From assembly GCF_003264935.1 (NCBI RefSeq), contig NZ_QLOE01000009.1, positions 1 to 56,221 of the forward strand: 56,221 nt of DNA, in the 5' to 3' direction. A model generated the notes under the pieces. The model worked only from the letters and a program-made list of their open reading frames with translations. It did not search any database and had not been told where the DNA came from. Both the position numbers and the translations under genes were made by a program. Positions 1-56,221 of the stretch are shown here, piece by piece (position 1 is the first letter of the stretch; the number at the start of each line of letters is the position of its first letter). Origin of the DNA: Methanothermobacter tenebrarum (GTDB lineage: Archaea > Methanobacteriota > Methanobacteria > Methanobacteriales > DSM-23052).

Positions 1-953
1 TTGACGATGAACGGCGCCATTATGAGGATTATACCACAAAATAAAGTGTTAAATATCAATGTATATTTTAAAATTTTCCTGTAGAATATCTTATTTTTTG
101 TCTTTGCCATATAAGGGTATATGACCTGGATAAGTGGACCATACAGTCCCTGGGCGGCTGTATAAATTTTTTCGGCTGCTGAATAGTAGCCTACCGCAGT
201 GTTACCAGCGAATAGTCCTAGGAAAAATGAATTACTATTTGTATATATGGATACAGAAGCCCTTGATAAGAAGAACTGTGTGCTCTCCTTGAATGTTTCT
301 TTAATATCTTCAAAGGGTGGTATGTGGAATTTTACATTGAATCTTGTTCTTATGATCCATAATGAGAATATACCAGTTATTATCGGGCCTATGGAGTATA
401 AGAGTGGCATATAAATGTAATCTGATGGTTTTTTTATGAAGATAAAGATTGTCACGAGGAATATTAGGTTTGCGATAACATTTAGGATTGTTATATATCT
501 CATGCGTTCCATGCCCTGATAAAACCATGTTGGCGAAAGTGTGGTGCCTATAATAATCCCAAATGCAAAGAGGTATAATAACGAATTAGTTGAGAATTTT
601 TGGATTGAGAATACAATTGTGATGAGTATAACGAAACTTATGATGGTCAGTATACCTTTTATTATCATCACAGAACTGAATATAGTTGAAACTTTAGTTA
701 TATCTTCTCTATTTATTGATATTTCCTTGACAGCTGAAAGTGCGAAACCATAATCTGTTAAAATTTGGAAGTAGGTGGTAAATGCTATTGCAAAGTTTAC
801 AAGGCCAAATTTGGCAACGCCAAGTGTCCTTGTAAGGTATGGTAATGTTATAAGGGGCATTACATACACTAATATTTGAAGTAGAGACAGTGAGAAGAAG
901 TTCTCGGCTATAACCTTGTATTCTTCAGATTGTAGTAGCTTAAGCAGTTTCAT
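1..953 (-). CDS. Polysaccharide flippase (Wzx/RfbX-like), 3' end cut off by window
   Basis: About 317 codons are visible, and the C-terminal part lies beyond the window start. The product reads as a polytopic membrane protein of the MATE/MOP polysaccharide transporter group, which flips lipid-linked glycans across the membrane. The N-terminal part carries the pattern P-Y-L-T-R-T-L-G, 'YFQILTDYGF' and 'KEISINRED', which are nearly the same in the full-length flippase at 35783-37063, so the two are paralogues. The visible end reads 'IMAPFIV', matching about residue 325 of that paralogue, so roughly 100 residues are missing. The ATG at 953 lies inside the end of gpsA (14-base overlap), suggesting translational coupling. 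The frame stays open in the stretches I translated by hand. Confidence 0.85.
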   Translation of the reverse strand, partial: MKLLKLLQSEEYKVIAENFFSLSLLQILVYVMPLITLPYLTRTLGVAKFGLVNFAIAFTTYFQILTDYGFALSAVKEISINREDITKVSTIFSSVMIIKGILTIISFVILITIVFSIQKFSTNSLLYLFAFGIIIGTTLSPTWFYQGMERMRYITILNVIANLIFLVTIFIFIKKPSDYIYMPLLYSIGPIITGIFSLWIIRTRFNVKFHIPPFEDIKETFKESTQFFLSRASVSIYTNSNSFFLGLFAGNTAVGYYSAAEKIYTAAQGLYGPLIQVIYPYMAKTKNKIFYRKILKYTLIFNTLFCGIILIMAPFIV

Positions 954-1905
954 GTAGGATTCCCTGGAAATGTTCTATATGGAGGTTGACGTTCTGAGGA
1001 TCGTTGAGGGTTTCATAGACAAGTTCTAATACGGGTAAGTTCATTTTACTTGTCAGTGCCTTTATGGCTTTTATGGAGCGCAGACTTTCTACTGTTATGG
1101 TGGATTTTTTGCTGAGTTGCATTTTCTTGCCAAGCATTAAACCAAGTGTCCTATTACGGCTCTTATCAGTTAGCGCGGTCAAAAGAAAATCTCCAAATCC
1201 GCAAAACTTATCAAATAATTCCCCATATCCCATTTCATCTAATATTTTTCTCATCTCTTTGAAGCATAATGTTAATAGTGTATATTTATGGTTTTCACCG
1301 GTTATTTGCCCGTCTAGTATTCCCATGGCTACTGCGTAGACATTCTTAAGTATACCGCAGAATTCAACTCCTTTAATATTCTCTGAATAATCAACCACTA
1401 TATTCTGGGATTTAATGAGACTGGCTATATCATCTTGATATTCTTTTGAGGCTCCTATTGTAACACCCGAAGTAACGCCCCTTATAAGTTCGTCTGCAAA
1501 ATTTGGACCGGAAATGCAAAATACAGTCTCAGAGTCTGTCTCCTCTTGGATGACAGTTGTCATAGGTTTGAGTGAAGGATACTCAATACCTTTTATACAT
1601 GATATGATCTTTTTATCTTCAAGGCGACTATCAAGGGATCTCATGATACTCCTAAGGCTCCCAGATGGGACAGCCAAGAAAATATAATCTGAATCTATTA
1701 TATGGGAGGATTTGATATTTGCTGCTTTGATCTTCTCATCCAATTTTATCCCCGGATGATACCGACTATTCTCATGTTCTCTGTTTATAGATTCAATTAC
1801 CTTTTCATCTCTCGCGAGAAGATAAACATTATCAATATTCTTTGATAATATTTGGGCTATTGCTGTTCCGAAACTCCCAGCGCCTATTATCGAGACTTTC
1901 ATCAT
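940..1905 (-). CDS. gpsA: NAD(P)-dependent glycerol-3-phosphate dehydrogenase family protein (GpsA-like)
   Basis: 321 aa. The N-terminus has the Rossmann motif GAGSFGTA. The body carries typical GpsA blocks: 'CIKGIE', 'ISGPNFADE', a 'LKNVYAVAMGI' segment with the catalytic-type lysine, and 'GFGDFLLT'. The family reduces dihydroxyacetone phosphate to sn-glycerol-3-phosphate. Archaeal lipids use glycerol-1-phosphate instead, so this enzyme probably serves glycan decoration rather than lipid backbone synthesis; that is inference from its place between a nucleotidyltransferase and a flippase. I chose the ATG at 1905: AGGAG lies just upstream and the codon overlaps the preceding gene's TGA (ATGA). 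A longer reading from 1920 would remove the RBS spacing. Confidence 0.85.
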   Translation of the reverse strand: MMKVSIIGAGSFGTAIAQILSKNIDNVYLLARDEKVIESINREHENSRYHPGIKLDEKIKAANIKSSHIIDSDYIFLAVPSGSLRSIMRSLDSRLEDKKIISCIKGIEYPSLKPMTTVIQEETDSETVFCISGPNFADELIRGVTSGVTIGASKEYQDDIASLIKSQNIVVDYSENIKGVEFCGILKNVYAVAMGILDGQITGENHKYTLLTLCFKEMRKILDEMGYGELFDKFCGFGDFLLTALTDKSRNRTLGLMLGKKMQLSKKSTITVESLRSIKAIKALTSKMNLPVLELVYETLNDPQNVNLHIEHFQGILHETA

Positions 1906-2591
1906 AAATTCTCCTTGCAATACTTTTTAGCCTTTTCCAGATCCCCTGGGAAATCAACTTCTATACAGAAATTATCCCTGATGTTAAGGGCCTTAAACTT
2001 TTCACCTTTTTCTATTGCTTTTTCTATCGCCTTCTCGAAATAGTCTTGGTCGTGACATTCCATGAGTGATTCCTCCAAAACTGGTAGCGTCTCCCTTTTA
2101 ACATAGTTTATGCCAACGGCTTCACCTAGACCATCCGGGATGGTCTTTGAAAGTTTTTTAATGTAACCATCACTTGTGAGGTTGTATTTAACTTCTTCAT
2201 CGCCAACTTTCTTGTTATCCACACAGATAAGGTTTTCTCTTCTCTCCTCCATGATAAGGTGGAGTATCCTTGGATCGAAGACCACATCACCATTTAACCA
2301 TATAACATCCTCATCCAAGTCCCTTATCCCAATTAGCAAGCTCTTTGAAGTGTTAGTAGCATAGTATCGCCTATTTATAACATATTCAAGGTCTGGGTGT
2401 CTCTCTTTTATCAAACCACCCTTGTATCCTATCACGACCCTTATATCCTCCAGCCCTGCACTCTTAAGGTTTTCTAATTGATGATCAAGTATTGTCTTCT
2501 CATCACATAATTTTACAAGTGCCTTGGGTAAACCATGTCCTAGTCTACTGCCCACACCCGCGGCCAGGATAACAACTTTAATAGAAACCAC
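1902..2591 (-). CDS. Sugar/alcohol-phosphate nucleotidyltransferase (NTP_transferase, LicC-like)
   Basis: 229 aa. The N-terminus has the nucleotidyltransferase signature LAAGVGSRLG followed by PKALV, and 'WLNGDVVFD' holds the metal-binding Asp. The short, single-domain form with 'GIRDLDEDVIWLNGD' resembles cytidylyltransferases that activate phosphocholine or glycerol phosphate rather than large glucose-1-phosphate enzymes. Together with the overlapping gpsA it could make CDP-glycerol or a related donor; this substrate assignment is inference. The start codon is a GTG at 2591. An ATG four bases upstream is out of frame and quickly closed. The gene is transcribed divergently from the GT4 gene at 2680, sharing an 88-base gap that holds AT-rich promoter-like sequence. 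Confidence 0.75.
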   Translation of the reverse strand: MVSIKVVILAAGVGSRLGHGLPKALVKLCDEKTILDHQLENLKSAGLEDIRVVIGYKGGLIKERHPDLEYVINRRYYATNTSKSLLIGIRDLDEDVIWLNGDVVFDPRILHLIMEERRENLICVDNKKVGDEEVKYNLTSDGYIKKLSKTIPDGLGEAVGINYVKRETLPVLEESLMECHDQDYFEKAIEKAIEKGEKFKALNIRDNFCIEVDFPGDLEKAKKYCKENL

Positions 2592-2679
2592 CCATTATTC
2601 TTTTAAACTACAATCTAAATAATACTACTATTTACCCTTAACCCCCTCAGAGTATGAAGTTATAAAAGGTGAGACTCTT

Positions 2680-3816
2680 ATGCGCATACTTCACGTTTGT
2701 CCATACTTTAAGCCTTCATGGGAGGGCGGGGGCCCCCCACGTTTCGTATATGAGCTTGCACTTCAACAGGTTGCAATGGGCCATGATGTGACCGTGTATA
2801 CAACCGATGGATTTAAAAGGAGGGTTAGGGCCCCAAAGAATACTATGGTGGATGTTGATGGTATAAAAACATATTATTTTAGGAACCTTTCAATGTATTT
2901 AACGGCAAATTTTAACATTCCTTTACCCTATTATCTTCCAGTGGTTGCCTTGAAACAGATAGGATCCTTTGATATTATCCATATACATGAGCATAGAACA
3001 TTCTTGGCGGCGGTAACATCATTACTCGCGACAAGACATAATATACCATATGTTGTGCAACCGCATGGATCCGCGCCAAGGATGGTAAAAGGCTGGCAGA
3101 AAAGACTATTCGACACTCTAATAGGTAATAGGATCATATATAATGCGAAGCGTATAATAGCATCCTCGAGGATAGAATCACAATATTATAAAAGAGTATA
3201 CCCTGACCTAGATGATGAGATGATAGTTAGGGTGCCCAATCCTGTGAACATCCCCGAAATCCCACCTAGAGGATCCTTCAGGAGAAAATGGGGACTTGAA
3301 GAAAACCGGATAATACTATACCTTGGTAGGATCCATGAAAGAAAAGGCTTAAACCTATTAATTAGGGCATTCAATCAGATAAGAGACGATAAATTGAAAC
3401 TTGTTATCGCAGGCCCTGATGATCACTACCTTAAAAGATTGAAGAAATTAATATCAGATCTTGGACTAGAAGAGAGTATAATCTTAACCGGACCATTGTA
3501 TGGTTTTGATAAATTTGAGGCTCTTGTCGACGCCGATGTTTTCATCCTACCATCAAACGAATATGAATCCTTTGGCATGGCCGCTGCCGAGGCTATTGCC
3601 TGTGGCACTCCAGTCGTCGTAACATCAAATTGTGGAATATCCGAATGGATTGACTCAAAAAGCGGTCTCATAGTCCAAGCAGATGAAAAAAAACTAAAAA
3701 ATGCTATTATGAAAATACTGGATAATGGATCGTTCCATCCAAGAACTCCTAGAGTCTTCGAAATTGAAAGGATCGCGAGGAAGTTCGATGAAATCTACAA
3801 TGAAGCCACGAGTTAG
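2680..3816 (+). CDS. GT4-family glycosyltransferase
   Basis: 378 aa, GT-B fold. The N-terminus 'HVCPYFKPSWEGGGPP' is the usual GT4 acceptor-side start with a glycine-rich loop. 'LGRIHERKGLNLLI' begins the donor domain, and 'EYESFGMAAAEAIACGTPVV' is the EX7E-type nucleotide-sugar binding segment. It is a cytoplasmic enzyme expected to add a hexose to a lipid-linked glycan; donor and acceptor cannot be told. First gene of a plus-strand run of seven glycan genes. A TATAAAAGG stretch sits about 10 bases before the ATG and overlaps an AAGGTGA ribosome binding site. Confidence 0.85.
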   Translation: MRILHVCPYFKPSWEGGGPPRFVYELALQQVAMGHDVTVYTTDGFKRRVRAPKNTMVDVDGIKTYYFRNLSMYLTANFNIPLPYYLPVVALKQIGSFDIIHIHEHRTFLAAVTSLLATRHNIPYVVQPHGSAPRMVKGWQKRLFDTLIGNRIIYNAKRIIASSRIESQYYKRVYPDLDDEMIVRVPNPVNIPEIPPRGSFRRKWGLEENRIILYLGRIHERKGLNLLIRAFNQIRDDKLKLVIAGPDDHYLKRLKKLISDLGLEESIILTGPLYGFDKFEALVDADVFILPSNEYESFGMAAAEAIACGTPVVVTSNCGISEWIDSKSGLIVQADEKKLKNAIMKILDNGSFHPRTPRVFEIERIARKFDEIYNEATS

Positions 3817-5431
3817 AGGGGATCGCCCCTCATTGTCGTTTGATAAGAAAATATTCATACTACTAGCTTTGATTGTTTCGATAATCGCATGGAAGCTTGT
3901 GACAATACAATCCAACCTTGGAGTCTACTACTGGGATATATTCCTCTATCTTAATAATGCTCTTAGGATGGCCCATCTTGGCTCCAGTGATACACTGTAT
4001 CTCCCACCCCTTTTACCAGCTATATTATCAGTTTTCTTCAGATTGGGATTTGTGGGGGAATACACAATCTTTATTGTTGGTGGAGTATTCTATATACTCG
4101 CAGCGGCTGGGATGTACCTTCTTCTAAGGTTGAGATTTGATGAAATTGAAAGCCTTGCTGGGGCTTTAACCTTCGCATCCTCCACCCTAGTATTGGCGTG
4201 GGCTGTGACAGGCTCTACTGACATCCCAGCCATATCATTGTCAATATGGGCAATCTACTTCACATTACTCGCAAAAAGAAAGGATAAGAGATTTTATTAT
4301 CTGGCATTCCCCGTGGCAATGGCAGCCTTCCTCACAAGGTATACTTCAGCCCTTATAATCATCCCCATACTCCTTGTAATTATCATGGATTCTAAGCCTA
4401 GGTTCCGCGAAATCACAAAGGGCATAATCCTTGGAATTCTATTATATTCACCCTTCGGATTATTCTTTTACAGAAACCTCAAGAACCCCTTACCATTCTT
4501 AGGCCAGTTCACAGAAACTGCAAAAGGGTCAGTGACAGCTATCAACCCAGGATATAATCCTGACAGCCTATATTATCTTAGACATCTCCCAGAATATCTT
4601 TCGGCTCTGCCCTCTGACAATTACATGTTGATTATTAACCCTTCAAGTGCGAGTCCAAGCCCATTAGCATATCTAATAGTGGCCATCATATTAGTGGGTG
4701 TTATACTCCATATAATCCATAATAGGACGATACTAGACGGTGTGGAGACTAGAAGGTTAGGCGTGTTCTTGTTATTGTCAATCGCTTTAATAGTTATCTT
4801 TGGGAGGATATCTTATGCCCTGGCTGAAGTTTTAATCTTCCTTTGGGCCCTTAGCATATATTGGCTCTTAAAGGGTCGTGGGCTGGATAATCTTGATATC
4901 AACCTTGTTATGGTAACATGGTTTTTATCGTTCCTTTATATGCATAGTTTCCATCTTGTTAAAGTTGACAGGTATATTATACCAATTTTACCAGCTCTAG
5001 CATATGCAATGCCCCTTAGCATAGACGAAATTTCACAGACGCTAAATTTGGGGCATGGCCGGCGCCTATTCTCGATCCTTGTCATGGTGTTGATGTTATC
5101 ATCCGCAACCTATTATATGTGGGGCATGCCACATGATTATCCCATTGTAGATGCTGAACGTGAAGCAGCCCAATGGCTCAAAACATATGATCCAAACTAC
5201 CATAATAAGGTGATAGCATCTGATAGGGGCCCGGCATTCACATGGTACCTTAAAGATTATGTTTTCACAAGAAGAATTAATGAAAATAACAGTGAATTGT
5301 TTTATAGGCTATTTTATAAACTCAAACCAGACTATTATATATACTGGTCAACCAGCAAACCGAGGATATATGGTTACAAGGTAATCTATAACAAGAATGG
5401 TGTGATAATCGCCGAGAAAATCCCCCCATAA
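3788..5431 (+). CDS. Polytopic membrane glycosyltransferase (GT39/ArnT/PMT-like)
   Basis: About 547 aa with roughly a dozen hydrophobic segments. After a basic cytoplasmic N-terminus comes a membrane segment followed by 'YYWDIFLYLNNA', an acidic motif in the first outer loop as in GT-C enzymes that use polyprenyl-phosphate sugars. The final ~100 residues are a small extracytoplasmic domain. It likely transfers a sugar on the outer face of the membrane to a glycan or protein. The open frame extends upstream to 3725, but the ATG at 3788 has GAGGAAG in good position and is preferred. It overlaps the end of the preceding GT4 gene by 29 bases, so the two are probably coupled. Confidence 0.75.
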   Translation: MKSTMKPRVRGDRPSLSFDKKIFILLALIVSIIAWKLVTIQSNLGVYYWDIFLYLNNALRMAHLGSSDTLYLPPLLPAILSVFFRLGFVGEYTIFIVGGVFYILAAAGMYLLLRLRFDEIESLAGALTFASSTLVLAWAVTGSTDIPAISLSIWAIYFTLLAKRKDKRFYYLAFPVAMAAFLTRYTSALIIIPILLVIIMDSKPRFREITKGIILGILLYSPFGLFFYRNLKNPLPFLGQFTETAKGSVTAINPGYNPDSLYYLRHLPEYLSALPSDNYMLIINPSSASPSPLAYLIVAIILVGVILHIIHNRTILDGVETRRLGVFLLLSIALIVIFGRISYALAEVLIFLWALSIYWLLKGRGLDNLDINLVMVTWFLSFLYMHSFHLVKVDRYIIPILPALAYAMPLSIDEISQTLNLGHGRRLFSILVMVLMLSSATYYMWGMPHDYPIVDAEREAAQWLKTYDPNYHNKVIASDRGPAFTWYLKDYVFTRRINENNSELFYRLFYKLKPDYYIYWSTSKPRIYGYKVIYNKNGVIIAEKIPP

Positions 5432-5449
5432 TACTTATGTTAACATGGT

Positions 5450-5488
5450 TTTATAATCGAATAATGTTAAAAGGGGGGGTACCTCCCC
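5450..5488 (+). promoter_or_regulatory. TATA-type promoter with G/C-tract dyad near the predicted start
   Basis: TTTATAA at 5450-5456 fits an archaeal TATA box. About 24 bases downstream, where transcription would start, lies a run of seven G followed by TA-CC-T-CCCC (5473-5488) built around GGTACC. It would initiate transcription into the epimerase gene at 5533. The dyad is imperfect and could be an operator or an RNA hairpin. Confidence 0.4.
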
Positions 5489-5532
5489 ATATGCAATAAT
5501 TTGTGGATTATCAATCCAAGGAGGATAATAGT

Positions 5533-6471
5533 ATGGAAACTCAGAGGATACTCGTCACTGGAGGAGCTGGGTTCATAGGAACCAACCTTGTTAATGAACT
5601 TAAAAAGAGAGGCCATGAGGTCATAGCATTGGATCTCATGCATACTAGTCGCGAAGATTATGTGAGGGCTGATGTAAGGGAATACAGGCAACTCGAGAAG
5701 GTCTTCGAAGATTATGAGTTTGATTATGTTTATCATCTAGCGGCAGAATATGGTAGATGGAATGGTGAGGCATACTATGAGAACCTTTGGAGGACCAATG
5801 TCATCGGCACAAAGAATATTATAAGATTACAAGAGAAACTAGGCTTTAGGATGATATTCTTCTCCTCGGCTGAAGTATATGGAGACTATACTGGGGTCAT
5901 GACAGAGGATGTCATGGAGAAGAATCCTATAAAAGATACATATCAGATGAATGATTATGCTATGACAAAATGGGTCGGGGAGCTCATGTGCATGAACTCA
6001 GCAAAAATGTTCGGCACAGAAACCGTGAGGGTGAGACCTGTCAACTGTTATGGGCCCCATGAGAAATACACGCCATACAAGGGGTTCATACCCATTTTCA
6101 TATACCATGCATTACATAACAAACCCTACACAGTCTACAAGGGCCATAAGCGTATAATAGATTATGTGGAGGATTCTGTTAGGACCTTCGCTAATATTGT
6201 GGATAATTTCATCCCAGGGGAAGTTTATAATGTTGGCGGCCGACCGGAATGGGAACATGATATAAAAGAATATTCTGACATGGTCCTAAAGGCTGTTGGT
6301 AGAGATGATTCGATCGTAACATATAAGGAGGCTGAGGCTTTCACAACAAAGGTTAAGAGGGTTGACTGTTCCAAAGCAGAAAGAGACCTTAAACACGACC
6401 CTAAGGTGCCCCCGGAGGAGGGTATAAAGCGTACAGTTGAATGGATGAAATGGTACTACAGGATAGAATAA
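5533..6471 (+). CDS. NAD-dependent sugar-nucleotide epimerase/dehydratase (extended SDR)
   Basis: 312 aa. 'VTGGAGFIGTN' is the NAD-binding GxxGxxG motif. 'SSAEVYGDY' holds the catalytic Ser region and 'YAMTKWVGE' is the YxxxK catalytic pair. 'NCYGPHEKYTPYKGF' is the substrate-loop block. It should modify a nucleotide-activated sugar (epimerase, dehydratase or decarboxylase type undetermined). The open frame begins at a GTG at 5503, but AAGGAGG at 5519-5525 points to the ATG at 5533. It is followed after 15 bases by the GT2 gene. Confidence 0.85.
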   Translation: METQRILVTGGAGFIGTNLVNELKKRGHEVIALDLMHTSREDYVRADVREYRQLEKVFEDYEFDYVYHLAAEYGRWNGEAYYENLWRTNVIGTKNIIRLQEKLGFRMIFFSSAEVYGDYTGVMTEDVMEKNPIKDTYQMNDYAMTKWVGELMCMNSAKMFGTETVRVRPVNCYGPHEKYTPYKGFIPIFIYHALHNKPYTVYKGHKRIIDYVEDSVRTFANIVDNFIPGEVYNVGGRPEWEHDIKEYSDMVLKAVGRDDSIVTYKEAEAFTTKVKRVDCSKAERDLKHDPKVPPEEGIKRTVEWMKWYYRIE

Positions 6472-6486
6472 CTTGGAGTTAAAAGG

Positions 6487-7365
6487 ATGAGGATAGCGGC
6501 CCTGATACCAGCATATAACGAGGAATTAACCATCGGAACCATAGTACTTTTATGTAAAGAGTATGTGGATGAAGTTATAGTTGTTGATGATGGCAGCACT
6601 GACAGGACCGCCAGGATAGCCGAAGCAGCCGGTGCGAGGGTTATAAGGCACCGAGAAAATAAAGGGAAGGGTGCCGCGCTTAAAACAGGTTTTAAGGCGA
6701 CTGATGCTGATATAATAGTCACATTGGATGGTGACGGGCAGCACGACCCCCAAGAGATACCTAAGCTTGTACAGCCTATAATAGATGGTAGAGCAGATAT
6801 TGTCAATGGTAGCCGTTACCTATCAGGTTCTGATAAGAGCACGCCATTTTATAGGAGGGTTGGACAAAAGATACTTGACAGGGCAACTAACATTTCAACC
6901 AGATTGGATATAACAGACACCCAAAGCGGTTTCAGAGCATTCTCAAGGGATACTATCCCATATTTCAAGTTTAAAGAGGATGGGTTTGCAATAGAAAGTG
7001 AAATGCTATTAGATGCTGCTGAATCAAACCTTAGAATAGTCGAAGTTGAAATTGGCGTCACCTATGATGTTGAAGGTTCCACTAAACATCCTATAAGTCA
7101 TGGCGCATCGGTACTCTACAGAATAATCAAGGACATGGAACTAAGACGCCCATTATATTATTTCACCTTCCCAGGGTTAATAATAGTAGTCATAGGAGCC
7201 ATTCTCACGTTAATATTCCTACGCGATTACATCATAGGGAAAAGTATCCATATGGGGCCGACCATACTTGCTATAATGCTAACATTATTTGGAACATTCT
7301 TCATGTTCACTGGTATAATACTAGATTCTATGAAGAAGATGATAAGAAACTTTCAGAAAAGATGA
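6487..7365 (+). CDS. DPM1-like family 2 glycosyltransferase with C-terminal membrane anchor
   Basis: 292 aa. GT-A fold: 'ALIPAYNEE' start, 'VVDDGSTDRT' nucleotide-binding motif, 'TLDGDGQHDP' metal-binding DxD region and 'DTQSGFRAF' typical of dolichyl-phosphate hexose synthases. After residue ~215 two hydrophobic helices follow ('FPGLIIVVIGAIL' and 'TILAIMLTLFGTFF'). It most likely makes a polyprenyl-phosphate sugar that the neighbouring membrane glycosyltransferase could use, which is an inference from co-location. Same operon as the two epimerases. Confidence 0.85.
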   Translation: MRIAALIPAYNEELTIGTIVLLCKEYVDEVIVVDDGSTDRTARIAEAAGARVIRHRENKGKGAALKTGFKATDADIIVTLDGDGQHDPQEIPKLVQPIIDGRADIVNGSRYLSGSDKSTPFYRRVGQKILDRATNISTRLDITDTQSGFRAFSRDTIPYFKFKEDGFAIESEMLLDAAESNLRIVEVEIGVTYDVEGSTKHPISHGASVLYRIIKDMELRRPLYYFTFPGLIIVVIGAILTLIFLRDYIIGKSIHMGPTILAIMLTLFGTFFMFTGIILDSMKKMIRNFQKR

Positions 7366-7382
7366 CAAGAGGTTGATAATCT

Positions 7383-8375
7383 ATGAAGGATATCAAAATA
7401 TATGATGGTAAATGTGTGTTGGTAACAGGAGGTGCTGGTTGCATTGGGAGCAACCTTTCAAGACGGCTTGGCGAAGCTGGAGCGCATGTAATCATATTGG
7501 ATAACCTATCATCAAGTTATGAGTGGAACATACCAATGATGGAGAACATAGAATTCGTAAAAGGGGACATACTCGATGACGAGATCCTGAAAAGAGTCTA
7601 CAAGGAAAGACCAGATTATGTTTTCCACCTTGCAGCCCACTTCGCCAACCAAAACAGTGTAGACCACCCAGAGGAGGATTTACTAGTTAATGGACTCGGC
7701 ACATTAAAAGTCCTAGAATATGCACAGCTTATCGGCGTTGAACGCTTCATCTATTCATCCTCTGGCTGCGGAGTCTATGGTCTAGACTCTAAGATACCAT
7801 TCAAAGAAGATGACATTTCAATTTCACTACACACACCATACCAGGTGACAAAACTACTAGGGGAATTATACACTAATTACTTCCACAACCTTTATGATCT
7901 GCCAATAGTCAATGCAAGATTCTTCAATGTCTACGGACCAGGGGAAGTTCCAGGGAAATACCGCAATGTTATACCAAATTTCTTCTACTGGGCCATGAAC
8001 AATCAGCCCCTACCAATAACCGGGGATGGTACAGAGACAAGGGACTGGACATTCGTAGATGATATAATAAACGGTCTAATAGCCATGGGAGCCCGAAAAA
8101 AGGCTATAGGAGAGGCCATAAACCTAGGATCGGGAGAAGAACACCAGGTAATAGAAATGGCCACCATCATCAATGAACTCACAGGAAACAAGGCAGGTAT
8201 AGTGTACAAGCCAAGAAGAGAATGGGATGCTAAAACCCGTCTATTATCATCCATAGAAAAGGCGAAAAAACTCCTAGACTACAAACCAAAGACAACATTC
8301 AGGGAAGGCTTGGAGAAAACCTACCAATGGTTCAAAGAAAACTGGGAACTTATACAAAAAAGCGCCGAATTCTAG
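7383..8375 (+). CDS. NAD-dependent sugar epimerase (UDP-glucose 4-epimerase-like)
   Basis: 330 aa, extended SDR. 'VTGGAGCIGSN' binds NAD, 'IYSSSGCGVYG' gives the catalytic Ser region, 'YQVTKLLGE' gives YxxxK, and 'DWTFVDDIINGL' is the usual late signature. It differs from the epimerase at 5533 and is closer to GalE/WbpP types. It supplies a nucleotide sugar for the glycan made by the surrounding transferases; the exact sugar is unknown. Confidence 0.85.
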   Translation: MKDIKIYDGKCVLVTGGAGCIGSNLSRRLGEAGAHVIILDNLSSSYEWNIPMMENIEFVKGDILDDEILKRVYKERPDYVFHLAAHFANQNSVDHPEEDLLVNGLGTLKVLEYAQLIGVERFIYSSSGCGVYGLDSKIPFKEDDISISLHTPYQVTKLLGELYTNYFHNLYDLPIVNARFFNVYGPGEVPGKYRNVIPNFFYWAMNNQPLPITGDGTETRDWTFVDDIINGLIAMGARKKAIGEAINLGSGEEHQVIEMATIINELTGNKAGIVYKPRREWDAKTRLLSSIEKAKKLLDYKPKTTFREGLEKTYQWFKENWELIQKSAEF

Positions 8376-8393
8376 ACCCCACCAGGTGAAGAG

Positions 8394-9596
8394 ATGAAAA
8401 TACTCGTAATACAAGAATCTGATTGGATTAGAAGAAACCCCCACCAACAACACCACCTGTTTGATCGTCTAAGCCTCAGAGGGCACAGGATAAAAGTCAT
8501 AGACTATCCCATAGATTGGAGGAAAAACGAACCAAGAGGTCTCATATACCCTAGGAGACTGTTCAAGGGTATTTGGAAGGTTAAATCAGAGGCTCGAATC
8601 GACGTGATAAGACCAACAATATTGAAATTACCAATCTTCGATTACCTTTCAATACCTATAACTCATACTTTAGAGATAAGAAAACAAATCCGAGAATTTA
8701 AACCAGACGTCATAGTAGGATTCGGGATAATCAACACTTACATAGGATTAAAGGAGGCTAAAAAAAGGGGCATACCATTCGTATATTACCCCATTGACGT
8801 ACTATACACGCTCATCCCAGAGAAAACTTTACAGGTTATCGGTAAATGGCTGATGAAGAAAATTCTAAAATCTGCAGATTTCGTGATCACGATAAACAAG
8901 CGACTGAGACAACTAATGATAGAAATGGGCGCGAACCCCTATGATACAGTCGTCATAGAAGCTGGTATAGACCTTGAAAAATTCAACCCCAACCTCGACG
9001 GATCCAGGATAAGAAAAAAGTATGGGATAAAGGACGATGAAATACTATTATTCTTCATGGGCTATCTTTATGAATTCTCGGGTTTAAAAGAATTAGCCCT
9101 TGAAATGGCCAAGAAGGACCATCCAAGGATTAAACTCATGATAGTGGGTGAAGGTGAAGCCTATAACGATCTCCAAAATATAAAGGAAAAAAACAACCTC
9201 GAAAATCTTATACTCGCAGGGAGCCAACCCTATGAGATGATACCAGAGTTCTTGGCAGCGGCTGATATCTGCATACTACCAGCTCGCAGAGAAGAAAAGA
9301 TAATGCAGGATATCGTGCCAATAAAAATCTATGAGTACCTTGCAATGGCCAAGCCTGTTATAGCCACAGGATTCCCAGGTATAAAAATGGAATTCGGCGA
9401 AGACAATGGGATATACTACATAGAAAAACCAGAGGATGTGCTCAAGACAGCCAGTGAACTTGCAACTGGTGACCTCCAAGTTGAGGGGATGAAGGGTAGG
9501 AAGTTTGTTGAATCCAATGATTGGGAGACCATAACAGACAAATTCGAAAAAACACTTAAAAATTTGGTTGGTTTAAGAGCCCCGGGCGGGGATTGA
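8394..9596 (+). CDS. GT4-family glycosyltransferase; 3' end runs antisense into a tRNA gene
   Basis: 400 aa, GT-B fold. 'INKRLRQLMIEMGANPYDTVVIEAGIDLEKF' region (about residues 164-196), 'LLFFMGYLYEFSGL' donor-domain start and 'KIYEYLAMAKPVIATG' donor-sugar motif support a GT4 enzyme. Last gene of the first glycan island on this strand. Its final six or so codons (RAPGGD) and TGA stop are the antisense of the 3' part of tRNA-Thr, so the two genes overlap tail to tail by 19 bases. The start has a 'GGTGAAGAG' ribosome binding site. Confidence 0.85.
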   Translation: MKILVIQESDWIRRNPHQQHHLFDRLSLRGHRIKVIDYPIDWRKNEPRGLIYPRRLFKGIWKVKSEARIDVIRPTILKLPIFDYLSIPITHTLEIRKQIREFKPDVIVGFGIINTYIGLKEAKKRGIPFVYYPIDVLYTLIPEKTLQVIGKWLMKKILKSADFVITINKRLRQLMIEMGANPYDTVVIEAGIDLEKFNPNLDGSRIRKKYGIKDDEILLFFMGYLYEFSGLKELALEMAKKDHPRIKLMIVGEGEAYNDLQNIKEKNNLENLILAGSQPYEMIPEFLAAADICILPARREEKIMQDIVPIKIYEYLAMAKPVIATGFPGIKMEFGEDNGIYYIEKPEDVLKTASELATGDLQVEGMKGRKFVESNDWETITDKFEKTLKNLVGLRAPGGD

Positions 9597-9651
9597 ACCC
9601 GCGACCACGGGATTACGAGTCCCGCGCTCTACCAGACTGAGCTACCGGGGC
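9578..9651 (-). tRNA. tRNA-Thr (anticodon CGT)
   Basis: 74 nt cloverleaf. Acceptor stem GCCCCGG pairs with CCGGGGC. D arm GCTC/GAGC and anticodon stem CGGGA/TCCCG enclose the loop CTCGTAA, so the anticodon is CGT (codon ACG). T arm GCGGG-TTCAATC-CCCGC. Discriminator is U73, as usual for archaeal tRNA-Thr, and CCA is not encoded. No intron. The 5' ten bases overlap the end of the upstream MBL-fold gene, whose TAG stop is formed by nucleotides 8-10 of the tRNA. The 3' part overlaps the convergent GT4 gene. Confidence 0.97.
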
Positions 9652-10461
9652 CTCCGGTAACTATAATCGTCTAAGGTTAATTGATGATCTGTTAAATGTT
9701 CTAGGTCTATGCACATTCCATCCCTTGCAGCTACAACCCTCGTATCTGTCTCTTTTTGTAATCTGAGGGCTTCGCCATCTGGGTCATTGAATATCATCTT
9801 CATGCCAAGGTGGGTCATTATTGCAAGTTTGGGTTTCACCTCTTCTATGAGGAGTTTGAAATCATCTGAGCACATATGCCCCCTTATATGTTCATTATCT
9901 GGTCTTATAACACTTGCTATTAGAACATCAGCTCCATGATGATATGAGCCGAGTTCATTGAAATAGGCTGTATCTGACGTATAGGATATTGTTATCTTAG
10001 GGGTTTGGAACTTGAAACCTATACATGTAGGGTCTCCATGTATTGTTTTTGTGGCTGTGATTTTTATATTGTCTATTTTTATTGAATCACCCTCTTCTAA
10101 TATTATGTTTTCTGTTTTGGTTAGATGATACTTGGATATGCAGGGGCCCCAATCCTTGTAACCTTTTATGACGCTGAGGCTCCCTATTACTGTCCCCTTG
10201 TTTCTTGTCATCCCCCTTGTCATGGCTTCGATGAGGACTTCGGCATCTGTGTAATGGTCAGTGTGTGAATGTGATACTAATATAAGGTCTAGTCTGCGAG
10301 GGTTTAGGCCGAATTGGTATGATCTTATCAATGCTCCTGGGCCGGGGTCTATGTGGATGTTTTTACCTTCGAGGTTGTCTATTCTTAAACCGCCGGTCAT
10401 CCTTTTTTGTGTGATGGTGGCGAAATCGTCCGCCACCACTTCCTAGGAATGTTAGTTTCAT
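9642..10461 (-). CDS. MBL-fold metallohydrolase with apparent N-terminal frameshift
   Basis: The uninterrupted frame is 9642-10439 (265 aa from a GTG). It has the metallo-beta-lactamase signature 'SHSHTDH', a later 'TSDTAYF' Asp and 'MTHLGM' His, and a likely binuclear zinc centre. Upstream in another frame an ATG at 10461 encodes '[13 protein letters not shown]', the canonical first strand and glycine loop of this family. Joining it to '[11 protein letters not shown]' requires removing one base from a TTT near 10423-10425 (minus strand). So either a single-base insertion or sequencing error is present, or the protein now starts at the internal GTG without its first strand. The stop codon lies inside tRNA-Thr. 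Substrate unknown. Confidence 0.75.
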
Positions 10462-10481
10462 GGGTGATCACATCCTATAAT

Positions 10482-11405
10482 TCATGTTTTGCAGAGTATA
10501 ACATTGCATTGTAGTGGGATTTTTTTGTCTTTTATTTGTAGATTTTCATCTTCTATAACGACGATGTCGCCCACTTTGACTTCTCCAGGTCCTTCTTTTA
10601 GCATTAGCACGTTTTCTCCGGGTTTAGCGACTTTCTTCCATTTTATGTTGAAGGCTTGTACATTGGGGGCTAATTTTACTTCGATTTTATCATTGTCTAT
10701 GTTTATGACTCTTCCGATTTCTCCTTCTTTTATTATCTTTGATGCCATTTTTATCTGTTCACTCTTTTTTAGGAGTTCTTTTTGTAGTTTGGCTCTCCAT
10801 TTTTGGAGTGTTTTCACGTCCCTTAGAATGGTTTCTCTGAGTATTCTGTGGGCTTTCCTTTTATCTAATCTTGGAGTTTTTATGTACAAGTCGTATTCTG
10901 GGCTTATGGTTGGTGTTTTGGCGGCGACTTCTTCTACTATTTTCGCTAGGAGTTTTGAAACTTCTTTTAGGCTTGTTTTTTTCTTCCAATACTTTTTTAA
11001 TAGGCTGCTGGCAAGTTTTTTGGTTATCTTATTCCCGAATATTACAATGGAGCTTTCACCCTTCTCAAATTTGGTTATATTAGATCCTATGAGTTCTATG
11101 ATCTGATAGGCTCCTGTGGTGGCGTATATTCTCCTCCTCTTAGCCTCGAAGGGCGTTTTAAGGCTTACTTCACCCACTACAACGTCTCCGATGCTTCGAA
11201 CCTTCCTTGCATCATCTCTTATATTTAATCTTATACCAAATTCCTCGGCCCTATCCCTTAATTCTTCCTCTGTTTTAATATCACCATTATATAATTCCCT
11301 TTCGAGTTCCCTTCTCTTCTGGGGACTCCCTAAGTAGGCTATCTTTCTCTTATCACCTATCATTACGCAACCTTTGCTACTAGTATAAGTTATTATAAGG
11401 CTCAT
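10482..11405 (-). CDS. DUF2121-family archaeal protein (Ntn-hydrolase/proteasome-like N-terminus)
   Basis: 307 aa. The start 'MSLIITYTSSKGCVMIGDKRK' resembles the first strands of proteasome-beta-like Ntn hydrolases, here with Thr/Ser/Ser in the nucleophile region. The middle is helical and rich in Lys and Glu (about residues 170-225). The last 80 residues form a beta-rich domain ('GRVINIDNDKIEVKLAP', 'KVGDIVVIED') like a small barrel. I recognise it as the archaeal family of unknown function DUF2121; no reaction is established. The start is supported by AGGTGA seven bases upstream. It lies upstream of the MBL-fold gene on the same strand. Confidence 0.65.
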   Translation of the reverse strand: MSLIITYTSSKGCVMIGDKRKIAYLGSPQKRRELERELYNGDIKTEEELRDRAEEFGIRLNIRDDARKVRSIGDVVVGEVSLKTPFEAKRRRIYATTGAYQIIELIGSNITKFEKGESSIVIFGNKITKKLASSLLKKYWKKKTSLKEVSKLLAKIVEEVAAKTPTISPEYDLYIKTPRLDKRKAHRILRETILRDVKTLQKWRAKLQKELLKKSEQIKMASKIIKEGEIGRVINIDNDKIEVKLAPNVQAFNIKWKKVAKPGENVLMLKEGPGEVKVGDIVVIEDENLQIKDKKIPLQCNVILCKT

Positions 11406-11496
11406 CTAGGAGTCACCTATTCACGTCTGAGTTTGGAAGGTTATACTAGGAAGGTATCGAACTCCTCCCATTTTTGAGAAGTATTTTATCAGAGGA

Positions 11497-11530
11497 TTTA
11501 TAAATATTGTACCGATTGATGTCTTAGGAG
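11497..11530 (+). promoter_or_regulatory. Promoter and ribosome binding site of the DUF255 gene
   Basis: TTTATAAATA at 11497-11506 is a good archaeal TATA box. AGGAG at 11526-11530 precedes the ATG at 11539. The transcript leader would be short (about 10-15 bases). Confidence 0.45.
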
Positions 11531-11538
11531 AATTTTGA

Positions 11539-13581
11539 ATGGAACATGAAAACGCCCTTATAAAAGAGAAGAGCCCATACCTTTTACAGCATGCCCATGA
11601 CCTCGTAGATTGGCTTCCATGGGGTGAAGAAGCATTTAAGATAGCTAAAAAGTATAATAAGCCCATATTCTTGTCAATAGGCTACTCTACATGTCACTGG
11701 TGCCATGTGATGGCCAGAGAATCATTTAACGACCCTATAGTCGCTAAACTCATAAATGAAACATTCGTACCAATTAAAGTGGACAGGGAGGAAAGGCCAG
11801 ACATTGACAGCATTTATATGAACGCCTGCCAACTCCTCACAGGTACAGGGGGCTGGCCACTCACCATATTCCTAACACCTGATGGCAGACCGTTCTTCGC
11901 AGGCACATACTTCCCCCGGGAGACAAGCCATGGCATGGCCGGCCTAAAAGAGATCATATTAAAGACTAAGGAACTTTGGGAAAAAAAGCCAGAAGACATA
12001 GATAATGCAGCCACAGAGATCTTCATGGCCATCAAGAGGATGAACGCACCCACAAAACCATACGAAATCCAAGAGAGGATAATAGATGCGGGATTCGAAG
12101 GATTGAAGAAGGCCTTCGACCATGAAAATGGGGGGTTCGGGTCTTCACAGAAATTCCCATTACCAAATCACCTTTACTTCCTTCTAAGGTATGGTCTTTT
12201 AAAAGACAAAAAGGCCCTAGGAATGGTTGAATTAACCCTTGACAAAATGCGCTTTGGGGGTATCTACGACCATGTAGGGTATGGTTTCCACCGTTACACT
12301 GTTGACCCCGCATGGAGGATACCCCATTTCGAGAAGATGCTTTATGACCAAGCTTTAATGGCCATAGCATACCTTGAAGCCTATCAAGCACTAGGAAAGG
12401 AACTCTACAAGGAAACAGCAGAGGAAATATTTGAATATGTTATACGGGAGATGAGATCCCCGAAGGGTGGGTTTTATTCGGCGGAGGACGCGGAGAGCGA
12501 AGGAGAAGAAGGCAAGTTTTATCTCTGGACAATGGAAGAATTAAGAGAAATCCTAGATTCCGATTTGCTCTGCGAATTCTTCAATGTCAAAGAAGAGGGC
12601 AATCTACTAGATGAGACTGGGAAACCCTCAGGTAAAAACATCCTCTATATGAAGACCATGCCAGAAAAATTCGCAGAAGAGAAGGGGATAGACCCCATTG
12701 AATTCCTAGAGGAACTGGAGGATGGGAGAAGAAAACTCTTCAATCACAGGTTAAAGAGAACACCACCCAATAAGGATGATAAGATCCTCACAGACTGGAA
12801 TGGGCTAATGATAGCAGCCTTTGCAAGGGGCTATAAGGTACTAGAGGACAAGAGGTATTTGAAGGTGGCCGAGGATGCGCTGGAATTTATCATGGACAAA
12901 CTTTATGAGAATGGGAGGTTAATGCATCGTTACAGGGATGGTGAAAGTGCGATTTGGGGTAATCTTGATGATTACGCTTTCCTCATCTGGGGAATACTAG
13001 AATTATATGATGCAACCTTCAATGAAGAATACATAAAACTCGCTTTAAGATTATCAGAGGAACTAAACGAACATTTCAAAGATGATGAGAATGGAGGATT
13101 TTTTTTCACCGCTGATTATTCAGATAGTCTTTTAATAAGGAAAAAAGAGGGTTCTGATAGTGCAATACCATCGGGTAATTCTGTTCATGCACTAAACCTG
13201 CTAAGAATGGGAAGCATGCTAGAAGATGAAGGCATGATCAAAACTGCAGAAGATATCATAAAATCATTCATAGCTAAGATTAAACGAGTAGCTATTGCTT
13301 ACACCCTACTTCTGGTGGGAGCTCACTGGCACCAAACAGGTGGTACTAGTCTAATTATAGCAGCTCGGACAAGATCGTGCATACCCATTAAACTAAAAAG
13401 TAAATTTATACCATATTTTACAATAACCCTTAAACTAGAAGACAGTGACTGGTCATTCGCACCAGAAACATTAAGAAATAAGAAACCATCCAACGAATGC
13501 ACCTATTACCTATGCAAGGATAAAACCTGCCATCCACCCATAAAAGACCCAGAATCCATAATAGATATCTTAACCAAATAA
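11539..13581 (+). CDS. Thioredoxin-domain protein of the DUF255/YyaL/SPATA20 family
   Basis: 680 aa. Residues ~1-165 are a DUF255 thioredoxin-like domain: '[10 protein letters not shown]' holds CxxC, and '[16 protein letters not shown]' is the cis-Pro region. The remainder is an alpha/alpha toroid like N-acylglucosamine epimerase ('[14 protein letters not shown]', '[15 protein letters not shown]'-type segments, '[11 protein letters not shown]', '[14 protein letters not shown]'). The C-terminal '[12 protein letters not shown]' cysteine pair is typical. The biochemical role of the family is not established; a redox or sugar-related role is often suggested. Complete length. It is followed closely by the P-type ATPase gene, so it may be the first gene of that operon. 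Confidence 0.85.
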
Positions 13582-13604
13582 CAGGCTCAGGGGTGCCATC
13601 CCCA

Positions 13605-15446
13605 ATGGAAACCTTCAAAAAAAGGCTCATAATCTGCACCCTACTAACAATAGCCATAATCGCCATAGTAGGATTCAGGCTAGGATACTGGGCCACAATA
13701 TTACTATCCTCTATAATCTTCTTCTACGGAGGCTACCCATTCTTCAAAGACACTTTCAGAGAACTGAAAGATAGGAAACTAGGATCCATGAGCCTAGCGA
13801 TTATCGCAATTACAGCAGCCTACTTGTACATTATATTAACACCCTCAGCAGGGACTATCCCCATAGAACTGGCAATAATCATCATGATAATATTAGTTGG
13901 ACGCTGGCTCGGAAAAAAATTAACAGAGAAGATAAGAGAACCGCTAGAAGAGCCCGTGCACAGCATACCAGTGAATGCGCATACTATAGAGAACGGAAAG
14001 GTCAAGGAAGCCCCTACAGAGAGTATACGACCAGGAGACCTCATACTAGTAAAAAATGGGGAGGTAATACCAACAGATGGTATAATAATAAAAGGTTCCA
14101 CCATAGTACACCCAGTCATCAAAAATAGTATAGAGAAGACCCCAGGGGAAACAGTGACAGCAACAGCAATAAACATCAAAAAACCTATCCTAATAGAGGC
14201 ACTAACCACCAGCAGAGGGTCGTTCATCCCCCAGCTAATAAAAATCCTAAAAAAAGAAGATAAAACCAGTATAAGAGAATCAGTAGACAAAATCGCATCC
14301 GCCCTCATAATAATAGTAATTGCAGTGGCAATACTCACATTCCTCTACTGGAAAAACATGACACCCGCACTAGAACATGCAATAACAGTACTCCTAGCAG
14401 CATCACCACATGCCATTAGATTAGCAGCACCCACCGCACTCTTGGCAGCCACAATAATATCTGCAAAGAATGGCATAATCATAAAAAACAAAAAATCATA
14501 TGAGACCGCACGCCAACTAGACGCCATAGTATTCAACAAGACAGGAACCCTAACAATGGGCCAATTCAAAGTAACAGATATCATATCATTAGATGATGAA
14601 ATAGATGAAGGTGACATAATCAACTATGCCGCTGCCATAGAATCCAAAAGCCAACACCCCATAGCAAAGGGTATAAGAGAAGTAGCCAACGAGCCCATAC
14701 CAGCGAAAAAATCCAAACCAATCCCAGGAAAGGGCATCAAAGGATACGTAGGAGATACAAAGATCCAAATCACAAGTTACCAACACATTAAAGATCTAGG
14801 ATTCCAAATAGAAAATCCAAAGATCCTAGAGATGATAGACCAAGGAAAAACACTAGCATTTATAATCATCAACGATGAACTTAAAGGGTGCATCGGACTC
14901 TCAGATAAAATAAAAAAAGGGGCGAAAAAGACAATAAAAACCCTTAAAGACAAGGGGATAAAATGTATAATGTTAACAGGAGACCATAAGAAAGTCGCAG
15001 AACCCATTGCCAAGGAACTCGGATTAGACGAATACCATGCAGAACTCACAAAAGAAGAAAAGGCCAAAAAAATCGAGAAAATGCAAGAAGATGGGCTGAA
15101 GGTTGGGATGATAGGCCAATCAGATGACACACCAGCCCTAAAACAGGCAGATCTTGGGATAACCATGGGGACAGGCCATAAACTAGATATTGAAGGCGCT
15201 GATATCATCATCCCATGGGGAACGCCATCAGATATTCTAAGTATATTGGAAATCGCCACAGTAGCCCATAATAAGATAAAAGAAAACCTCACATGGGCTG
15301 CGATCTACAACATTATAGCAATACCCCTCACCACAGGAATACTATACAAACAAATAAACCCACCCCTAGGAGCTGCTCTAATGGTCCTCAGCATTATAAT
15401 CCCCATATTAAATTCTAAAACCATAATAAGAGGTGAAAAAGCATGA
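13605..15446 (+). CDS. P-type ATPase-like membrane protein lacking the catalytic Asp (pseudoenzyme)
   Basis: 613 aa with the whole architecture of a P1B (heavy-metal) ATPase: N-terminal helices, actuator domain, membrane pair, P/N domains and two last helices. But key motifs are altered. The phosphorylation motif DKTGTLT reads NKTGTLT (codon AAC at 14535-14537). The actuator TGES is absent, with 'VIKNS' in its place. The hinge GDGxNDAPAL reads 'GQSDDTPAL'. The membrane CPC/CPH motif reads SPH. The HP motif ('SQHPIAKGI') and TGD remain. No metal-binding N-terminal domain. It probably cannot cycle through a phospho-intermediate; a binding or regulatory role is inference. An in-frame GTG exists at 13593; ATG at 13605 fits GGGGTG better. 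Overlaps rubrerythrin by ATGA. Confidence 0.8.
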
Positions 15447-16015
15447 AAAAAACCCTTAAGAATTTAATTAAAGCTTTTATTGGTGAAAGCCAAGCAAGGA
15501 ATAGGTACACATTCTATGCTAAGATAGCTAAAAAGGAAGGATTTGAACAAATCTCGGAAATATTCCTAATAACAGCGGATAATGAAAGAGAACATGCAAA
15601 ATGGTTATTCCGGATGATACAAGAACTAAAAGGAGCCGATGATTCTATAACAGTGGAGGCAGAAGCCCCACTCACACTATCAAACACCGCAGAGAATCTC
15701 AAAGCGGCTATAAAAGGGGAGAATTATGAGCATAGCGAAATGTACCCAGAATTTGCAGATACCGCGGAAGAAGAAGGGTACCATGATATAGCTAAACGCT
15801 TAAGGGCCATAGCAACCGCTGAAAAACACCACGAAGAAAGGTACAAAAAACTCCTAGAACTCGTAGAGTCCAATAAAGTTTACCAGAAAGACGAAGAAGT
15901 CATATGGACTTGTAGAAAATGCGGCTACACACACAAGGGCAAAAAACCACCTGAAAAGTGTCCATCATGCGACCATCCAAGCAGATATTTCCAGATAAAA
16001 TGTGAAAAATACTAA
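15443..16015 (+). CDS. rbr: Rubrerythrin
   Basis: 190 aa. The N-terminal four-helix diiron domain carries '[13 protein letters not shown]', '[11 protein letters not shown]' (ExxH), '[21 protein letters not shown]' and 'EKHHEERY'. The C-terminal rubredoxin-like domain has two CxxC knuckles ('WTCRKCGY' and 'EKCPSCDHP'). It reduces hydrogen peroxide to water using electrons from rubredoxin or NAD(P)H. ATGA overlap with the P-type ATPase-like gene and 12-base gap to desulfoferrodoxin indicate one operon. Confidence 0.95.
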
Positions 16016-16027
16016 AGGAGGAGAAAA

Positions 16028-16405
16028 TTGACGAGTATAAATCAAATATTCAGATGCAACATATGCGGGAACATAGTCGAAGTTCTCAACCCCGGTGAAG
16101 GGCGCCTAGTATGCTGTGACCAGCCAATGGAGCTACTCTTAGCAAGACACACAGACGTGGGCCCAGAGAAACACATCCCCATAATAGAAGAGATAGAAGA
16201 AGGCCTAAAAGTGAAAGTTGGCGAAACAGCCCATCCAATGGAGGAAAACCACCACATCCAATGGGTAGAAATCATAATAGATGATAAGGTGTTAAGGAAA
16301 ACCCTCAAAGCAGGTGACAAACCAGAGGCAACATTCAAGGAAAAACCATCCAAGAAAATCATGGTAAGATCATATTGTAACATACATGGACTATGGCACG
16401 ATTAA
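16028..16405 (+). CDS. dfx: Desulfoferrodoxin / superoxide reductase
   Basis: 125 aa. The N-terminal desulforedoxin-type domain has 'FRCNICGNIVEV' and 'RLVCCDQPM' (two-plus-two Cys iron site, Cys-Cys adjacent pair). The C-terminal neelaredoxin domain has the iron ligands in 'EKHIPII', 'ETAHPMEENHHIQWV' and 'SYCNIHGLW'. It reduces superoxide to peroxide, which rubrerythrin or peroxiredoxin can remove. The start codon is TTG at 16028, supported by a strong AGGAGGAG just upstream. Confidence 0.95.
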   Translation: MTSINQIFRCNICGNIVEVLNPGEGRLVCCDQPMELLLARHTDVGPEKHIPIIEEIEEGLKVKVGETAHPMEENHHIQWVEIIIDDKVLRKTLKAGDKPEATFKEKPSKKIMVRSYCNIHGLWHD

Positions 16406-16511
16406 AAAGAGTACCAGCCCCTCCATGGGTTCACAATTATCATTTAGGTCGATTATCAAGGTTGAACAGCACCTAGATTGGTGGGTTTCTCTTGCAGAGG
16501 GAGTAGGGAAG

Positions 16512-17000
16512 ATGAAGAGGGGACTGTTATTAGCCATTATACTTATAATCGTCTTTTGTAGTGGGTGCGTTTCTAATATAGGTGAAATAAACAAGTTATC
16601 AGGGGATATCAACCAACACATTAAAAAGGGTGATGAATATTATAATGGGGCTGCAGAGGATGTGAATAATTATAGGCTGGATAGCGCTCGTGAAAAGTGC
16701 GAATCAGCATCATCTGAATATAACGCGGCCCGACTTTTAACATCCGAGGCCATGGCATATGCAGAAGATTCAGGGGATGAGGTGCTCATAGAATACTTAA
16801 AACTTGTATTAGCAGAAATAGATGCGAAATTGAACGCCACATCCGAACTTAAGAATGCCATACAACTCCTTAGCATGGATGAGGTAACATCAGCCAATAA
16901 CAGTCTAGACCTTGCGAATAAGTTCATGTATGAGGCTAAAGATTATGAAAGGCAACGAGACGAACTAGTAAATAAAAATCCCCAAAAGTTTAACATCTAA
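16512..17000 (+). CDS. Putative lipoprotein, unknown function
   Basis: 162 aa. The signal peptide 'MKRGLLLAIILIIVFCSGC' ends in a lipobox-like S-G-C, so the protein is probably lipid-anchored outside the membrane. The mature part is helical and charged with repeated Ala/Glu/Asn heptad-like segments, probably a helical bundle or coiled coil. The open frame reaches back to 16386, but the hydrophobic signal begins at the ATG at 16512, which has AGGGAG upstream. No family recognised. It stands between desulfoferrodoxin and the M14-like gene and may not belong to the stress operon. Confidence 0.7.
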   Translation: MKRGLLLAIILIIVFCSGCVSNIGEINKLSGDINQHIKKGDEYYNGAAEDVNNYRLDSAREKCESASSEYNAARLLTSEAMAYAEDSGDEVLIEYLKLVLAEIDAKLNATSELKNAIQLLSMDEVTSANNSLDLANKFMYEAKDYERQRDELVNKNPQKFNI

Positions 17001-17287
17001 AACCCCCCCAACTAATATTGTACCTGGGATATCTAAGGGGGCCCCCTAATGTGGGGGGTAATGAGCATCCAGTCGGTACATTGAACTTGGACCGTTCCAC
17101 AAAATAGAATATCCTGATACAACCAAGGGGATAATTTAAGATGGGCATGGTTGCACAGCCAATATTGGACATTCTAACACTGAGAATACCAGTGTCACCA
17201 GCCACTTTTATATTTTGAAAATAGATTATTAGGATGCCGGGGGTAGAATCCCCCCAATAATGATAAACTTTAAAGGGTTAGAATATT
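17001..17287 (+). promoter_or_regulatory. Intergenic region with G/C-run dyads and a TATA box
   Basis: No convincing gene. Visible structure: a C7 run at 17003-17009, a perfect GGGGGCCCCC palindrome at 17037-17046 followed by G6 at 17053-17058, a 6-bp hairpin ACACTG/CAGTGT at 17177-17195, a TATA-like TTTATATT at 17207-17214, and a GGGGG-TAGAAT-CCCCC hairpin at 17239-17255 that would lie at the start or in the leader of the next gene. The first dyad may end the lipoprotein transcript. Confidence 0.45.
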
Positions 17288-17962
17288 ATGGGGAAAGCTT
17301 GGATACTCATATTAACATTCATCATAGCTGGTGTTTTATCCTTTTTAATTTTTTATCAGCCAAGTGAAAAAGCGGGTGAAATTATTATAGGCGAAAACGA
17401 ATATGGGAAGGTTATACGGGAAGGACCATTCGGAGACCCGAACTCTCCTGATAGAATAGCTTATATAGTTGGGGTGCACCCCCAAGAGTCTCAGGCCCAT
17501 GAGGCCATCATGAAGGCCATAATGAGAGAAGACAAATCTTTAAGGAAATGTTATTACATCTATAGGGTTAATGTTACAAAAAATCCAGAGGATTATGAAG
17601 AGGGAAGGTTGAACGGACAATTACTAGCCAGAGAGTATGTTGTCCCAGACATAGAGAGGATGTCAATAAAACTCGTGGTTGATGTTCACTCTAATGTGGG
17701 CCATTATGAAGAAAGAAGGTTCCTTTTTGTCCCATATCATTCTGATGAGACTAGGAGAATTGCTAATATAATAGATGATAGGATTGACTGGTTAAAAGTA
17801 TATGAGCCCCCAAACCCGACTAGTCCAGAATATGTTACCATCCCTTTAATCAAGAGGGGCATACCAGCAATAGTTTATGAAACATGCACCTATGAGACTC
17901 CAGAACAAACATTTAAACAGGCAATGGAGCTTGTATTAGTAATAGATGGCCTATCTTTTTGA
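17288..17962 (+). CDS. Membrane-anchored M14/AstE-like zinc carboxypeptidase-fold protein
   Basis: 224 aa. One N-terminal transmembrane helix (residues ~4-23) suggests an extracytoplasmic catalytic domain. 'VGVHPQESQAH' supplies the HxxE zinc motif (His64, Glu67), and 'LVVDVHSN' later supplies the third His, the order seen in M14 carboxypeptidases and succinylglutamate desuccinylase-like proteins. 'IPAIVYETCTYE' could hold the catalytic Glu. The domain is shorter than classical M14 peptidases. Substrate unknown; a cell-wall peptide (pseudomurein) is a possible guess only. Confidence 0.6.
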   Translation: MGKAWILILTFIIAGVLSFLIFYQPSEKAGEIIIGENEYGKVIREGPFGDPNSPDRIAYIVGVHPQESQAHEAIMKAIMREDKSLRKCYYIYRVNVTKNPEDYEEGRLNGQLLAREYVVPDIERMSIKLVVDVHSNVGHYEERRFLFVPYHSDETRRIANIIDDRIDWLKVYEPPNPTSPEYVTIPLIKRGIPAIVYETCTYETPEQTFKQAMELVLVIDGLSF

Positions 17963-18056
17963 GCGAAGCCCATGGTACATATAAGATGTAGTATAATACT
18001 TTTGGCCGATAGTTTTAAATAGTATCGTGTGTTTAAAATTTTGTGTGGTGTTATCT

Positions 18057-18218
18057 TTGAAGAAGTATAAGTGTAAGGTTTGTGGATATGTTTATGACCC
18101 AGAGAAGGGCGAGCCGCGTAGGGACACGCCCCCAGGAACGCCTTTTGAGGATTTACCCGATTTGTGGAAGTGCCCCTCTTGCGGGGCTCCTAAGAGGATG
18201 TTTAAACCATTAGATTAA
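18057..18218 (+). CDS. rub1: Rubredoxin (first of a tandem pair)
   Basis: 53 aa from a TTG start. Iron ligands in '[14 protein letters not shown]' and '[13 protein letters not shown]' (CxxCG twice). Small electron carrier that donates to FprA or rubrerythrin. The open frame could extend to a GTG at 18027, but the extra ten residues are not rubredoxin-like; the TTG gives the usual length. Followed 26 bases later by a second rubredoxin. Confidence 0.9.
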
Positions 18219-18244
18219 AAGAATATGTGGGGGGTTAATTTTCA

Positions 18245-18406
18245 ATGGATAAATACAAGTGCCAAATGTGCGGATATATTTATGACCCAGAGGAGGGTGA
18301 CCCAAACCATGGTATAAAACCTGGAACACCCTTCGAGGATCTGCCAGATGATTGGACTTGTCCCATTTGTGGGGTGGGAAAGGACCAATTCGAGAAGATC
18401 GATTAG
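18245..18406 (+). CDS. rub2: Rubredoxin (second of a tandem pair)
   Basis: 53 aa, ATG at 18245 to TAG at 18404-18406. Ligands in '[14 protein letters not shown]' and '[13 protein letters not shown]'; '[11 protein letters not shown]' is the classic rubredoxin core. It lies one base from the ATG of the F420H2 oxidase gene, strongly suggesting it is the electron partner of that enzyme or of peroxide-reducing enzymes nearby. It differs clearly from the first copy (Ile/Val and acidic changes), so the pair is not a recent duplicate. Confidence 0.95.
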
Positions 18407-18407
18407 A

Positions 18408-19568
18408 ATGGCAATTAAAAAAATAGCAGAGGACGTTTACGCCCTTCAAAGCTTCGACTGGGATAGGAGGACCTTCGATAGCATATTAGAAACTCCTAAG
18501 GGTACAACATATAATTCTTTTTTGATAAAAGACGAGAAGAACATCCTAATAGATTCGACGGAACCCTCAATGGCAGGGGAACTATTAGAGGATCTTGAAT
18601 CCTTAGACGTTCAAATAGATTATATAATATCACAACATGCAGAGCAAGATCACTCAGGTGCAATACCCGCCCTATTAAGAGAATACCCCAATGCCAAGAT
18701 CCTGGGGACAAAGGCATGCAAAGAACTCCTAGAAAACCTACTAGGAATCCCAGCTGATAAAATCCAGAGTATAGAAGATGGACAAACATTATCGGCCGGC
18801 CACCACCAACTAAATTTTATAGTAACTCCATGGGTTCACTGGCCAGACACCATGGTAACATATCTCTTACCAGAGGCTATACTATTCTCCTGCGACTTTT
18901 TTGCATCACACTTTGCAACAACTAAGACAATATCAAGGTTAGAGGACATCCAAGAGGAGGCTAAAAGATACTATGCACATATAATGATGCCATTTTCCCA
19001 GATGGTGCAAGGAAACCTCGAAAAACTCAGAGACCTTGAAATAAAAATGATAGCACCATCACACGGCCCTATCATAGAAAAACCAGAAATCATACTAGGC
19101 CTTTATGAGGGATGGTCATCCCAGAGAGCAAATAAGGTGGTTATAGCCTATATTTCAATGCATGGAAGCACGGAACTCATGGTCAAACACATTGCAAGGA
19201 TGCTAATGGACTTGGATGTTGAAATCAGAGTATTAAACCTTGCAAATACTAATACAGGGGAGCTTATAATGGAACTTGTCGATTCAAAGGCCATGATCAT
19301 AGCATCCCCCACAGTATTAACTAGGCCGCATCCACGTATAGCCTCAATATTATACCTTGTTAACATGCTCAAACCACCAATAAAATACGTTGCATTGATA
19401 GGATCCTATGGTTGGGGCACCCTCATCGAAAAAGAAACCAGGAACTTACTCGGGACCATCAATGTTGAATTCTTGGAGCCTGTACTCATAAAGGGCAAAC
19501 CAGGCAAAGAAGATTTTGAAAAGTTAGACGAACTTGCACATGAAATTAAAGAAAAAATAGGGAGATGA
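18408..19568 (+). CDS. fprA: Coenzyme F420H2 oxidase (flavodiiron protein FprA)
   Basis: 386 aa. N-terminal beta-lactamase-like domain with diiron ligands in 'SQHAEQDHSGAIP' (HxExDH), 'TPWVHWPD', 'SCDFFASH' and 'PSHGPI'. C-terminal flavodoxin domain starts at 'VVIAYISMHGSTELMVKH' (FMN phosphate loop). It reduces O2 to water with F420H2. The ATG at 18408 follows the rubredoxin stop by one base; an upstream in-frame extension inside rubredoxin is rejected. Same operon as ferritin. Confidence 0.93.
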   Translation: MAIKKIAEDVYALQSFDWDRRTFDSILETPKGTTYNSFLIKDEKNILIDSTEPSMAGELLEDLESLDVQIDYIISQHAEQDHSGAIPALLREYPNAKILGTKACKELLENLLGIPADKIQSIEDGQTLSAGHHQLNFIVTPWVHWPDTMVTYLLPEAILFSCDFFASHFATTKTISRLEDIQEEAKRYYAHIMMPFSQMVQGNLEKLRDLEIKMIAPSHGPIIEKPEIILGLYEGWSSQRANKVVIAYISMHGSTELMVKHIARMLMDLDVEIRVLNLANTNTGELIMELVDSKAMIIASPTVLTRPHPRIASILYLVNMLKPPIKYVALIGSYGWGTLIEKETRNLLGTINVEFLEPVLIKGKPGKEDFEKLDELAHEIKEKIGR

Positions 19569-19574
19569 TGAAAA

Positions 19575-20090
19575 ATGATAAGTGAAAGGATGGAAGAAGC
19601 CTTGAACCGGCAATTGAATGCAGAATTATATTCAGCCTACCTGTATCTTTCGATGGCTGCATATTATGAGGCTTCTGACTTGCCAGGATTCGCTAATTGG
19701 ATGCGAGTCCAAGCACAAGAGGAATTAACCCATGCCATGAAGTTCTTCGATTATATAGTCCAAAGTGATGGCCGAGTAATCCTCGAAACGATCGAAAAAC
19801 CCCCTGAGGAATGGGAATCCCCATTAGATGTTAGTAAACATGTACTAGAGCATGAAAGGAAGGTCACAGGACTAATAAATGATCTCGTGGATTTGGCTTT
19901 GGAGGAGAAAGATCACGCCACCTACAATTTCCTCCAATGGTTCGTCGCGGAACAAGTTGAAGAAGAGAACTCAGCAAAGGAACTCCTCAGGAAGGTTAAA
20001 CTAGCATCCGAATCACCAGCGGGCCTCCTAATGGTAGATAACGAGCTCGCTGGGAGAGTATTTAACCCACCAACAGATAAGGAGGGATAA
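19575..20090 (+). CDS. ftn: Ferritin (iron storage, FtnA-like)
   Basis: 171 aa four-helix bundle. Ferroxidase ligands are visible in '[19 protein letters not shown]', '[16 protein letters not shown]' and '[17 protein letters not shown]'. It oxidises and stores iron, limiting Fenton chemistry together with the neighbouring peroxide- and superoxide-removing enzymes. The gene starts six bases after fprA and ends three bases before the peroxiredoxin gene. Confidence 0.93.
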
Positions 20091-20093
20091 GAT

Positions 20094-20741
20094 ATGGAAG
20101 ATGAAAAGGAGGGAATGCCCCTTATAGGGGATAAATTCCCGGAAATGGAAGTGCAAACAACACATGGGATGATGAAACTCCCAACAGAATACAAGGGAAA
20201 ATGGTTCATACTATTCAGCCACCCAGCAGATTTCACACCAGTCTGCACAACAGAATTTGTAGCATTCCAGAAAAGATACCCAAAATTCAGGGAACTAAAC
20301 TGTGAACTAATAGGATTAAGCGTAGACCAAGTATTCTCACACCTAAAATGGACAGAATGGATAAAAGAAAACCTAGAAGTAGAAATCGAATTTCCCATAA
20401 TCGCAGACACAGGAAAAGTAGCTGACACACTCGGCCTAATACACCCAGCAAGACCAACCAACACAGTAAGGGCAGTTTTCATCATAGACCCGGAGAGTAT
20501 AATAAGGGCCATACTCTATTATCCCCAGGAGCTTGGACGTAACATGGATGAGATACTCCGCATGATAAAAGGTTTCAGGACAATCGATAAAGAAGGCGTC
20601 GCCCTACCAGCTAACTGGCCCAATAACGAGATAGTTGACGATGGTGTTATCATACCACCGCCAACAGACGTGAAAACAGCAAAAGAAAGAAAGGGTAAGG
20701 AGAACTGTTATGATTGGTGGCTTTGCTACAAAAAAATCTAA
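20094..20741 (+). CDS. Peroxiredoxin (Prx6-type, archaeal AhpC-like)
   Basis: 215 aa. '[14 protein letters not shown]' holds the peroxidatic Cys in the PxxxTxxC motif. The long C-terminal arm with '[10 protein letters not shown]' is typical of archaeal Prx6-type enzymes. A further Cys pair occurs near the end ('[11 protein letters not shown]'), possible resolving residues. It reduces hydrogen peroxide and organic peroxides. Part of the fprA-ferritin-Prx-SOD run. Confidence 0.93.
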
Positions 20742-20757
20742 GTGGAGGTGATAATTT

Positions 20758-21363
20758 ATGGAAAAAAAGTTTTATGAACTGCCAAGTTTACCCTACAGTT
20801 ATGATGCCCTTGAACCTTATATTTCAGAGGAACAGTTAACTATACATCATCAGAAACATCATCAAGCTTATGTAGATGGTGCCAACAACTTACTCAGGAG
20901 ATTGGATGAAGCCCGCGAATCAAATGCTAGCATAGACTATAAAGCCACTGCAAAGGAATTATCATTCCACGTCGGCGGCTTCTTACTACACAGGTTCTTC
21001 TGGGAGAACATGGGCCCTGCAGACGAGAACGGAGGAGAACCCACAGGCAAAATCAAAGATCATATAGAAAAAGACTTCGGAACATTTGAAAGGTTCAAAG
21101 AGGAATTTTCACAGACTGCTATAGGCACTGAGGGTTCTGGTTGGGCTATGCTAACATATTGCCCACTCACTGATCGTCTGCTCATAGTCCAAGTCGAGAA
21201 GCACAATGTTAACCTAATACCACAATGTAAGGTTTTACTCGTATTGGATGTGTGGGAACACGCCTACTACCTCGACTATAAGAACCTGCGCCCAGACTAT
21301 GTTGAAGCCTTCTGGAACATCATAAACTGGGATGAAGTGAACAATAGAATCGAAAACCTCTAA
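20758..21363 (+). CDS. sod: Superoxide dismutase (Fe type)
   Basis: 201 aa. Metal ligands in '[17 protein letters not shown]', '[12 protein letters not shown]', '[16 protein letters not shown]' (DxWEHAYY signature). The protein has the length of a standard Fe/Mn SOD; iron is presumed for anaerobic archaea. Start ATG is preceded by GTGGAGGTGAT, a near-ideal ribosome binding site. Notably the same neighbourhood also codes for a superoxide reductase. Confidence 0.95.
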
Positions 21364-21444
21364 AGGACCTCTTATTTAATTTTTTTGGAAATGATGGGAA
21401 GTATATTAGGTGGGTTCCACAACAATTTTTTCAAGTTTATGTGA

Positions 21445-21484
21445 ATTATATACAAATATACTTTATTTTAATAAGTTTTATATG
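21445..21484 (+). promoter_or_regulatory. Promoter region of the corrinoid methyltransferase operon
   Basis: Two TATA-like elements precede the corrinoid protein gene: ATTATATAC near 21445-21453 and TTTATATG near 21476-21483. The first would give a leader of about 30 bases; the second would place the start only a few bases before the ATG at 21509. The 145-base gap after SOD is strongly AT-rich, supporting an independent transcription unit. Confidence 0.4.
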
Positions 21485-21508
21485 CATAGATAAAGAGAAG
21501 AGATTAAC

Positions 21509-22141
21509 ATGACAAGCGAAGATTTTATAAAAGCTCTTGTAGGGCTAGACGAGGAAAAAGCACTAGAACTTGCAAGAGAAAGGATTGAAAAAGGGGATGA
21601 TCCCCTCAAAATCCTAGAGGATATGAGAAAAGCGGCGGACAAGATAGGGAAAAAATTCGAGGACGGAGAATATTTTGTCTCGGATCTTATACTGACTGGA
21701 GAAATATTCAATGAGATCATGGAGATGCTTAAACCTCTAATCAAGAAAAAAAAGGTTAAAAGGAAAGGTAAAGTTGTTGCCGGTACTGTGGAAGGGGACA
21801 TCCACGACATAGGTAAAAATATAGTCATAGCTCTGCTAGAAGCTGAAGGCTTCGAAGTCATCGACATAGGAGTGGACCAACCACCCGAAGCCTTCATCGA
21901 AGCAATCAAGAAACACAAACCCGACATAGTCTCCCTAAGCGGCTTGCTCACAGAAGCGATAGAGTCAATGAAAAATACCATAGACGCGATAAAAGAGGCC
22001 GGATTAAGAGACAAGGTGAAAATAATAGTCGGTGGCGGGAGGACCAACGAAGAAGTGAAAGAATACACCGAAGCAGATGAATGGGCAGACGACGCCGCCA
22101 CAGGAGTGAAGAAGATGAAAAAATTAATAGGAGCGGATTAA
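21509..22141 (+). CDS. Corrinoid (methyl-carrier) protein, MtaC/MtbC/MtoC-like
   Basis: 210 aa. Residues ~1-85 form the helical methionine-synthase-type cap domain. Residues ~88-205 form the B12-binding Rossmann domain with the cobalt-ligating motif GDIHDIGKN (DxHxxG, His99), then 'SLSGLLTEAI' and 'VGGGRTNEE'. It carries a methyl group on cobalt between methyltransferases. First gene of a four-gene cluster, with a three-base gap to the URO-D-family methyltransferase. No RNA-type B12 element is seen upstream. Confidence 0.93.
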   Translation: MTSEDFIKALVGLDEEKALELARERIEKGDDPLKILEDMRKAADKIGKKFEDGEYFVSDLILTGEIFNEIMEMLKPLIKKKKVKRKGKVVAGTVEGDIHDIGKNIVIALLEAEGFEVIDIGVDQPPEAFIEAIKKHKPDIVSLSGLLTEAIESMKNTIDAIKEAGLRDKVKIIVGGGRTNEEVKEYTEADEWADDAATGVKKMKKLIGAD

Positions 22142-22144
22142 AAG

Positions 22145-23407
22145 ATGGACATGGAAGAATTAAGGAAAGAAAAACTGGAAAGACTAGAAAGTGCCCTGAC
22201 ATGTAAAGAACCTGACAGAGTCCCCATACTAGTATTCAATGACGTCTTCTGCGGAAAATATTCAGGATACACTGCCCAGGAAATCTATTTCGACTATGAA
22301 AAATGGAAAGACGCCACCCTAAACGTGGCCAAAAACTTCAACTTCGATTACATATTCACACTCAACGGACTCGAAGGAATGTTCCTATTCGCAAGCTTCA
22401 TCGAAAAAGCCCCAGAAGTCGCAGCCAACATGAGATTCGTGACAGGCCCATACCACCAAATACTAGAAGACACATATACAAGATGGCCAGGAATAGAACT
22501 CAAAGAAGATGTCCACCCACAATTCATTGGAAAAGAAATAATGAAAAAGGAGGAATATGACAAGTTCATAGAGGCGCCCATAAAATTTATGCATGAAGTA
22601 GCCTTGCCAAGGATCTGCAAAAACCTTGCCAATCCAGGCTCCATGGAATATAATACAACACTCACGAGATTGGGGGCGGAGGCTACCAATTATGGCAACG
22701 CCACACTACAACTTATAATGGAATTGAAAAATATAGGATATCCATTCTTCCCGATGGCCCATTCATATGCGCCACTCGATTTCCTAGGCGACTTTTTAAG
22801 GGACATAAAGAACGTCATACTCGACCTCTACAGAGACCCCGAGACAGTGAAAGGGGCTATTGAAGCCATAACATCCCACATGATCAAAACTGGGACGATC
22901 TCAGGGACCATCCCACCCGAAGTGAAAGAAATGTTCGGAACTGAAATAGTTTGGTGCTTCTATCCCCTACACCTCACCGAGTACCTCAAACCCGAACTTT
23001 ACAATGAATACTATTGGCCATCCCTCCTCAAGGTATTCAAAGAGACCATAAAAGCGGGGCTTTTACCATTCGTGCTCTTTGAGGGAAGCCACGACACCCA
23101 CCTCGAAACATTGCAGAGCATCCCAAAGCATAGCATAGCTGGAATGTTCGAAAAAACAGATCCTAGGAAGGTCAAGGAGGTCATAGGAGATAGAATGTGC
23201 ATCATGTATGGACCCCCAAACTCTCTCCTTATAGGCAGCACACCCGAAAAAGTCCATGATTGGACACGGGAACTCCTAGTTGACATGAAAGATGATGGGG
23301 GATTCATACTCTTCCCAGGAGTTGACGCTGCTGGAATAGCTAAAGATGCCAGGCCAGAGAATATAAAGGCCATGATAGATGCAGTGGAAAAATATGGAAA
23401 ATACTAG
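22145..23407 (+). CDS. URO-D-family corrinoid methyltransferase (candidate substrate demethylase)
   Basis: 420 aa, uroporphyrinogen-decarboxylase-like TIM barrel as in MtaA/MtbA/CmuA and O-demethylase methyltransferases. The MtaA zinc set (HxC plus a late Cys) is not visible: at the first site the sequence is 'LFEGSHDTHLE' (Glu313, His316, His319), and in the late 'GGFILFPGVD' block a Val replaces the usual Cys. 'PENIKAM' is the usual end block. This fits the branch that demethylates a substrate onto the corrinoid protein rather than the coenzyme-M-methylating branch. Substrate unknown; an aryl methyl ether is one possibility. RBS and 3-base spacing show co-expression with the corrinoid protein. 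Confidence 0.85.
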   Translation: MDMEELRKEKLERLESALTCKEPDRVPILVFNDVFCGKYSGYTAQEIYFDYEKWKDATLNVAKNFNFDYIFTLNGLEGMFLFASFIEKAPEVAANMRFVTGPYHQILEDTYTRWPGIELKEDVHPQFIGKEIMKKEEYDKFIEAPIKFMHEVALPRICKNLANPGSMEYNTTLTRLGAEATNYGNATLQLIMELKNIGYPFFPMAHSYAPLDFLGDFLRDIKNVILDLYRDPETVKGAIEAITSHMIKTGTISGTIPPEVKEMFGTEIVWCFYPLHLTEYLKPELYNEYYWPSLLKVFKETIKAGLLPFVLFEGSHDTHLETLQSIPKHSIAGMFEKTDPRKVKEVIGDRMCIMYGPPNSLLIGSTPEKVHDWTRELLVDMKDDGGFILFPGVDAAGIAKDARPENIKAMIDAVEKYGKY

Positions 23408-23429
23408 AGCAAGGGGGAGAATCTTCAAA

Positions 23430-24302
23430 ATGTTCAAATTTGGAGACCAGAAAACCTTGAAAGTAGGTGGCGTGGAAATTGGCGGCGAACCAGGGAAGAA
23501 GAGCACGGTCCTGATAGGATCCATATTCTATAGTGGACATAACATAGTTGAAGATGAAAGGCGCGGAGTCTTTGACAAGGAAGCCGCAGAGGACCTGATA
23601 AGGAAACAGGAAGAATTAAGTGATAAGAGTGGGAATCCTTGTTTAATCGATGTTATAGGGATGAGCGAGGAAGCCATTAAAAGGTACATCGATTTCGTGG
23701 CTGAAGCGACAGACACTCCATTCCTCATAGATTCCGCGGTGCCAAGTATAAAAATCGCGGCAATGAACTATGTTGAAGAAATTGGACTTGAAGATAAAGT
23801 TGTATATAATTCTATATCACCAGAGTCAAAGGACGAGGAGATAAAGGCACTGGCAGATAGTAAAATCGAGGCAGCGATCCCCCTTCTTTACACACCCAAC
23901 GTAACCAGCGCAAATGCAAGGATAGGCTCATTTAATAAGATATTACCAAGATTGGAGGAAGCAGGGATAACTAAGCCATTAATTGACACATTTGTAATGG
24001 ACGTGCCGAGTTTGCCGGCCGCGGCCAAAGCTGCCATAGAAATAAAAAAAGAATATGGACTACCATGTGGTTCAGCCGCGCATAATGCTATAGCAAGTTG
24101 GAAGGGACTAAAAAACATACTATGGAAAGAAGCCAAAAAGCCAGCAACATTAATAGCAGATATTATGCAGATAATCCTGGGTTCAGATTTCATCCTCTAC
24201 GGACCCATTGAGGACGCTGAACTCGTTTTCCCAGGCACATTCATCGTGGACACAGCATATCGATACTTTTCGAGGATGAAAGACGAGCTCATAAAATTAT
24301 AG
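23430..24302 (+). CDS. MtrH-family methyltransferase (methylcobamide:pterin)
   Basis: 290 aa. Similar to MtrH, the subunit of the methyl-H4MPT:CoM methyltransferase that handles the pterin methyl group: 'FKFGDQKTLKVGGVEIGGEPGKKSTVLIGSIFY' region at the N-terminus, 'PFLIDSAVPSIK', 'LPCGSAAHNAI' and a C-terminal 'DFILYGPIEDAELVFP'. As a stand-alone protein beside a corrinoid protein it likely moves the methyl group between cobalt and tetrahydromethanopterin. The upstream in-frame extension to 23379 overlaps the previous gene; ATG at 23430 with AAGGGGGAG is preferred. Confidence 0.88.
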   Translation: MFKFGDQKTLKVGGVEIGGEPGKKSTVLIGSIFYSGHNIVEDERRGVFDKEAAEDLIRKQEELSDKSGNPCLIDVIGMSEEAIKRYIDFVAEATDTPFLIDSAVPSIKIAAMNYVEEIGLEDKVVYNSISPESKDEEIKALADSKIEAAIPLLYTPNVTSANARIGSFNKILPRLEEAGITKPLIDTFVMDVPSLPAAAKAAIEIKKEYGLPCGSAAHNAIASWKGLKNILWKEAKKPATLIADIMQIILGSDFILYGPIEDAELVFPGTFIVDTAYRYFSRMKDELIKL

Positions 24303-24305
24303 AAA

Positions 24306-26075
24306 ATGACAGTCAAATTAACATTCGAACCACTGGGACGGGAAACAGAAACTCCCCCAAATTTTATTCTTGAAATAGCAAGGGATGCTAACATCACCAT
24401 CCGCTCTGATTGTGGCGGTAAAGGACTTTGCGGCAAATGTAAAATAATCATCACTAGTATAAATGGAAAAGTAAGTGAAGTTAACAAAATTGAAAGGGAA
24501 CATTTAACCTTAAATGAAATAGAAGAAGGTTACAGGCTCGCATGCCAAGCCAAGGCGATTAATGGGGAGATCACAGTCTTCATACCCCCAGAGAGTAGGA
24601 TAGAGACTAGAAAAGTCGCAGAGACCATACTCGAAACAGATGTCGAACTTAATCCCCCAATAAAAAAAATACATTTAAAACTAAAAAAGCCAACCTTAAA
24701 GGATGCGACACCAGATTTTGAAAGGTTAAAATCCCCACTTGGAAGAATTGAAACATCACTCAACATCCTGAAAAGGATCCCAAAATTTTTGAGAGACGCT
24801 AACTGGGATGTAACAGCCACCCTATCATATAATAGGTTGATAGAAATTGAAAAAGGGGACACAACAGACAGATCATATGGCCTAGCAGTAGATATTGGCT
24901 CCTCCAAGATAATATGCCGGTTAATCGATCTCGTGACTGGTGAAGAATTGGCTGAAGACTATTCTGAAAACCCCCAGGTAGCCTATGGAGAAGACATCAT
25001 ATCAAGGATAAGTTACGCATCAAAAAGTGATGAAAACTTGAGAAGATTGCAAAAAATGGTCATAGACGCGATAAATAAGATAGTGGACAAGCTTTGTGAA
25101 AAGACAGGGATAAAAGACCATGAAATCTACGAAGCAATGATCGTCGGCAATTCAGTAATGCACCACCTTTTCTTCGGCATATATCCAAGATATCTTGGAA
25201 GATCCCCCTTCGTCCCGGCTATAAAGGACATGATAAATTGTCAAGCAAGAGAACTTGGAATTAAAATAAACCCAGAAGGCCGCATTAACTCATTACCACT
25301 TATCGCAGGATTTATCGGTGCAGACGCGTTAGCAGACATCCTAGTCACGCAAATGCATGAAAAAGATGAAACAAACATGCTAATAGATATTGGGACGAAC
25401 ACAGAGATCCTCCTAGGAGATAAAGATAAGATCCTCGCCTGCTCCTCGCCGTCAGGCCCGGCATTTGAGGGTGCGCACATAAAACATGGGATGAAGGCCG
25501 TTAACGGGGCGATAGAGAAGATATGGTTCAGTAAAGGCGTGAAGTATGAGACAATAGGTAAAGAAAAGCCAAAGGGAATATGTGGAAGCGCCCTAATAGA
25601 CCTAGTAGCCGAACTTTATAGAAATGGCATAATTAACAAAAGAGGAAGATTCACAAAGGGAAAGCACGAGTTCATCATTGCAAACACAGATGAAAGAGGG
25701 ACAAAAGAGGATATAACAGTCAATGAAAAGGACATAGACAACCTCCTAGTCGCAAAGGGGGCTATAAGATCAGCATGGACTATTTTAATGAAAAAGCTAG
25801 GAATTGAAGAGGAAGAGATCTCAAAAGTGTATGTGGCCGGTTCATTCGGAAGATACATAGACGTTGAAAATGCTAAAATCATCGGACTCCTACCAGATAT
25901 ACCAACAGACCAAATAATATTCGCAGGAGACATAGCAATTGCAGGAGCATCCATAACACTGAAATCGATTCAAAAAAGGATAGAATCTCGTGAAATACCC
26001 AAATTAATAGATTATATCGAACTTTCAGCCGAAAAAGATTTCAATAGAATCTTTGCAAGGTCAATCCAATTATAG
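24306..26075 (+). CDS. RACo-type ATP-dependent reductive activator of the corrinoid protein
   Basis: 589 aa. The N-terminal plant-type [2Fe-2S] domain has Cys36, Cys42, Cys45 and Cys80 ('SDCGGKGLCGKCK', 'LAC'). A linker follows, then from about residue 195 an ASKHA ATPase (DUF4445): 'YGLAVDIGSSKI', 'NMLIDIGTNTEI', 'KVYVAGSFGRY', 'GDIAIAGA'. Such proteins reduce inactive Co(II) to Co(I) on the corrinoid protein, using ATP. Three-base gap to the MtrH-family gene, so it completes the cluster. It is followed by a 108-base gap. Confidence 0.93.
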   Translation: MTVKLTFEPLGRETETPPNFILEIARDANITIRSDCGGKGLCGKCKIIITSINGKVSEVNKIEREHLTLNEIEEGYRLACQAKAINGEITVFIPPESRIETRKVAETILETDVELNPPIKKIHLKLKKPTLKDATPDFERLKSPLGRIETSLNILKRIPKFLRDANWDVTATLSYNRLIEIEKGDTTDRSYGLAVDIGSSKIICRLIDLVTGEELAEDYSENPQVAYGEDIISRISYASKSDENLRRLQKMVIDAINKIVDKLCEKTGIKDHEIYEAMIVGNSVMHHLFFGIYPRYLGRSPFVPAIKDMINCQARELGIKINPEGRINSLPLIAGFIGADALADILVTQMHEKDETNMLIDIGTNTEILLGDKDKILACSSPSGPAFEGAHIKHGMKAVNGAIEKIWFSKGVKYETIGKEKPKGICGSALIDLVAELYRNGIINKRGRFTKGKHEFIIANTDERGTKEDITVNEKDIDNLLVAKGAIRSAWTILMKKLGIEEEEISKVYVAGSFGRYIDVENAKIIGLLPDIPTDQIIFAGDIAIAGASITLKSIQKRIESREIPKLIDYIELSAEKDFNRIFARSIQL

Positions 26076-26183
26076 GCTTCGCCTTAAACCCTCCCCCCAT
26101 CCTAGGCTAAATAAATATTTTTTAATAAAATGATTTTCTCATATCCATAAGGAGAAGATTCTAATAGGAAAGGGATAATCTAG

Positions 26184-27479
26184 ATGATCTGGAACGAAGA
26201 GATGGAATGCATTTCAAGAGACGATCTAAAAGAATTACAACTCAAAAGATTACAGGAGACTATAAAAAGAGTATATGAAAACGTACCCTACTATAAAAAG
26301 AAGCTCGAAGAAAATAACATCTACCCCGAGGACATTGAAAGCCTAGAGGATATAAAAAGGCTTCCTTACACGACAAAAGAAGATCTCAGGAGAGTATACC
26401 CCTTCGGCATGTTCGCAGTCCCTAAAAAGGAGATAATAGAAGTACACACATCCTCAGGGACAACAGGCAAACCAGTAGTTTCAAGTTACACAAAAGAGGA
26501 CATCGAAATATGGGGCGAAGTAATGGCAAGGGGCCTTACAATGATGGGAGTCACAGAAGACGATATAATACAAAATACGCACGGATACGGCCTATTCACC
26601 GGGGGCTTTGGAGTACACTACGGAGCCCAGAGGATAGGGGCCACAGTAATCCCTATTTCAACCGGCCAGACAAGGAGACAAATCGAGATCATGAAGGACT
26701 TTGGGACCACAGTCATGATATTCACACCATCCTATGGATTATACCTTTCAGAGGTTGCGGAAGAAGAAGGCTACAATCCAAGGGAATTTCAACTAAAGGC
26801 TATAGGATTCGGAGCCGAAATGTGGACAGAGGAAATGCGAAGAGAACTTGAAAAGCGTTTCAACGCACCCGCCTTCAACATTTATGGTCTCACAGAAATC
26901 ATCGGCCCAGGTGTTGCCATGGAATGCCCAGAAAAAGACGGTTTACACATTTTCGAAGATCATTTTTATCCTGAGATCATAAATAGTAAAGGGGAACCAT
27001 TACCACCTGGAAAGCGGGGTGAACTCGTCATAACGACCCTTACAAGGGTTGGGATGCCAATTATCAGATTCCGCACAAAGGATATCACCTCAATAAATTA
27101 TACTGAATGCGGTTGTGGGAGAACCCTAGCAAGGATTTCGAGGATAACAGGGCGCGCCGATGACATGCTAAAAGTAAGGGGGGTTTCAGTATTCCCATCA
27201 CAGATAGAAAAGGCCCTACTTAAAATTGACGGACTACAACCCCATTACCAGATCATCGTAACCCGGCCCCATCTCATGGATGAAATGGAAGTTAAAGTTG
27301 AAACTTCAGCGGAGGTCTTCTCAGATGATATAGGAGAAATGATGAAACTACAGAAGAAAATTGAAGAGTATATACAAGATGAGATAGGATTGAGGGTTAA
27401 AGTAACCCTTGTAGAACCCAAAACCTTGCCAAGAAGTGAAGGAAAGGCTGTTAGAGTTATAGATAAAAGAAAATTCTGA
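26184..27479 (+). CDS. paaK: Phenylacetate-CoA ligase-like aryl-CoA ligase (PaaK family)
   Basis: 431 aa, adenylate-forming enzyme. '[13 protein letters not shown]' is the ATP-binding P-loop-like motif. '[18 protein letters not shown]' and 'GELVITTL' are family blocks. '[23 protein letters not shown]' is the hinge and C-terminal domain. It ligates an aryl acid to CoA; in methanogens these enzymes activate aryl acids for amino-acid synthesis through 2-oxoacid oxidoreductases. An AT-rich promoter stretch lies near 26110-26135, so it is probably separate from the corrinoid cluster. The ACT-domain gene follows after 10 bases. Confidence 0.9.
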
Positions 27480-27489
27480 GGTATATAAT

Positions 27490-27921
27490 ATGAAGATCAA
27501 ACAAATCTCAATATTCCTAGAAAACAAGAAAGGAAGACTCTGGAAAGCCCTCAACACTTTAAAAAATGCGAGTATAAACATTAGAGCATTATACTTAGCT
27601 GATACTTCAGAATTTGGTATACTGAGGCTCATAGTCCCGGAACCGGAAAAAGCGAAGAAGATTCTTGAAGAAAACGATTTCGCGGTTAAAACGAACGAAG
27701 TAATAGCAGTGGAATTAGAGGACAAACCAGGAGGCCTCGCATCCATCTTAAAAATACTTAAAGATTCTCAGATAAACCTAGAATACATATACGCTTTTGT
27801 ACATGAAAAAAAAGACAAAGCCATACTTTTTTTAAAAGCTGACGACATAGACAAGACGATAAGAGCATTACAGGATGGTGGGGCGACAATATTAACACCT
27901 GAAGAAGTTTATGAACTCTGA
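27490..27921 (+). CDS. Tandem ACT-domain protein
   Basis: 143 aa made of two ACT domains: '[20 protein letters not shown]' begins the first and '[19 protein letters not shown]' the second. ACT domains bind amino acids and give allosteric control. The constant pairing with an aryl-CoA ligase suggests it senses an aromatic amino acid and controls that enzyme or its pathway. No catalytic or DNA-binding domain is present. Confidence 0.9.
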
Positions 27922-28106
27922 CTTTGGGTGGAGGATCCTAAAAACACCATTGTAGGTGGAACACCCCCACATACTCTTTGAATGTTTTGGATCCCTCCAA
28001 TCTAATAATTATTTTATGGAATGAGGAAATCCCCCCAAAAAACATTGGGAGCCTCCCCTCCAAGAGCTTGTTCAACATCCTTTTTTGGTTGGACTTTCTA
28101 TAAGTT
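27922..28106. other. Convergent intergenic gap with short G/C dyads
   Basis: No gene seen. Contains GTGG...CCAC-like pairs near 27950-27972 and GGGAGCCTCCC at 28047-28057 next to C-runs. It separates the ACT gene from the oppositely oriented glmS, so it may hold both terminators. Confidence 0.35.
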
Positions 28107-29927
28107 TTAGTCTACTGTTACGCACTTTGCAAGGTTTCTTGGGTGGTCAGGGTCTTCTTTTTTCATTACACTGATATGATAAGCTAGGAGTTGTAATGGT
28201 ATGATATATAAGAGTGGTGATATTTCTTCTCTTATACTTGGGTTAAATGATATGTAGGCACTTGTATTCTTTTTAAATTCTTCATCATCTTCTGCTCCAA
28301 GACCTATGACTTTCGCACCCCTTGATTTAACCTCTTCAATATTGCCTAAAGTTAAACTATGTGAATCGTGGAATTCATCCTCTTCTATTTTTGTTGTTTC
28401 TAATGGGAATGGTGGGGGTGCTATGGCCACTACTGGCACGCCATCTTCTATTAATGCTATGGGGCCATGTTTTAGTTCTCCTGATGCATAACCTTCAGCG
28501 TGGATGTATGTTATCTCTTTGAGTTTTAGGGCTCCTTCAAGGGCTGTTGGGTATGAGAATCCGCGTCCGATGAATAGGAAATCCGGCTTGTCTTTGTAGG
28601 TTTTTGCGATCTCTTTTATGAAGTTATCTTCTCTTAGTATTTTTTCTATTTCTTCAGGGACTTTTTTCAAGTCTTCCATGATCTCTGGTTTTTTGCCAAT
28701 GGCGGCTGCTAACATGTATATACAGGCTAGTTGGCATATGTAGGTTTTTGTTGCTGCGACGGCTATCTCTGGACCCGCTCGAGTGTATATTACGTGGTCT
28801 GCTTCTCTTGTGGCTGTGCTCCCGATGACGTTCACTATTGCTAATGTTTTTGAATTTTTGTTAGCGGCTTTTAATGCGTTGAGGGTGTCTGCGGTTTCAC
28901 CTGATTGTGTTATGAATATTGCAAGGGTTTCCTCGTCGAGTGTATTGGCAGTGTATTGGAATTCGCTTGCTATTATGGCATCTGTCGGTATGTGGAGGAT
29001 GCTTTCGAAGAGGTATTTGCCGACTAGGGCTGCGTGGTATGATGTTCCACATGCTACGAAGCATATCCTTTTTATTTCCCCTATTTCATCCACGACCTTT
29101 TGGATTGTTTTGAACTCCCTGAGGGTGTCCCTTAAAACTTGTGGTTGCTCGTATATCTCCTTTAACATGAAGTGCTTGTAGCCGCCTTTTTCAGCCATCT
29201 CAAGGGTCCATTCAACGTATTCGAACTCTTTCTTTTTAATTTTACCTTCCAAGTCTTTTATTTGGTGTCCTGTATCATCTATTATGACCATTTCATTATC
29301 CTCTAGGAATATGACATTTCTTGCGTGCTCTAATATGGCTGGGATGTCTGATGCTAGAAAGTATCCTGAATCGCCCTTCGCCACTATTAGTGGATTTTCC
29401 TTCCTGGCTCCTATAATCTTATCTGGTTCGTCTGATGAAATCACAGCCATGGCATAAGAGCCCTTTAAACGTTTAAGAGCCCTTTTAACAGCCTCTTCGA
29501 GGTCGTGTCCATCATTTTTATATTTTTCTATTAGGTGTGCTATGACTTCAGTGTCTGTCTCTGATGTGAACTTGTGCCCTTCACTTTTAAGCTCATCTTT
29601 TAATTCCTCATAATTTGAGATTATCCCATTATGGACTACAGCTATCTTTCCTTCGCAGTCTAGGTGTGGGTGTGCATTTTCTTTTGTTGGGGGGCCGTGT
29701 GTTGCCCAGCGCACGTGGCCGAGGCCTATTCTACCTGGTAATTTAGAAAGATCTAGATATTTTTCAAAATCTTTTATTTTACCCTTGTCTTTCTCGACTA
29801 TTATGCTGGAATCGAGTGTTGCGATACCAACAGAATCATAACCTCTATATTCCAACCTTTTAACACATCCTAGTAATATTGGGGCGGCTTTACCATTTTT
29901 TAGCATGCAAGCAGCTATACCACACAT
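28107..29927 (-). CDS. glmS: Glutamine-fructose-6-phosphate aminotransferase (isomerizing)
   Basis: 606 aa, full length. Met1-Cys2 gives the N-terminal nucleophile ('MCGIAACML'). The glutaminase domain has '[12 protein letters not shown]', 'GHVRWATHG' and 'AVVHNGII'. Two SIS isomerase domains follow ('[16 protein letters not shown]', '[13 protein letters not shown]', '[18 protein letters not shown]'), ending in 'KCVTVD'. It makes glucosamine-6-phosphate, the entry to UDP-N-acetylamino sugars for pseudomurein and surface glycans. AGGTGA precedes the start. No glmS ribozyme fold is seen. Confidence 0.97.
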
Positions 29928-30043
29928 TATTTTTCACCTGGAGAAGCTTCATAGTCTTTATATTCTGAGATCATAGTGTATAATCATGAATAGATGTATA
30001 CTTAAACTTTGTCGATAATTATATCAAAATAATAGTCCTAACA

Positions 30044-30053
30044 CTTATATAAG
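30044..30053 (+). promoter_or_regulatory. TATA box of the purC-purS-purQ operon
   Basis: Palindromic CTTATATAAG about 27 bases before the GTGAT ribosome binding site region. It supports the shorter purC start at 30081, because transcription would begin near 30075, downstream of the alternative ATG at 30063. Confidence 0.5.
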
Positions 30054-30080
30054 TTCTCCTCTATGAAAGATGTGATAACC

Positions 30081-30827
30081 ATGAAACTGGGAAAGCTACT
30101 CTACACCGGCAAGGCAAAGGATATATATGAAACGGACCATCCAGATGAGGTTATGATCAGATTCCGGGATGATATAACCGCGGGTGATGGTGAAAAACAT
30201 GACAAAATCCCCATGAAAGGATACTACAACTCCATAATATCTGCTAAATTCTTCGAAGTTCTTGAAGCTGCTAATATAGGAACCCATTATATAAAGTTGG
30301 TAAAACCAGGATACATCCTTGCTAGGAAACTTGAAATGATACCCATAGAAGTTATAGCGAGGAACATAGCAACAGGAAGCCTCACAAGAAGGTACCCATT
30401 CAAGGAAGGCCAAGAATTCAAGGAACCCATAATACAAATAGACTACAAAAGTGATGAATATGGGGATCCCATGCTCAATGATGACATAGCCACGGCCCTT
30501 GGTATCACAACCATGGAAGAACTAGACAATATAAGGAAGATAACATTAAAGGTTAACAGCACACTAAAAGGGTTCCTCAAGGATAAAGGCTTACTATTAC
30601 CAGATTTTAAATTAGAATTTGGACGATACAATAGCAGATTACTAGTGGGTGATGAGATAAGCCCAGACACTTGCCGATTATGGGATATCAAAACCAGAAG
30701 AACTCTAGACAAAGACCTTTTTAGGAGAGGTGAAGGCAACATAATAGAAGCTTATAGGAGGGTTGCCTCCCTAATCCTCGATGAGGAGGATAAAAAAAGA
30801 TGGAAACTAAAGGATGATCTATTATGA
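30081..30827 (+). CDS. purC: Phosphoribosylaminoimidazole-succinocarboxamide synthase
   Basis: 248 aa. '[14 protein letters not shown]' is the N-terminal ATP-binding motif, '[14 protein letters not shown]' and '[16 protein letters not shown]' are family signatures, and 'PDTCRLWD' is the C-terminal motif. It ligates aspartate to CAIR in purine synthesis. The frame also contains an ATG at 30063; the TATA position and GTGAT upstream favour 30081. Overlaps purS by 4 bases (ATGA). Confidence 0.95.
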
Positions 30828-31075
30828 AATTCAATGTTGAAGTTAGGATAAAATTAAAAAAGGGCATGCTAAACCCTGAAGCAGCCACAATACAAAGAGC
30901 CCTGGCATTACTGGGATATGAGGTTGAAAATACTAATACAATGGATATTATAACTTTTACGATGGAAGAGGATAACAAGAGGAAGGTTAAAGAGGAGGTT
31001 GAGGATATGTGCCAGCGCCTCCTCTGCAATCCAGTGATACACGACTATAAGATCAATATAAAACCTGAGGATTAA
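30824..31075 (+). CDS. purS: FGAM synthase subunit PurS
   Basis: 83 aa, the small dimeric subunit. '[28 protein letters not shown]' is the family signature and '[10 protein letters not shown]' the C-terminal block. It links PurQ and PurL in formylglycinamidine ribonucleotide synthesis. ATGA overlap with purC and a two-base gap to purQ. PurL is not in the window. Confidence 0.95.
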
Positions 31076-31077
31076 AT

Positions 31078-31740
31078 ATGAGGGTTGGAGTTATAAGATT
31101 CCCAGGATCAAATTGTGACAGAGACGTCTACCATGTCCTAAAATTGGTTGGAGCCAAACCAGAATACATATGGTGGGATCGAAAAGACCTAGGACATTTG
31201 GACGCGGTTATAATACCTGGAGGGTTCTCATATGGGGATTATCTCAGGGCTGGGGCGATAGCAGCTATAACACCAGTCATGGATGGTGTAAAAGGGCTTG
31301 TAGAAGAAGAAAAACCAGTACTGGGGATATGTAATGGGGCTCAGATACTTGCAGAAGTCGGCCTAGTACCCGGAGTCTTCACAGTCAATGAATACCCAAA
31401 ATTCAATTGCAAATGGACAAAACTAAAGGTTAAAACTATCAGAACACCATTCACATCACTCTATAAAAAGGATGAGATTATTAGGATGCCGATCGCCCAT
31501 GCAGAGGGAAGATACTACACTGACAACCTAGAGAAGCTCTGGGATAATGATCAAGTGGTTTTACAATTTTATTCAGAAAATCCTAACGGGTCCTTAGAAG
31601 GGATAACAGGAGTCTGTGACGAATCAGGGCTCGTATGTGCTGTGATGCCCCACCCAGAAAGGGCCTCAGAGGCCATACTAGGATCCGCGGATGGTATAAA
31701 ATTCTTTAAGGGTATAATAGAATACATTAGTAGGTGTTAA
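31078..31740 (+). CDS. purQ: FGAM synthase glutaminase subunit PurQ
   Basis: 220 aa class I glutamine amidotransferase. '[12 protein letters not shown]' N-terminus, '[15 protein letters not shown]', nucleophile Cys in '[10 protein letters not shown]', and His/Glu in 'MPHPERASE'. It supplies ammonia to PurL. Three bases separate it from the cobA start. Confidence 0.96.
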
Positions 31741-31743
31741 AGG

Positions 31744-32460
31744 ATGGTAGTATATCTTATAGGCGCAGGCCCAGGAGACCCAGAACTCATCACACTAAAA
31801 GCGCTAAAAGTCATAAAAAAGGCTGATGTCATAATATATGATCGTCTAATCAACAACAAAATCCTAGAATATGCCCCAGAGGATGCTAAACTCATATACG
31901 TTGGTAAAAAACCCGGAGGACATTCCAAGACCCAAGAAGAGATAAATAAGATAATAGTCGAAGAAGCTAAAAAAGAGAATATAGTGGTCAGATTAAAAGG
32001 GGGCGACCCATTCATATTCGGCCGCGGAGGGGAAGAACTTCTAACACTAAAATCCCACGGAATAAAAACAAAGACAATACCAGGTATAACATCTGCCATA
32101 GGAGTGCCCACAGCAGCCAGCCTACCCATAACCCACAGAGGCCTGGCAACCTCATTCACTATTGTAACAGGCCATGAGGATCCTACAAAGGGAAAAAAGC
32201 AAGTACATTGGGATTACAAGGCAGACACCATTATCATATTAATGGGCGTGGGCAACCTCAAAGAGAACACCCAAGAGATCATGAGATATCGTCCAGCAGA
32301 CACACCAGTATGCGCAATAGAAAATGGCACGACAGAAAAAGAAAAAATAACATTCGGAACACTAGAGGACATACACACAAAGAATATAAAACCACCCGCG
32401 ATAATCATCATAGGACACATAGTAAACCTATACAAGAAAATAATAAAAGAGGACCCATAA
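31744..32460 (+). CDS. cobA: Uroporphyrinogen-III C-methyltransferase
   Basis: 238 aa. '[18 protein letters not shown]' and '[17 protein letters not shown]' are the two SAM/substrate signatures. It makes precorrin-2, the entry to cobalamin, sirohaem and coenzyme F430, so it feeds both methanogenesis and the corrinoid protein at 21509. Its stop overlaps the hemD start (TAATG). Confidence 0.95.
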
Positions 32461-33233
32461 TGGACCTCAGAGGCAAAGTAATAGCCATAACAAGACCAGA
32501 AGAAAGATGCGAAGAAGCCATAAAACTAATAAAAGAAGCAGGTGGTACACCATTCATCGCACCAACCCTCCAAATCCAAACCCCCAAGACAAAAACCCTC
32601 ATAAGATTATGCGAAAACCTCAAAAAATTCGATTGGATAATCTTCACATCACCAGCAGCCATAAAATCCCTAAAAAAACACTGCAAGAAGATAAAACTAA
32701 AACCAGGTTCGAAAATCGCAGTTATAGGCCCTAAAACCCGCGAAGCACTCAAAGAACTAAGATTAGAAGCACATGTAATGCCATCAGATTACACCGCAGA
32801 GGGACTAGTCAAGGCATTATCAGCCTATGATATGCAAAACAAGAATGTTGCAATACCAAGGACGCTCGCAGCCAGAAACATACTACCAGAAAGCCTCCGG
32901 AAAATGGGGGCCAATGTACATATAGCAGAAGCATACAAATCCACAAGACCCAAAGACGATAGAATCCAAAAACTCATAGAAAAAATACTAAAAGAGGAGA
33001 TAGATGCGATAACATTCACAAGTCCACTCACCGTGGAAAACCTCATAAAGGCCGCTAAAGACAAAAAAGAGGATATAATAAAAAAATTATCCAATAGTAG
33101 GATAATAGTAGCTGCCATAGGCCCCATAACCGCTAAAAAACTCGAAGAGTATGGGATAACGGCGATAACCCCAAAAAATTACACCATAAAAGACATGCTC
33201 ACAAGACTATTCCATGAACTTTCAGGGGACTGA
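32460..33233 (+). CDS. hemD: Uroporphyrinogen-III synthase
   Basis: 257 aa. 'IAITRPEERCEEAIKLIKEAGGTP' start, 'DWIIFTSPAAIK', 'DAITFTSPLTVENL' and 'IAAIGPITAKKLEE'-type C-terminal block are HemD features. It closes the tetrapyrrole ring before CobA acts. The open frame extends 84 codons upstream but overlaps cobA and is not protein-like; ATG at 32460 is chosen. Confidence 0.93.
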   Translation: MDLRGKVIAITRPEERCEEAIKLIKEAGGTPFIAPTLQIQTPKTKTLIRLCENLKKFDWIIFTSPAAIKSLKKHCKKIKLKPGSKIAVIGPKTREALKELRLEAHVMPSDYTAEGLVKALSAYDMQNKNVAIPRTLAARNILPESLRKMGANVHIAEAYKSTRPKDDRIQKLIEKILKEEIDAITFTSPLTVENLIKAAKDKKEDIIKKLSNSRIIVAAIGPITAKKLEEYGITAITPKNYTIKDMLTRLFHELSGD

Positions 33234-33239
33234 TAACAG

Positions 33240-33524
33240 ATGCGAACAATCATATGGCCCGCCTACCTCGATTCTAAAAAAACGAAAAAAGAAGGGAGAA
33301 AAATCCCAAGAAAACATGCGGTAGAATCCCCCACCTTAAATGAGATCAGGAAAGCAGCTGAAAGGCTAAAATTCAAGGCAAAGATAGAAGCGGATAAAGC
33401 ATACCCATCATCATGGTGGGAGCGCAGTGGAAGGGTCATAATAGAACATAACAACCTAAAGAAGAGAAAATTACTCCTCAAGATCAGTAAAATGATAAAA
33501 GCCTCTCGAAAAAAGGGAGGATAA
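33240..33524 (+). CDS. srp19: Signal recognition particle subunit SRP19
   Basis: 94 aa, basic. '[20 protein letters not shown]' is the RNA-binding start and 'VESPTLNEI' with '[14 protein letters not shown]' are family signatures. Binds SRP RNA and assists SRP54 docking. Sits between hemD and the DHH gene, one base from the latter. Confidence 0.95.
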
Positions 33525-33525
33525 T

Positions 33526-34911
33526 ATGAAAACACCCCCAAGACTCGATAAAGGCTTTTTGAAAGCTAAGAACATTATAGAATCCTCAGAGGATATTAAA
33601 GTTTACAGTCACCGCGACTGTGACGGTATAACAGCCGGGGCTATCATCTCAACACTACTTGAAAGACTGGGAAAAGAACACGAAATCGAGTTCATAAACC
33701 TCAACCAGGTCGAGAACATCAAAATAGAAAATGAACTTACCATTTTCACCGACATGGGATCAGGCCAACGCATAGAAGAGATCACCACATCCAACTCAAA
33801 AATCATAATCCTAGATCATCATCCACCACTACCAAGAAAGAACCTAAAAGGAGAACTGCTAGAACTGAACCCAATAAACCATGGGATAGATGGTTCAACC
33901 CAGATTTCAGGGGGTGGAATGGCATACCTACTCTCAAAAAAATTCAACCAATATGATACCAGTTGGATGGGTGTATTATCAGCCATAGGCGACCTTCAAA
34001 ACTCATTAACAGGCAAACTAACAGGCTTAAACAACCAAATATTAAAAGACAGCACAAGACTAGGGCAAATAGAGATCATAGAAGATCTTTCAATCTATGG
34101 CAGGCAAACAAGACCCATATTCGTGGCCCTTTCATACTTCAGTGACGTTAACCTGCCAATCACCAACAACAAGACAGAATCTATACTATTATTGAAAAAA
34201 CTTGGAATACCATACAAGGAAGGGGAAAGATACCGTTGCCTATGCGATCTAACCATGGAAGAAAAAAGAAAACTATTCTCAGAACTTGTTAAAATGCTAT
34301 CAAGAGAAGTACCCCCAAAGTACGTGAAATACATCCCCCAACTAGTATCTGCAGAAGCTTACGACCTTACAAGTGAAGAGAAATACACTCCACTCCGTGA
34401 CCTGGCAGAATTCTCCACAGCTATAAACGCTTGCAGCCGGAACAACGACATCGAACTAGCCATCAGAATATTAAAAGGAGAAAGAGGCGCGGCCCTAGAC
34501 GAACTGGAAAGCGTTTCAAGAACCCATAGAAGATACCTAGCAGAAAAGGTGGAACTAATAGAAACAGAAGAACTCCTAAAACAAAAAAAGAACCTACAAT
34601 ACTTCAAAACCACAGAGATAAAAGATAACGTGATAGGCACTATAGCAGGGATGATAATAGGCTACGGCGACTGGAGAAAACCCATAATAGGTCTGGGGAT
34701 CAGAGAACATGGCACCAAGGTCTCTTTGCGCTGTTCAAGGCTCCTTGCATTAGATGGTATACACTTCGGGTCCATAATAAGGAAAATAGCAGAAAAAGTT
34801 GGTGGCAGCGGCGGAGGACATGCAATGGCCTGCGGAGCTTACATACCACCCGGCACCGAAAACAAATTCTTAGAATTATTGGACAATTCACTCAAAGGCA
34901 AAATAGGGTGA
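33526..34911 (+). CDS. Archaeal RecJ-like DHH-family phosphoesterase/exonuclease
   Basis: 461 aa. DHH domain: '[14 protein letters not shown]' (HxDxDG-type), 'FTDMGSG', 'ILDHHPPLP' (DHH). C-terminal DHHA1: '[16 protein letters not shown]'. Archaeal proteins of this type are 5'-3' or 3'-5' exonucleases that associate with GINS/replisome or act on RNA. A decayed partial copy lies at about 40321-40505. Eight-base gap to the winged-helix gene. Confidence 0.88.
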
Positions 34912-34918
34912 AACCACA

Positions 34919-35719
34919 ATGAAGGAATTCAAAAAGAAAGGGGAACTGACAAGATTCCAAATACTCGCCGAGATAGCGGAAAACCAACCACACATAAGAC
35001 AAAGAGACATTGCCGAGAAACTAGGCATAACAGTACAGGCAGTCTCAGAAAACATAAAAACACTAACAGACCAAGGGTACATACAAGCAGGAAACGGAAG
35101 ATCACACTACAAACTAACAAAAAGGGGCATAGAAAAACTAAAAAGAGAAGCCATAACACTAAGAAAATACGCCGACAGCGTACTAGAGACCATGAGCACC
35201 TACAAGTCAACATGGCCAGCAATAGCAAAAGAAAACCTCAAAAAAGGCGAAGAAGTCGAACTCTTCATGGAAGACGGAATAGTATACGCAAAAAAGAGAA
35301 CAGACGGCCAAGCCCACGGAAAAGTCCTACACAACGCCAAAAAGGGGGAGGACGTGGCATTAACAGAACTCAGCGGACTAATAAACCTCAAAAAAGGCAA
35401 AGTAACCATACTAGTACTTCCAAGGATAAGCGAAGGAGGATCCAGGGCCGCAAACCTCCAAAAAATAAAAAAAGTATACTCCCAAGGTTATGACAGGGTT
35501 GGTATAATGGGGACAGTGGCAAGGGCAGTAGCCGACAAATTAAATTTAAGAGTCGATTTTGAATTCGCAACACCAGAAGCGACCCTAGCCGCGGCCAAGA
35601 GAGGCCTAAACGTCCTAGTATTAGCTGTGGGTAGGATGAGTAAAAGCATAGCAAGAAAACTCGAAAGAGAAAACATAGAGTACAAGATAGAAAACGTGGC
35701 TGAAGAATCATCAACTTAA
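34919..35719 (+). CDS. Winged-helix DNA-binding regulator with C-terminal ligand-like domain
   Basis: 266 aa. Residues ~8-75 form a MarR/Lrp-like winged helix: '[35 protein letters not shown]'-type helix-turn-helix (about residues 17-51) and a wing 'GRSHYKL'. The rest is a conserved archaeal domain ('[19 protein letters not shown]', '[19 protein letters not shown]', '[16 protein letters not shown]') of unknown ligand. Candidate transcription regulator; targets unknown. Confidence 0.75.
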
Positions 35720-35726
35720 ATACTCA

Positions 35727-35735
35727 TTTTATAAA
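35727..35735 (+). promoter_or_regulatory. TATA box before the second glycan island
   Basis: TTTTATAAA about 50 bases upstream of the flippase ATG at 35783. It suggests that the flippase-glf-glycosyltransferase run is a separate unit from the upstream regulator gene. Confidence 0.45.
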
Positions 35736-35782
35736 CTTTAGAGAGTTCACTAAAGATGTGAATTAGTAGTGATGAACAATCT

Positions 35783-37063
35783 ATGGGGTTTTTGATGATT
35801 TCAAGGTTAAAGTTGATTCTCTCAAATAAGGATTATCGCCGCATACTAGATAATCTCATGTCCCTTACTGGTATACAACTCGTACAGTATCTTCTCCCAC
35901 TTGTGACTTTCCCATATCTTACTAGGGTTCTGGGCCCGGCCAATTTTGGACGGGTTGCGTTTGCAGTGGCTTTTATTGGCTATTTTCAAATTTTAACTGA
36001 TTATGGTTTTAATTTGTCTGCGACGAGGGAAATCTCGATAAACCGTGATGATCTCAGTCAAGTTTCAAAGATCTATAGTTCAGTGATGGTGACAAAAACT
36101 ATCCTAATGTTTTTAACTTTCATACTGATGCTTGTTATCATATCATCCTTTGAAAGATTTCGGGGCGATCCTCTGCTTTATATTTTTACTTTTGGCTTGG
36201 TTGTAGGTAGTGTTCTTTTTCCGGTCTGGTTTTTTCAAGGTATTGAAAGGATGAGATACATCAGCATCCTACGGATTTTAAGTTCGCTCATCTACACCGC
36301 ACTCATATTCATAATTGTAAGAGGCCCTAAAGATTATCTCTATGTGCCACTCGTAAATTCTATAGGTTTTATAGTTGTGGGAGTATACAGCCAACATATA
36401 GTAAGAAAAGAATTTAAAGTTAAATTCTTGAGACCTAAACTCCAAGATATTAAAAAGCAGCTTGTCGAGGGATGGCACTTATTCATATCTACATTGGCGA
36501 TAAGCCTCTACACAACATCAAACAGATTCATACTAGGCTTACTTGTTGATAATGCAACATTAGGTTACTATGCAGTGGCCGAGGATATAACAAGGGCTTT
36601 ACAAGGTCTCGTATCCCCTATTGGCCAAGCTATATACCCTTATTTTTCTAGGATACAAGCTGAGGATCGTGAACGTGCAAAGACAGAACTGAAGAAGATA
36701 CTCATCCTAATAAGTGTATTAACTTTTATTTTTTCCATAATATTAGTATTTCTTGCCCCGTTCATTGTAATGATACTTGCAGGGCCCTCTTACAAGGAGA
36801 GCATACTCTTACTCCAAATATTGATATTTATAGTTTTTCTGGTGGGGGTGAGTAACGTACTTGGTATTCAAGGTCTTGTGTCCTTTGGTTACAAAGAAAA
36901 GTTTACAAGGATACTTATAACAGCTGGTATAATACACATCATAATGCTCATCATCCTAACGCTGATATTATCTACAATAGGGGCCGCCATAGCAGTTGTC
37001 ATAACAGAACTCATAGTATGTATATTAATGTACGATACCCTTAAAAAACTCAAAATATTCTAA
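35783..37063 (+). CDS. Polysaccharide flippase (Wzx/RfbX-like)
   Basis: 426 aa, about 12-14 hydrophobic segments. 'LLPLVTFPYLTRVLGPANFG' is the start of the MOP-superfamily flippases, followed by 'QILTDYGFNLSATREIS' and later 'APFIVMILAGPSYKES'. It likely flips the lipid-linked glycan built by the next genes. Paralogous to the truncated flippase at 1-953. A second in-frame ATG at 35795 is also possible. Confidence 0.9.
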   Translation: MGFLMISRLKLILSNKDYRRILDNLMSLTGIQLVQYLLPLVTFPYLTRVLGPANFGRVAFAVAFIGYFQILTDYGFNLSATREISINRDDLSQVSKIYSSVMVTKTILMFLTFILMLVIISSFERFRGDPLLYIFTFGLVVGSVLFPVWFFQGIERMRYISILRILSSLIYTALIFIIVRGPKDYLYVPLVNSIGFIVVGVYSQHIVRKEFKVKFLRPKLQDIKKQLVEGWHLFISTLAISLYTTSNRFILGLLVDNATLGYYAVAEDITRALQGLVSPIGQAIYPYFSRIQAEDRERAKTELKKILILISVLTFIFSIILVFLAPFIVMILAGPSYKESILLLQILIFIVFLVGVSNVLGIQGLVSFGYKEKFTRILITAGIIHIIMLIILTLILSTIGAAIAVVITELIVCILMYDTLKKLKIF

Positions 37064-37076
37064 AGTGGTGAATTAT

Positions 37077-38219
37077 ATGTTTGAATATATCATAGTGGGC
37101 GCCGGTCTCGCGGGCTCGGTAATGGCTGAAAGGATAGCTAACATCTTAGATGAAAAAGTACTTGTCATCGAACGCAGAAACCACATCGGGGGTAACTGCT
37201 ACGACGAAATAGACAAAACAGGCATAATCATACATAAGTATGGTCCGCACATTTTCCACACAAACTATCGGGACGTTTTCAAGTATCTTTCACAGTTTAC
37301 TGAATGGAGAGAATACCAACACTACGTTTTAGGGTTTATTGATGGAAAACTCGCACCATTACCATTCAACCTCAACACACTACACAAACTACTACCAGAA
37401 AGTCTTGCCAAGCCTCTCGAAAAAAAACTACTGAAAAAATATAACTATGGGGAACGCATACCCATACTCAAACTCCTAAAAGAAGATGACAGGGATCTCA
37501 AATTCCTAGCCAACTACATTTACGAAAAGGTATTCTTGAATTACACTATAAAACAATGGGGTTTGAAACCCGATGAGATAGATGGAAAAGTCACAGAACG
37601 TGTCCCAATATTGCTCTCAAGGGATAACAGATATTTCCAGGACAAATACCAGGGCGTGCCACAAGATGGCTACACAAAGATGATACAAAATATCCTAGAT
37701 CATGAAAACATAAAAATAATGTTAAATACGAGCCACGAAGAAATACTCCAGATAAAAAAAGACAAAATATTATTCATGGACAAAAAATATAATGGTAAAG
37801 TGATATTCACGGGTAAAATCGACGAACTATTCAACTACCGTTATGGTAGATTACCATACCGCTCCCTAGACCTTAAATTTAAAAAACTAGACCAAGAATG
37901 GTACCAAGAAGCAGCAACAATAAACTATCCAAATGATTACGATTTCACAAGGATCACAGAATTCAAACACATACACCCTGCCGAAACCAAAAAGACAATC
38001 ATACTAAAAGAACACCCCCAAGAGCATATAGAAGGAAAAAACGAACCATATTATCCAATATTAACACCAGAAAACCAAGAAACTTACAAAAAATATAAAA
38101 AACTCGCAGAAAATCACAGAAACCTCGTACTCCTTGGGAGACTTGCAGAATACCGCTACTACAACATGGACGAGATCGTGAAAAGGGCTTTTAAAGTTTT
38201 TGAAAAGGAGGTCCGATGA
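37077..38219 (+). CDS. glf: UDP-galactopyranose mutase
   Basis: 380 aa flavoprotein. 'YIIVGAGLAGSVMAERIA' binds FAD, 'RRNHIGGNCYDE', 'HKYGPHIFHTN' and 'YTIKQWG' are Glf signatures, and 'LGRLAEYRYYNMD' is the C-terminal FAD/substrate motif. It converts UDP-galactopyranose to UDP-galactofuranose, so the glycan made here probably contains galactofuranose. GGTGA lies before the ATG at 37077; an in-frame GTG at 37065 is less likely. ATGA overlap with the next gene. Confidence 0.95.
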   Translation: MFEYIIVGAGLAGSVMAERIANILDEKVLVIERRNHIGGNCYDEIDKTGIIIHKYGPHIFHTNYRDVFKYLSQFTEWREYQHYVLGFIDGKLAPLPFNLNTLHKLLPESLAKPLEKKLLKKYNYGERIPILKLLKEDDRDLKFLANYIYEKVFLNYTIKQWGLKPDEIDGKVTERVPILLSRDNRYFQDKYQGVPQDGYTKMIQNILDHENIKIMLNTSHEEILQIKKDKILFMDKKYNGKVIFTGKIDELFNYRYGRLPYRSLDLKFKKLDQEWYQEAATINYPNDYDFTRITEFKHIHPAETKKTIILKEHPQEHIEGKNEPYYPILTPENQETYKKYKKLAENHRNLVLLGRLAEYRYYNMDEIVKRAFKVFEKEVR

Positions 38220-39268
38220 AAGTCTATTCGGATACAAAAATTTACATTGTTGCACCGGCTGGCACAGCCACAGGCGGCCCTGAACTTTTGCACCAGCTAG
38301 GGTACCATCTAAGGAATGACCTTAACTTGAACGCTTATATGTTCTATCAGCCATCTGATCATCCTGATCCGGTCCATGAGGCATATGAAATGTATCGTGT
38401 TCCATATGTGGATGAGATAAAAGATTCAGAAAGAAATATTATAATTGTGCCTGAATTGTTTCAGCTTATGAAGGTTATGGATGCTTACACGAATATAAGG
38501 AAGATAATATGGTGGCTTAGCGTTGATAATTTTTATATTTCAAAGTTTGGAAAAGATTCACCTTTTAAAAGTTACTTTTATATGTTAATAAACAATTTTG
38601 CATATCGCTTTTTTAATAAGGAAATTTTTGATATTCCAAATATTGCCATGGAACATTACCAAAGATATAATCTAAATAATGACAAGACAGTTGTAACAGC
38701 GGATTTACATCTTGTACAATCCTATTATGCGATGAAACATCTTAAAGATCAAGGATTCAGCAATGTTGAATACCTATCCGATTATATTAATGAGAAATTC
38801 CTTAAAAAGGAAATAAACTTAGATAGAAAAGAAGATTTGGTCGTTTATAATCCTAGAAAGGGTTATAGATTTACTTCTAAACTTATAAAACGTCTGAAAA
38901 ATTACAATTTTAAATTAAAAGCAATTGAAAACATGAGCCGGGAAGAAGTTTTAGAAACCCTAGAAAAGGCCAAAGTTTACATAGATTTTGGAAATCACCC
39001 AGGAAAAGACAGACTCCCAAGAGAAGCCGCTATGATGGGATGTTGTATCATTGTGGGTAAAAAAGGTTCAGCGAAGTTTAATGACCTGCCAATCCCTGCG
39101 AAATTTAAACTTGACACAAATGAAAACATCAACACGATAATCAAATCCATAGTTGATTGTGTAGAAAATTATAACAAAAACTTCCCAAAATTCGAGGATT
39201 ATAGAGAAATAATAAAAGAAGAACCCTTAAAATTCAAAAAAGACTTGGCCAGGATATTTAAGGTGTAA
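38216..39268 (+). CDS. Putative glycosyltransferase (GT-B-like), family not recognised
   Basis: 350 aa. 'YIVAPAGTATGGPELLHQLGYHLR' (about residues 10-33) resembles the glycine-rich N-terminal loop of GT-B enzymes. 'YNPRKGYRFTSKLI' and 'YIDFGNHPGKDRLPREAAMMGCCIIV' (about residues 263-288) resemble the donor-side region (P-G-x-D-R-x-P-R-E-A) of capsule-type transferases. No signal peptide or membrane segment. Its place between glf and the GT2 supports a role in galactofuranose-containing glycan assembly. Assignment is by pattern and context only. Confidence 0.6.
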   Translation: MKVYSDTKIYIVAPAGTATGGPELLHQLGYHLRNDLNLNAYMFYQPSDHPDPVHEAYEMYRVPYVDEIKDSERNIIIVPELFQLMKVMDAYTNIRKIIWWLSVDNFYISKFGKDSPFKSYFYMLINNFAYRFFNKEIFDIPNIAMEHYQRYNLNNDKTVVTADLHLVQSYYAMKHLKDQGFSNVEYLSDYINEKFLKKEINLDRKEDLVVYNPRKGYRFTSKLIKRLKNYNFKLKAIENMSREEVLETLEKAKVYIDFGNHPGKDRLPREAAMMGCCIIVGKKGSAKFNDLPIPAKFKLDTNENINTIIKSIVDCVENYNKNFPKFEDYREIIKEEPLKFKKDLARIFKV

Positions 39269-39271
39269 TTC

Positions 39272-40294
39272 ATGCCCAAAAAGACATTTGCTGTCACTGT
39301 AACATATGATGATAGGTTTCATTTACTTAAACAGGTTATTGAAGCCGCTCTTAGAGAAGGTGTTGATAAGGTAATTGTCGTTGACAATAATTCAGAGCCA
39401 AATAGCAGAGAAAAATTGAAAAAATATCATAGAAAAAATCCAGAGAAAATTGATGTCTTGTATCTCTCAGAAAATTTTGGTTCGGCAGGCGGATTCAAAA
39501 GAGGACTTAAAAAAGCATATAATGATCCAGAATGCGAATTCATCTGGTTACTAGACGACGATAACAAACCACAACCAGGCGCCCTACAACTTCTAAAAGA
39601 GTATTGGAAAAAATATGAAACCAGAGAGAAGGATATAAGGTTGGCTTTAGCATCCTATAGGGAATGTAGAGGGAATTATGCTGAAATAGAGGCTTTGATG
39701 TCTAAGGATCCTGAGATAGTTTTGGGTAAGAAAAATAACTTCTACCATTTCCACATAGCAGAAATCCCAAAATATATGAAAAGAATCATACGAAGAAAAA
39801 TTGTAGGGGAAAGTAGACTCGCCCCTCCAGGACCTGGTCAAATTGCGGCCACATTATATGGAGGACTATTTTTCCATAAAAAACTTTTAGAAGTGATCGG
39901 CTACCCCCTAGAGGACTTTTATATTTATGAAGACGATATTGAATGGACATATAGGATCACGAAAAACAGGGGCAAAATAATTTTGATCCCAGATAGTATC
40001 ATAACAGATATAGACAGATCATGGTACATTACTGATGAAAAAGAAACAGCACTCACGACATTCTCACCATCAAATACTTTCAGAATCTATTATACTATAC
40101 GTAACGGTTTCTATTTCAGGATGCGGCACAGAGTAGACAACAAATTCATCTACTATTTTAATTGTTTAACATTACTTTTTTTAATTTTATTGTACACTAT
40201 CATATTTTTTAGGGATCTAAGTCCATTTAAAACAGTTATAACCGCTATCAGAGATGCTAGGGGGAACAAACTGGGAAAAATAGAACGATTATGA
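39272..40294 (+). CDS. Family 2 glycosyltransferase, GlfT-like (candidate galactofuranosyltransferase)
   Basis: 340 aa, GT-A fold. 'VTYDDRFHLLKQVIEA' start, 'VVDNNSE', 'SENFGSAGGFKRGL', and 'WLLDDDNKP' (DDD metal motif) are those of GlfT/rhamnosyltransferase-like GT2 enzymes, and 'DFYIYEDDIEWTYR' gives the acidic catalytic segment. One hydrophobic helix follows near residues ~285-305. Next to UDP-galactopyranose mutase, transfer of galactofuranose is the likely role. Confidence 0.8.
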   Translation: MPKKTFAVTVTYDDRFHLLKQVIEAALREGVDKVIVVDNNSEPNSREKLKKYHRKNPEKIDVLYLSENFGSAGGFKRGLKKAYNDPECEFIWLLDDDNKPQPGALQLLKEYWKKYETREKDIRLALASYRECRGNYAEIEALMSKDPEIVLGKKNNFYHFHIAEIPKYMKRIIRRKIVGESRLAPPGPGQIAATLYGGLFFHKKLLEVIGYPLEDFYIYEDDIEWTYRITKNRGKIILIPDSIITDIDRSWYITDEKETALTTFSPSNTFRIYYTIRNGFYFRMRHRVDNKFIYYFNCLTLLFLILLYTIIFFRDLSPFKTVITAIRDARGNKLGKIERL

Positions 40295-40320
40295 AAGGTA
40301 GTGGGATATGAAAATTCATG

Positions 40321-40505
40321 TTCTTGGAAAAGCTTGGAAGAGGAAATCAGGTTCATAAAATCTTAACTAAGTTGAGGATATTAAAATAGAAAATGGATTC
40401 ACTATCTTCATTTACATGGGCTCGGGTTAACACATAAGAAGAAATTTCAAGATCAAAACCAGATAATCTCGGATCACCACCAAAGCAAGAAACATAGAGA
40501 ATATA
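40321..40505 (+). pseudogene. Decayed fragment of a DHH (RecJ-like) gene
   Basis: The 305-base gap between two glycosyltransferase genes holds no open gene, but its plus strand matches the DHH gene at about 33655-33850. Reading across stops and indels gives 'FLEKLG', then 'VEDIKIENGFTIFIYMGSG' against '[19 protein letters not shown]' (14 of 19 residues the same), then an in-frame stop, and later 'IISDHH' against 'IILDHH'. At least two stops and one or two indels are present. It has diverged too far to be a recent duplication of the local gene. Confidence 0.75.
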
Positions 40506-40599
40506 ATGCTTTTTTTATAGTTAAGCGAATGGAGAGTCATCTGTTTCATGTATAGTTCAGATATAAGCTTACTTAATAAACTGTGAAATAAACAAAAAA

Positions 40600-41621
40600 T
40601 TAATCTAATAAGGTCCTATAAATTTGTAATATTCCTCTTATGGTTTTATCTAATGAATGTTCCCTTGCAAATTCTAGATTTTTGCGCGTGTCGCACTCAT
40701 AACTCCTATTTTTTAAAACCTCTGTCAGTTCTGATAATTCCACTATAAATGTACGATTTTTTATATCCTCTGGAATTACTGCATCTGCTAATGTTATAAC
40801 AGGTTTTCCGCATGCCATTGCCTCAACGATGGGTAATCCATAACCTTCCAGAAGACTTGGGAAGACAAAAACGTCCAAGGAATTATAGAAATCGCAAAGA
40901 TCAGCATCTGGGACAAATCCTAGGAATTTTATCCTTTCATCATTTCCACTTATTTTCTTCAGCTTATTTTCTTGAGGTCCTCTACCTGCAATTAAAAGTT
41001 CTGAATCCTCCATATTAGCTTCTAAAAACGCCTTTATAAGGATTTCTATGCGTTTTCTTGGCTCAAGAAAGCTGAGGGTGCCTATCTTATATTTATCATC
41101 CTCCTTTTTCAGAGGTTTCAGACCACCAGCTATTGCTTGTCTTACCACGTTTACCCTATTTTCATCAACACCTAGATGTTCTACTAGATCTTTAGCTGTT
41201 TGTTCACTTACTGCTATTATAGCTTTACAATTAACAGCCCTTTCACAAGCAAATTTAAAATACTTTGAACCGACAAATTCTCCGATTGAATTTATTAGGC
41301 CGCCTTTGGATGGGTTTGGATAAAGGATTGGGATCAGATCATGGAATGTTACTACAGAATTGTCTCTATTAGCTATCCATATAGCCTCTGTAGGTGAACA
41401 TGCATGATATATATCCTGGTTAGGTGGTATTTTAAGGGGTATTTCAAGGAGTGTGTAAATCAAATATTTCAACCTACCTTTTCCTAGGGGGACCCCACCA
41501 TCCTGGCTTATATACTCTACATCAAAACCACTTTTTTTAGTCCTTTCAAGAGATTTTTTGAGTATCTTCCTATGCCAGCACTACGCAAATCAAAAAAACG
41601 TGAAATTAGACAAATCCTCAT
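40600..41621 (-). pseudogene. GT4-family glycosyltransferase, frameshifted in a homopolymer tract
   Basis: The open part (40600-41472, 290 aa from TTG) is a GT4 donor-side protein: 'TFHDLIPILYPNPSKGG', 'LSFLEPRKRIEILIKAF', 'FPSLLEGYGLPIVEAMACGKPV'. It lacks the N-terminal loop. Upstream, an ATG at 41621 with a GGGGGT ribosome binding site encodes 'MRICLISRFFDLRSAGIGRY', the exact missing piece, running to 'LLKGLKK' in another frame. The frames meet at seven T (plus strand 41532-41538; seven A in the coding strand); one more A would restore a protein of about 340 aa. It may be a true mutation, a slippage-prone on/off switch, or a sequencing error. Confidence 0.75.
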
Positions 41622-41682
41622 TTTACCCCCATTTATATCCATGATCTAAACTATATTATTTGATATTTATAGAACCTTTCAA

Positions 41683-42819
41683 CTATCTATTTTTTTGATT
41701 CATGTCTTTATACACCTTTAAGAGTTTATCCACAATTTTGTCCCAGACAAACATTTTCTCGACTTTCTTCCGGCCATTTTCCCCAAGATTTCGCTGTAGT
41801 TCTTCATCAAAAAGTAATATTCTTATTTTTTCTTTTAGAGATCCTATATCTAGTGGTTCAACTAAGAAACCGTTTTCACCATCTTCTACAACTTCTATGA
41901 CTCCCCCACTTTTGTATGCGATAACTGGCCTGTAACATGCATTGGCCTCGGCTAGGACCATCCCAAAGCCTTCCCTTGTTGATGGGAGGACTAGTAAGGA
42001 AGATCTTTTCATATGATATATAACATCAGAATATTTAAGATTCATGTAAAATGATACCCTGTCTTCTATTTTATAATCTTTCACAAGTCTTTTTAGCCTA
42101 TTTTTTTCAACACCATCGCCTATGATCTTCAATCTTATAGTGGGGATTTCCTTTTTTAGTTCTTTCACAATCTTTAGGAGGTGGTCAACATGTTTATGGG
42201 GTGCCAGCCTACCAACAAATATTAGACTCCTTGGAATTTTAGATGCCTTTATGGAATCTATCAGTGGTAAGTCAACACCATTATAGATAACCTTGACCCT
42301 TCTAGGATTTATTCCATAGTCTCTTACAAGAGCCTCTCTAGTCATATTACTTACAGTGACTATCTTATCATAGGGTAACTTTAGGAGTATTTTCTCGGCC
42401 AATTTAGCTACTTTTGAAGATTGTATCCACTGATCAGAGAAGGTGGAGCTTACATCATGGATTGTTGCAATCATTGGCGTTCTTTTAATCCTTGAGGCTA
42501 TAAAAGCTGGTAATAACGGGGCATATGTCTGAGCATCAATAATATCATAATCATGGCTTAGAATCCAAAATATAGCAGCTAATATGAAATGCAAAAAATT
42601 TAACAAACTCCTCTTTGGAGGATCAGTTATCACGGGGCCAATATGGTGAACTTTCAAACCTTTTATATCCTCTTTTTCCTTGACACCCTTTATTTTCATG
42701 CATATTACATCAACTTCCCAGCCCCTCTTAACTAGTCTCTTTCCTATTTCGAAATATCGCCTTTCTCCCCCACCTGTGTAATGGGGCGCGAAGAAATCGG
42801 AAACTATCAATATCCTCAT
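41683..42819 (-). CDS. GT4-family glycosyltransferase
   Basis: 378 aa. 'VSDFFAPHYTGGGERRYFEIGKRL' gives the N-terminal GT-B loop (about residues 6-29), 'YNGVDLP' and 'FVGRLAPHKHVDHLL' begin the donor domain, and 'STREGFGMVLAEANACYRPVIAY' is the EX7E nucleotide-sugar site. Cytoplasmic sugar transferase of unknown specificity. First gene of the minus-strand pair with the frameshifted GT4. A TATATATA box at 42838-42850 is only ~26 bases upstream of the ATG, suggesting a leaderless or nearly leaderless transcript. Confidence 0.88.
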   Translation of the reverse strand: MRILIVSDFFAPHYTGGGERRYFEIGKRLVKRGWEVDVICMKIKGVKEKEDIKGLKVHHIGPVITDPPKRSLLNFLHFILAAIFWILSHDYDIIDAQTYAPLLPAFIASRIKRTPMIATIHDVSSTFSDQWIQSSKVAKLAEKILLKLPYDKIVTVSNMTREALVRDYGINPRRVKVIYNGVDLPLIDSIKASKIPRSLIFVGRLAPHKHVDHLLKIVKELKKEIPTIRLKIIGDGVEKNRLKRLVKDYKIEDRVSFYMNLKYSDVIYHMKRSSLLVLPSTREGFGMVLAEANACYRPVIAYKSGGVIEVVEDGENGFLVEPLDIGSLKEKIRILLFDEELQRNLGENGRKKVEKMFVWDKIVDKLLKVYKDMNQKNR

Positions 42820-42837
42820 AGAATATCCTAGATGGAA

Positions 42838-42850
42838 CTATATATATAAT
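42838..42850 (-). promoter_or_regulatory. TATA box of the minus-strand glycosyltransferase pair
   Basis: ATTATATATATAG on the minus strand, centred about 26 bases before the ATG at 42819. At normal archaeal spacing transcription would begin at or next to the start codon. Confidence 0.5.
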
Positions 42851-42875
42851 CTTTTGGATTTTTCCATGAAATTTA

Positions 42876-43700
42876 CTAGAAGGGTGAAAAGACTCCGATG
42901 AAGACCAGCCAGGCTAGTATTGTTTTGGCTGTGAGACTGAGGATAATATAAACCTTCTCACCATATAGGTAATCTTTCCATTTACCAATGCTTTTGTATT
43001 GTAGTAGCATGTTCACAGAGAATGTGTTGAACATTATAAAGTAGATTAGTAGTGCAAGGTAAACGAATGCTGGTGGATTAGTCTCTGTTGATCCGAAGGC
43101 CGCGATAAAGTAGGCTGCTATGACAATCCATGGAGTGAAGCCTGCTATGCACCCGCATATATATGGTGACCAGTCAACCTTTTCCGTGTATTGGTTCAGT
43201 TTCTCCATTAGATAACCGAACATTATCATTGAAGCGTTTAAAACGAAGATCATTACAAGTGACCATAGTTCCCAGACTCCCACAAAGGTTGCGAGTATCA
43301 CTATCATGATTGAACTTGAAAGGGCATACTCGTACCAACGATAGGGATTCATACCCTTCTTAAGATATTTTTCATAATCCTTTGTTTTAAGAAATCCTAT
43401 GACGAAATGTGCAACTGCCGAGATAAGGAGGAAAGAGGCTAATATAACACCAAGATAGCCTATAGTGAACACGACTTGTGGTTCAGGTAAAACTTGAAAT
43501 GATGGTGGATTCAGTGAAATTATCTTGAACTTCAAAGAGAATGTGTATATATCACGTTCCCATGTTAAAAGAAACCCCAGAACAACCATTATGATTCCTT
43601 GGATAAAATGTAACGACCCGGCGATTATGTTCAACCTTCTAAGTCCTTCAAAACTTATAGGGGATCTTTCTATCGCCCTAATCCTTTCAATATTATCCAT
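42876..43700 (-). CDS. Heliorhodopsin (seven-helix retinal protein)
   Basis: 274 aa with seven hydrophobic helices. Diagnostic heliorhodopsin residues are in place: His31 in helix 1 ('AGSLHFIQG'), His98 in helix 2 ('ISAVAHFVIGF'), the counterion Glu124 in helix 3 ('RWYEYALSSS'), 'FGYLMEKLNQ' in helix 5 and Lys259 in helix 7 ('LSLTAKTILAW'), the retinal Schiff-base lysine. The extracytoplasmic loop between helices 1 and 2 is long, as in this family. Heliorhodopsins do not pump ions in known cases and are thought to be sensors or regulators. Divergent from the MnmC-like gene. Upstream sequence is AT-rich with TATA-like elements very near the ATG and a weak ribosome binding site. Confidence 0.9.
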   Translation of the reverse strand: MDNIERIRAIERSPISFEGLRRLNIIAGSLHFIQGIIMVVLGFLLTWERDIYTFSLKFKIISLNPPSFQVLPEPQVVFTIGYLGVILASFLLISAVAHFVIGFLKTKDYEKYLKKGMNPYRWYEYALSSSIMIVILATFVGVWELWSLVMIFVLNASMIMFGYLMEKLNQYTEKVDWSPYICGCIAGFTPWIVIAAYFIAAFGSTETNPPAFVYLALLIYFIMFNTFSVNMLLQYKSIGKWKDYLYGEKVYIILSLTAKTILAWLVFIGVFSPF

Positions 43701-43800
43701 TTAAACCACGGGAATATTAATATAGTATTTAATTGAATAGATATTATCTTTTAGCGGGAAAAAAGAAATTTTGTCATGATGAAAAATTTTACATTGCATC

Positions 43801-43836
43801 TTTTATAGCTTCTATGAGTATACCCCCCCATATGGG
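43801..43836 (+). promoter_or_regulatory. TATA box and CCCATATGGG palindrome before the MnmC-like gene
   Basis: TTTTATAG at 43801-43808 is followed 19 bases later by the perfect palindrome CCCATATGGG (43827-43836), close to where transcription should start. GGTGTGAG just before the ATG at 43860 is the ribosome binding site. The palindrome could be an operator. Confidence 0.4.
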
Positions 43837-43859
43837 ATCCAATTTTTTTGGTGTGAGTC

Positions 43860-45062
43860 ATGTACAAGCCTCTAACAGTAAATGATGAAATCATAGTACT
43901 CATAAAAGAATATTTGGACAGAGAATGTCTTGGAGAAAATGTAAGAGAAGAGGCTTCAAGGAAACTTAAAAGATATTTAATCAGAACAGATGATGGTTCA
44001 TACACACTCCCTTCAAAAAAGCTTTCAGGAAAAAGTGAAACCATGCACACAATACATGGCGCCATAACCGAAGCCTATGAAAAATTCGTTAAACCATCAC
44101 AACTAGAAAACAGGGACAATATTAAAGTTCTTGATATCTGCTCCGGACTTGGATACAACTCAGCAGCCCTCATAGACCATATAAAAGCCGAAAATATCCT
44201 CATACATATGATAGAAGCTTCACCAGAGGTTATATGTGCTGGAGTTCTTGTGCCAAGCCCCATACCAGCTCATAGGATCGTAAAAAGGGCATATGAGGAA
44301 TGGCTCCTTGAGAATGGATTGGCCCGTTTTCAGATGATATCAACCGAGATCCCAGATAACATCTCCATCGAACTTTTCTGTGAAGATGCAAGACAAACAC
44401 TACCTTCACTCCCACAAAAATACTATGATGCCATATTCTTAGATGCGTTCAGCCCACCTAAAAGTCCAGAACTTTACACTTTAGAGTTTATGTTGGAACT
44501 TTCAAGGGTTATAAAAGATGATGGTATCCTCACAACTTATACATCAGCAGCTCCTGTAAGAGCCGCCATGATAGAGGCCGGTTTCCATATATGTGAAGGT
44601 CCCAAGTTCGGCAGAAAGAGGGGCGGCACCATAGCATCCCCAAAACCCATTGGAAAGGGTCTTTCATGGGATGATGAGAGGATGATAGCCCTAACCGATG
44701 TTGGAATACCCTATAGGGATCCTAACCTGGAGGATGGTCGCGAGGAGATAATAAAAAGGCGGAAAAGTGAAAGGAGGATAGTTAGGAACGCCAATATGCT
44801 ACCATCATCATATAGAACACCCATATACCTTGGAAGGGAACTCCCAGAAAAGCATGCTAGGAGGATACTGAAAAACCTTAGAAGGATAGGTATACATGAT
44901 ACTTTCTCAAAGGAAGCGCTCTATATTATCTGTCCACAATACCCAGAATGTATATGTGGATGTAAGAGCTTGAGACTTTCATCATCAAGGGAAAGAATAC
45001 TTGAAATGAGAAACAGACTAGAAAAAGTGAAAAATGGGGAGTGCATATCTTGTTCGAAATAA
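43860..45062 (+). CDS. MnmC-like SAM-dependent methyltransferase (COG4121 family)
   Basis: 400 aa. 'VLDICSGLGYNSAAL' is the SAM-binding motif I. 'YDAIFLDAFSPPKSPELYT' is the MnmC2-like signature. 'TTYTSAAPVRAAMIEAGF' and 'FGRKRGGTIASP' are typical of the C-terminal part of the methyltransferase domain. A Cys-rich tail follows ('CPQYPECICGC', 'CISCSK'), which might bind metal. Bacterial relatives methylate aminomethyl-uridine at the tRNA wobble base. Its overlap with tgtA supports a tRNA modification role. Confidence 0.8.
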   Translation: MYKPLTVNDEIIVLIKEYLDRECLGENVREEASRKLKRYLIRTDDGSYTLPSKKLSGKSETMHTIHGAITEAYEKFVKPSQLENRDNIKVLDICSGLGYNSAALIDHIKAENILIHMIEASPEVICAGVLVPSPIPAHRIVKRAYEEWLLENGLARFQMISTEIPDNISIELFCEDARQTLPSLPQKYYDAIFLDAFSPPKSPELYTLEFMLELSRVIKDDGILTTYTSAAPVRAAMIEAGFHICEGPKFGRKRGGTIASPKPIGKGLSWDDERMIALTDVGIPYRDPNLEDGREEIIKRRKSERRIVRNANMLPSSYRTPIYLGRELPEKHARRILKNLRRIGIHDTFSKEALYIICPQYPECICGCKSLRLSSSRERILEMRNRLEKVKNGECISCSK

Positions 45063-46996
45063 AAGCCAAAGATGGCCTTGCAAGGGCTGGGATATTCACT
45101 ATAGGCGATTATAGGGTTAAAACACCAGCACTCATGCCAGTAATACACCCTAGTAAGATGGTGGTTGATGTTAAATCCTTTGGCGCCGAAATCGTGATAA
45201 CAAACGCTTACATAATCTACAAAAATGAAAAACTAAGAGACATGGCACTCAAAAAGGGCGTTCATAAGCTTATAGGCTTCGATGGTCCCGTTGTAACAGA
45301 CTCTGGTTCTTTTCAATTGGCAGAATATGGTGACATTGACGTCACTAACAAGGAGATCATAGAATTCCAAGAGGAGATCGGAGCCGATATTGGAACATCA
45401 CTTGATATTCCAACACCCCCATATGCCCCCTATAAAAAGGCCAAGGAAGATCTCAAAATAACCTTGGAAAGGGCCAAGGAAGCATTATCCCATCGCGAGA
45501 ATATGATGTTGAATTCAGTTGTCCAAGGTTCCACATATGCAGATCTTAGGAAGTGGTGTGCAAGGGAACTTTCAAGGATGGATTTTGATGTTCACCCTAT
45601 CGGTGCTGTTGTACCCCTCCTTGAATCCTATGATTATAAGAGTCTCGTTGAGGTTGTTATGGCATCTGTAGAGTATCTTCCACCTTCTAGGCCCAGGCAC
45701 CTTATGGGTGCTGGACATCCTATGCTATTTGCACTTGCAGTTTCCATGGGTTGCGACCTATTCGATTCAGCAGCCTATATCCTATATGCTAATGATGACA
45801 GGCTACTAGACCCCTCTGGGACATACAAGTTAGAGGATCTTAGTGAAATGCCATGCTCTTGTAATGTGTGTGTTGAATATACTCCACAAGAATTGCGGAG
45901 CATGGAGGAAAATGGGAGGAGAAATCTTATAGCAGCTCATAATCTTTATGTGAGTTTTGCCGAGATTAGAAGGGTGAGACAGGCTATAAATGAAGGTAGT
46001 TTGATGGAGCTTGTGGATCAAAGGTGCAGAGCCCATCCACGATTATTGGACGCCTACAGAAAAATGCTTAATTACCAAGAATTAATTGAAAAATATGATC
46101 CGGTTTCTAAAAGGTCTGCTTTCTTTTATACTGGCCCGGAATCTCTTCGAAGGGTTGAGGTCTACCGCCATCATAAGAGGTTGAATCGACTCCCCAAAAA
46201 GAAGGGAGTGGCACTTTTATCAGTTTATAATAAGCCTTATTCGAGGCATGTCCCAGTTGATATTGGAGAATTTTTTTCTCCAGTCCCTGTTGAGGTTGAT
46301 GAGTGGCAGTTCATGGTAGTTGACATCCCATTTGGGATAATACCATTGGAGTTGGATGAATTTTATCCTTTCTCACAGAATGAATCTCCATCTATATTAG
46401 ATTTTGAATCAGAAAATTTCATTCGTTCAATTATAAAAAAACTTGAGGAGAATTATAAGACTATAATAGTCAGCAAGGATATTAACGAAAGATTTAACCT
46501 TGGATTCAAGTTTAGGGTTGACCCTCCCTCTTTTAGAGTTTCTGATAAGGATCGTCTAGTTGCCGTGGCAGATTATCAGTTTGGGGAGGGGGCTGGCGAA
46601 GCACTTTTCAAAGGGGATTTGCAGATAATAAAGAGTAAAAAGACGGGGAGAATACGATATATTTACGTGGATGATGAGCTTATCGCGAGTATAAGGACCT
46701 CTGATGGTTTTATAATCCCGTCATGGAAGGGTGCGTCACTCCTACATTCAAGCCTAGATTATCCTAGGTGTAGGGTTGTTGTAGATGAAGAATCAGAACC
46801 CTTTGCTAGGGAGGGGAAAAATATATTTGCAAAGTTCGTTATAGAATGTGATAAAAATATACGTGCAAATGATGAAGTTTTAATAGTTAACGAGGATGAC
46901 GAATTACTAGCCACAGGCAAGTCACTCCTCTGTAGTGAGGAGATCCTAGACTTCAATTATGGCCAGGCTATAAAGACAAGGAGAGGAGGAAGATGA
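45050..46996 (+). CDS. tgtA: Archaeosine tRNA-guanine transglycosylase
   Basis: 648 aa. TIM-barrel catalytic domain: 'TPALMPVIHPSK', 'VVTDSGSFQLAEYG' (nucleophile Asp region), 'HLMGAGHP', zinc site in 'CSCNVC' and later His. The rest has the archaeal C1-C2 domains and a PUA domain ('RVVVDEESEPFAREGKNIFAKFV', about residues 570-592). It puts preQ0 at position 15 of tRNA. The open frame begins at a GTG (45041), but TTG at 45050 has GGGGAGTG at good spacing and gives the usual 'FEIKAKDG' start. It overlaps the MnmC-like gene by 13 bases. Confidence 0.95.
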   Translation: MFEIKAKDGLARAGIFTIGDYRVKTPALMPVIHPSKMVVDVKSFGAEIVITNAYIIYKNEKLRDMALKKGVHKLIGFDGPVVTDSGSFQLAEYGDIDVTNKEIIEFQEEIGADIGTSLDIPTPPYAPYKKAKEDLKITLERAKEALSHRENMMLNSVVQGSTYADLRKWCARELSRMDFDVHPIGAVVPLLESYDYKSLVEVVMASVEYLPPSRPRHLMGAGHPMLFALAVSMGCDLFDSAAYILYANDDRLLDPSGTYKLEDLSEMPCSCNVCVEYTPQELRSMEENGRRNLIAAHNLYVSFAEIRRVRQAINEGSLMELVDQRCRAHPRLLDAYRKMLNYQELIEKYDPVSKRSAFFYTGPESLRRVEVYRHHKRLNRLPKKKGVALLSVYNKPYSRHVPVDIGEFFSPVPVEVDEWQFMVVDIPFGIIPLELDEFYPFSQNESPSILDFESENFIRSIIKKLEENYKTIIVSKDINERFNLGFKFRVDPPSFRVSDKDRLVAVADYQFGEGAGEALFKGDLQIIKSKKTGRIRYIYVDDELIASIRTSDGFIIPSWKGASLLHSSLDYPRCRVVVDEESEPFAREGKNIFAKFVIECDKNIRANDEVLIVNEDDELLATGKSLLCSEEILDFNYGQAIKTRRGGR

Positions 46997-47340
46997 TACC
47001 TGGTATGGGAATGAACCCGAAACAATTAAAGCAGATGCAGAGGGCAATGAAACAGATGGGAATGGAGATGAAGGACCTCAGGGGCGTTAAAGAAGTTATA
47101 ATAAGGTTAAAGGATAAAGATATCATCATAGGGAACCCTAAGGTTAGTATCATGGATTTCATGGGCCAGAGAACTTATCAAGTAACTGGTAAAGCCAAGG
47201 AGAAAACAAGGGAACCTGAGATACCCGAGGAGGATATTGAGCTTGTTATGAGCCAGACAGGCGCCACTAGGAAGGAAGCGGAGGATGCGCTGAAGGAAAC
47301 CAATGGGGATCTTGCAGAGGCTATCTTGAGGTTAAGTTAA
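46993..47340 (+). CDS. nac: Nascent polypeptide-associated complex protein (archaeal NAC)
   Basis: 115 aa. Met-rich basic start 'MIPGMGMNPKQLKQMQRAMKQMG' (about residues 1-23) contacts the ribosome. The NAC beta-domain follows ('EVIIRLKDKDIIIGNPKV'), and the C-terminal UBA domain contains 'DIELVMSQTGATRKEAEDAL'. It binds emerging chains at the ribosome. ATGA overlap with tgtA. Confidence 0.96.
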   Translation: MIPGMGMNPKQLKQMQRAMKQMGMEMKDLRGVKEVIIRLKDKDIIIGNPKVSIMDFMGQRTYQVTGKAKEKTREPEIPEEDIELVMSQTGATRKEAEDALKETNGDLAEAILRLS

Positions 47341-47341
47341 A

Positions 47342-48085
47342 ATGGTGCTCATCGCCCACATATCAGATCTTCATGTAGGCGCGGAAAACTTTAAAGAGGA
47401 CATACTATTAGAGGCTATAAGGCAGATAAATGACATGGAACCTGATGTTGTCGTTGCTACAGGTGATTTAACAGATAATGGCTACTACCTAGAATTTTTG
47501 CAAGTGGCAAGTTATCTTAGTAATATAGAAAGTCCCCTGGTGGTTGTCCCTGGTAACCATGATGCAAGACATGTAGGTAATGAGACATTCAAAGAGGTTT
47601 TAAAAGAAAAAAAGGGCACATTAACTGTTAATGACGAATTACGAGTAATAGGATTGGATAGTAGTGAACCAGACCTAGATGAGGGGAAGGTAGGAAGGTC
47701 ACAGCAATTATGGATGGAGAAGGAGCTTAAAAAGGCCGCTGAGGCCGACTTGTATAGTGTGATAGCATTACATCATCATATTATACCAGTACCGAAAACC
47801 GGACGTGAAAGGAACGTTCTAGTCGATGCAGGTGACATTTTATGCTCCATTGTCAAATGTGGGGCTAATCTGGTTATCTGCGGCCATAAGCATGTTCCAC
47901 ATGTATGGAGAGTTGAGGACATTTTCTTTGTAACAGCTGGTACAGTAGCATCGCTCAAGCTTCGAGGTAAAGATATTAATTCATATAACACATATTATAT
48001 CGAGGATGATATAATAGAGATAAGATTGAACCAAGTGCAAAGGAAAAGCTATTTGATGGGATCATATAAGCTTTGTTCTAAATAA
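47342..48085 (+). CDS. Metallophosphoesterase (calcineurin-like)
   Basis: 247 aa. Canonical motifs: 'ISDLHVG' (DxH), 'VVATGDLTDNG' (GDxxD), 'VVPGNHD' (GNHD), 'ALHHH' and 'VICGHKHVPH' (GHxH). Two-metal phosphoesterase, similar to Icc/CpdA types; substrate unknown. One base after NAC, so in the same run. Confidence 0.9.
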   Translation: MVLIAHISDLHVGAENFKEDILLEAIRQINDMEPDVVVATGDLTDNGYYLEFLQVASYLSNIESPLVVVPGNHDARHVGNETFKEVLKEKKGTLTVNDELRVIGLDSSEPDLDEGKVGRSQQLWMEKELKKAAEADLYSVIALHHHIIPVPKTGRERNVLVDAGDILCSIVKCGANLVICGHKHVPHVWRVEDIFFVTAGTVASLKLRGKDINSYNTYYIEDDIIEIRLNQVQRKSYLMGSYKLCSK

Positions 48086-48100
48086 TAGAAGGGTGATCAA

Positions 48101-49126
48101 TTGAGGGTTATTATAGATGCATCTAATGTAGCTCATTCTAGAAAGGGAGATGACGACAAGCCCAAGTTAGAGAACATATTAAAGGCCGCTGAAGAACTCC
48201 GTAAACTTGGATACGAGCCTGTTATAATCGCCGATGCATCATTAAAGCACGAAATCGATGATAAGGAAAAATTTAAGAAGTATCTTGAAAAGGGCGAGTT
48301 TAAACAGGTGCCCTCTGGTACTAATGCAGATCACTTCATTTTAAAATTGGCAGAAGAAGAAAATGCTAAAATATTATCAAATGACGCCTTCAAAGAGTAT
48401 TCTGATGAATTTCAGGATATAAGTAGTAGGAGGATACCCTACAATTTCAAGGAAGATAAAATAGTTATCGGCCGGCCATCAAAACCTAAAAGGGTTAAAA
48501 ATATCCTTCAGAAAATCTGTGCAGAAATATTAGTCGAATTCGAGAGGAAGGGCTTCGACTATTATAAGGTTAAAAGGGGTAAAAAATTAAGTGGTATAGC
48601 AATTGCAAAGGAAGCCATTGATAGGATAGAAAAAGTGAAAGAGGAGGGTCTTGAACCAAAACTTGAAGGCTTGCTCACGAAATTACCCCTCTTTGATAAG
48701 TTCATGGAACTCGTTGAGGAAGCTGAAAAAACAGGAGACTTCATAATATTTGTACTTGTAAACCTCCAAGATTATAGAGAAGTTGTTAAATATGCCGGTA
48801 ACATTGCAGTAACAGTCTTCGAACGTTTAAAGTTGGATCACGCCCCCCTCGTCGCTGTTAGAAATGATATTTTCATCAAAAAGGGCCGTTTCGAGGTTAA
48901 TATACTCTATTCTGATGAGGTTATGGAAGAAGCCCCCTATGATATTAACATAATCATCAATGACCATGATTATAATTTTGTAAAGAAGAATTCAAGGAAC
49001 ATTGCAAGTACCATAGCTGCTCGCATAGGATCTTGGAGATTCCCTATAGTCTCTGTGAAGCCTAGCATGTTAATGGAAAAACCTGGAGAATTTGAAGTGG
49101 TCTTGGAGAAGGGAGGAAGCAGTTAA
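48101..49126 (+). CDS. NYN-domain (Zc3h12a-like) ribonuclease with C-terminal conserved domain
   Basis: 341 aa. N-terminal NYN/PIN-like nuclease domain (1-~125): 'IIDASNVAHS' gives Asp and Asn, 'PSGTNADHFILKLAEEENAKILSNDAF' region gives the remaining acidic residues. The rest (about 130-341) is a conserved archaeal region with predicted alpha/beta repeats, no known function. Likely an RNA-processing or decay nuclease. TTG start with GGGTGATC upstream. Confidence 0.75.
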   Translation: MRVIIDASNVAHSRKGDDDKPKLENILKAAEELRKLGYEPVIIADASLKHEIDDKEKFKKYLEKGEFKQVPSGTNADHFILKLAEEENAKILSNDAFKEYSDEFQDISSRRIPYNFKEDKIVIGRPSKPKRVKNILQKICAEILVEFERKGFDYYKVKRGKKLSGIAIAKEAIDRIEKVKEEGLEPKLEGLLTKLPLFDKFMELVEEAEKTGDFIIFVLVNLQDYREVVKYAGNIAVTVFERLKLDHAPLVAVRNDIFIKKGRFEVNILYSDEVMEEAPYDINIIINDHDYNFVKKNSRNIASTIAARIGSWRFPIVSVKPSMLMEKPGEFEVVLEKGGSS

Positions 49127-49127
49127 A

Positions 49128-50333
49128 ATGCTGACAGAGTATATTCTCCGAGCATTACTAGGTTTACTATTAAAAAATAAGGTTTTGGGTATAGGCACCA
49201 AGTATTCCCCAAACAATGCCAGAGAACGCGAATACGTTGACATGATAAACTACACAAAGACCATGCTCATAGAAATAAAAAGAGCAGATATAAACAGCCA
49301 AAACATTTTTAACAATCTTATAAGAGAGGTCGGTTCTGAGAACATCCCCCCCAATAGGAAATTCATCGAATTAGAACCACCCTTGGACAAAGTAGACGAG
49401 TACGCCCTTTTTAGCAACATCATAATAGGCAGCGACCGTTACCTTTACATAGAAGTTTTTAACAAGGCCAAGATAATCAAAGATTTCATAGAACTTCTAA
49501 GAAAAGAAAAGGGAAAGATTATTGAAAAAAGTCCCACAGAAGTCATCGCAAGACTCCCTTCAAAGAATGATGCTATAAGGGCTGCTATAAAACTTATAGG
49601 ATTGGCTAGTGCAAAAAAGATTGGCCTTAGGGCTGCTGTGGGGATGACAGGAGCCGCTGCAATAGAAAGATCCATAAGATTAAACAAGGAAGTTGGTGAA
49701 ATCCCAGGAGTGGGTTTCACAAAACTTGGCGGTGAATTCGCCCTCATATTCCCAACACCATTCAACCCAAAGGAGGGTGAACCATCACCCCATGACAATT
49801 ACCTCTTCATTGATGTTATAAATTCCACAAGTTTTATCGAAGAATATGGTAAAGGAGCCCTAGTCGAGATAATGAACGACATCAAAAGTTACATTGAAAA
49901 GGAATGTAAAGGAAAAATCGAAGGTTACAAGGAAGGTGGGGATGATCTAATCGCTAACCTACCAAGCAAAGACATTGCACTAAGGGCCACAATAGATGCT
50001 GCATGGCATGCACTTGCAAACGGTGCAAAGATAAGAGCAGGAATAGGTAAAACTAGAAGAGAAGCAGCTGAAAGAGCACAACTTGCAGATGATATAAAAT
50101 TGTGGAACCCTGCTACTGTCATAATATTCGATGTTGCAGATGGACTCTACGGCTATTTCATCCCCAACCCCTTTACTAGAGCTGTCATAGATTACCTATT
50201 CAATGAAAAATCAAAGCTCATCATAATATTCATCTTCGTTTTCATGGCAACATTCCTAGGCTGGAATCTCGGATACTGGCAACTAGGACTACTTGCAATA
50301 TTACTCGTAATATTATATGGGGCCACTACCTAG
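49128..50333 (+). CDS. Membrane-anchored tandem GGDEF-like / GTP-cyclohydrolase-III-like protein
   Basis: 401 aa. Two similar halves can be aligned: 'ARLPSKNDAIRAAI...LRAAVGMT' (first) and 'ANLPSKDIALRATI...IRAGIGKT' (second). The second half has 'YLFIDVINSTSFIEEYG', then 'GGDDLIANLP' at the place of the GGDEF/GGDN loop, then 'AGIGKTRREAAERAQLADD', the same order as in archaeal GTP cyclohydrolase III. The first half lacks the GGDD loop. Two C-terminal transmembrane helices (about 355-400) anchor it. Possible nucleotide-binding or cyclase-type enzyme; activity is inferred only from pattern. ATG at 49128 preceded by GGGAGG; the frame reaches back to 49092. Confidence 0.6.
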   Translation: MLTEYILRALLGLLLKNKVLGIGTKYSPNNAREREYVDMINYTKTMLIEIKRADINSQNIFNNLIREVGSENIPPNRKFIELEPPLDKVDEYALFSNIIIGSDRYLYIEVFNKAKIIKDFIELLRKEKGKIIEKSPTEVIARLPSKNDAIRAAIKLIGLASAKKIGLRAAVGMTGAAAIERSIRLNKEVGEIPGVGFTKLGGEFALIFPTPFNPKEGEPSPHDNYLFIDVINSTSFIEEYGKGALVEIMNDIKSYIEKECKGKIEGYKEGGDDLIANLPSKDIALRATIDAAWHALANGAKIRAGIGKTRREAAERAQLADDIKLWNPATVIIFDVADGLYGYFIPNPFTRAVIDYLFNEKSKLIIIFIFVFMATFLGWNLGYWQLGLLAILLVILYGATT

Positions 50334-50341
50334 AAAATCTC

Positions 50342-50363
50342 GATCATATCTTCTAATATGATC
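50342..50363. promoter_or_regulatory. Perfect 8-bp inverted repeat (GATCATAT / ATATGATC)
   Basis: GATCATAT, six-base loop, ATATGATC directly after the membrane GGDEF-like gene and before the small membrane protein. It may be a terminator stem or an operator; the lack of a following T run makes an operator or processing site possible. Confidence 0.4.
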
Positions 50364-50411
50364 TTAAATTATTTAAAGGATTATCTCTAATATAATCTGG
50401 GGAGTTTTACA

Positions 50412-50642
50412 ATGCGACCCGAAACCGAAGCTAAAATAATTGTTGCACTTTTAATATCATTGATAGCGTTTGGTTGTGGCTCCTGTCTAGGGATAATATT
50501 AGCAATATCACCTGGAAATATCAGCCCAAAACCCGCCTATAACAATACAAGCCTAGAGATCCCAAATCCGAACGAATACGTGCCACAGGTTAACGAGACG
50601 ATTACAAGTAACATGACAAATCCCAACGAATACAATCCATAA
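50412..50642 (+). CDS. Small membrane or secreted protein, unknown function
   Basis: 76 aa. One N-terminal hydrophobic helix (residues ~8-32) with two Cys ('FGCGSCLG'), then a Pro/Asn-rich tail with the repeated unit N-P-N-E-Y (twice as 'PNPNEYVP' and 'NPNEYNP') and several N-x-T/S sequons suited to archaeal N-glycosylation. GGGGAG lies before the ATG. No family recognised. A real gene by its RBS, signal-like start and spacing. Confidence 0.6.
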   Translation: MRPETEAKIIVALLISLIAFGCGSCLGIILAISPGNISPKPAYNNTSLEIPNPNEYVPQVNETITSNMTNPNEYNP

Positions 50643-50682
50643 TAGTGTGACTAATCATCTGTGAATAGTAGGAGGAGCGCCC

Positions 50683-51873
50683 GTGAAGATGATAGAGGGT
50701 GGAGTATGCGCAGTAGATAACATACTCGCCTGGGGGTCCAGGAAAGGAAAATATGGTCTTGGCATATTATATGCTGGTAAAAGCACCGCTGCAGCCGTCT
50801 TCACTTCTAATAAGATAAAAGCCGAACCCATAAAATTAACCATGAAGCACTTAAAAGATGGTAGACTATCAGCCATCATAGCCAACAGTGGTAATGCCAA
50901 TTGCTTCACAGGCCCAGAGGGCATGGAGGATGCTCAGAGAATGGCCAAATTCGTAGCCGAGGGTCTTTCAATCCCAGAGGACATGGTTGCCGTGGCTTCC
51001 ACAGGTGTCATAGGCAGAAAAATGCCCATGAACATAATAGAACCCCTCACTCAAAAGGTTCTAGGAGGCCTCGAAAATTCACCTAGGGGGTCTAGGAGAT
51101 TCGCAGAGGCGATAATGACTACCGACACGTTCCCAAAGGAGTTTGCAGTTGAATTCGAACTCGAGGATGGTAACAAGGCTAGGATAGGTGGCGTGGCCAA
51201 GGGTTCAGGTATGATAGCCCCTAACATGGCTACAATGCTCTCATTCATAACCACAGATGTTAAGGCATCATCATCACAGTTAAAAGAGGCTCTCAGGACA
51301 GCCGTAGATGAGACCTTTAACATGGTAATAGTCGATGGGGATGAAAGCACCAATGATATGGTCATATTAATGGCAACTGGAAAATCAGGAGAAATAGATG
51401 ATAATTTCCAAGAAGCATTAAATTTAACATGCAGAGAACTCGCGAAGATGATAGCAAAGGATGGTGAAGGAGCAACCAAGTACATGGAGGTGGAAGTTTT
51501 AAATGCCAAATCCCAAAAAGATGCCAGGAGAGTGGCGAGGACAGTTGCAAGCTCCTCTCTTGTTAAAACAGCACTATTTGGAGCAGATCCCAACTGGGGT
51601 AGGATCATAGCCGCGATAGGATACTCAGGGGCTGTGATAGATGAAAAAAAAGTGTCAATCATCCTAGAAAGTGAAAATAGAAACATTGAACTTATAAAGG
51701 AAGGAATGATAGCCTCGGAAAACAACAGGGGACTTAAAATAGCTGCAGATATTATGAATGAAGATGAGATAAGAATCATAATAGATCTGGGAATAGGTAA
51801 AGAAAAAGCAAAGGCCTATGGCTGCGACCTAACATATGATTATGTGAAAATAAATGCAGAATACACAACATAG
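50683..51873 (+). CDS. argJ: Glutamate N-acetyltransferase / amino-acid acetyltransferase
   Basis: 396 aa. 'VFTSNKIKAEPI', 'IANSGNANCFTG', and the autocleavage site in 'GSGMIAPNMATMLSFITTD' where Thr becomes the nucleophile of the beta chain. 'DPNWGRIIAAIGYSG' is the C-terminal signature. It transfers acetyl groups from N-acetylornithine to glutamate in arginine synthesis. GTG start at 50683 with AGGAGGAG upstream. It lies just ahead of argB. Confidence 0.95.
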   Translation: MKMIEGGVCAVDNILAWGSRKGKYGLGILYAGKSTAAAVFTSNKIKAEPIKLTMKHLKDGRLSAIIANSGNANCFTGPEGMEDAQRMAKFVAEGLSIPEDMVAVASTGVIGRKMPMNIIEPLTQKVLGGLENSPRGSRRFAEAIMTTDTFPKEFAVEFELEDGNKARIGGVAKGSGMIAPNMATMLSFITTDVKASSSQLKEALRTAVDETFNMVIVDGDESTNDMVILMATGKSGEIDDNFQEALNLTCRELAKMIAKDGEGATKYMEVEVLNAKSQKDARRVARTVASSSLVKTALFGADPNWGRIIAAIGYSGAVIDEKKVSIILESENRNIELIKEGMIASENNRGLKIAADIMNEDEIRIIIDLGIGKEKAKAYGCDLTYDYVKINAEYTT

Positions 51874-51888
51874 GAGTTGCAATGTGGG

Positions 51889-52770
51889 ATGAAAACAGTC
51901 GAAATCCTTGTCGAAGCTTTACCATACATTAAACGGTTCCATGGCAAAAAGATCTTGATAAAGTATGGTGGACATGCCATGATACAAGAAGAAGCCATGG
52001 ATTCCACAGCAAGAGACACCGTACTCTTAAAATATGTTGGGATGGAGCCAATCGTAGTTCATGGTGGAGGACCGGAAATATCCAGGGCAATGAACAAAAT
52101 GGGGAAAGAACCAAAATTCATTGAAGGTTTAAGAGTGACAGACGAGGAGACAATGGAAATAGTTAAAATGGTCCTCGTAGGTAAAATAAACACGAGTATA
52201 GTGTCAAAGATATGCTTCCACGGGGGTAAAGGCATAGGATTATCAGGAAAGGACAGCCAACTCTTACTTGCCAAGAAAAAAGCACCCCATATAATCAAGG
52301 ATGAAAAAACTGGAGAAGAGCTCGAAATAGACCTTGGACTAGTTGGTGAGATAGAATCTGTAAACCCTGAAATATTGGAGATGCTGACAAGCAATGGTTA
52401 CATTCCCATAATATCACCCATAGGGATCGATAAGAATGCTGAAACCTTAAATTTGAATGCTGATACCGTTGCCGGTGAAGTAGCTGCGAAGGTCGGTGCA
52501 GAGAAACTCATATTACTCACAGATGTTCCAGGTATCCTAGAGGATCCGAACGACCCAGATACTCTCATAGAAAAAATTAACATAAGCGAATTGGATGATC
52601 TCATCAAAGAAGGTATAATAAAAGGCGGAATGCTCCCAAAGGCCCTTACATGTATCCAGGCGATAAGAGATGGGGTTTCATCAGCACATATCATCGATGG
52701 ACGGATCAAACATTCCCTACTCCTGGAAATATTCACAAAGAAGGGCATAGGAACCATGATAACAAAGTAA
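51889..52770 (+). CDS. argB: Acetylglutamate kinase
   Basis: 293 aa amino-acid kinase. '[10 protein letters not shown]', '[10 protein letters not shown]', '[26 protein letters not shown]' (about residues 187-212) and '[11 protein letters not shown]' are ArgB signatures. It phosphorylates N-acetylglutamate after ArgJ. The frame opens at a TTG at 51877; the ATG at 51889 fits the AGGAG at 51872-51876 better. Confidence 0.96.
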
Positions 52771-52904
52771 ACCACCATAGAATCTTAATGGTCTAAAAGA
52801 TCCATTCCAACAACGCATTTTGAATAAAACACCCTTTCTATCCCTAAATTTTATATAAAGGGTTTCTCCTTTTTTTTATAAGTTTCAAAGTCGATAAATT
52901 CACC

Positions 52905-52940
52905 TTTATATTTGAAGCAACCTATTATTAATTGGGGGTG
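52905..52940 (+). promoter_or_regulatory. Promoter of the ABC exporter operon
   Basis: TTTATATTTG at 52905-52914 as TATA box and a GGGGGTGG ribosome binding site near 52934-52940, before the ATG at 52946. A second TATA-like TTTTATAAG lies at 52874-52882. The 175-base gap after argB supports a new unit. Confidence 0.45.
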
Positions 52941-52945
52941 GATTA

Positions 52946-53677
52946 ATGGAGACAGGAGCTGATCATGCCATTCTAACACTGAATCTAACAAAAAAGTTTG
53001 GAGAATTTTGCGCTGTAAATGCCTTAAATTTGAAAGTCAAAAAAGGGGAAATTTACGGGCTTTTAGGCCCGAATGGGGCTGGTAAGACAACCACGATCAA
53101 AATGCTCTGCGGGATTTCAAAGGCAACTTCGGGAAAAGCATTTATCCTAGGAAAGAGAGTACCTGATAAAATCGTGGCGCGAGAGATAGGTTACATGCCA
53201 CAAGAGACAGCACTCTATGACAACTTGACCATTGAAGAAAATCTAGAATTTTATGGGGAAATATTCAACCTCAAAGATGATCAGATATCTAATAAAATCC
53301 AAAAACTGCTTGATTTCATAAATCTCAAAGATTGGGGGGATGAAATTGTTAGAAACTTGAGTGGTGGGATGAAACATCGCGTATCACTGGCATGTGCACT
53401 AATCCATGAGCCCAAAATCCTTTTTCTTGATGAACCCACAGTTGGGATTGACCCAGAACTTAGGGTCTCATTCTGGGACTACTTCAAAGAACTCAAAAAA
53501 TCAGGGAAAACTATTCTTATAACAACACATTATATGGATGAAGCAAGACATTGTGACCGCATAGGGTTTATGAGGGCTGGAAAGTTAATAGCAGAGGATA
53601 AACCACAACAAATGCTCATAAAAACTGGTACAGAGTCGCTTGAAGACGCGTTCCTAAAAATTGGGGTGGGGCCATGA
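52946..53677 (+). CDS. ABC transporter ATP-binding protein (DrrA/CcmA-like)
   Basis: 243 aa. Walker A 'GPNGAGKTTT', Q-loop 'MPQETALY', signature 'LSGGMKHR', Walker B 'ILFLDEPTVGID', switch His 'TTHYMDEA'. Class typical of ABC-2 exporters for drugs or lipids. Overlaps the permease gene by four bases (ATGA). Confidence 0.95.
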   Translation: METGADHAILTLNLTKKFGEFCAVNALNLKVKKGEIYGLLGPNGAGKTTTIKMLCGISKATSGKAFILGKRVPDKIVAREIGYMPQETALYDNLTIEENLEFYGEIFNLKDDQISNKIQKLLDFINLKDWGDEIVRNLSGGMKHRVSLACALIHEPKILFLDEPTVGIDPELRVSFWDYFKELKKSGKTILITTHYMDEARHCDRIGFMRAGKLIAEDKPQQMLIKTGTESLEDAFLKIGVGP

Positions 53678-54843
53678 ATCTCCGAAGAATATTAGCCGTG
53701 ACTAAAAGGGTTTTCAGAGACATTAAAAATGATAAAAGAACCATCGGATTAATGCTCATAGCCCCAATCTTTGCAATGTTCGTTTTTGGATTGGCCTTCA
53801 GTGGAAATGTTGAAGATATTCATGTTATAGTAGTCAACCATGACCAAGGATTCCAGACACCAAACGGTGAAAACATCTCTTTTTCAGATAAAATTTTATC
53901 AAATCTTAATAATGAAACTTTGGACATTGAGTACATGGACGACGAAGACAAAGCCATCAGAAAAATCGAAGATGGAAATGTGTATGCAGTTATAATTTTC
54001 CCTGAAAACTTCACCAGAAACGCTTACCTAGGAGTTGAAAAATTTAGTCCATCATTTATGCGCAATTCTACAGTCGATTCACTACCCCAAGCCCAGATCA
54101 TGATAAAAGATGATGAAAGCATTACAACCATTAAAAATTCTATAATAGGAGCTGTCCAGGAAGCAATAACCGAGACAATGAAAGATGAGGGTATAAAATT
54201 CCCAGTTAAAGTTACTCAAGATGCAATCTATGCTAAAGACGCGGATTTTATAGATTCCTTCGTCCCGGGGATCATGGCCTTCGTTGTTTTCCTATTAGCA
54301 ACACTCCTCACGCTACTTGCATTTGTCGGTGAGAGAATTTCAGGCACACTAGATAGGCTCATGGCAACACCACTCCAAGAAAGCGAGATAGTATTAGGCT
54401 ACGCTTTAGCATTTGGGACAATAGGGATGATACAAGCGGCATTTCTCCTTACAGTGGCTGTGCTAGTCTTCAACATTATGATCCTTGGAAACGTTCTTTT
54501 AGCATTCTTTGTAGTGGCGCTCTTGGCGGTGGTCTCCCAAGCACTAGGCATATTGTTATCAAGCCTTGCGAAGAGAGAAGGACAAGTAATCCAATTCATA
54601 CCCTTCATAATACTCCCCGCTTTCCTGCTTTCAGGCGTTTTCTGGCCCATAGAAGCAATCCCAAGGTGGTTAAGGCCATTTTCATATATGGTCCCTCCGA
54701 CTTATGCAGTGGATGCTTGCCGTGCAATTATGCTCAAAGGATGGGGAGTCTCTAAGATCTGGCCTAATATCATCGCCCTTGTAATTTTTGCCATCTTTTT
54801 CCTTATGGTTGCGGTTTGGTCCTTGAAAAAGGGGAAAGATTGA
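53674..54843 (+). CDS. ABC-2 type transporter permease (YhgE/DrrB-like)
   Basis: 389 aa. One N-terminal helix, a large extracytoplasmic domain (about residues 45-190, 'VIVVNHDQGFQTPNGENISF'), then five C-terminal helices with 'GERISGTLDRLMATPL' and 'LPAFLLSGVFWPIEAIPRWLR' (about residues 312-332), the ABC-2 signature. Works with the preceding ATPase as an exporter; substrate unknown. Confidence 0.93.
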   Translation: MNLRRILAVTKRVFRDIKNDKRTIGLMLIAPIFAMFVFGLAFSGNVEDIHVIVVNHDQGFQTPNGENISFSDKILSNLNNETLDIEYMDDEDKAIRKIEDGNVYAVIIFPENFTRNAYLGVEKFSPSFMRNSTVDSLPQAQIMIKDDESITTIKNSIIGAVQEAITETMKDEGIKFPVKVTQDAIYAKDADFIDSFVPGIMAFVVFLLATLLTLLAFVGERISGTLDRLMATPLQESEIVLGYALAFGTIGMIQAAFLLTVAVLVFNIMILGNVLLAFFVVALLAVVSQALGILLSSLAKREGQVIQFIPFIILPAFLLSGVFWPIEAIPRWLRPFSYMVPPTYAVDACRAIMLKGWGVSKIWPNIIALVIFAIFFLMVAVWSLKKGKD

Positions 54844-54847
54844 AAAT

Positions 54848-54900
54848 TTGATAAAATCTCCCCAATTCTCTTTGAAGGGAATCGGAATTTATCATTTTTG
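54848..54900. terminator. Putative bidirectional terminator hairpin
   Basis: TGATAAA (54849-54855) pairs with TTTATCA (54888-54894), with an inner ATTC/GAAT pairing, and a T5 run follows at 54895-54899. It lies between the converging permease and acyltransferase genes. Confidence 0.45.
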
Positions 54901-54907
54901 GTGTGGT

Positions 54908-56005
54908 TTAGCCTTTGATCCCGAATAGGAATCTGAATCCTTTGATTCTTCTAACCAGTTCGATTGTGGCTATGGTAGATATGAAACTAAGGCAAATGAT
55001 TAGGATTATTTGTAGTGGTTGGTTGGGTGTCCAGTTTATAATGTAATAGGCGAACATGTTGATCCAGGGTAAATGGAAGATGTAAATGGGGAATGACACC
55101 GCCGAAAGGTAGAGTGTTTTTGAGGTTTTAAATTCTAGGTAATGTTTACCCATTCCCATCACACCAAGGACTCCCAGCCACATTATAGAATTTTCAAATA
55201 TTTTCATTATAAATGCGCCTATGAATGATTGAAAAGTGGATTGGCTGCTATTATTTACCGTGGAACCTATATTAGGTACACTTATCAAGAGATAGAAGAT
55301 GTTTATAGCTAGAAATGAGATGAAAAGTGGCCATCTTTTATCTTCCAATTTCTGCTGGACTCCTTCATCAGATAATAAAAAGTAACCGAAAATAAAAACT
55401 AGAAAGAATTGTAATATGCTTTTTTCAGGGTATAAATTCAAGAAAAGGCTGCCAAAGGCTAAGGGAATGATCAATGATAATAGTTTAGGTATGGTTACCT
55501 TTTCTAGGGGAATTTCCCATTTTCCATTTTTATACTTCATGATAATTGGAAGTGCAATCAAAGAGACTATAAAGAGGTACAAAAGAAACCATAGGTGGCC
55601 TATGAGTATTCCTGACTTTAGATTGGGCAACCAGTGGGTGAAAAAATCCAGCCAAAAGTCGAGGAAACTTCCAGTATATCCACTGTAGAGTGAACCAAAG
55701 TATACGCTTACTGGTATTACAAGGATCATCCCTGCTACTGTGGGGATTAATAGTTTTGATATTCTTTCCTTGAGATATTCGCTTGCACTTCTCTTTTTCA
55801 ATGAATAATAGGTGGCTATTCCTGCTATGGTGAAAAGTAATTGCATAAACCAAGGTGCCAAACTCAAGATGAAAGTATTGGCAATAACAGAGTTCCCAGC
55901 ATGGAAATAGTATGATCCAATATTACTGTAGATGAGTAACACATGATATGGGAACAAAAGCAAAATTATAAGCCAGCGTAGATTATCAAGATAATATTTT
56001 CTCAT
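54908..56005 (-). CDS. Acyltransferase-3 family membrane protein
   Basis: 365 aa with about ten transmembrane helices. 'YYLDNLRWLIILLLFPYHV' is the N-terminal acyltransferase-3 signature with the catalytic-type His (R...H). 'YLSAVSFPIYIFHLPW' is the late family block. Relatives transfer acetyl or other acyl groups to surface sugars. The frame reaches 56053, but the ATG at 56005 has GGAG at good spacing and starts the conserved block. Confidence 0.85.
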   Translation of the reverse strand: MRKYYLDNLRWLIILLLFPYHVLLIYSNIGSYYFHAGNSVIANTFILSLAPWFMQLLFTIAGIATYYSLKKRSASEYLKERISKLLIPTVAGMILVIPVSVYFGSLYSGYTGSFLDFWLDFFTHWLPNLKSGILIGHLWFLLYLFIVSLIALPIIMKYKNGKWEIPLEKVTIPKLLSLIIPLAFGSLFLNLYPEKSILQFFLVFIFGYFLLSDEGVQQKLEDKRWPLFISFLAINIFYLLISVPNIGSTVNNSSQSTFQSFIGAFIMKIFENSIMWLGVLGVMGMGKHYLEFKTSKTLYLSAVSFPIYIFHLPWINMFAYYIINWTPNQPLQIILIICLSFISTIATIELVRRIKGFRFLFGIKG

Positions 56006-56107
56006 TTTTATTGCTCCATCCTGACCAAAGATTTCTACTTGAAAGATTTTCAAACATTTTCAAAAGTGTGAAGATGGATAAAATCATTAGTTAAAAAAAG
56101 AATCGTG

Positions 56108-56221
56108 TTAAGCTATTTTTAGCAGTTCTTTTTTTATCGCTTTTGCTACTTGTGTTGTTGTGTGTTTTCCTTTGAGGTCTGGTGTTTTTATTCCTTTTTT
56201 CAGGGTTTCTGTGAGGGCTTT
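56108..56221 (-). CDS. C-terminal end of an isopropylmalate/isocitrate dehydrogenase family gene (partial)
   Basis: 37 codons before a TAA. 'KTPDLKGKHTTTQVAKAI' is the C-terminal signature of the LeuB/AksF/isocitrate dehydrogenase family. The rest lies outside the window. Probably LeuB or its methanogen homologue for coenzyme B synthesis; not decidable from this piece. Confidence 0.75.
   Translation of the reverse strand, partial: KALTETLKKGIKTPDLKGKHTTTQVAKAIKKELLKIA

What the first reader, a model, noticed from the sequence alone, without database searches (positions are those of the whole stretch)
21509..26075. Complete corrinoid methyl-transfer system in a CO2-reducing methanogen
Corrinoid protein, URO-D-family methyltransferase, stand-alone MtrH-family methyltransferase and RACo activator are adjacent and in one direction with 3-22 base spacing. 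The layout matches O-demethylase-type (Mto/Odm) systems, which take a methyl group from a methylated compound to a pterin. In an organism otherwise built for H2/CO2 methanogenesis this would add a methylotrophic or methoxydotrophic input, entering at methyl-H4MPT rather than at coenzyme M.
Basis: partly seen in the sequence, partly recalled or inferred. Interest (0 to 1): 0.75.

Follow-up and report, generated by a model that had tools for sequence, protein, structure and literature searches.

The report
Methoxy-demethylating operon in hydrogenotrophic methanogen
A methanogen that lives on hydrogen and carbon dioxide carries a borrowed, intact four-gene set for stripping methyl groups, most likely from methoxylated aromatic compounds, onto its own methane pathway; the genes were already noted in print in 2021 and their use by this organism is still untested.

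Summary
In detail: C-B-A-D (corrinoid protein, URO-D-type methyltransferase, stand-alone MtrH, RACo activase) run in one direction with gaps of 3, 22 and 3 bases at 21509-26075. Trees and motifs file it as an archaeal Mto (methoxy O-demethylation) system. B falls in a 100/100-supported clade with A. fulgidus MtoB (55%); A falls inside an Archaeoglobi MtoA clade (99/99). B lacks the zinc HxC...C site of coenzyme-M methylases; grouping it with the chloromethane (Cdm) enzymes is rejected (AU p=0.004). The occurrence is not new: the genome is very probably Methanothermobacter tenebrarum, which Kurth et al. 2021 (PMC8630106) name as carrying these genes. Added here: a clean insertion between sod and a paaK-like gene; found in 1 of 152 held Methanobacteriota genomes; purifying selection against a second Methanothermobacter copy (dN/dS 0.05-0.16); decay in a congener that keeps only a frameshifted 3' stump of the activase gene; no CdhC, so the methyl cannot feed acetyl-CoA. 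Best mechanism: ArOCH3 -> Co-C -> H4MPT -> Mtr/Mcr -> CH4 with H2 as reductant. Substrate and in vivo use are untested; B's long stem leaves a substrate shift open.

The parts
21430..21483 (+). Conserved block upstream of C with TATA-like sequences: probable promoter/operator of the operon
   Evidence: Nearly unchanged between window and L038 while the rest of the sod-C spacer has diverged; decayed in G001. Function inferred.
21509..22141 (+). C: corrinoid (B12-binding) methyl carrier, MtoC-like, 210 aa
   Evidence: PF02607/PF02310, DxHxxG..SxL..GG, 67-70% to Archaeoglobi MtoC
22145..23407 (+). B: substrate-specific methyltransferase (MTI), MtoB-like URO-D family, 420 aa
   Evidence: PF01208; clade with A. 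fulgidus MtoB 100/100; no HxC zinc site; model pLDDT 94.5, URO-D fold
23430..24302 (+). A: methylcorrinoid:H4MPT methyltransferase, MtoA-like MtrH family, 290 aa
   Evidence: PF02007 E=1e-105; 70% to PDB 8z9u; inside Archaeoglobi MtoA clade 99/99
24306..26075 (+). D: RACo-type reductive activase of the corrinoid protein, MtoD-like, 589 aa
   Evidence: PF14574, PF17651, PF17650, PF00111; 2Fe-2S cysteines; 61% to Archaeoglobus sp. MtoD
21364..26183 (.). Segment between sod and the paaK-like gene that holds the operon; in two congeners this is a 113-124 bp spacer
   Evidence: L140 (G003) and L141 (G002); 3' remnant of D at the same place in G001

Best explanation
This is a horizontally acquired archaeal Mto (methoxy O-demethylation) operon. 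D uses ATP and a low-potential electron to reduce the cobalt of C to Co(I). B moves a methyl group from a methoxylated compound, most likely a small methoxy-aromatic, to C. A moves it from methyl-C to tetrahydromethanopterin (H4MPT). Methyl-H4MPT then passes through the host's Mtr (sodium-pumping) and Mcr steps to methane with H2 as reductant, so each methoxy group gives methane without the CO2-to-methyl reductions. Shown here: gene content, family placement, lack of the CoM-methylase zinc site, purifying selection, insertion and loss in a congener. Inferred from characterised Mto systems: the reactions, their order and the methyl acceptor. Inferred only from kinship: the aromatic substrate.
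For: B in a 23-row clade (100/100) with both A. fulgidus MtoB copies; A in the Archaeoglobi MtoA clade (99/99) apart from the genome's own MtrH; 25 MtoB-typical residues kept that Cdm enzymes lack, including H276, E313, H316, H319; same gene set C-B-(transporter)-A-D in Archaeoglobus. A. fulgidus grows on 2-methoxyphenol and induces this cluster; M. shengliensis MtoB, C and D were shown to demethylate methoxybenzoates, with good evidence for pterin transfer by MtoA. dN/dS 0.05-0.16.
Against: No growth or enzyme data for this organism were found. No transporter is in the operon, whereas Archaeoglobus has MFS genes. B branches outside all other MtoB-clade members on a long stem, and uniting it with Archaeoglobi is rejected (p=0.022), so its substrate may differ. 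A congener has lost the operon. M. shengliensis MtoB itself was not in my tree.
Confidence: 0.74

Rival explanations
1. Same chemistry and same acceptor, but B takes methyl from another donor (a methyl halide such as chloromethane, or a non-aromatic methyl ether or ester), as the Cdm system of Acetobacterium does with haloalkanes.
For: The best solved-structure hit of B is CdmB (34%); no transporter in the operon, which would fit a small diffusible substrate; long stem of B.
Against: B with the Cdm clade is rejected (AU p=0.0045); 25 MtoB-typical residues absent from Cdm are kept; other archaeal Mto loci also lack an internal transporter (L144, L146, L147).
Confidence: 0.14
2. The operon serves assimilation or detoxification (C1 units for biosynthesis, or removal of methoxy or methyl compounds) and not energy metabolism.
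For: The host is not autotrophic and lacks CdhC; the operon lies beside an oxygen-defence block (rubrerythrin, FprA, ferritin, peroxiredoxin, SOD); it is dispensable in congeners.
Against: Without CdhC the methyl cannot reach acetyl-CoA; methyl-H4MPT flows to methane by the host's main pathway; the operon has its own conserved upstream block.
Confidence: 0.1
3. B is a coenzyme-M methylase (MtaA/MtbA type), so the methyl enters at CoM.
For: Same URO-D superfamily; weak hits to PRK06252 and MtaA models far below their cut-offs; same fold as M. mazei MtaA 4ay7/4ay8.
Against: The HxC and distal Cys (APGC) zinc ligands are missing; B lies far outside the CoM-methylase clade; the operon has its own MtrH-type second methyltransferase.
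Confidence: 0.02

Closest known systems
Mto system of Archaeoglobus fulgidus (AF_0006-AF_0010) and Methermicoccus shengliensis (MtoA-D)
   Same: Same four parts; same order C-B-...-A-D as Archaeoglobus; C 67%, B 55%, A 64%, D 54% identical to A. fulgidus; no zinc site in B
   Different: No MFS transporter between B and A; B is sister to the whole MtoB clade and not inside Archaeoglobi; host is a hydrogenotrophic, CODH-less methanogen; function untested
Mto loci of hydrogenotrophic Methanomicrobiales (Methanolacinia petrolearia and others; L144, L146, L147, L048)
   Same: Same parts in a CO2-reducing methanogen, no transporter inside the operon; M. petrolearia is named with M. tenebrarum in PMC8630106
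   Different: Order A-D-C-B; A 54-56% and D 49-50% identical to the window
Cdm chloromethane system of Acetobacterium dehalogenans (PMC13222342; PDB 9rui)
   Same: URO-D methyltransferase plus corrinoid protein plus pterin methyltransferase; no zinc in B
   Different: 34% identity; separate clade (AU p=0.0045); its MTII is MtqA-like per PMC13222342
MtgA of Desulfitobacterium (PDB 6sj8)
   Same: MtrH-family methylcorrinoid:pterin methyltransferase
   Different: 38.5% identical to A; transfers to tetrahydrofolate in the glycine betaine system

Membership tests
Archaeal Mto system | Corrinoid protein, URO-D MTI, MtrH-type MTII and RACo activase encoded together | tested here: met
   gaps 3, 22, 3 bases
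Archaeal Mto system | MTI in the MtoB clade | tested here: met
   100/100 clade with A. fulgidus MtoB; M. shengliensis MtoB1/B2 were not available to the tree
Archaeal Mto system | MTII is an MtrH homologue distinct from the Mtr-complex MtrH | tested here: met
   39% to own MtrH; inside the Archaeoglobi MtoA clade 99/99
Archaeal Mto system | Corrinoid-binding motif in C; 2Fe-2S cysteines and RACo domains in D | tested here: met
Archaeal Mto system | MFS transporter beside the mto genes (common, not universal) | tested here: not met
   None between or next to the genes; also none inside L144, L146, L147, so I do not treat it as defining
Archaeal Mto system | O-demethylation of methoxy-aromatics and transfer to H4MPT; induction by them | not testable with these tools
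   needs culture and enzyme assays
Cdm (chloromethane) system | MTI in the CdmB clade | tested here: not met
   AU p=0.0045 against it
Coenzyme-M methylases (MtaA/MtbA) | HxC...C zinc site | tested here: not met
Coenzyme-M methylases (MtaA/MtbA) | Placement with MtaA/MtbA | tested here: not met
Bacterial Mtv/Odm/Vdm O-demethylases | MTI in the MtvB/OdmB/VdmB clades with a methyltransferase to tetrahydrofolate | not tested

The most novel reading that the evidence does not exclude
B was replaced or strongly remodelled around the time the operon entered Methanothermobacter, so the operon feeds a methyl donor other than the known methoxy-aromatics into methyl-H4MPT: an H2-dependent methyl reduction that keeps the Mtr sodium pump, in a methanogen without CODH/ACS.
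Probability: 0.15. Interest if true: 0.65.

Novelty: already known. Interest (0 to 1): 0.42.

Why it matters
If active, an organism counted as a pure CO2-reducing methanogen of deep gas and oil fields would also turn methoxy groups of buried organic matter into methane, entering at methyl-H4MPT and keeping the Mtr sodium pump. That bears on deep methane budgets and isotope signatures. M. tenebrarum is in culture, and an intact and a decayed copy exist in near relatives, so the question can be tested directly.

Tried and rejected
Rejected: CoM methylase (zinc site absent, far clade); Cdm chloromethane dehalogenase as family (AU test); fortuitous cluster (dN/dS and conserved order). Led nowhere: viral contigs (10 pattern matches, no relative); plasmids (one 22.6% hit in Sporomusa); sigma-70-type promoter/terminator scan, no clear excess over shuffles and the wrong promoter type for archaea; paper searches for PDB 8z9u and for growth tests of Methanothermobacter on methoxy compounds (none found). 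A first MtoA tree used a wrong ORF as the genome's own MtrH; it was redone with the right one. Foldseek's list did not show CdmB, so there was no structural comparison with it. Whether G002 and G003 never had the operon or lost it without a scar could not be decided from two flanking genes.

Full report
Observation. Four intact genes run in one direction between 21509 and 26075: corrinoid protein C (21509-22141), URO-D-family methyltransferase B (22145-23407), MtrH-family methyltransferase A (23430-24302) and RACo-type activase D (24306-26075). The corrinoid motif DxHxxG..SxL..GG and the 2Fe-2S cysteines are in place.

Organism. The window lies in a 1,467,867-base, 20-contig genome. It has no CdhC, and neither do the three congeners held. 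M. tenebrarum RMAS has a 1,472,762-bp chromosome, no acetyl-CoA decarbonylase/synthase genes, and needs yeast extract and peptone; a relative, Met2-1, is an obligate mixotroph. I take the genome to be M. tenebrarum or the same species (inference, about 0.9).

What family. B is 51-57% identical to homologues in Archaeoglobi, Jordarchaeum and Methanomicrobiales, and 34% to CdmB. In a careful tree of 49 proteins B sits in a clade of 23 (100/100) with both A. fulgidus MtoB copies; joining it to the Cdm clade costs 32 log units (AU p=0.0045). With CoM methylases added, these lie far outside, and their HxC...C zinc site is missing in B. B keeps 25 residues that are conserved in the MtoB clade and absent from Cdm, among them H276, E313, H316 and H319, and differs from the clade at only 9 conserved positions. 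The predicted structure is confident (pLDDT 94.5) and has the URO-D fold. H276 and E313-H319 follow barrel strands, at the place where the alignment puts the MtaA zinc ligand; that they form the active site is inference.

The partners agree. A lies within the Archaeoglobi MtoA clade (99/99), 70% identical to PDB 8z9u, with the genome's own MtrH outside at 39%. C groups with the same organisms. D is nearest to Archaeoglobus sp. at 61%, with weaker tree support.

How it came and how it fares. Only this genome among 152 held Methanobacteriota has B. In G002 and G003 sod and paaK adjoin with 124 and 113 bp between them, so here the operon is a clean insertion of about 4.7 kb. Contig L038, binned as a Bipolaricaulota bacterium, has the same order Prx-sod-C-B-A-D-paaK at 84-93% protein identity and is most probably a misbinned Methanothermobacter contig. 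Its paaK is 98.0% identical in DNA to that of congener G001, yet G001 keeps only the last part of mtoD, with stops and frameshifts, and a scrap of the upstream block. So the operon is kept under purifying selection in two lineages (dN/dS 0.05-0.16) and is being lost in another. A 54-bp block upstream of C is nearly unchanged between window and L038, which suggests a working promoter of its own.

Split history. A nests in Archaeoglobi, but B is sister to the whole MtoB clade, and forcing B together with Archaeoglobi is rejected (p=0.022). Either B came from another source or it diverged fast once; against L038 it is now the best conserved of the four. This is the one sign that the substrate may differ.

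Mechanism. By analogy with the purified M. shengliensis Mto proteins: D activates C to Co(I), B methylates C from the methoxy compound, A passes the methyl to H4MPT. Downstream, Mtr and Mcr are the host's own (MtrH seen; the rest is established knowledge). Entry at methyl-H4MPT needs fewer reducing steps per methane than CO2 and keeps the Mtr sodium pump. With no CdhC the methyl cannot build acetyl-CoA. From established knowledge of Mvh/Hdr bifurcation, reduced ferredoxin would then need another sink, so co-reduction of CO2 is likely; this is inference.

Known or new. Kurth et al. [quoted passage not shown] The occurrence is therefore published; no physiological test for this species was found in the held library.

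Noticed in passing
window 42876-43700 (-): Heliorhodopsin (PF18761, E=1e-93; closest solved chain 6is6), with the retinal-lysine region kept, in a methanogen from a dark gas field. A paper search for heliorhodopsin with Methanothermobacter found nothing.
   Followed up: partly
L142:100-690 (G001:C153): Decayed 3' stump of mtoD with stops and frameshifts between sod and paaK in a congener whose flanking DNA is 98% identical to the intact locus L038.
   Followed up: yes
L038 (JACIWM010000045.1): Contig filed under a Bipolaricaulota MAG but syntenic and about 93% identical to this Methanothermobacter window: probably misbinned.
   Followed up: partly
L145:2978-19631 (G720:C3): Five full MtoB genes plus a fragment, with several MtoC and two MFS-like transporter genes in a row in one genome of the same family as Methanolacinia: an expanded methyltransferase island.
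   Followed up: no
window 20094-20741 versus L141: The peroxiredoxin is almost identical to that of G002 (dS 0.11) while the nearby paaK is far diverged (dS 0.85): recent recombination at this oxygen-defence block.
   Followed up: no
L054, L056, L057: Tepidanaerobacter (Bacillota) homologues, 41-43% identical, fall among archaeal MtoB-like sequences: a bacterial-archaeal transfer.
   Followed up: no
window 10482-11405 (-): Connectase-like protein ligase (PF09894/PF25274).
   Followed up: no

Follow-up and report, generated by a model that had tools for sequence, protein, structure and literature searches.

Structures have been solved for TaHeR, a heliorhodopsin from a Thermoplasmatales archaeon (6is6 and 7u55, with the mutant 7clj), and for 48C12 (6su3 and 6uh3), whose source is an actinobacterium. 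In Trichococcus flocculiformis the gene for the heliorhodopsin TfHeR shares an operon with that of a class II photolyase, and Trichococcus heliorhodopsin has been found to bind class II photolyase, at a KD of about 22 micromolar, and to raise repair about 3-fold (PMC9769723). For the Bathyarchaeota, whose heliorhodopsins (L026-L043) form the group closest to those of methanogens, incomplete retinal synthesis has already been noted by the authors who studied them (PMC7110647). We found no literature that treats heliorhodopsin together with Methanothermobacter, and in the literature searched the terms heliorhodopsin and Methanobacteri- meet via a reference list alone; such an absence is no proof that the combination is unreported.

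Here we analyse a heliorhodopsin gene that lies in a 56,221-nucleotide stretch of a methanogen genome, the whole of which we call the window. A first-pass annotation of the window had described the product as a seven-helix protein with the full heliorhodopsin signature, in a strictly anaerobic host, and this first observation was right in each detail that could be tested.

Identity of the window protein

The protein matches both heliorhodopsin profiles over its full length, scoring 313.4 bits against PF18761 (E 1.1e-93; Pfam profile cut-off 26.7) and 340.6 bits against the equivalog NF038020 (NCBIfam cut-off 100). Over almost its whole length the identity is 45% with TaHeR (6is6) and 41% with 48C12 (6su3), and on account of this identity to solved structures we regard its heliorhodopsin fold as settled. 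Aligned with the structures, His31, His98, Glu124 and Lys259, the four residues named in the first-pass annotation, match those of the solved proteins, with Lys259 on the retinal lysine column and Glu124 on that of the counterion; all four are invariant in an alignment of 22 heliorhodopsins that reaches Chloroflexota and Bacillota. The column of Glu124 is also the one at which 6is6 and 7clj differ by an E-to-D change. Hydropathy is consistent with a seven-helix protein, as had been claimed, and by charge count alone (17 K+R in inferred cytoplasmic segments vs 3 outside) the distribution of charge agrees with the inverted, N-terminus-in topology. Together, profiles and alignments show the protein to be a genuine heliorhodopsin that has retained the retinal-binding signature.

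The likeness to each described system has its limits. TaHeR agrees with the window protein at the two His, the Glu and the Lys positions but belongs to another order and falls in the tree well outside the clade of methanogens and Bathyarchaeota, while 48C12, with the same signature residues, sits on a long branch far from that clade. TfHeR, which we compared by its published description, resembles the window protein in having a host that likewise encodes a class II photolyase, yet in the window genome the two genes are far apart rather than in one operon and the photolyase is deleted in part. At the numbers of the TfHeR photolyase-binding residues E97, R162 and K227, the Alkalibacterium heliorhodopsin that served as a stand-in for TfHeR has other residues. 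The Bathyarchaeota proteins are about 61-72% identical to the window protein, and several of their loci have a SOUL neighbour in common with methanogens of the family f3; they differ in belonging to another phylum and in their genomic setting.

Host genome and surroundings of the gene

The window genome (G000) measures 1.47 Mb, is 99.94% complete with 0% contamination, and holds heliorhodopsin in single copy. It encodes methyl-coenzyme M reductase alpha (mcrA), which upholds the claim of a methanogenic host; its order is Methanobacteriales. We reject contamination as the source of the gene, given its single copy in a genome of 0% contamination and the presence of orthologues beside the same genes in two other genomes of the genus, G001 and G002; heliorhodopsin in single-contig genomes of the order also counters this explanation.

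Table 1. Features of the window around the heliorhodopsin gene
Feature	Position	Strand	Remarks
Glycosyltransferase (GT4)	41683..42819	minus	Downstream of heliorhodopsin on the same strand, 56 bases from it; flanking gene, no functional link shown
Exchanged block	42460..44270 (~1.8 kb)		96-100% identical to G002 (L116); aligned flanks 73-90%
Heliorhodopsin gene, 274 aa	42876..43700	minus	ATG start; His31, His98, Glu124 (counterion position), Lys259 (retinal lysine position)
MnmC-like methyltransferase (PF05430)	43860..45062	plus	Divergent neighbour; adjacency conserved within the genus only
Archaeal tRNA-guanine transglycosylase (TGT) with PUA domain	45041..46996	plus	Flanking gene

The gene had been placed divergently beside tRNA-modification genes and between a glycan island and translation genes. 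All of these are present (Table 1), with NAC beyond TGT on one side and glycosyltransferases on the opposite side. The location is, however, specific to the genus and gives no conserved functional context: in the family f2 heliorhodopsin comes after PEP carboxylase, and in f3 SOUL or radical-SAM genes are found there, so we reject a functional link with the tRNA-modification genes.

Distribution and ancestry

Our search took in 200 relatives, among them the 151 genomes of the order Methanobacteriales. An intact heliorhodopsin is present in 18 of these 151 and one further genome holds a wrecked copy, giving 19 carriers of a match. The intact genes are divided between the window's genus (3 of 4 genomes), f2 (8, which is every f2 genome listed) and f3 (7). 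Among the f2 carriers G018 is Methanothermobacter marburgensis, its second contig being 100% identical to NC_014409, the plasmid of that strain. The wrecked copy belongs to G003, the remaining genome of the window's genus, where heliorhodopsin is broken by many indels and stops while its neighbours are intact (L019 and L020; contig 153).

A tree, which the first-pass annotation had proposed as a check, nests the window protein inside the archaeal heliorhodopsins. The methanogen proteins fall in one starred clade together with Candidatus Methanosuratincola and a single Bathyarchaeota bin, and around this clade lie Bathyarchaeota and then Asgard heliorhodopsins. Such a topology would fit acquisition by transfer from a Bathyarchaeia-like donor, after which the gene descended for the most part vertically. 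Judged by tree and distribution, heliorhodopsin looks to be a long-standing character of some Methanobacteriales, handed down mainly by vertical descent, and not an oddity of the window genome. The window gene is a further member of a known family, in a host that is unexpected but not isolated.

Constraint and recent exchange

Between G001 and either G000 or G002, dN/dS for heliorhodopsin is 0.08-0.10, similar to the values of neighbour genes, and we therefore conclude that the protein stayed constrained in a genus without carotenoid genes. Between G000 and G002 the picture is that of a more recent event. Silent divergence is 0.02 in heliorhodopsin vs 0.2-0.9 in other genes nearby, and the block given in Table 1, which contains the entire heliorhodopsin gene and the ends of both neighbour genes, is so much closer to G002 than its aligned flanks are that the lineages of G000 and G002 must recently have exchanged it. 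This homologous exchange is centred on heliorhodopsin.

Polarised with G001 and f2, the changes since the exchange amount to 5 replacement and 0 silent on the G000 branch and to 2 and 3 on that of G002, while two Methanothermobacter genomes at an equal silent distance, used as a comparison pair, differ by 0 replacement and 4 silent changes (Fisher p = 0.008 for G000, 0.07 pooled). Y55S, L202F, G237S and I175V (or its neighbourhood), four of the changes in G000, affect positions that are uniform or almost uniform in the other genomes of the order. These counts, based on ten differences, hint at relaxed constraint on heliorhodopsin in the window strain.

Retinal supply

The absence of a retinal route, which had been noted for the window, holds for the whole genome. 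A search for carotenoid genes, again among the checks proposed, found no phytoene/squalene synthase, CruF, CarR-type lycopene cyclase, Brp/Blh dioxygenase or RPE65-type dioxygenase in the window genome. Phytoene/squalene synthase is absent from all four genomes of the window's genus, including the single-contig G002 (7 of 14 control genomes were matched by the same search), and CruF likewise is missing from these four. Neither a CarR-type lycopene cyclase (the one type of cyclase that the search covered) nor Brp/Blh was detected in any of the 151 genomes of the order. The absence of Brp/Blh is meaningful, since in a haloarchaeon with heliorhodopsin that served as positive control this model reaches 234 bits. 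RPE65-type dioxygenase was lacking from the 19 genomes of the order with an intact or wrecked heliorhodopsin and from 10 others. Retinal made from the order's own carotenoids is therefore unsupported, with no Brp/Blh, RPE65-type or CarR-type enzyme found.

The order is no exception in this respect. Among 45 heliorhodopsin-bearing genomes from outside it, 10 have phytoene/squalene synthase and the haloarchaeon alone has Brp/Blh above cut-off; the retinal gap is common to most of the heliorhodopsin-bearing anaerobes sampled. Given a genome without known retinal genes, import, an unrecognised route or a role free of retinal are the options that remain, and the genome-level absences in this way support the three alternatives that had been named at the outset: import, anaerobic synthesis and use of the protein without retinal.

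Companion genes and their erosion

Photolyase (PF00875) occurs in 16 of the 151 genomes of the order, all 16 with an intact heliorhodopsin; 13 have phytoene/squalene synthase and 14 have CruF, every one a heliorhodopsin carrier. Wherever photolyase or the synthase occurs among the 151, heliorhodopsin is present and intact. The carriers are confined to few genera, so these co-occurrence counts are confounded by shared ancestry and should be taken as support rather than as proof. Two carriers, G038 and G049, both fragmented assemblies, have no photolyase.

The carotenoid genes form an operon of CrtI, phytoene/squalene synthase and a UbiA prenyltransferase (PRK12875 family, LyeJ-like), with CruF nearby, in genomes of the Methanothermobacter family and some Methanobacteriaceae (L105 8229-12096 in G010; also L106, L107, L108, L109, L110 and L111). 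Its CrtI matches the CrtID equivalog at 680 bits (cut-off 640). Its synthase scores below all NCBIfam cut-offs, so that the product may be squalene. We take this set of CrtI, synthase, UbiA and CruF to be that expected for bacterioruberin-type (C50) carotenoids, which are not known to yield retinal. We found no published description of the operon in these methanogens, and it is absent from all four genomes of the window's genus.

The photolyase of the window genome matches the class II model TIGR00591. Its gene is on contig 3, that for heliorhodopsin on contig 9, and elsewhere in the order too the two genes are apart, sharing no operon. In 8 of 8 f2 genomes photolyase is 23-42 kb from heliorhodopsin, a proximity that we discount as a single arrangement shared by inheritance, whose probability by chance is near 5%. 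Outside the order, a photolyase-like gene lies at a distance of 2-4 kb from heliorhodopsin in two loci of Mycoplasmatota/Izimaplasma type (L076 and L082), in line with the published heliorhodopsin-photolyase operons.

Compared with G002, the window strain's photolyase gene (L123 8900-10198) has a 66-base in-frame deletion that removes 22 residues near the flavin. The enzyme is whole in G001, G002 and 7 other carriers, and the RMYW motif is present in 9 of 9 relatives checked. By the primers and numbering of PMC5885780, the deleted stretch covers Y380, W381, E387 and W388 of the Methanosarcina mazei enzyme, and so takes two of the three electron-transfer tryptophans of photolyase. In the M. mazei photolyase W381F alone essentially blocked flavin photoreduction (PMC5885780). 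Because the deletion covers W381 and these other residues, the photolyase of the window strain is probably impaired if the draft assembly is correct at this point; there are two possible explanations for the deletion, decay of the gene or a fault of the assembly. In G003, where heliorhodopsin is wrecked, photolyase is missing altogether. We infer that the light-related set is decaying in the window's genus.

SOUL proteins and other recurrent neighbours

In an unbiased clustering of the genes lying up to 4 kb from any of 85 heliorhodopsins, the commonest neighbour was a SOUL haem-binding protein (PF04832), in varied orientations and in two archaeal phyla. It was found at six loci of Methanobacteriaceae (L025, L027, L113, L119, L121 and L122) and six of Bathyarchaeota or Thermoproteota (L029, L034, L039, L040, L043 and L048), and not in the local neighbourhood of the window heliorhodopsin. 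We found no literature that links SOUL with heliorhodopsin, and SOUL is absent from the ten neighbour groups given in PMC11109279. A second recurrent neighbour, in Bathyarchaeota and Lokiarchaeota (L030, L033, L036, L037, L038 and L051), is a short protein that by eye resembles a pyridoxamine-phosphate-oxidase-like flavoprotein.

Discussion

Our best reading, which we hold with confidence and doubt in about equal measure, is that heliorhodopsin serves these methanogens as a light-response helper that uses scavenged retinal, with an ancestral tie to class II photolyase, and belongs to a set that is eroding in the window's lineage. The protein would be a light-dependent helper rather than a pump. 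A retinal-like aldehyde, or retinal itself, would be taken up from outside and form a Schiff base with Lys259; light would then alter the cytoplasmic face, which ancestrally may have aided class II photolyase, by analogy with Trichococcus, and possibly a SOUL haem protein. Loss in the window's genus would have been stepwise, of the carotenoid operon, then of photolyase, then of heliorhodopsin. The window copy is intact, and the constraint on it may already have weakened. Against this reading stands the retinal source, which the genome searches did not find; furthermore, should the photolyase of the window strain be non-functional, heliorhodopsin would have outlasted its proposed partner. The two carriers without photolyase, the separation of the two genes in this order and the five replacement changes on the G000 branch also count against it.

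The missing retinal source could be taken at face value. In that case the protein would serve to anchor a partner to the membrane or to regulate it, the partner being perhaps a SOUL haem protein, with Lys259 and the pocket kept for structural reasons or for another ligand. The lack of any known retinal route in genomes of the order points this way, as do the lack of phytoene synthase and Brp/Blh in most heliorhodopsin-bearing anaerobes outside it, the persistence of constraint in a genus without carotenoid genes and the rank of SOUL genes as the most frequent neighbours of archaeal heliorhodopsins. We nevertheless think such a role unlikely, given that the retinal lysine, the counterion and the two histidines do not vary among 22 diverse sequences, for which retinal binding is the simplest explanation, and that no SOUL gene adjoins the window copy. 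Alternatively the gene may be intact but no longer useful in the window strain, and heading for the state of the pseudogene that G003 carries between intact neighbours. To that pseudogene can be added the want of carotenoid genes in the genus, the deletion in the strain's own photolyase and the excess of replacement changes on the G000 branch relative to the two Methanothermobacter genomes. These changes are few, however, and standing variation can raise short-term replacement rates; the catalytic residues are all intact, dN/dS is low on the longer comparison within the genus, and one could just as well read the recent exchange of the segment as a sign that the gene is still of value. A relic is thus an improbable description of the window gene, if one to be taken seriously.

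Retinal might instead be made by a hidden, oxygen-independent route from the host's own carotenoids or other terpenoids. The operon of most other carriers would offer a polyene source there, and the retinal-binding residues are conserved; but the operon is of the bacterioruberin type, no CarR-type cyclase was found in the 151 genomes, and the window's genus, the single-contig G002 included, is without even phytoene synthase. We regard this route as very unlikely. The SOUL loci suggest a broader and rather speculative picture. In methanogens and related anaerobic archaea, heliorhodopsins would form a branch that scavenges its chromophore or does without one and has a SOUL haem protein as partner, the rhodopsin fold sensing light or redox state via haem or another pigment and not via retinal of the cell's own making. 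Our confidence in this picture is low. If it were true, the window's genus would represent such a protein under selection without any carotenoid genes.

Heliorhodopsins are widespread and their role is unsettled. Occurrence of a copy in M. marburgensis, a cultured methanogen, makes both the source of retinal and the need for it directly testable under strict anoxia, and from the genome pattern one would expect heliorhodopsin to be connected with class II photolyase and also with SOUL proteins.
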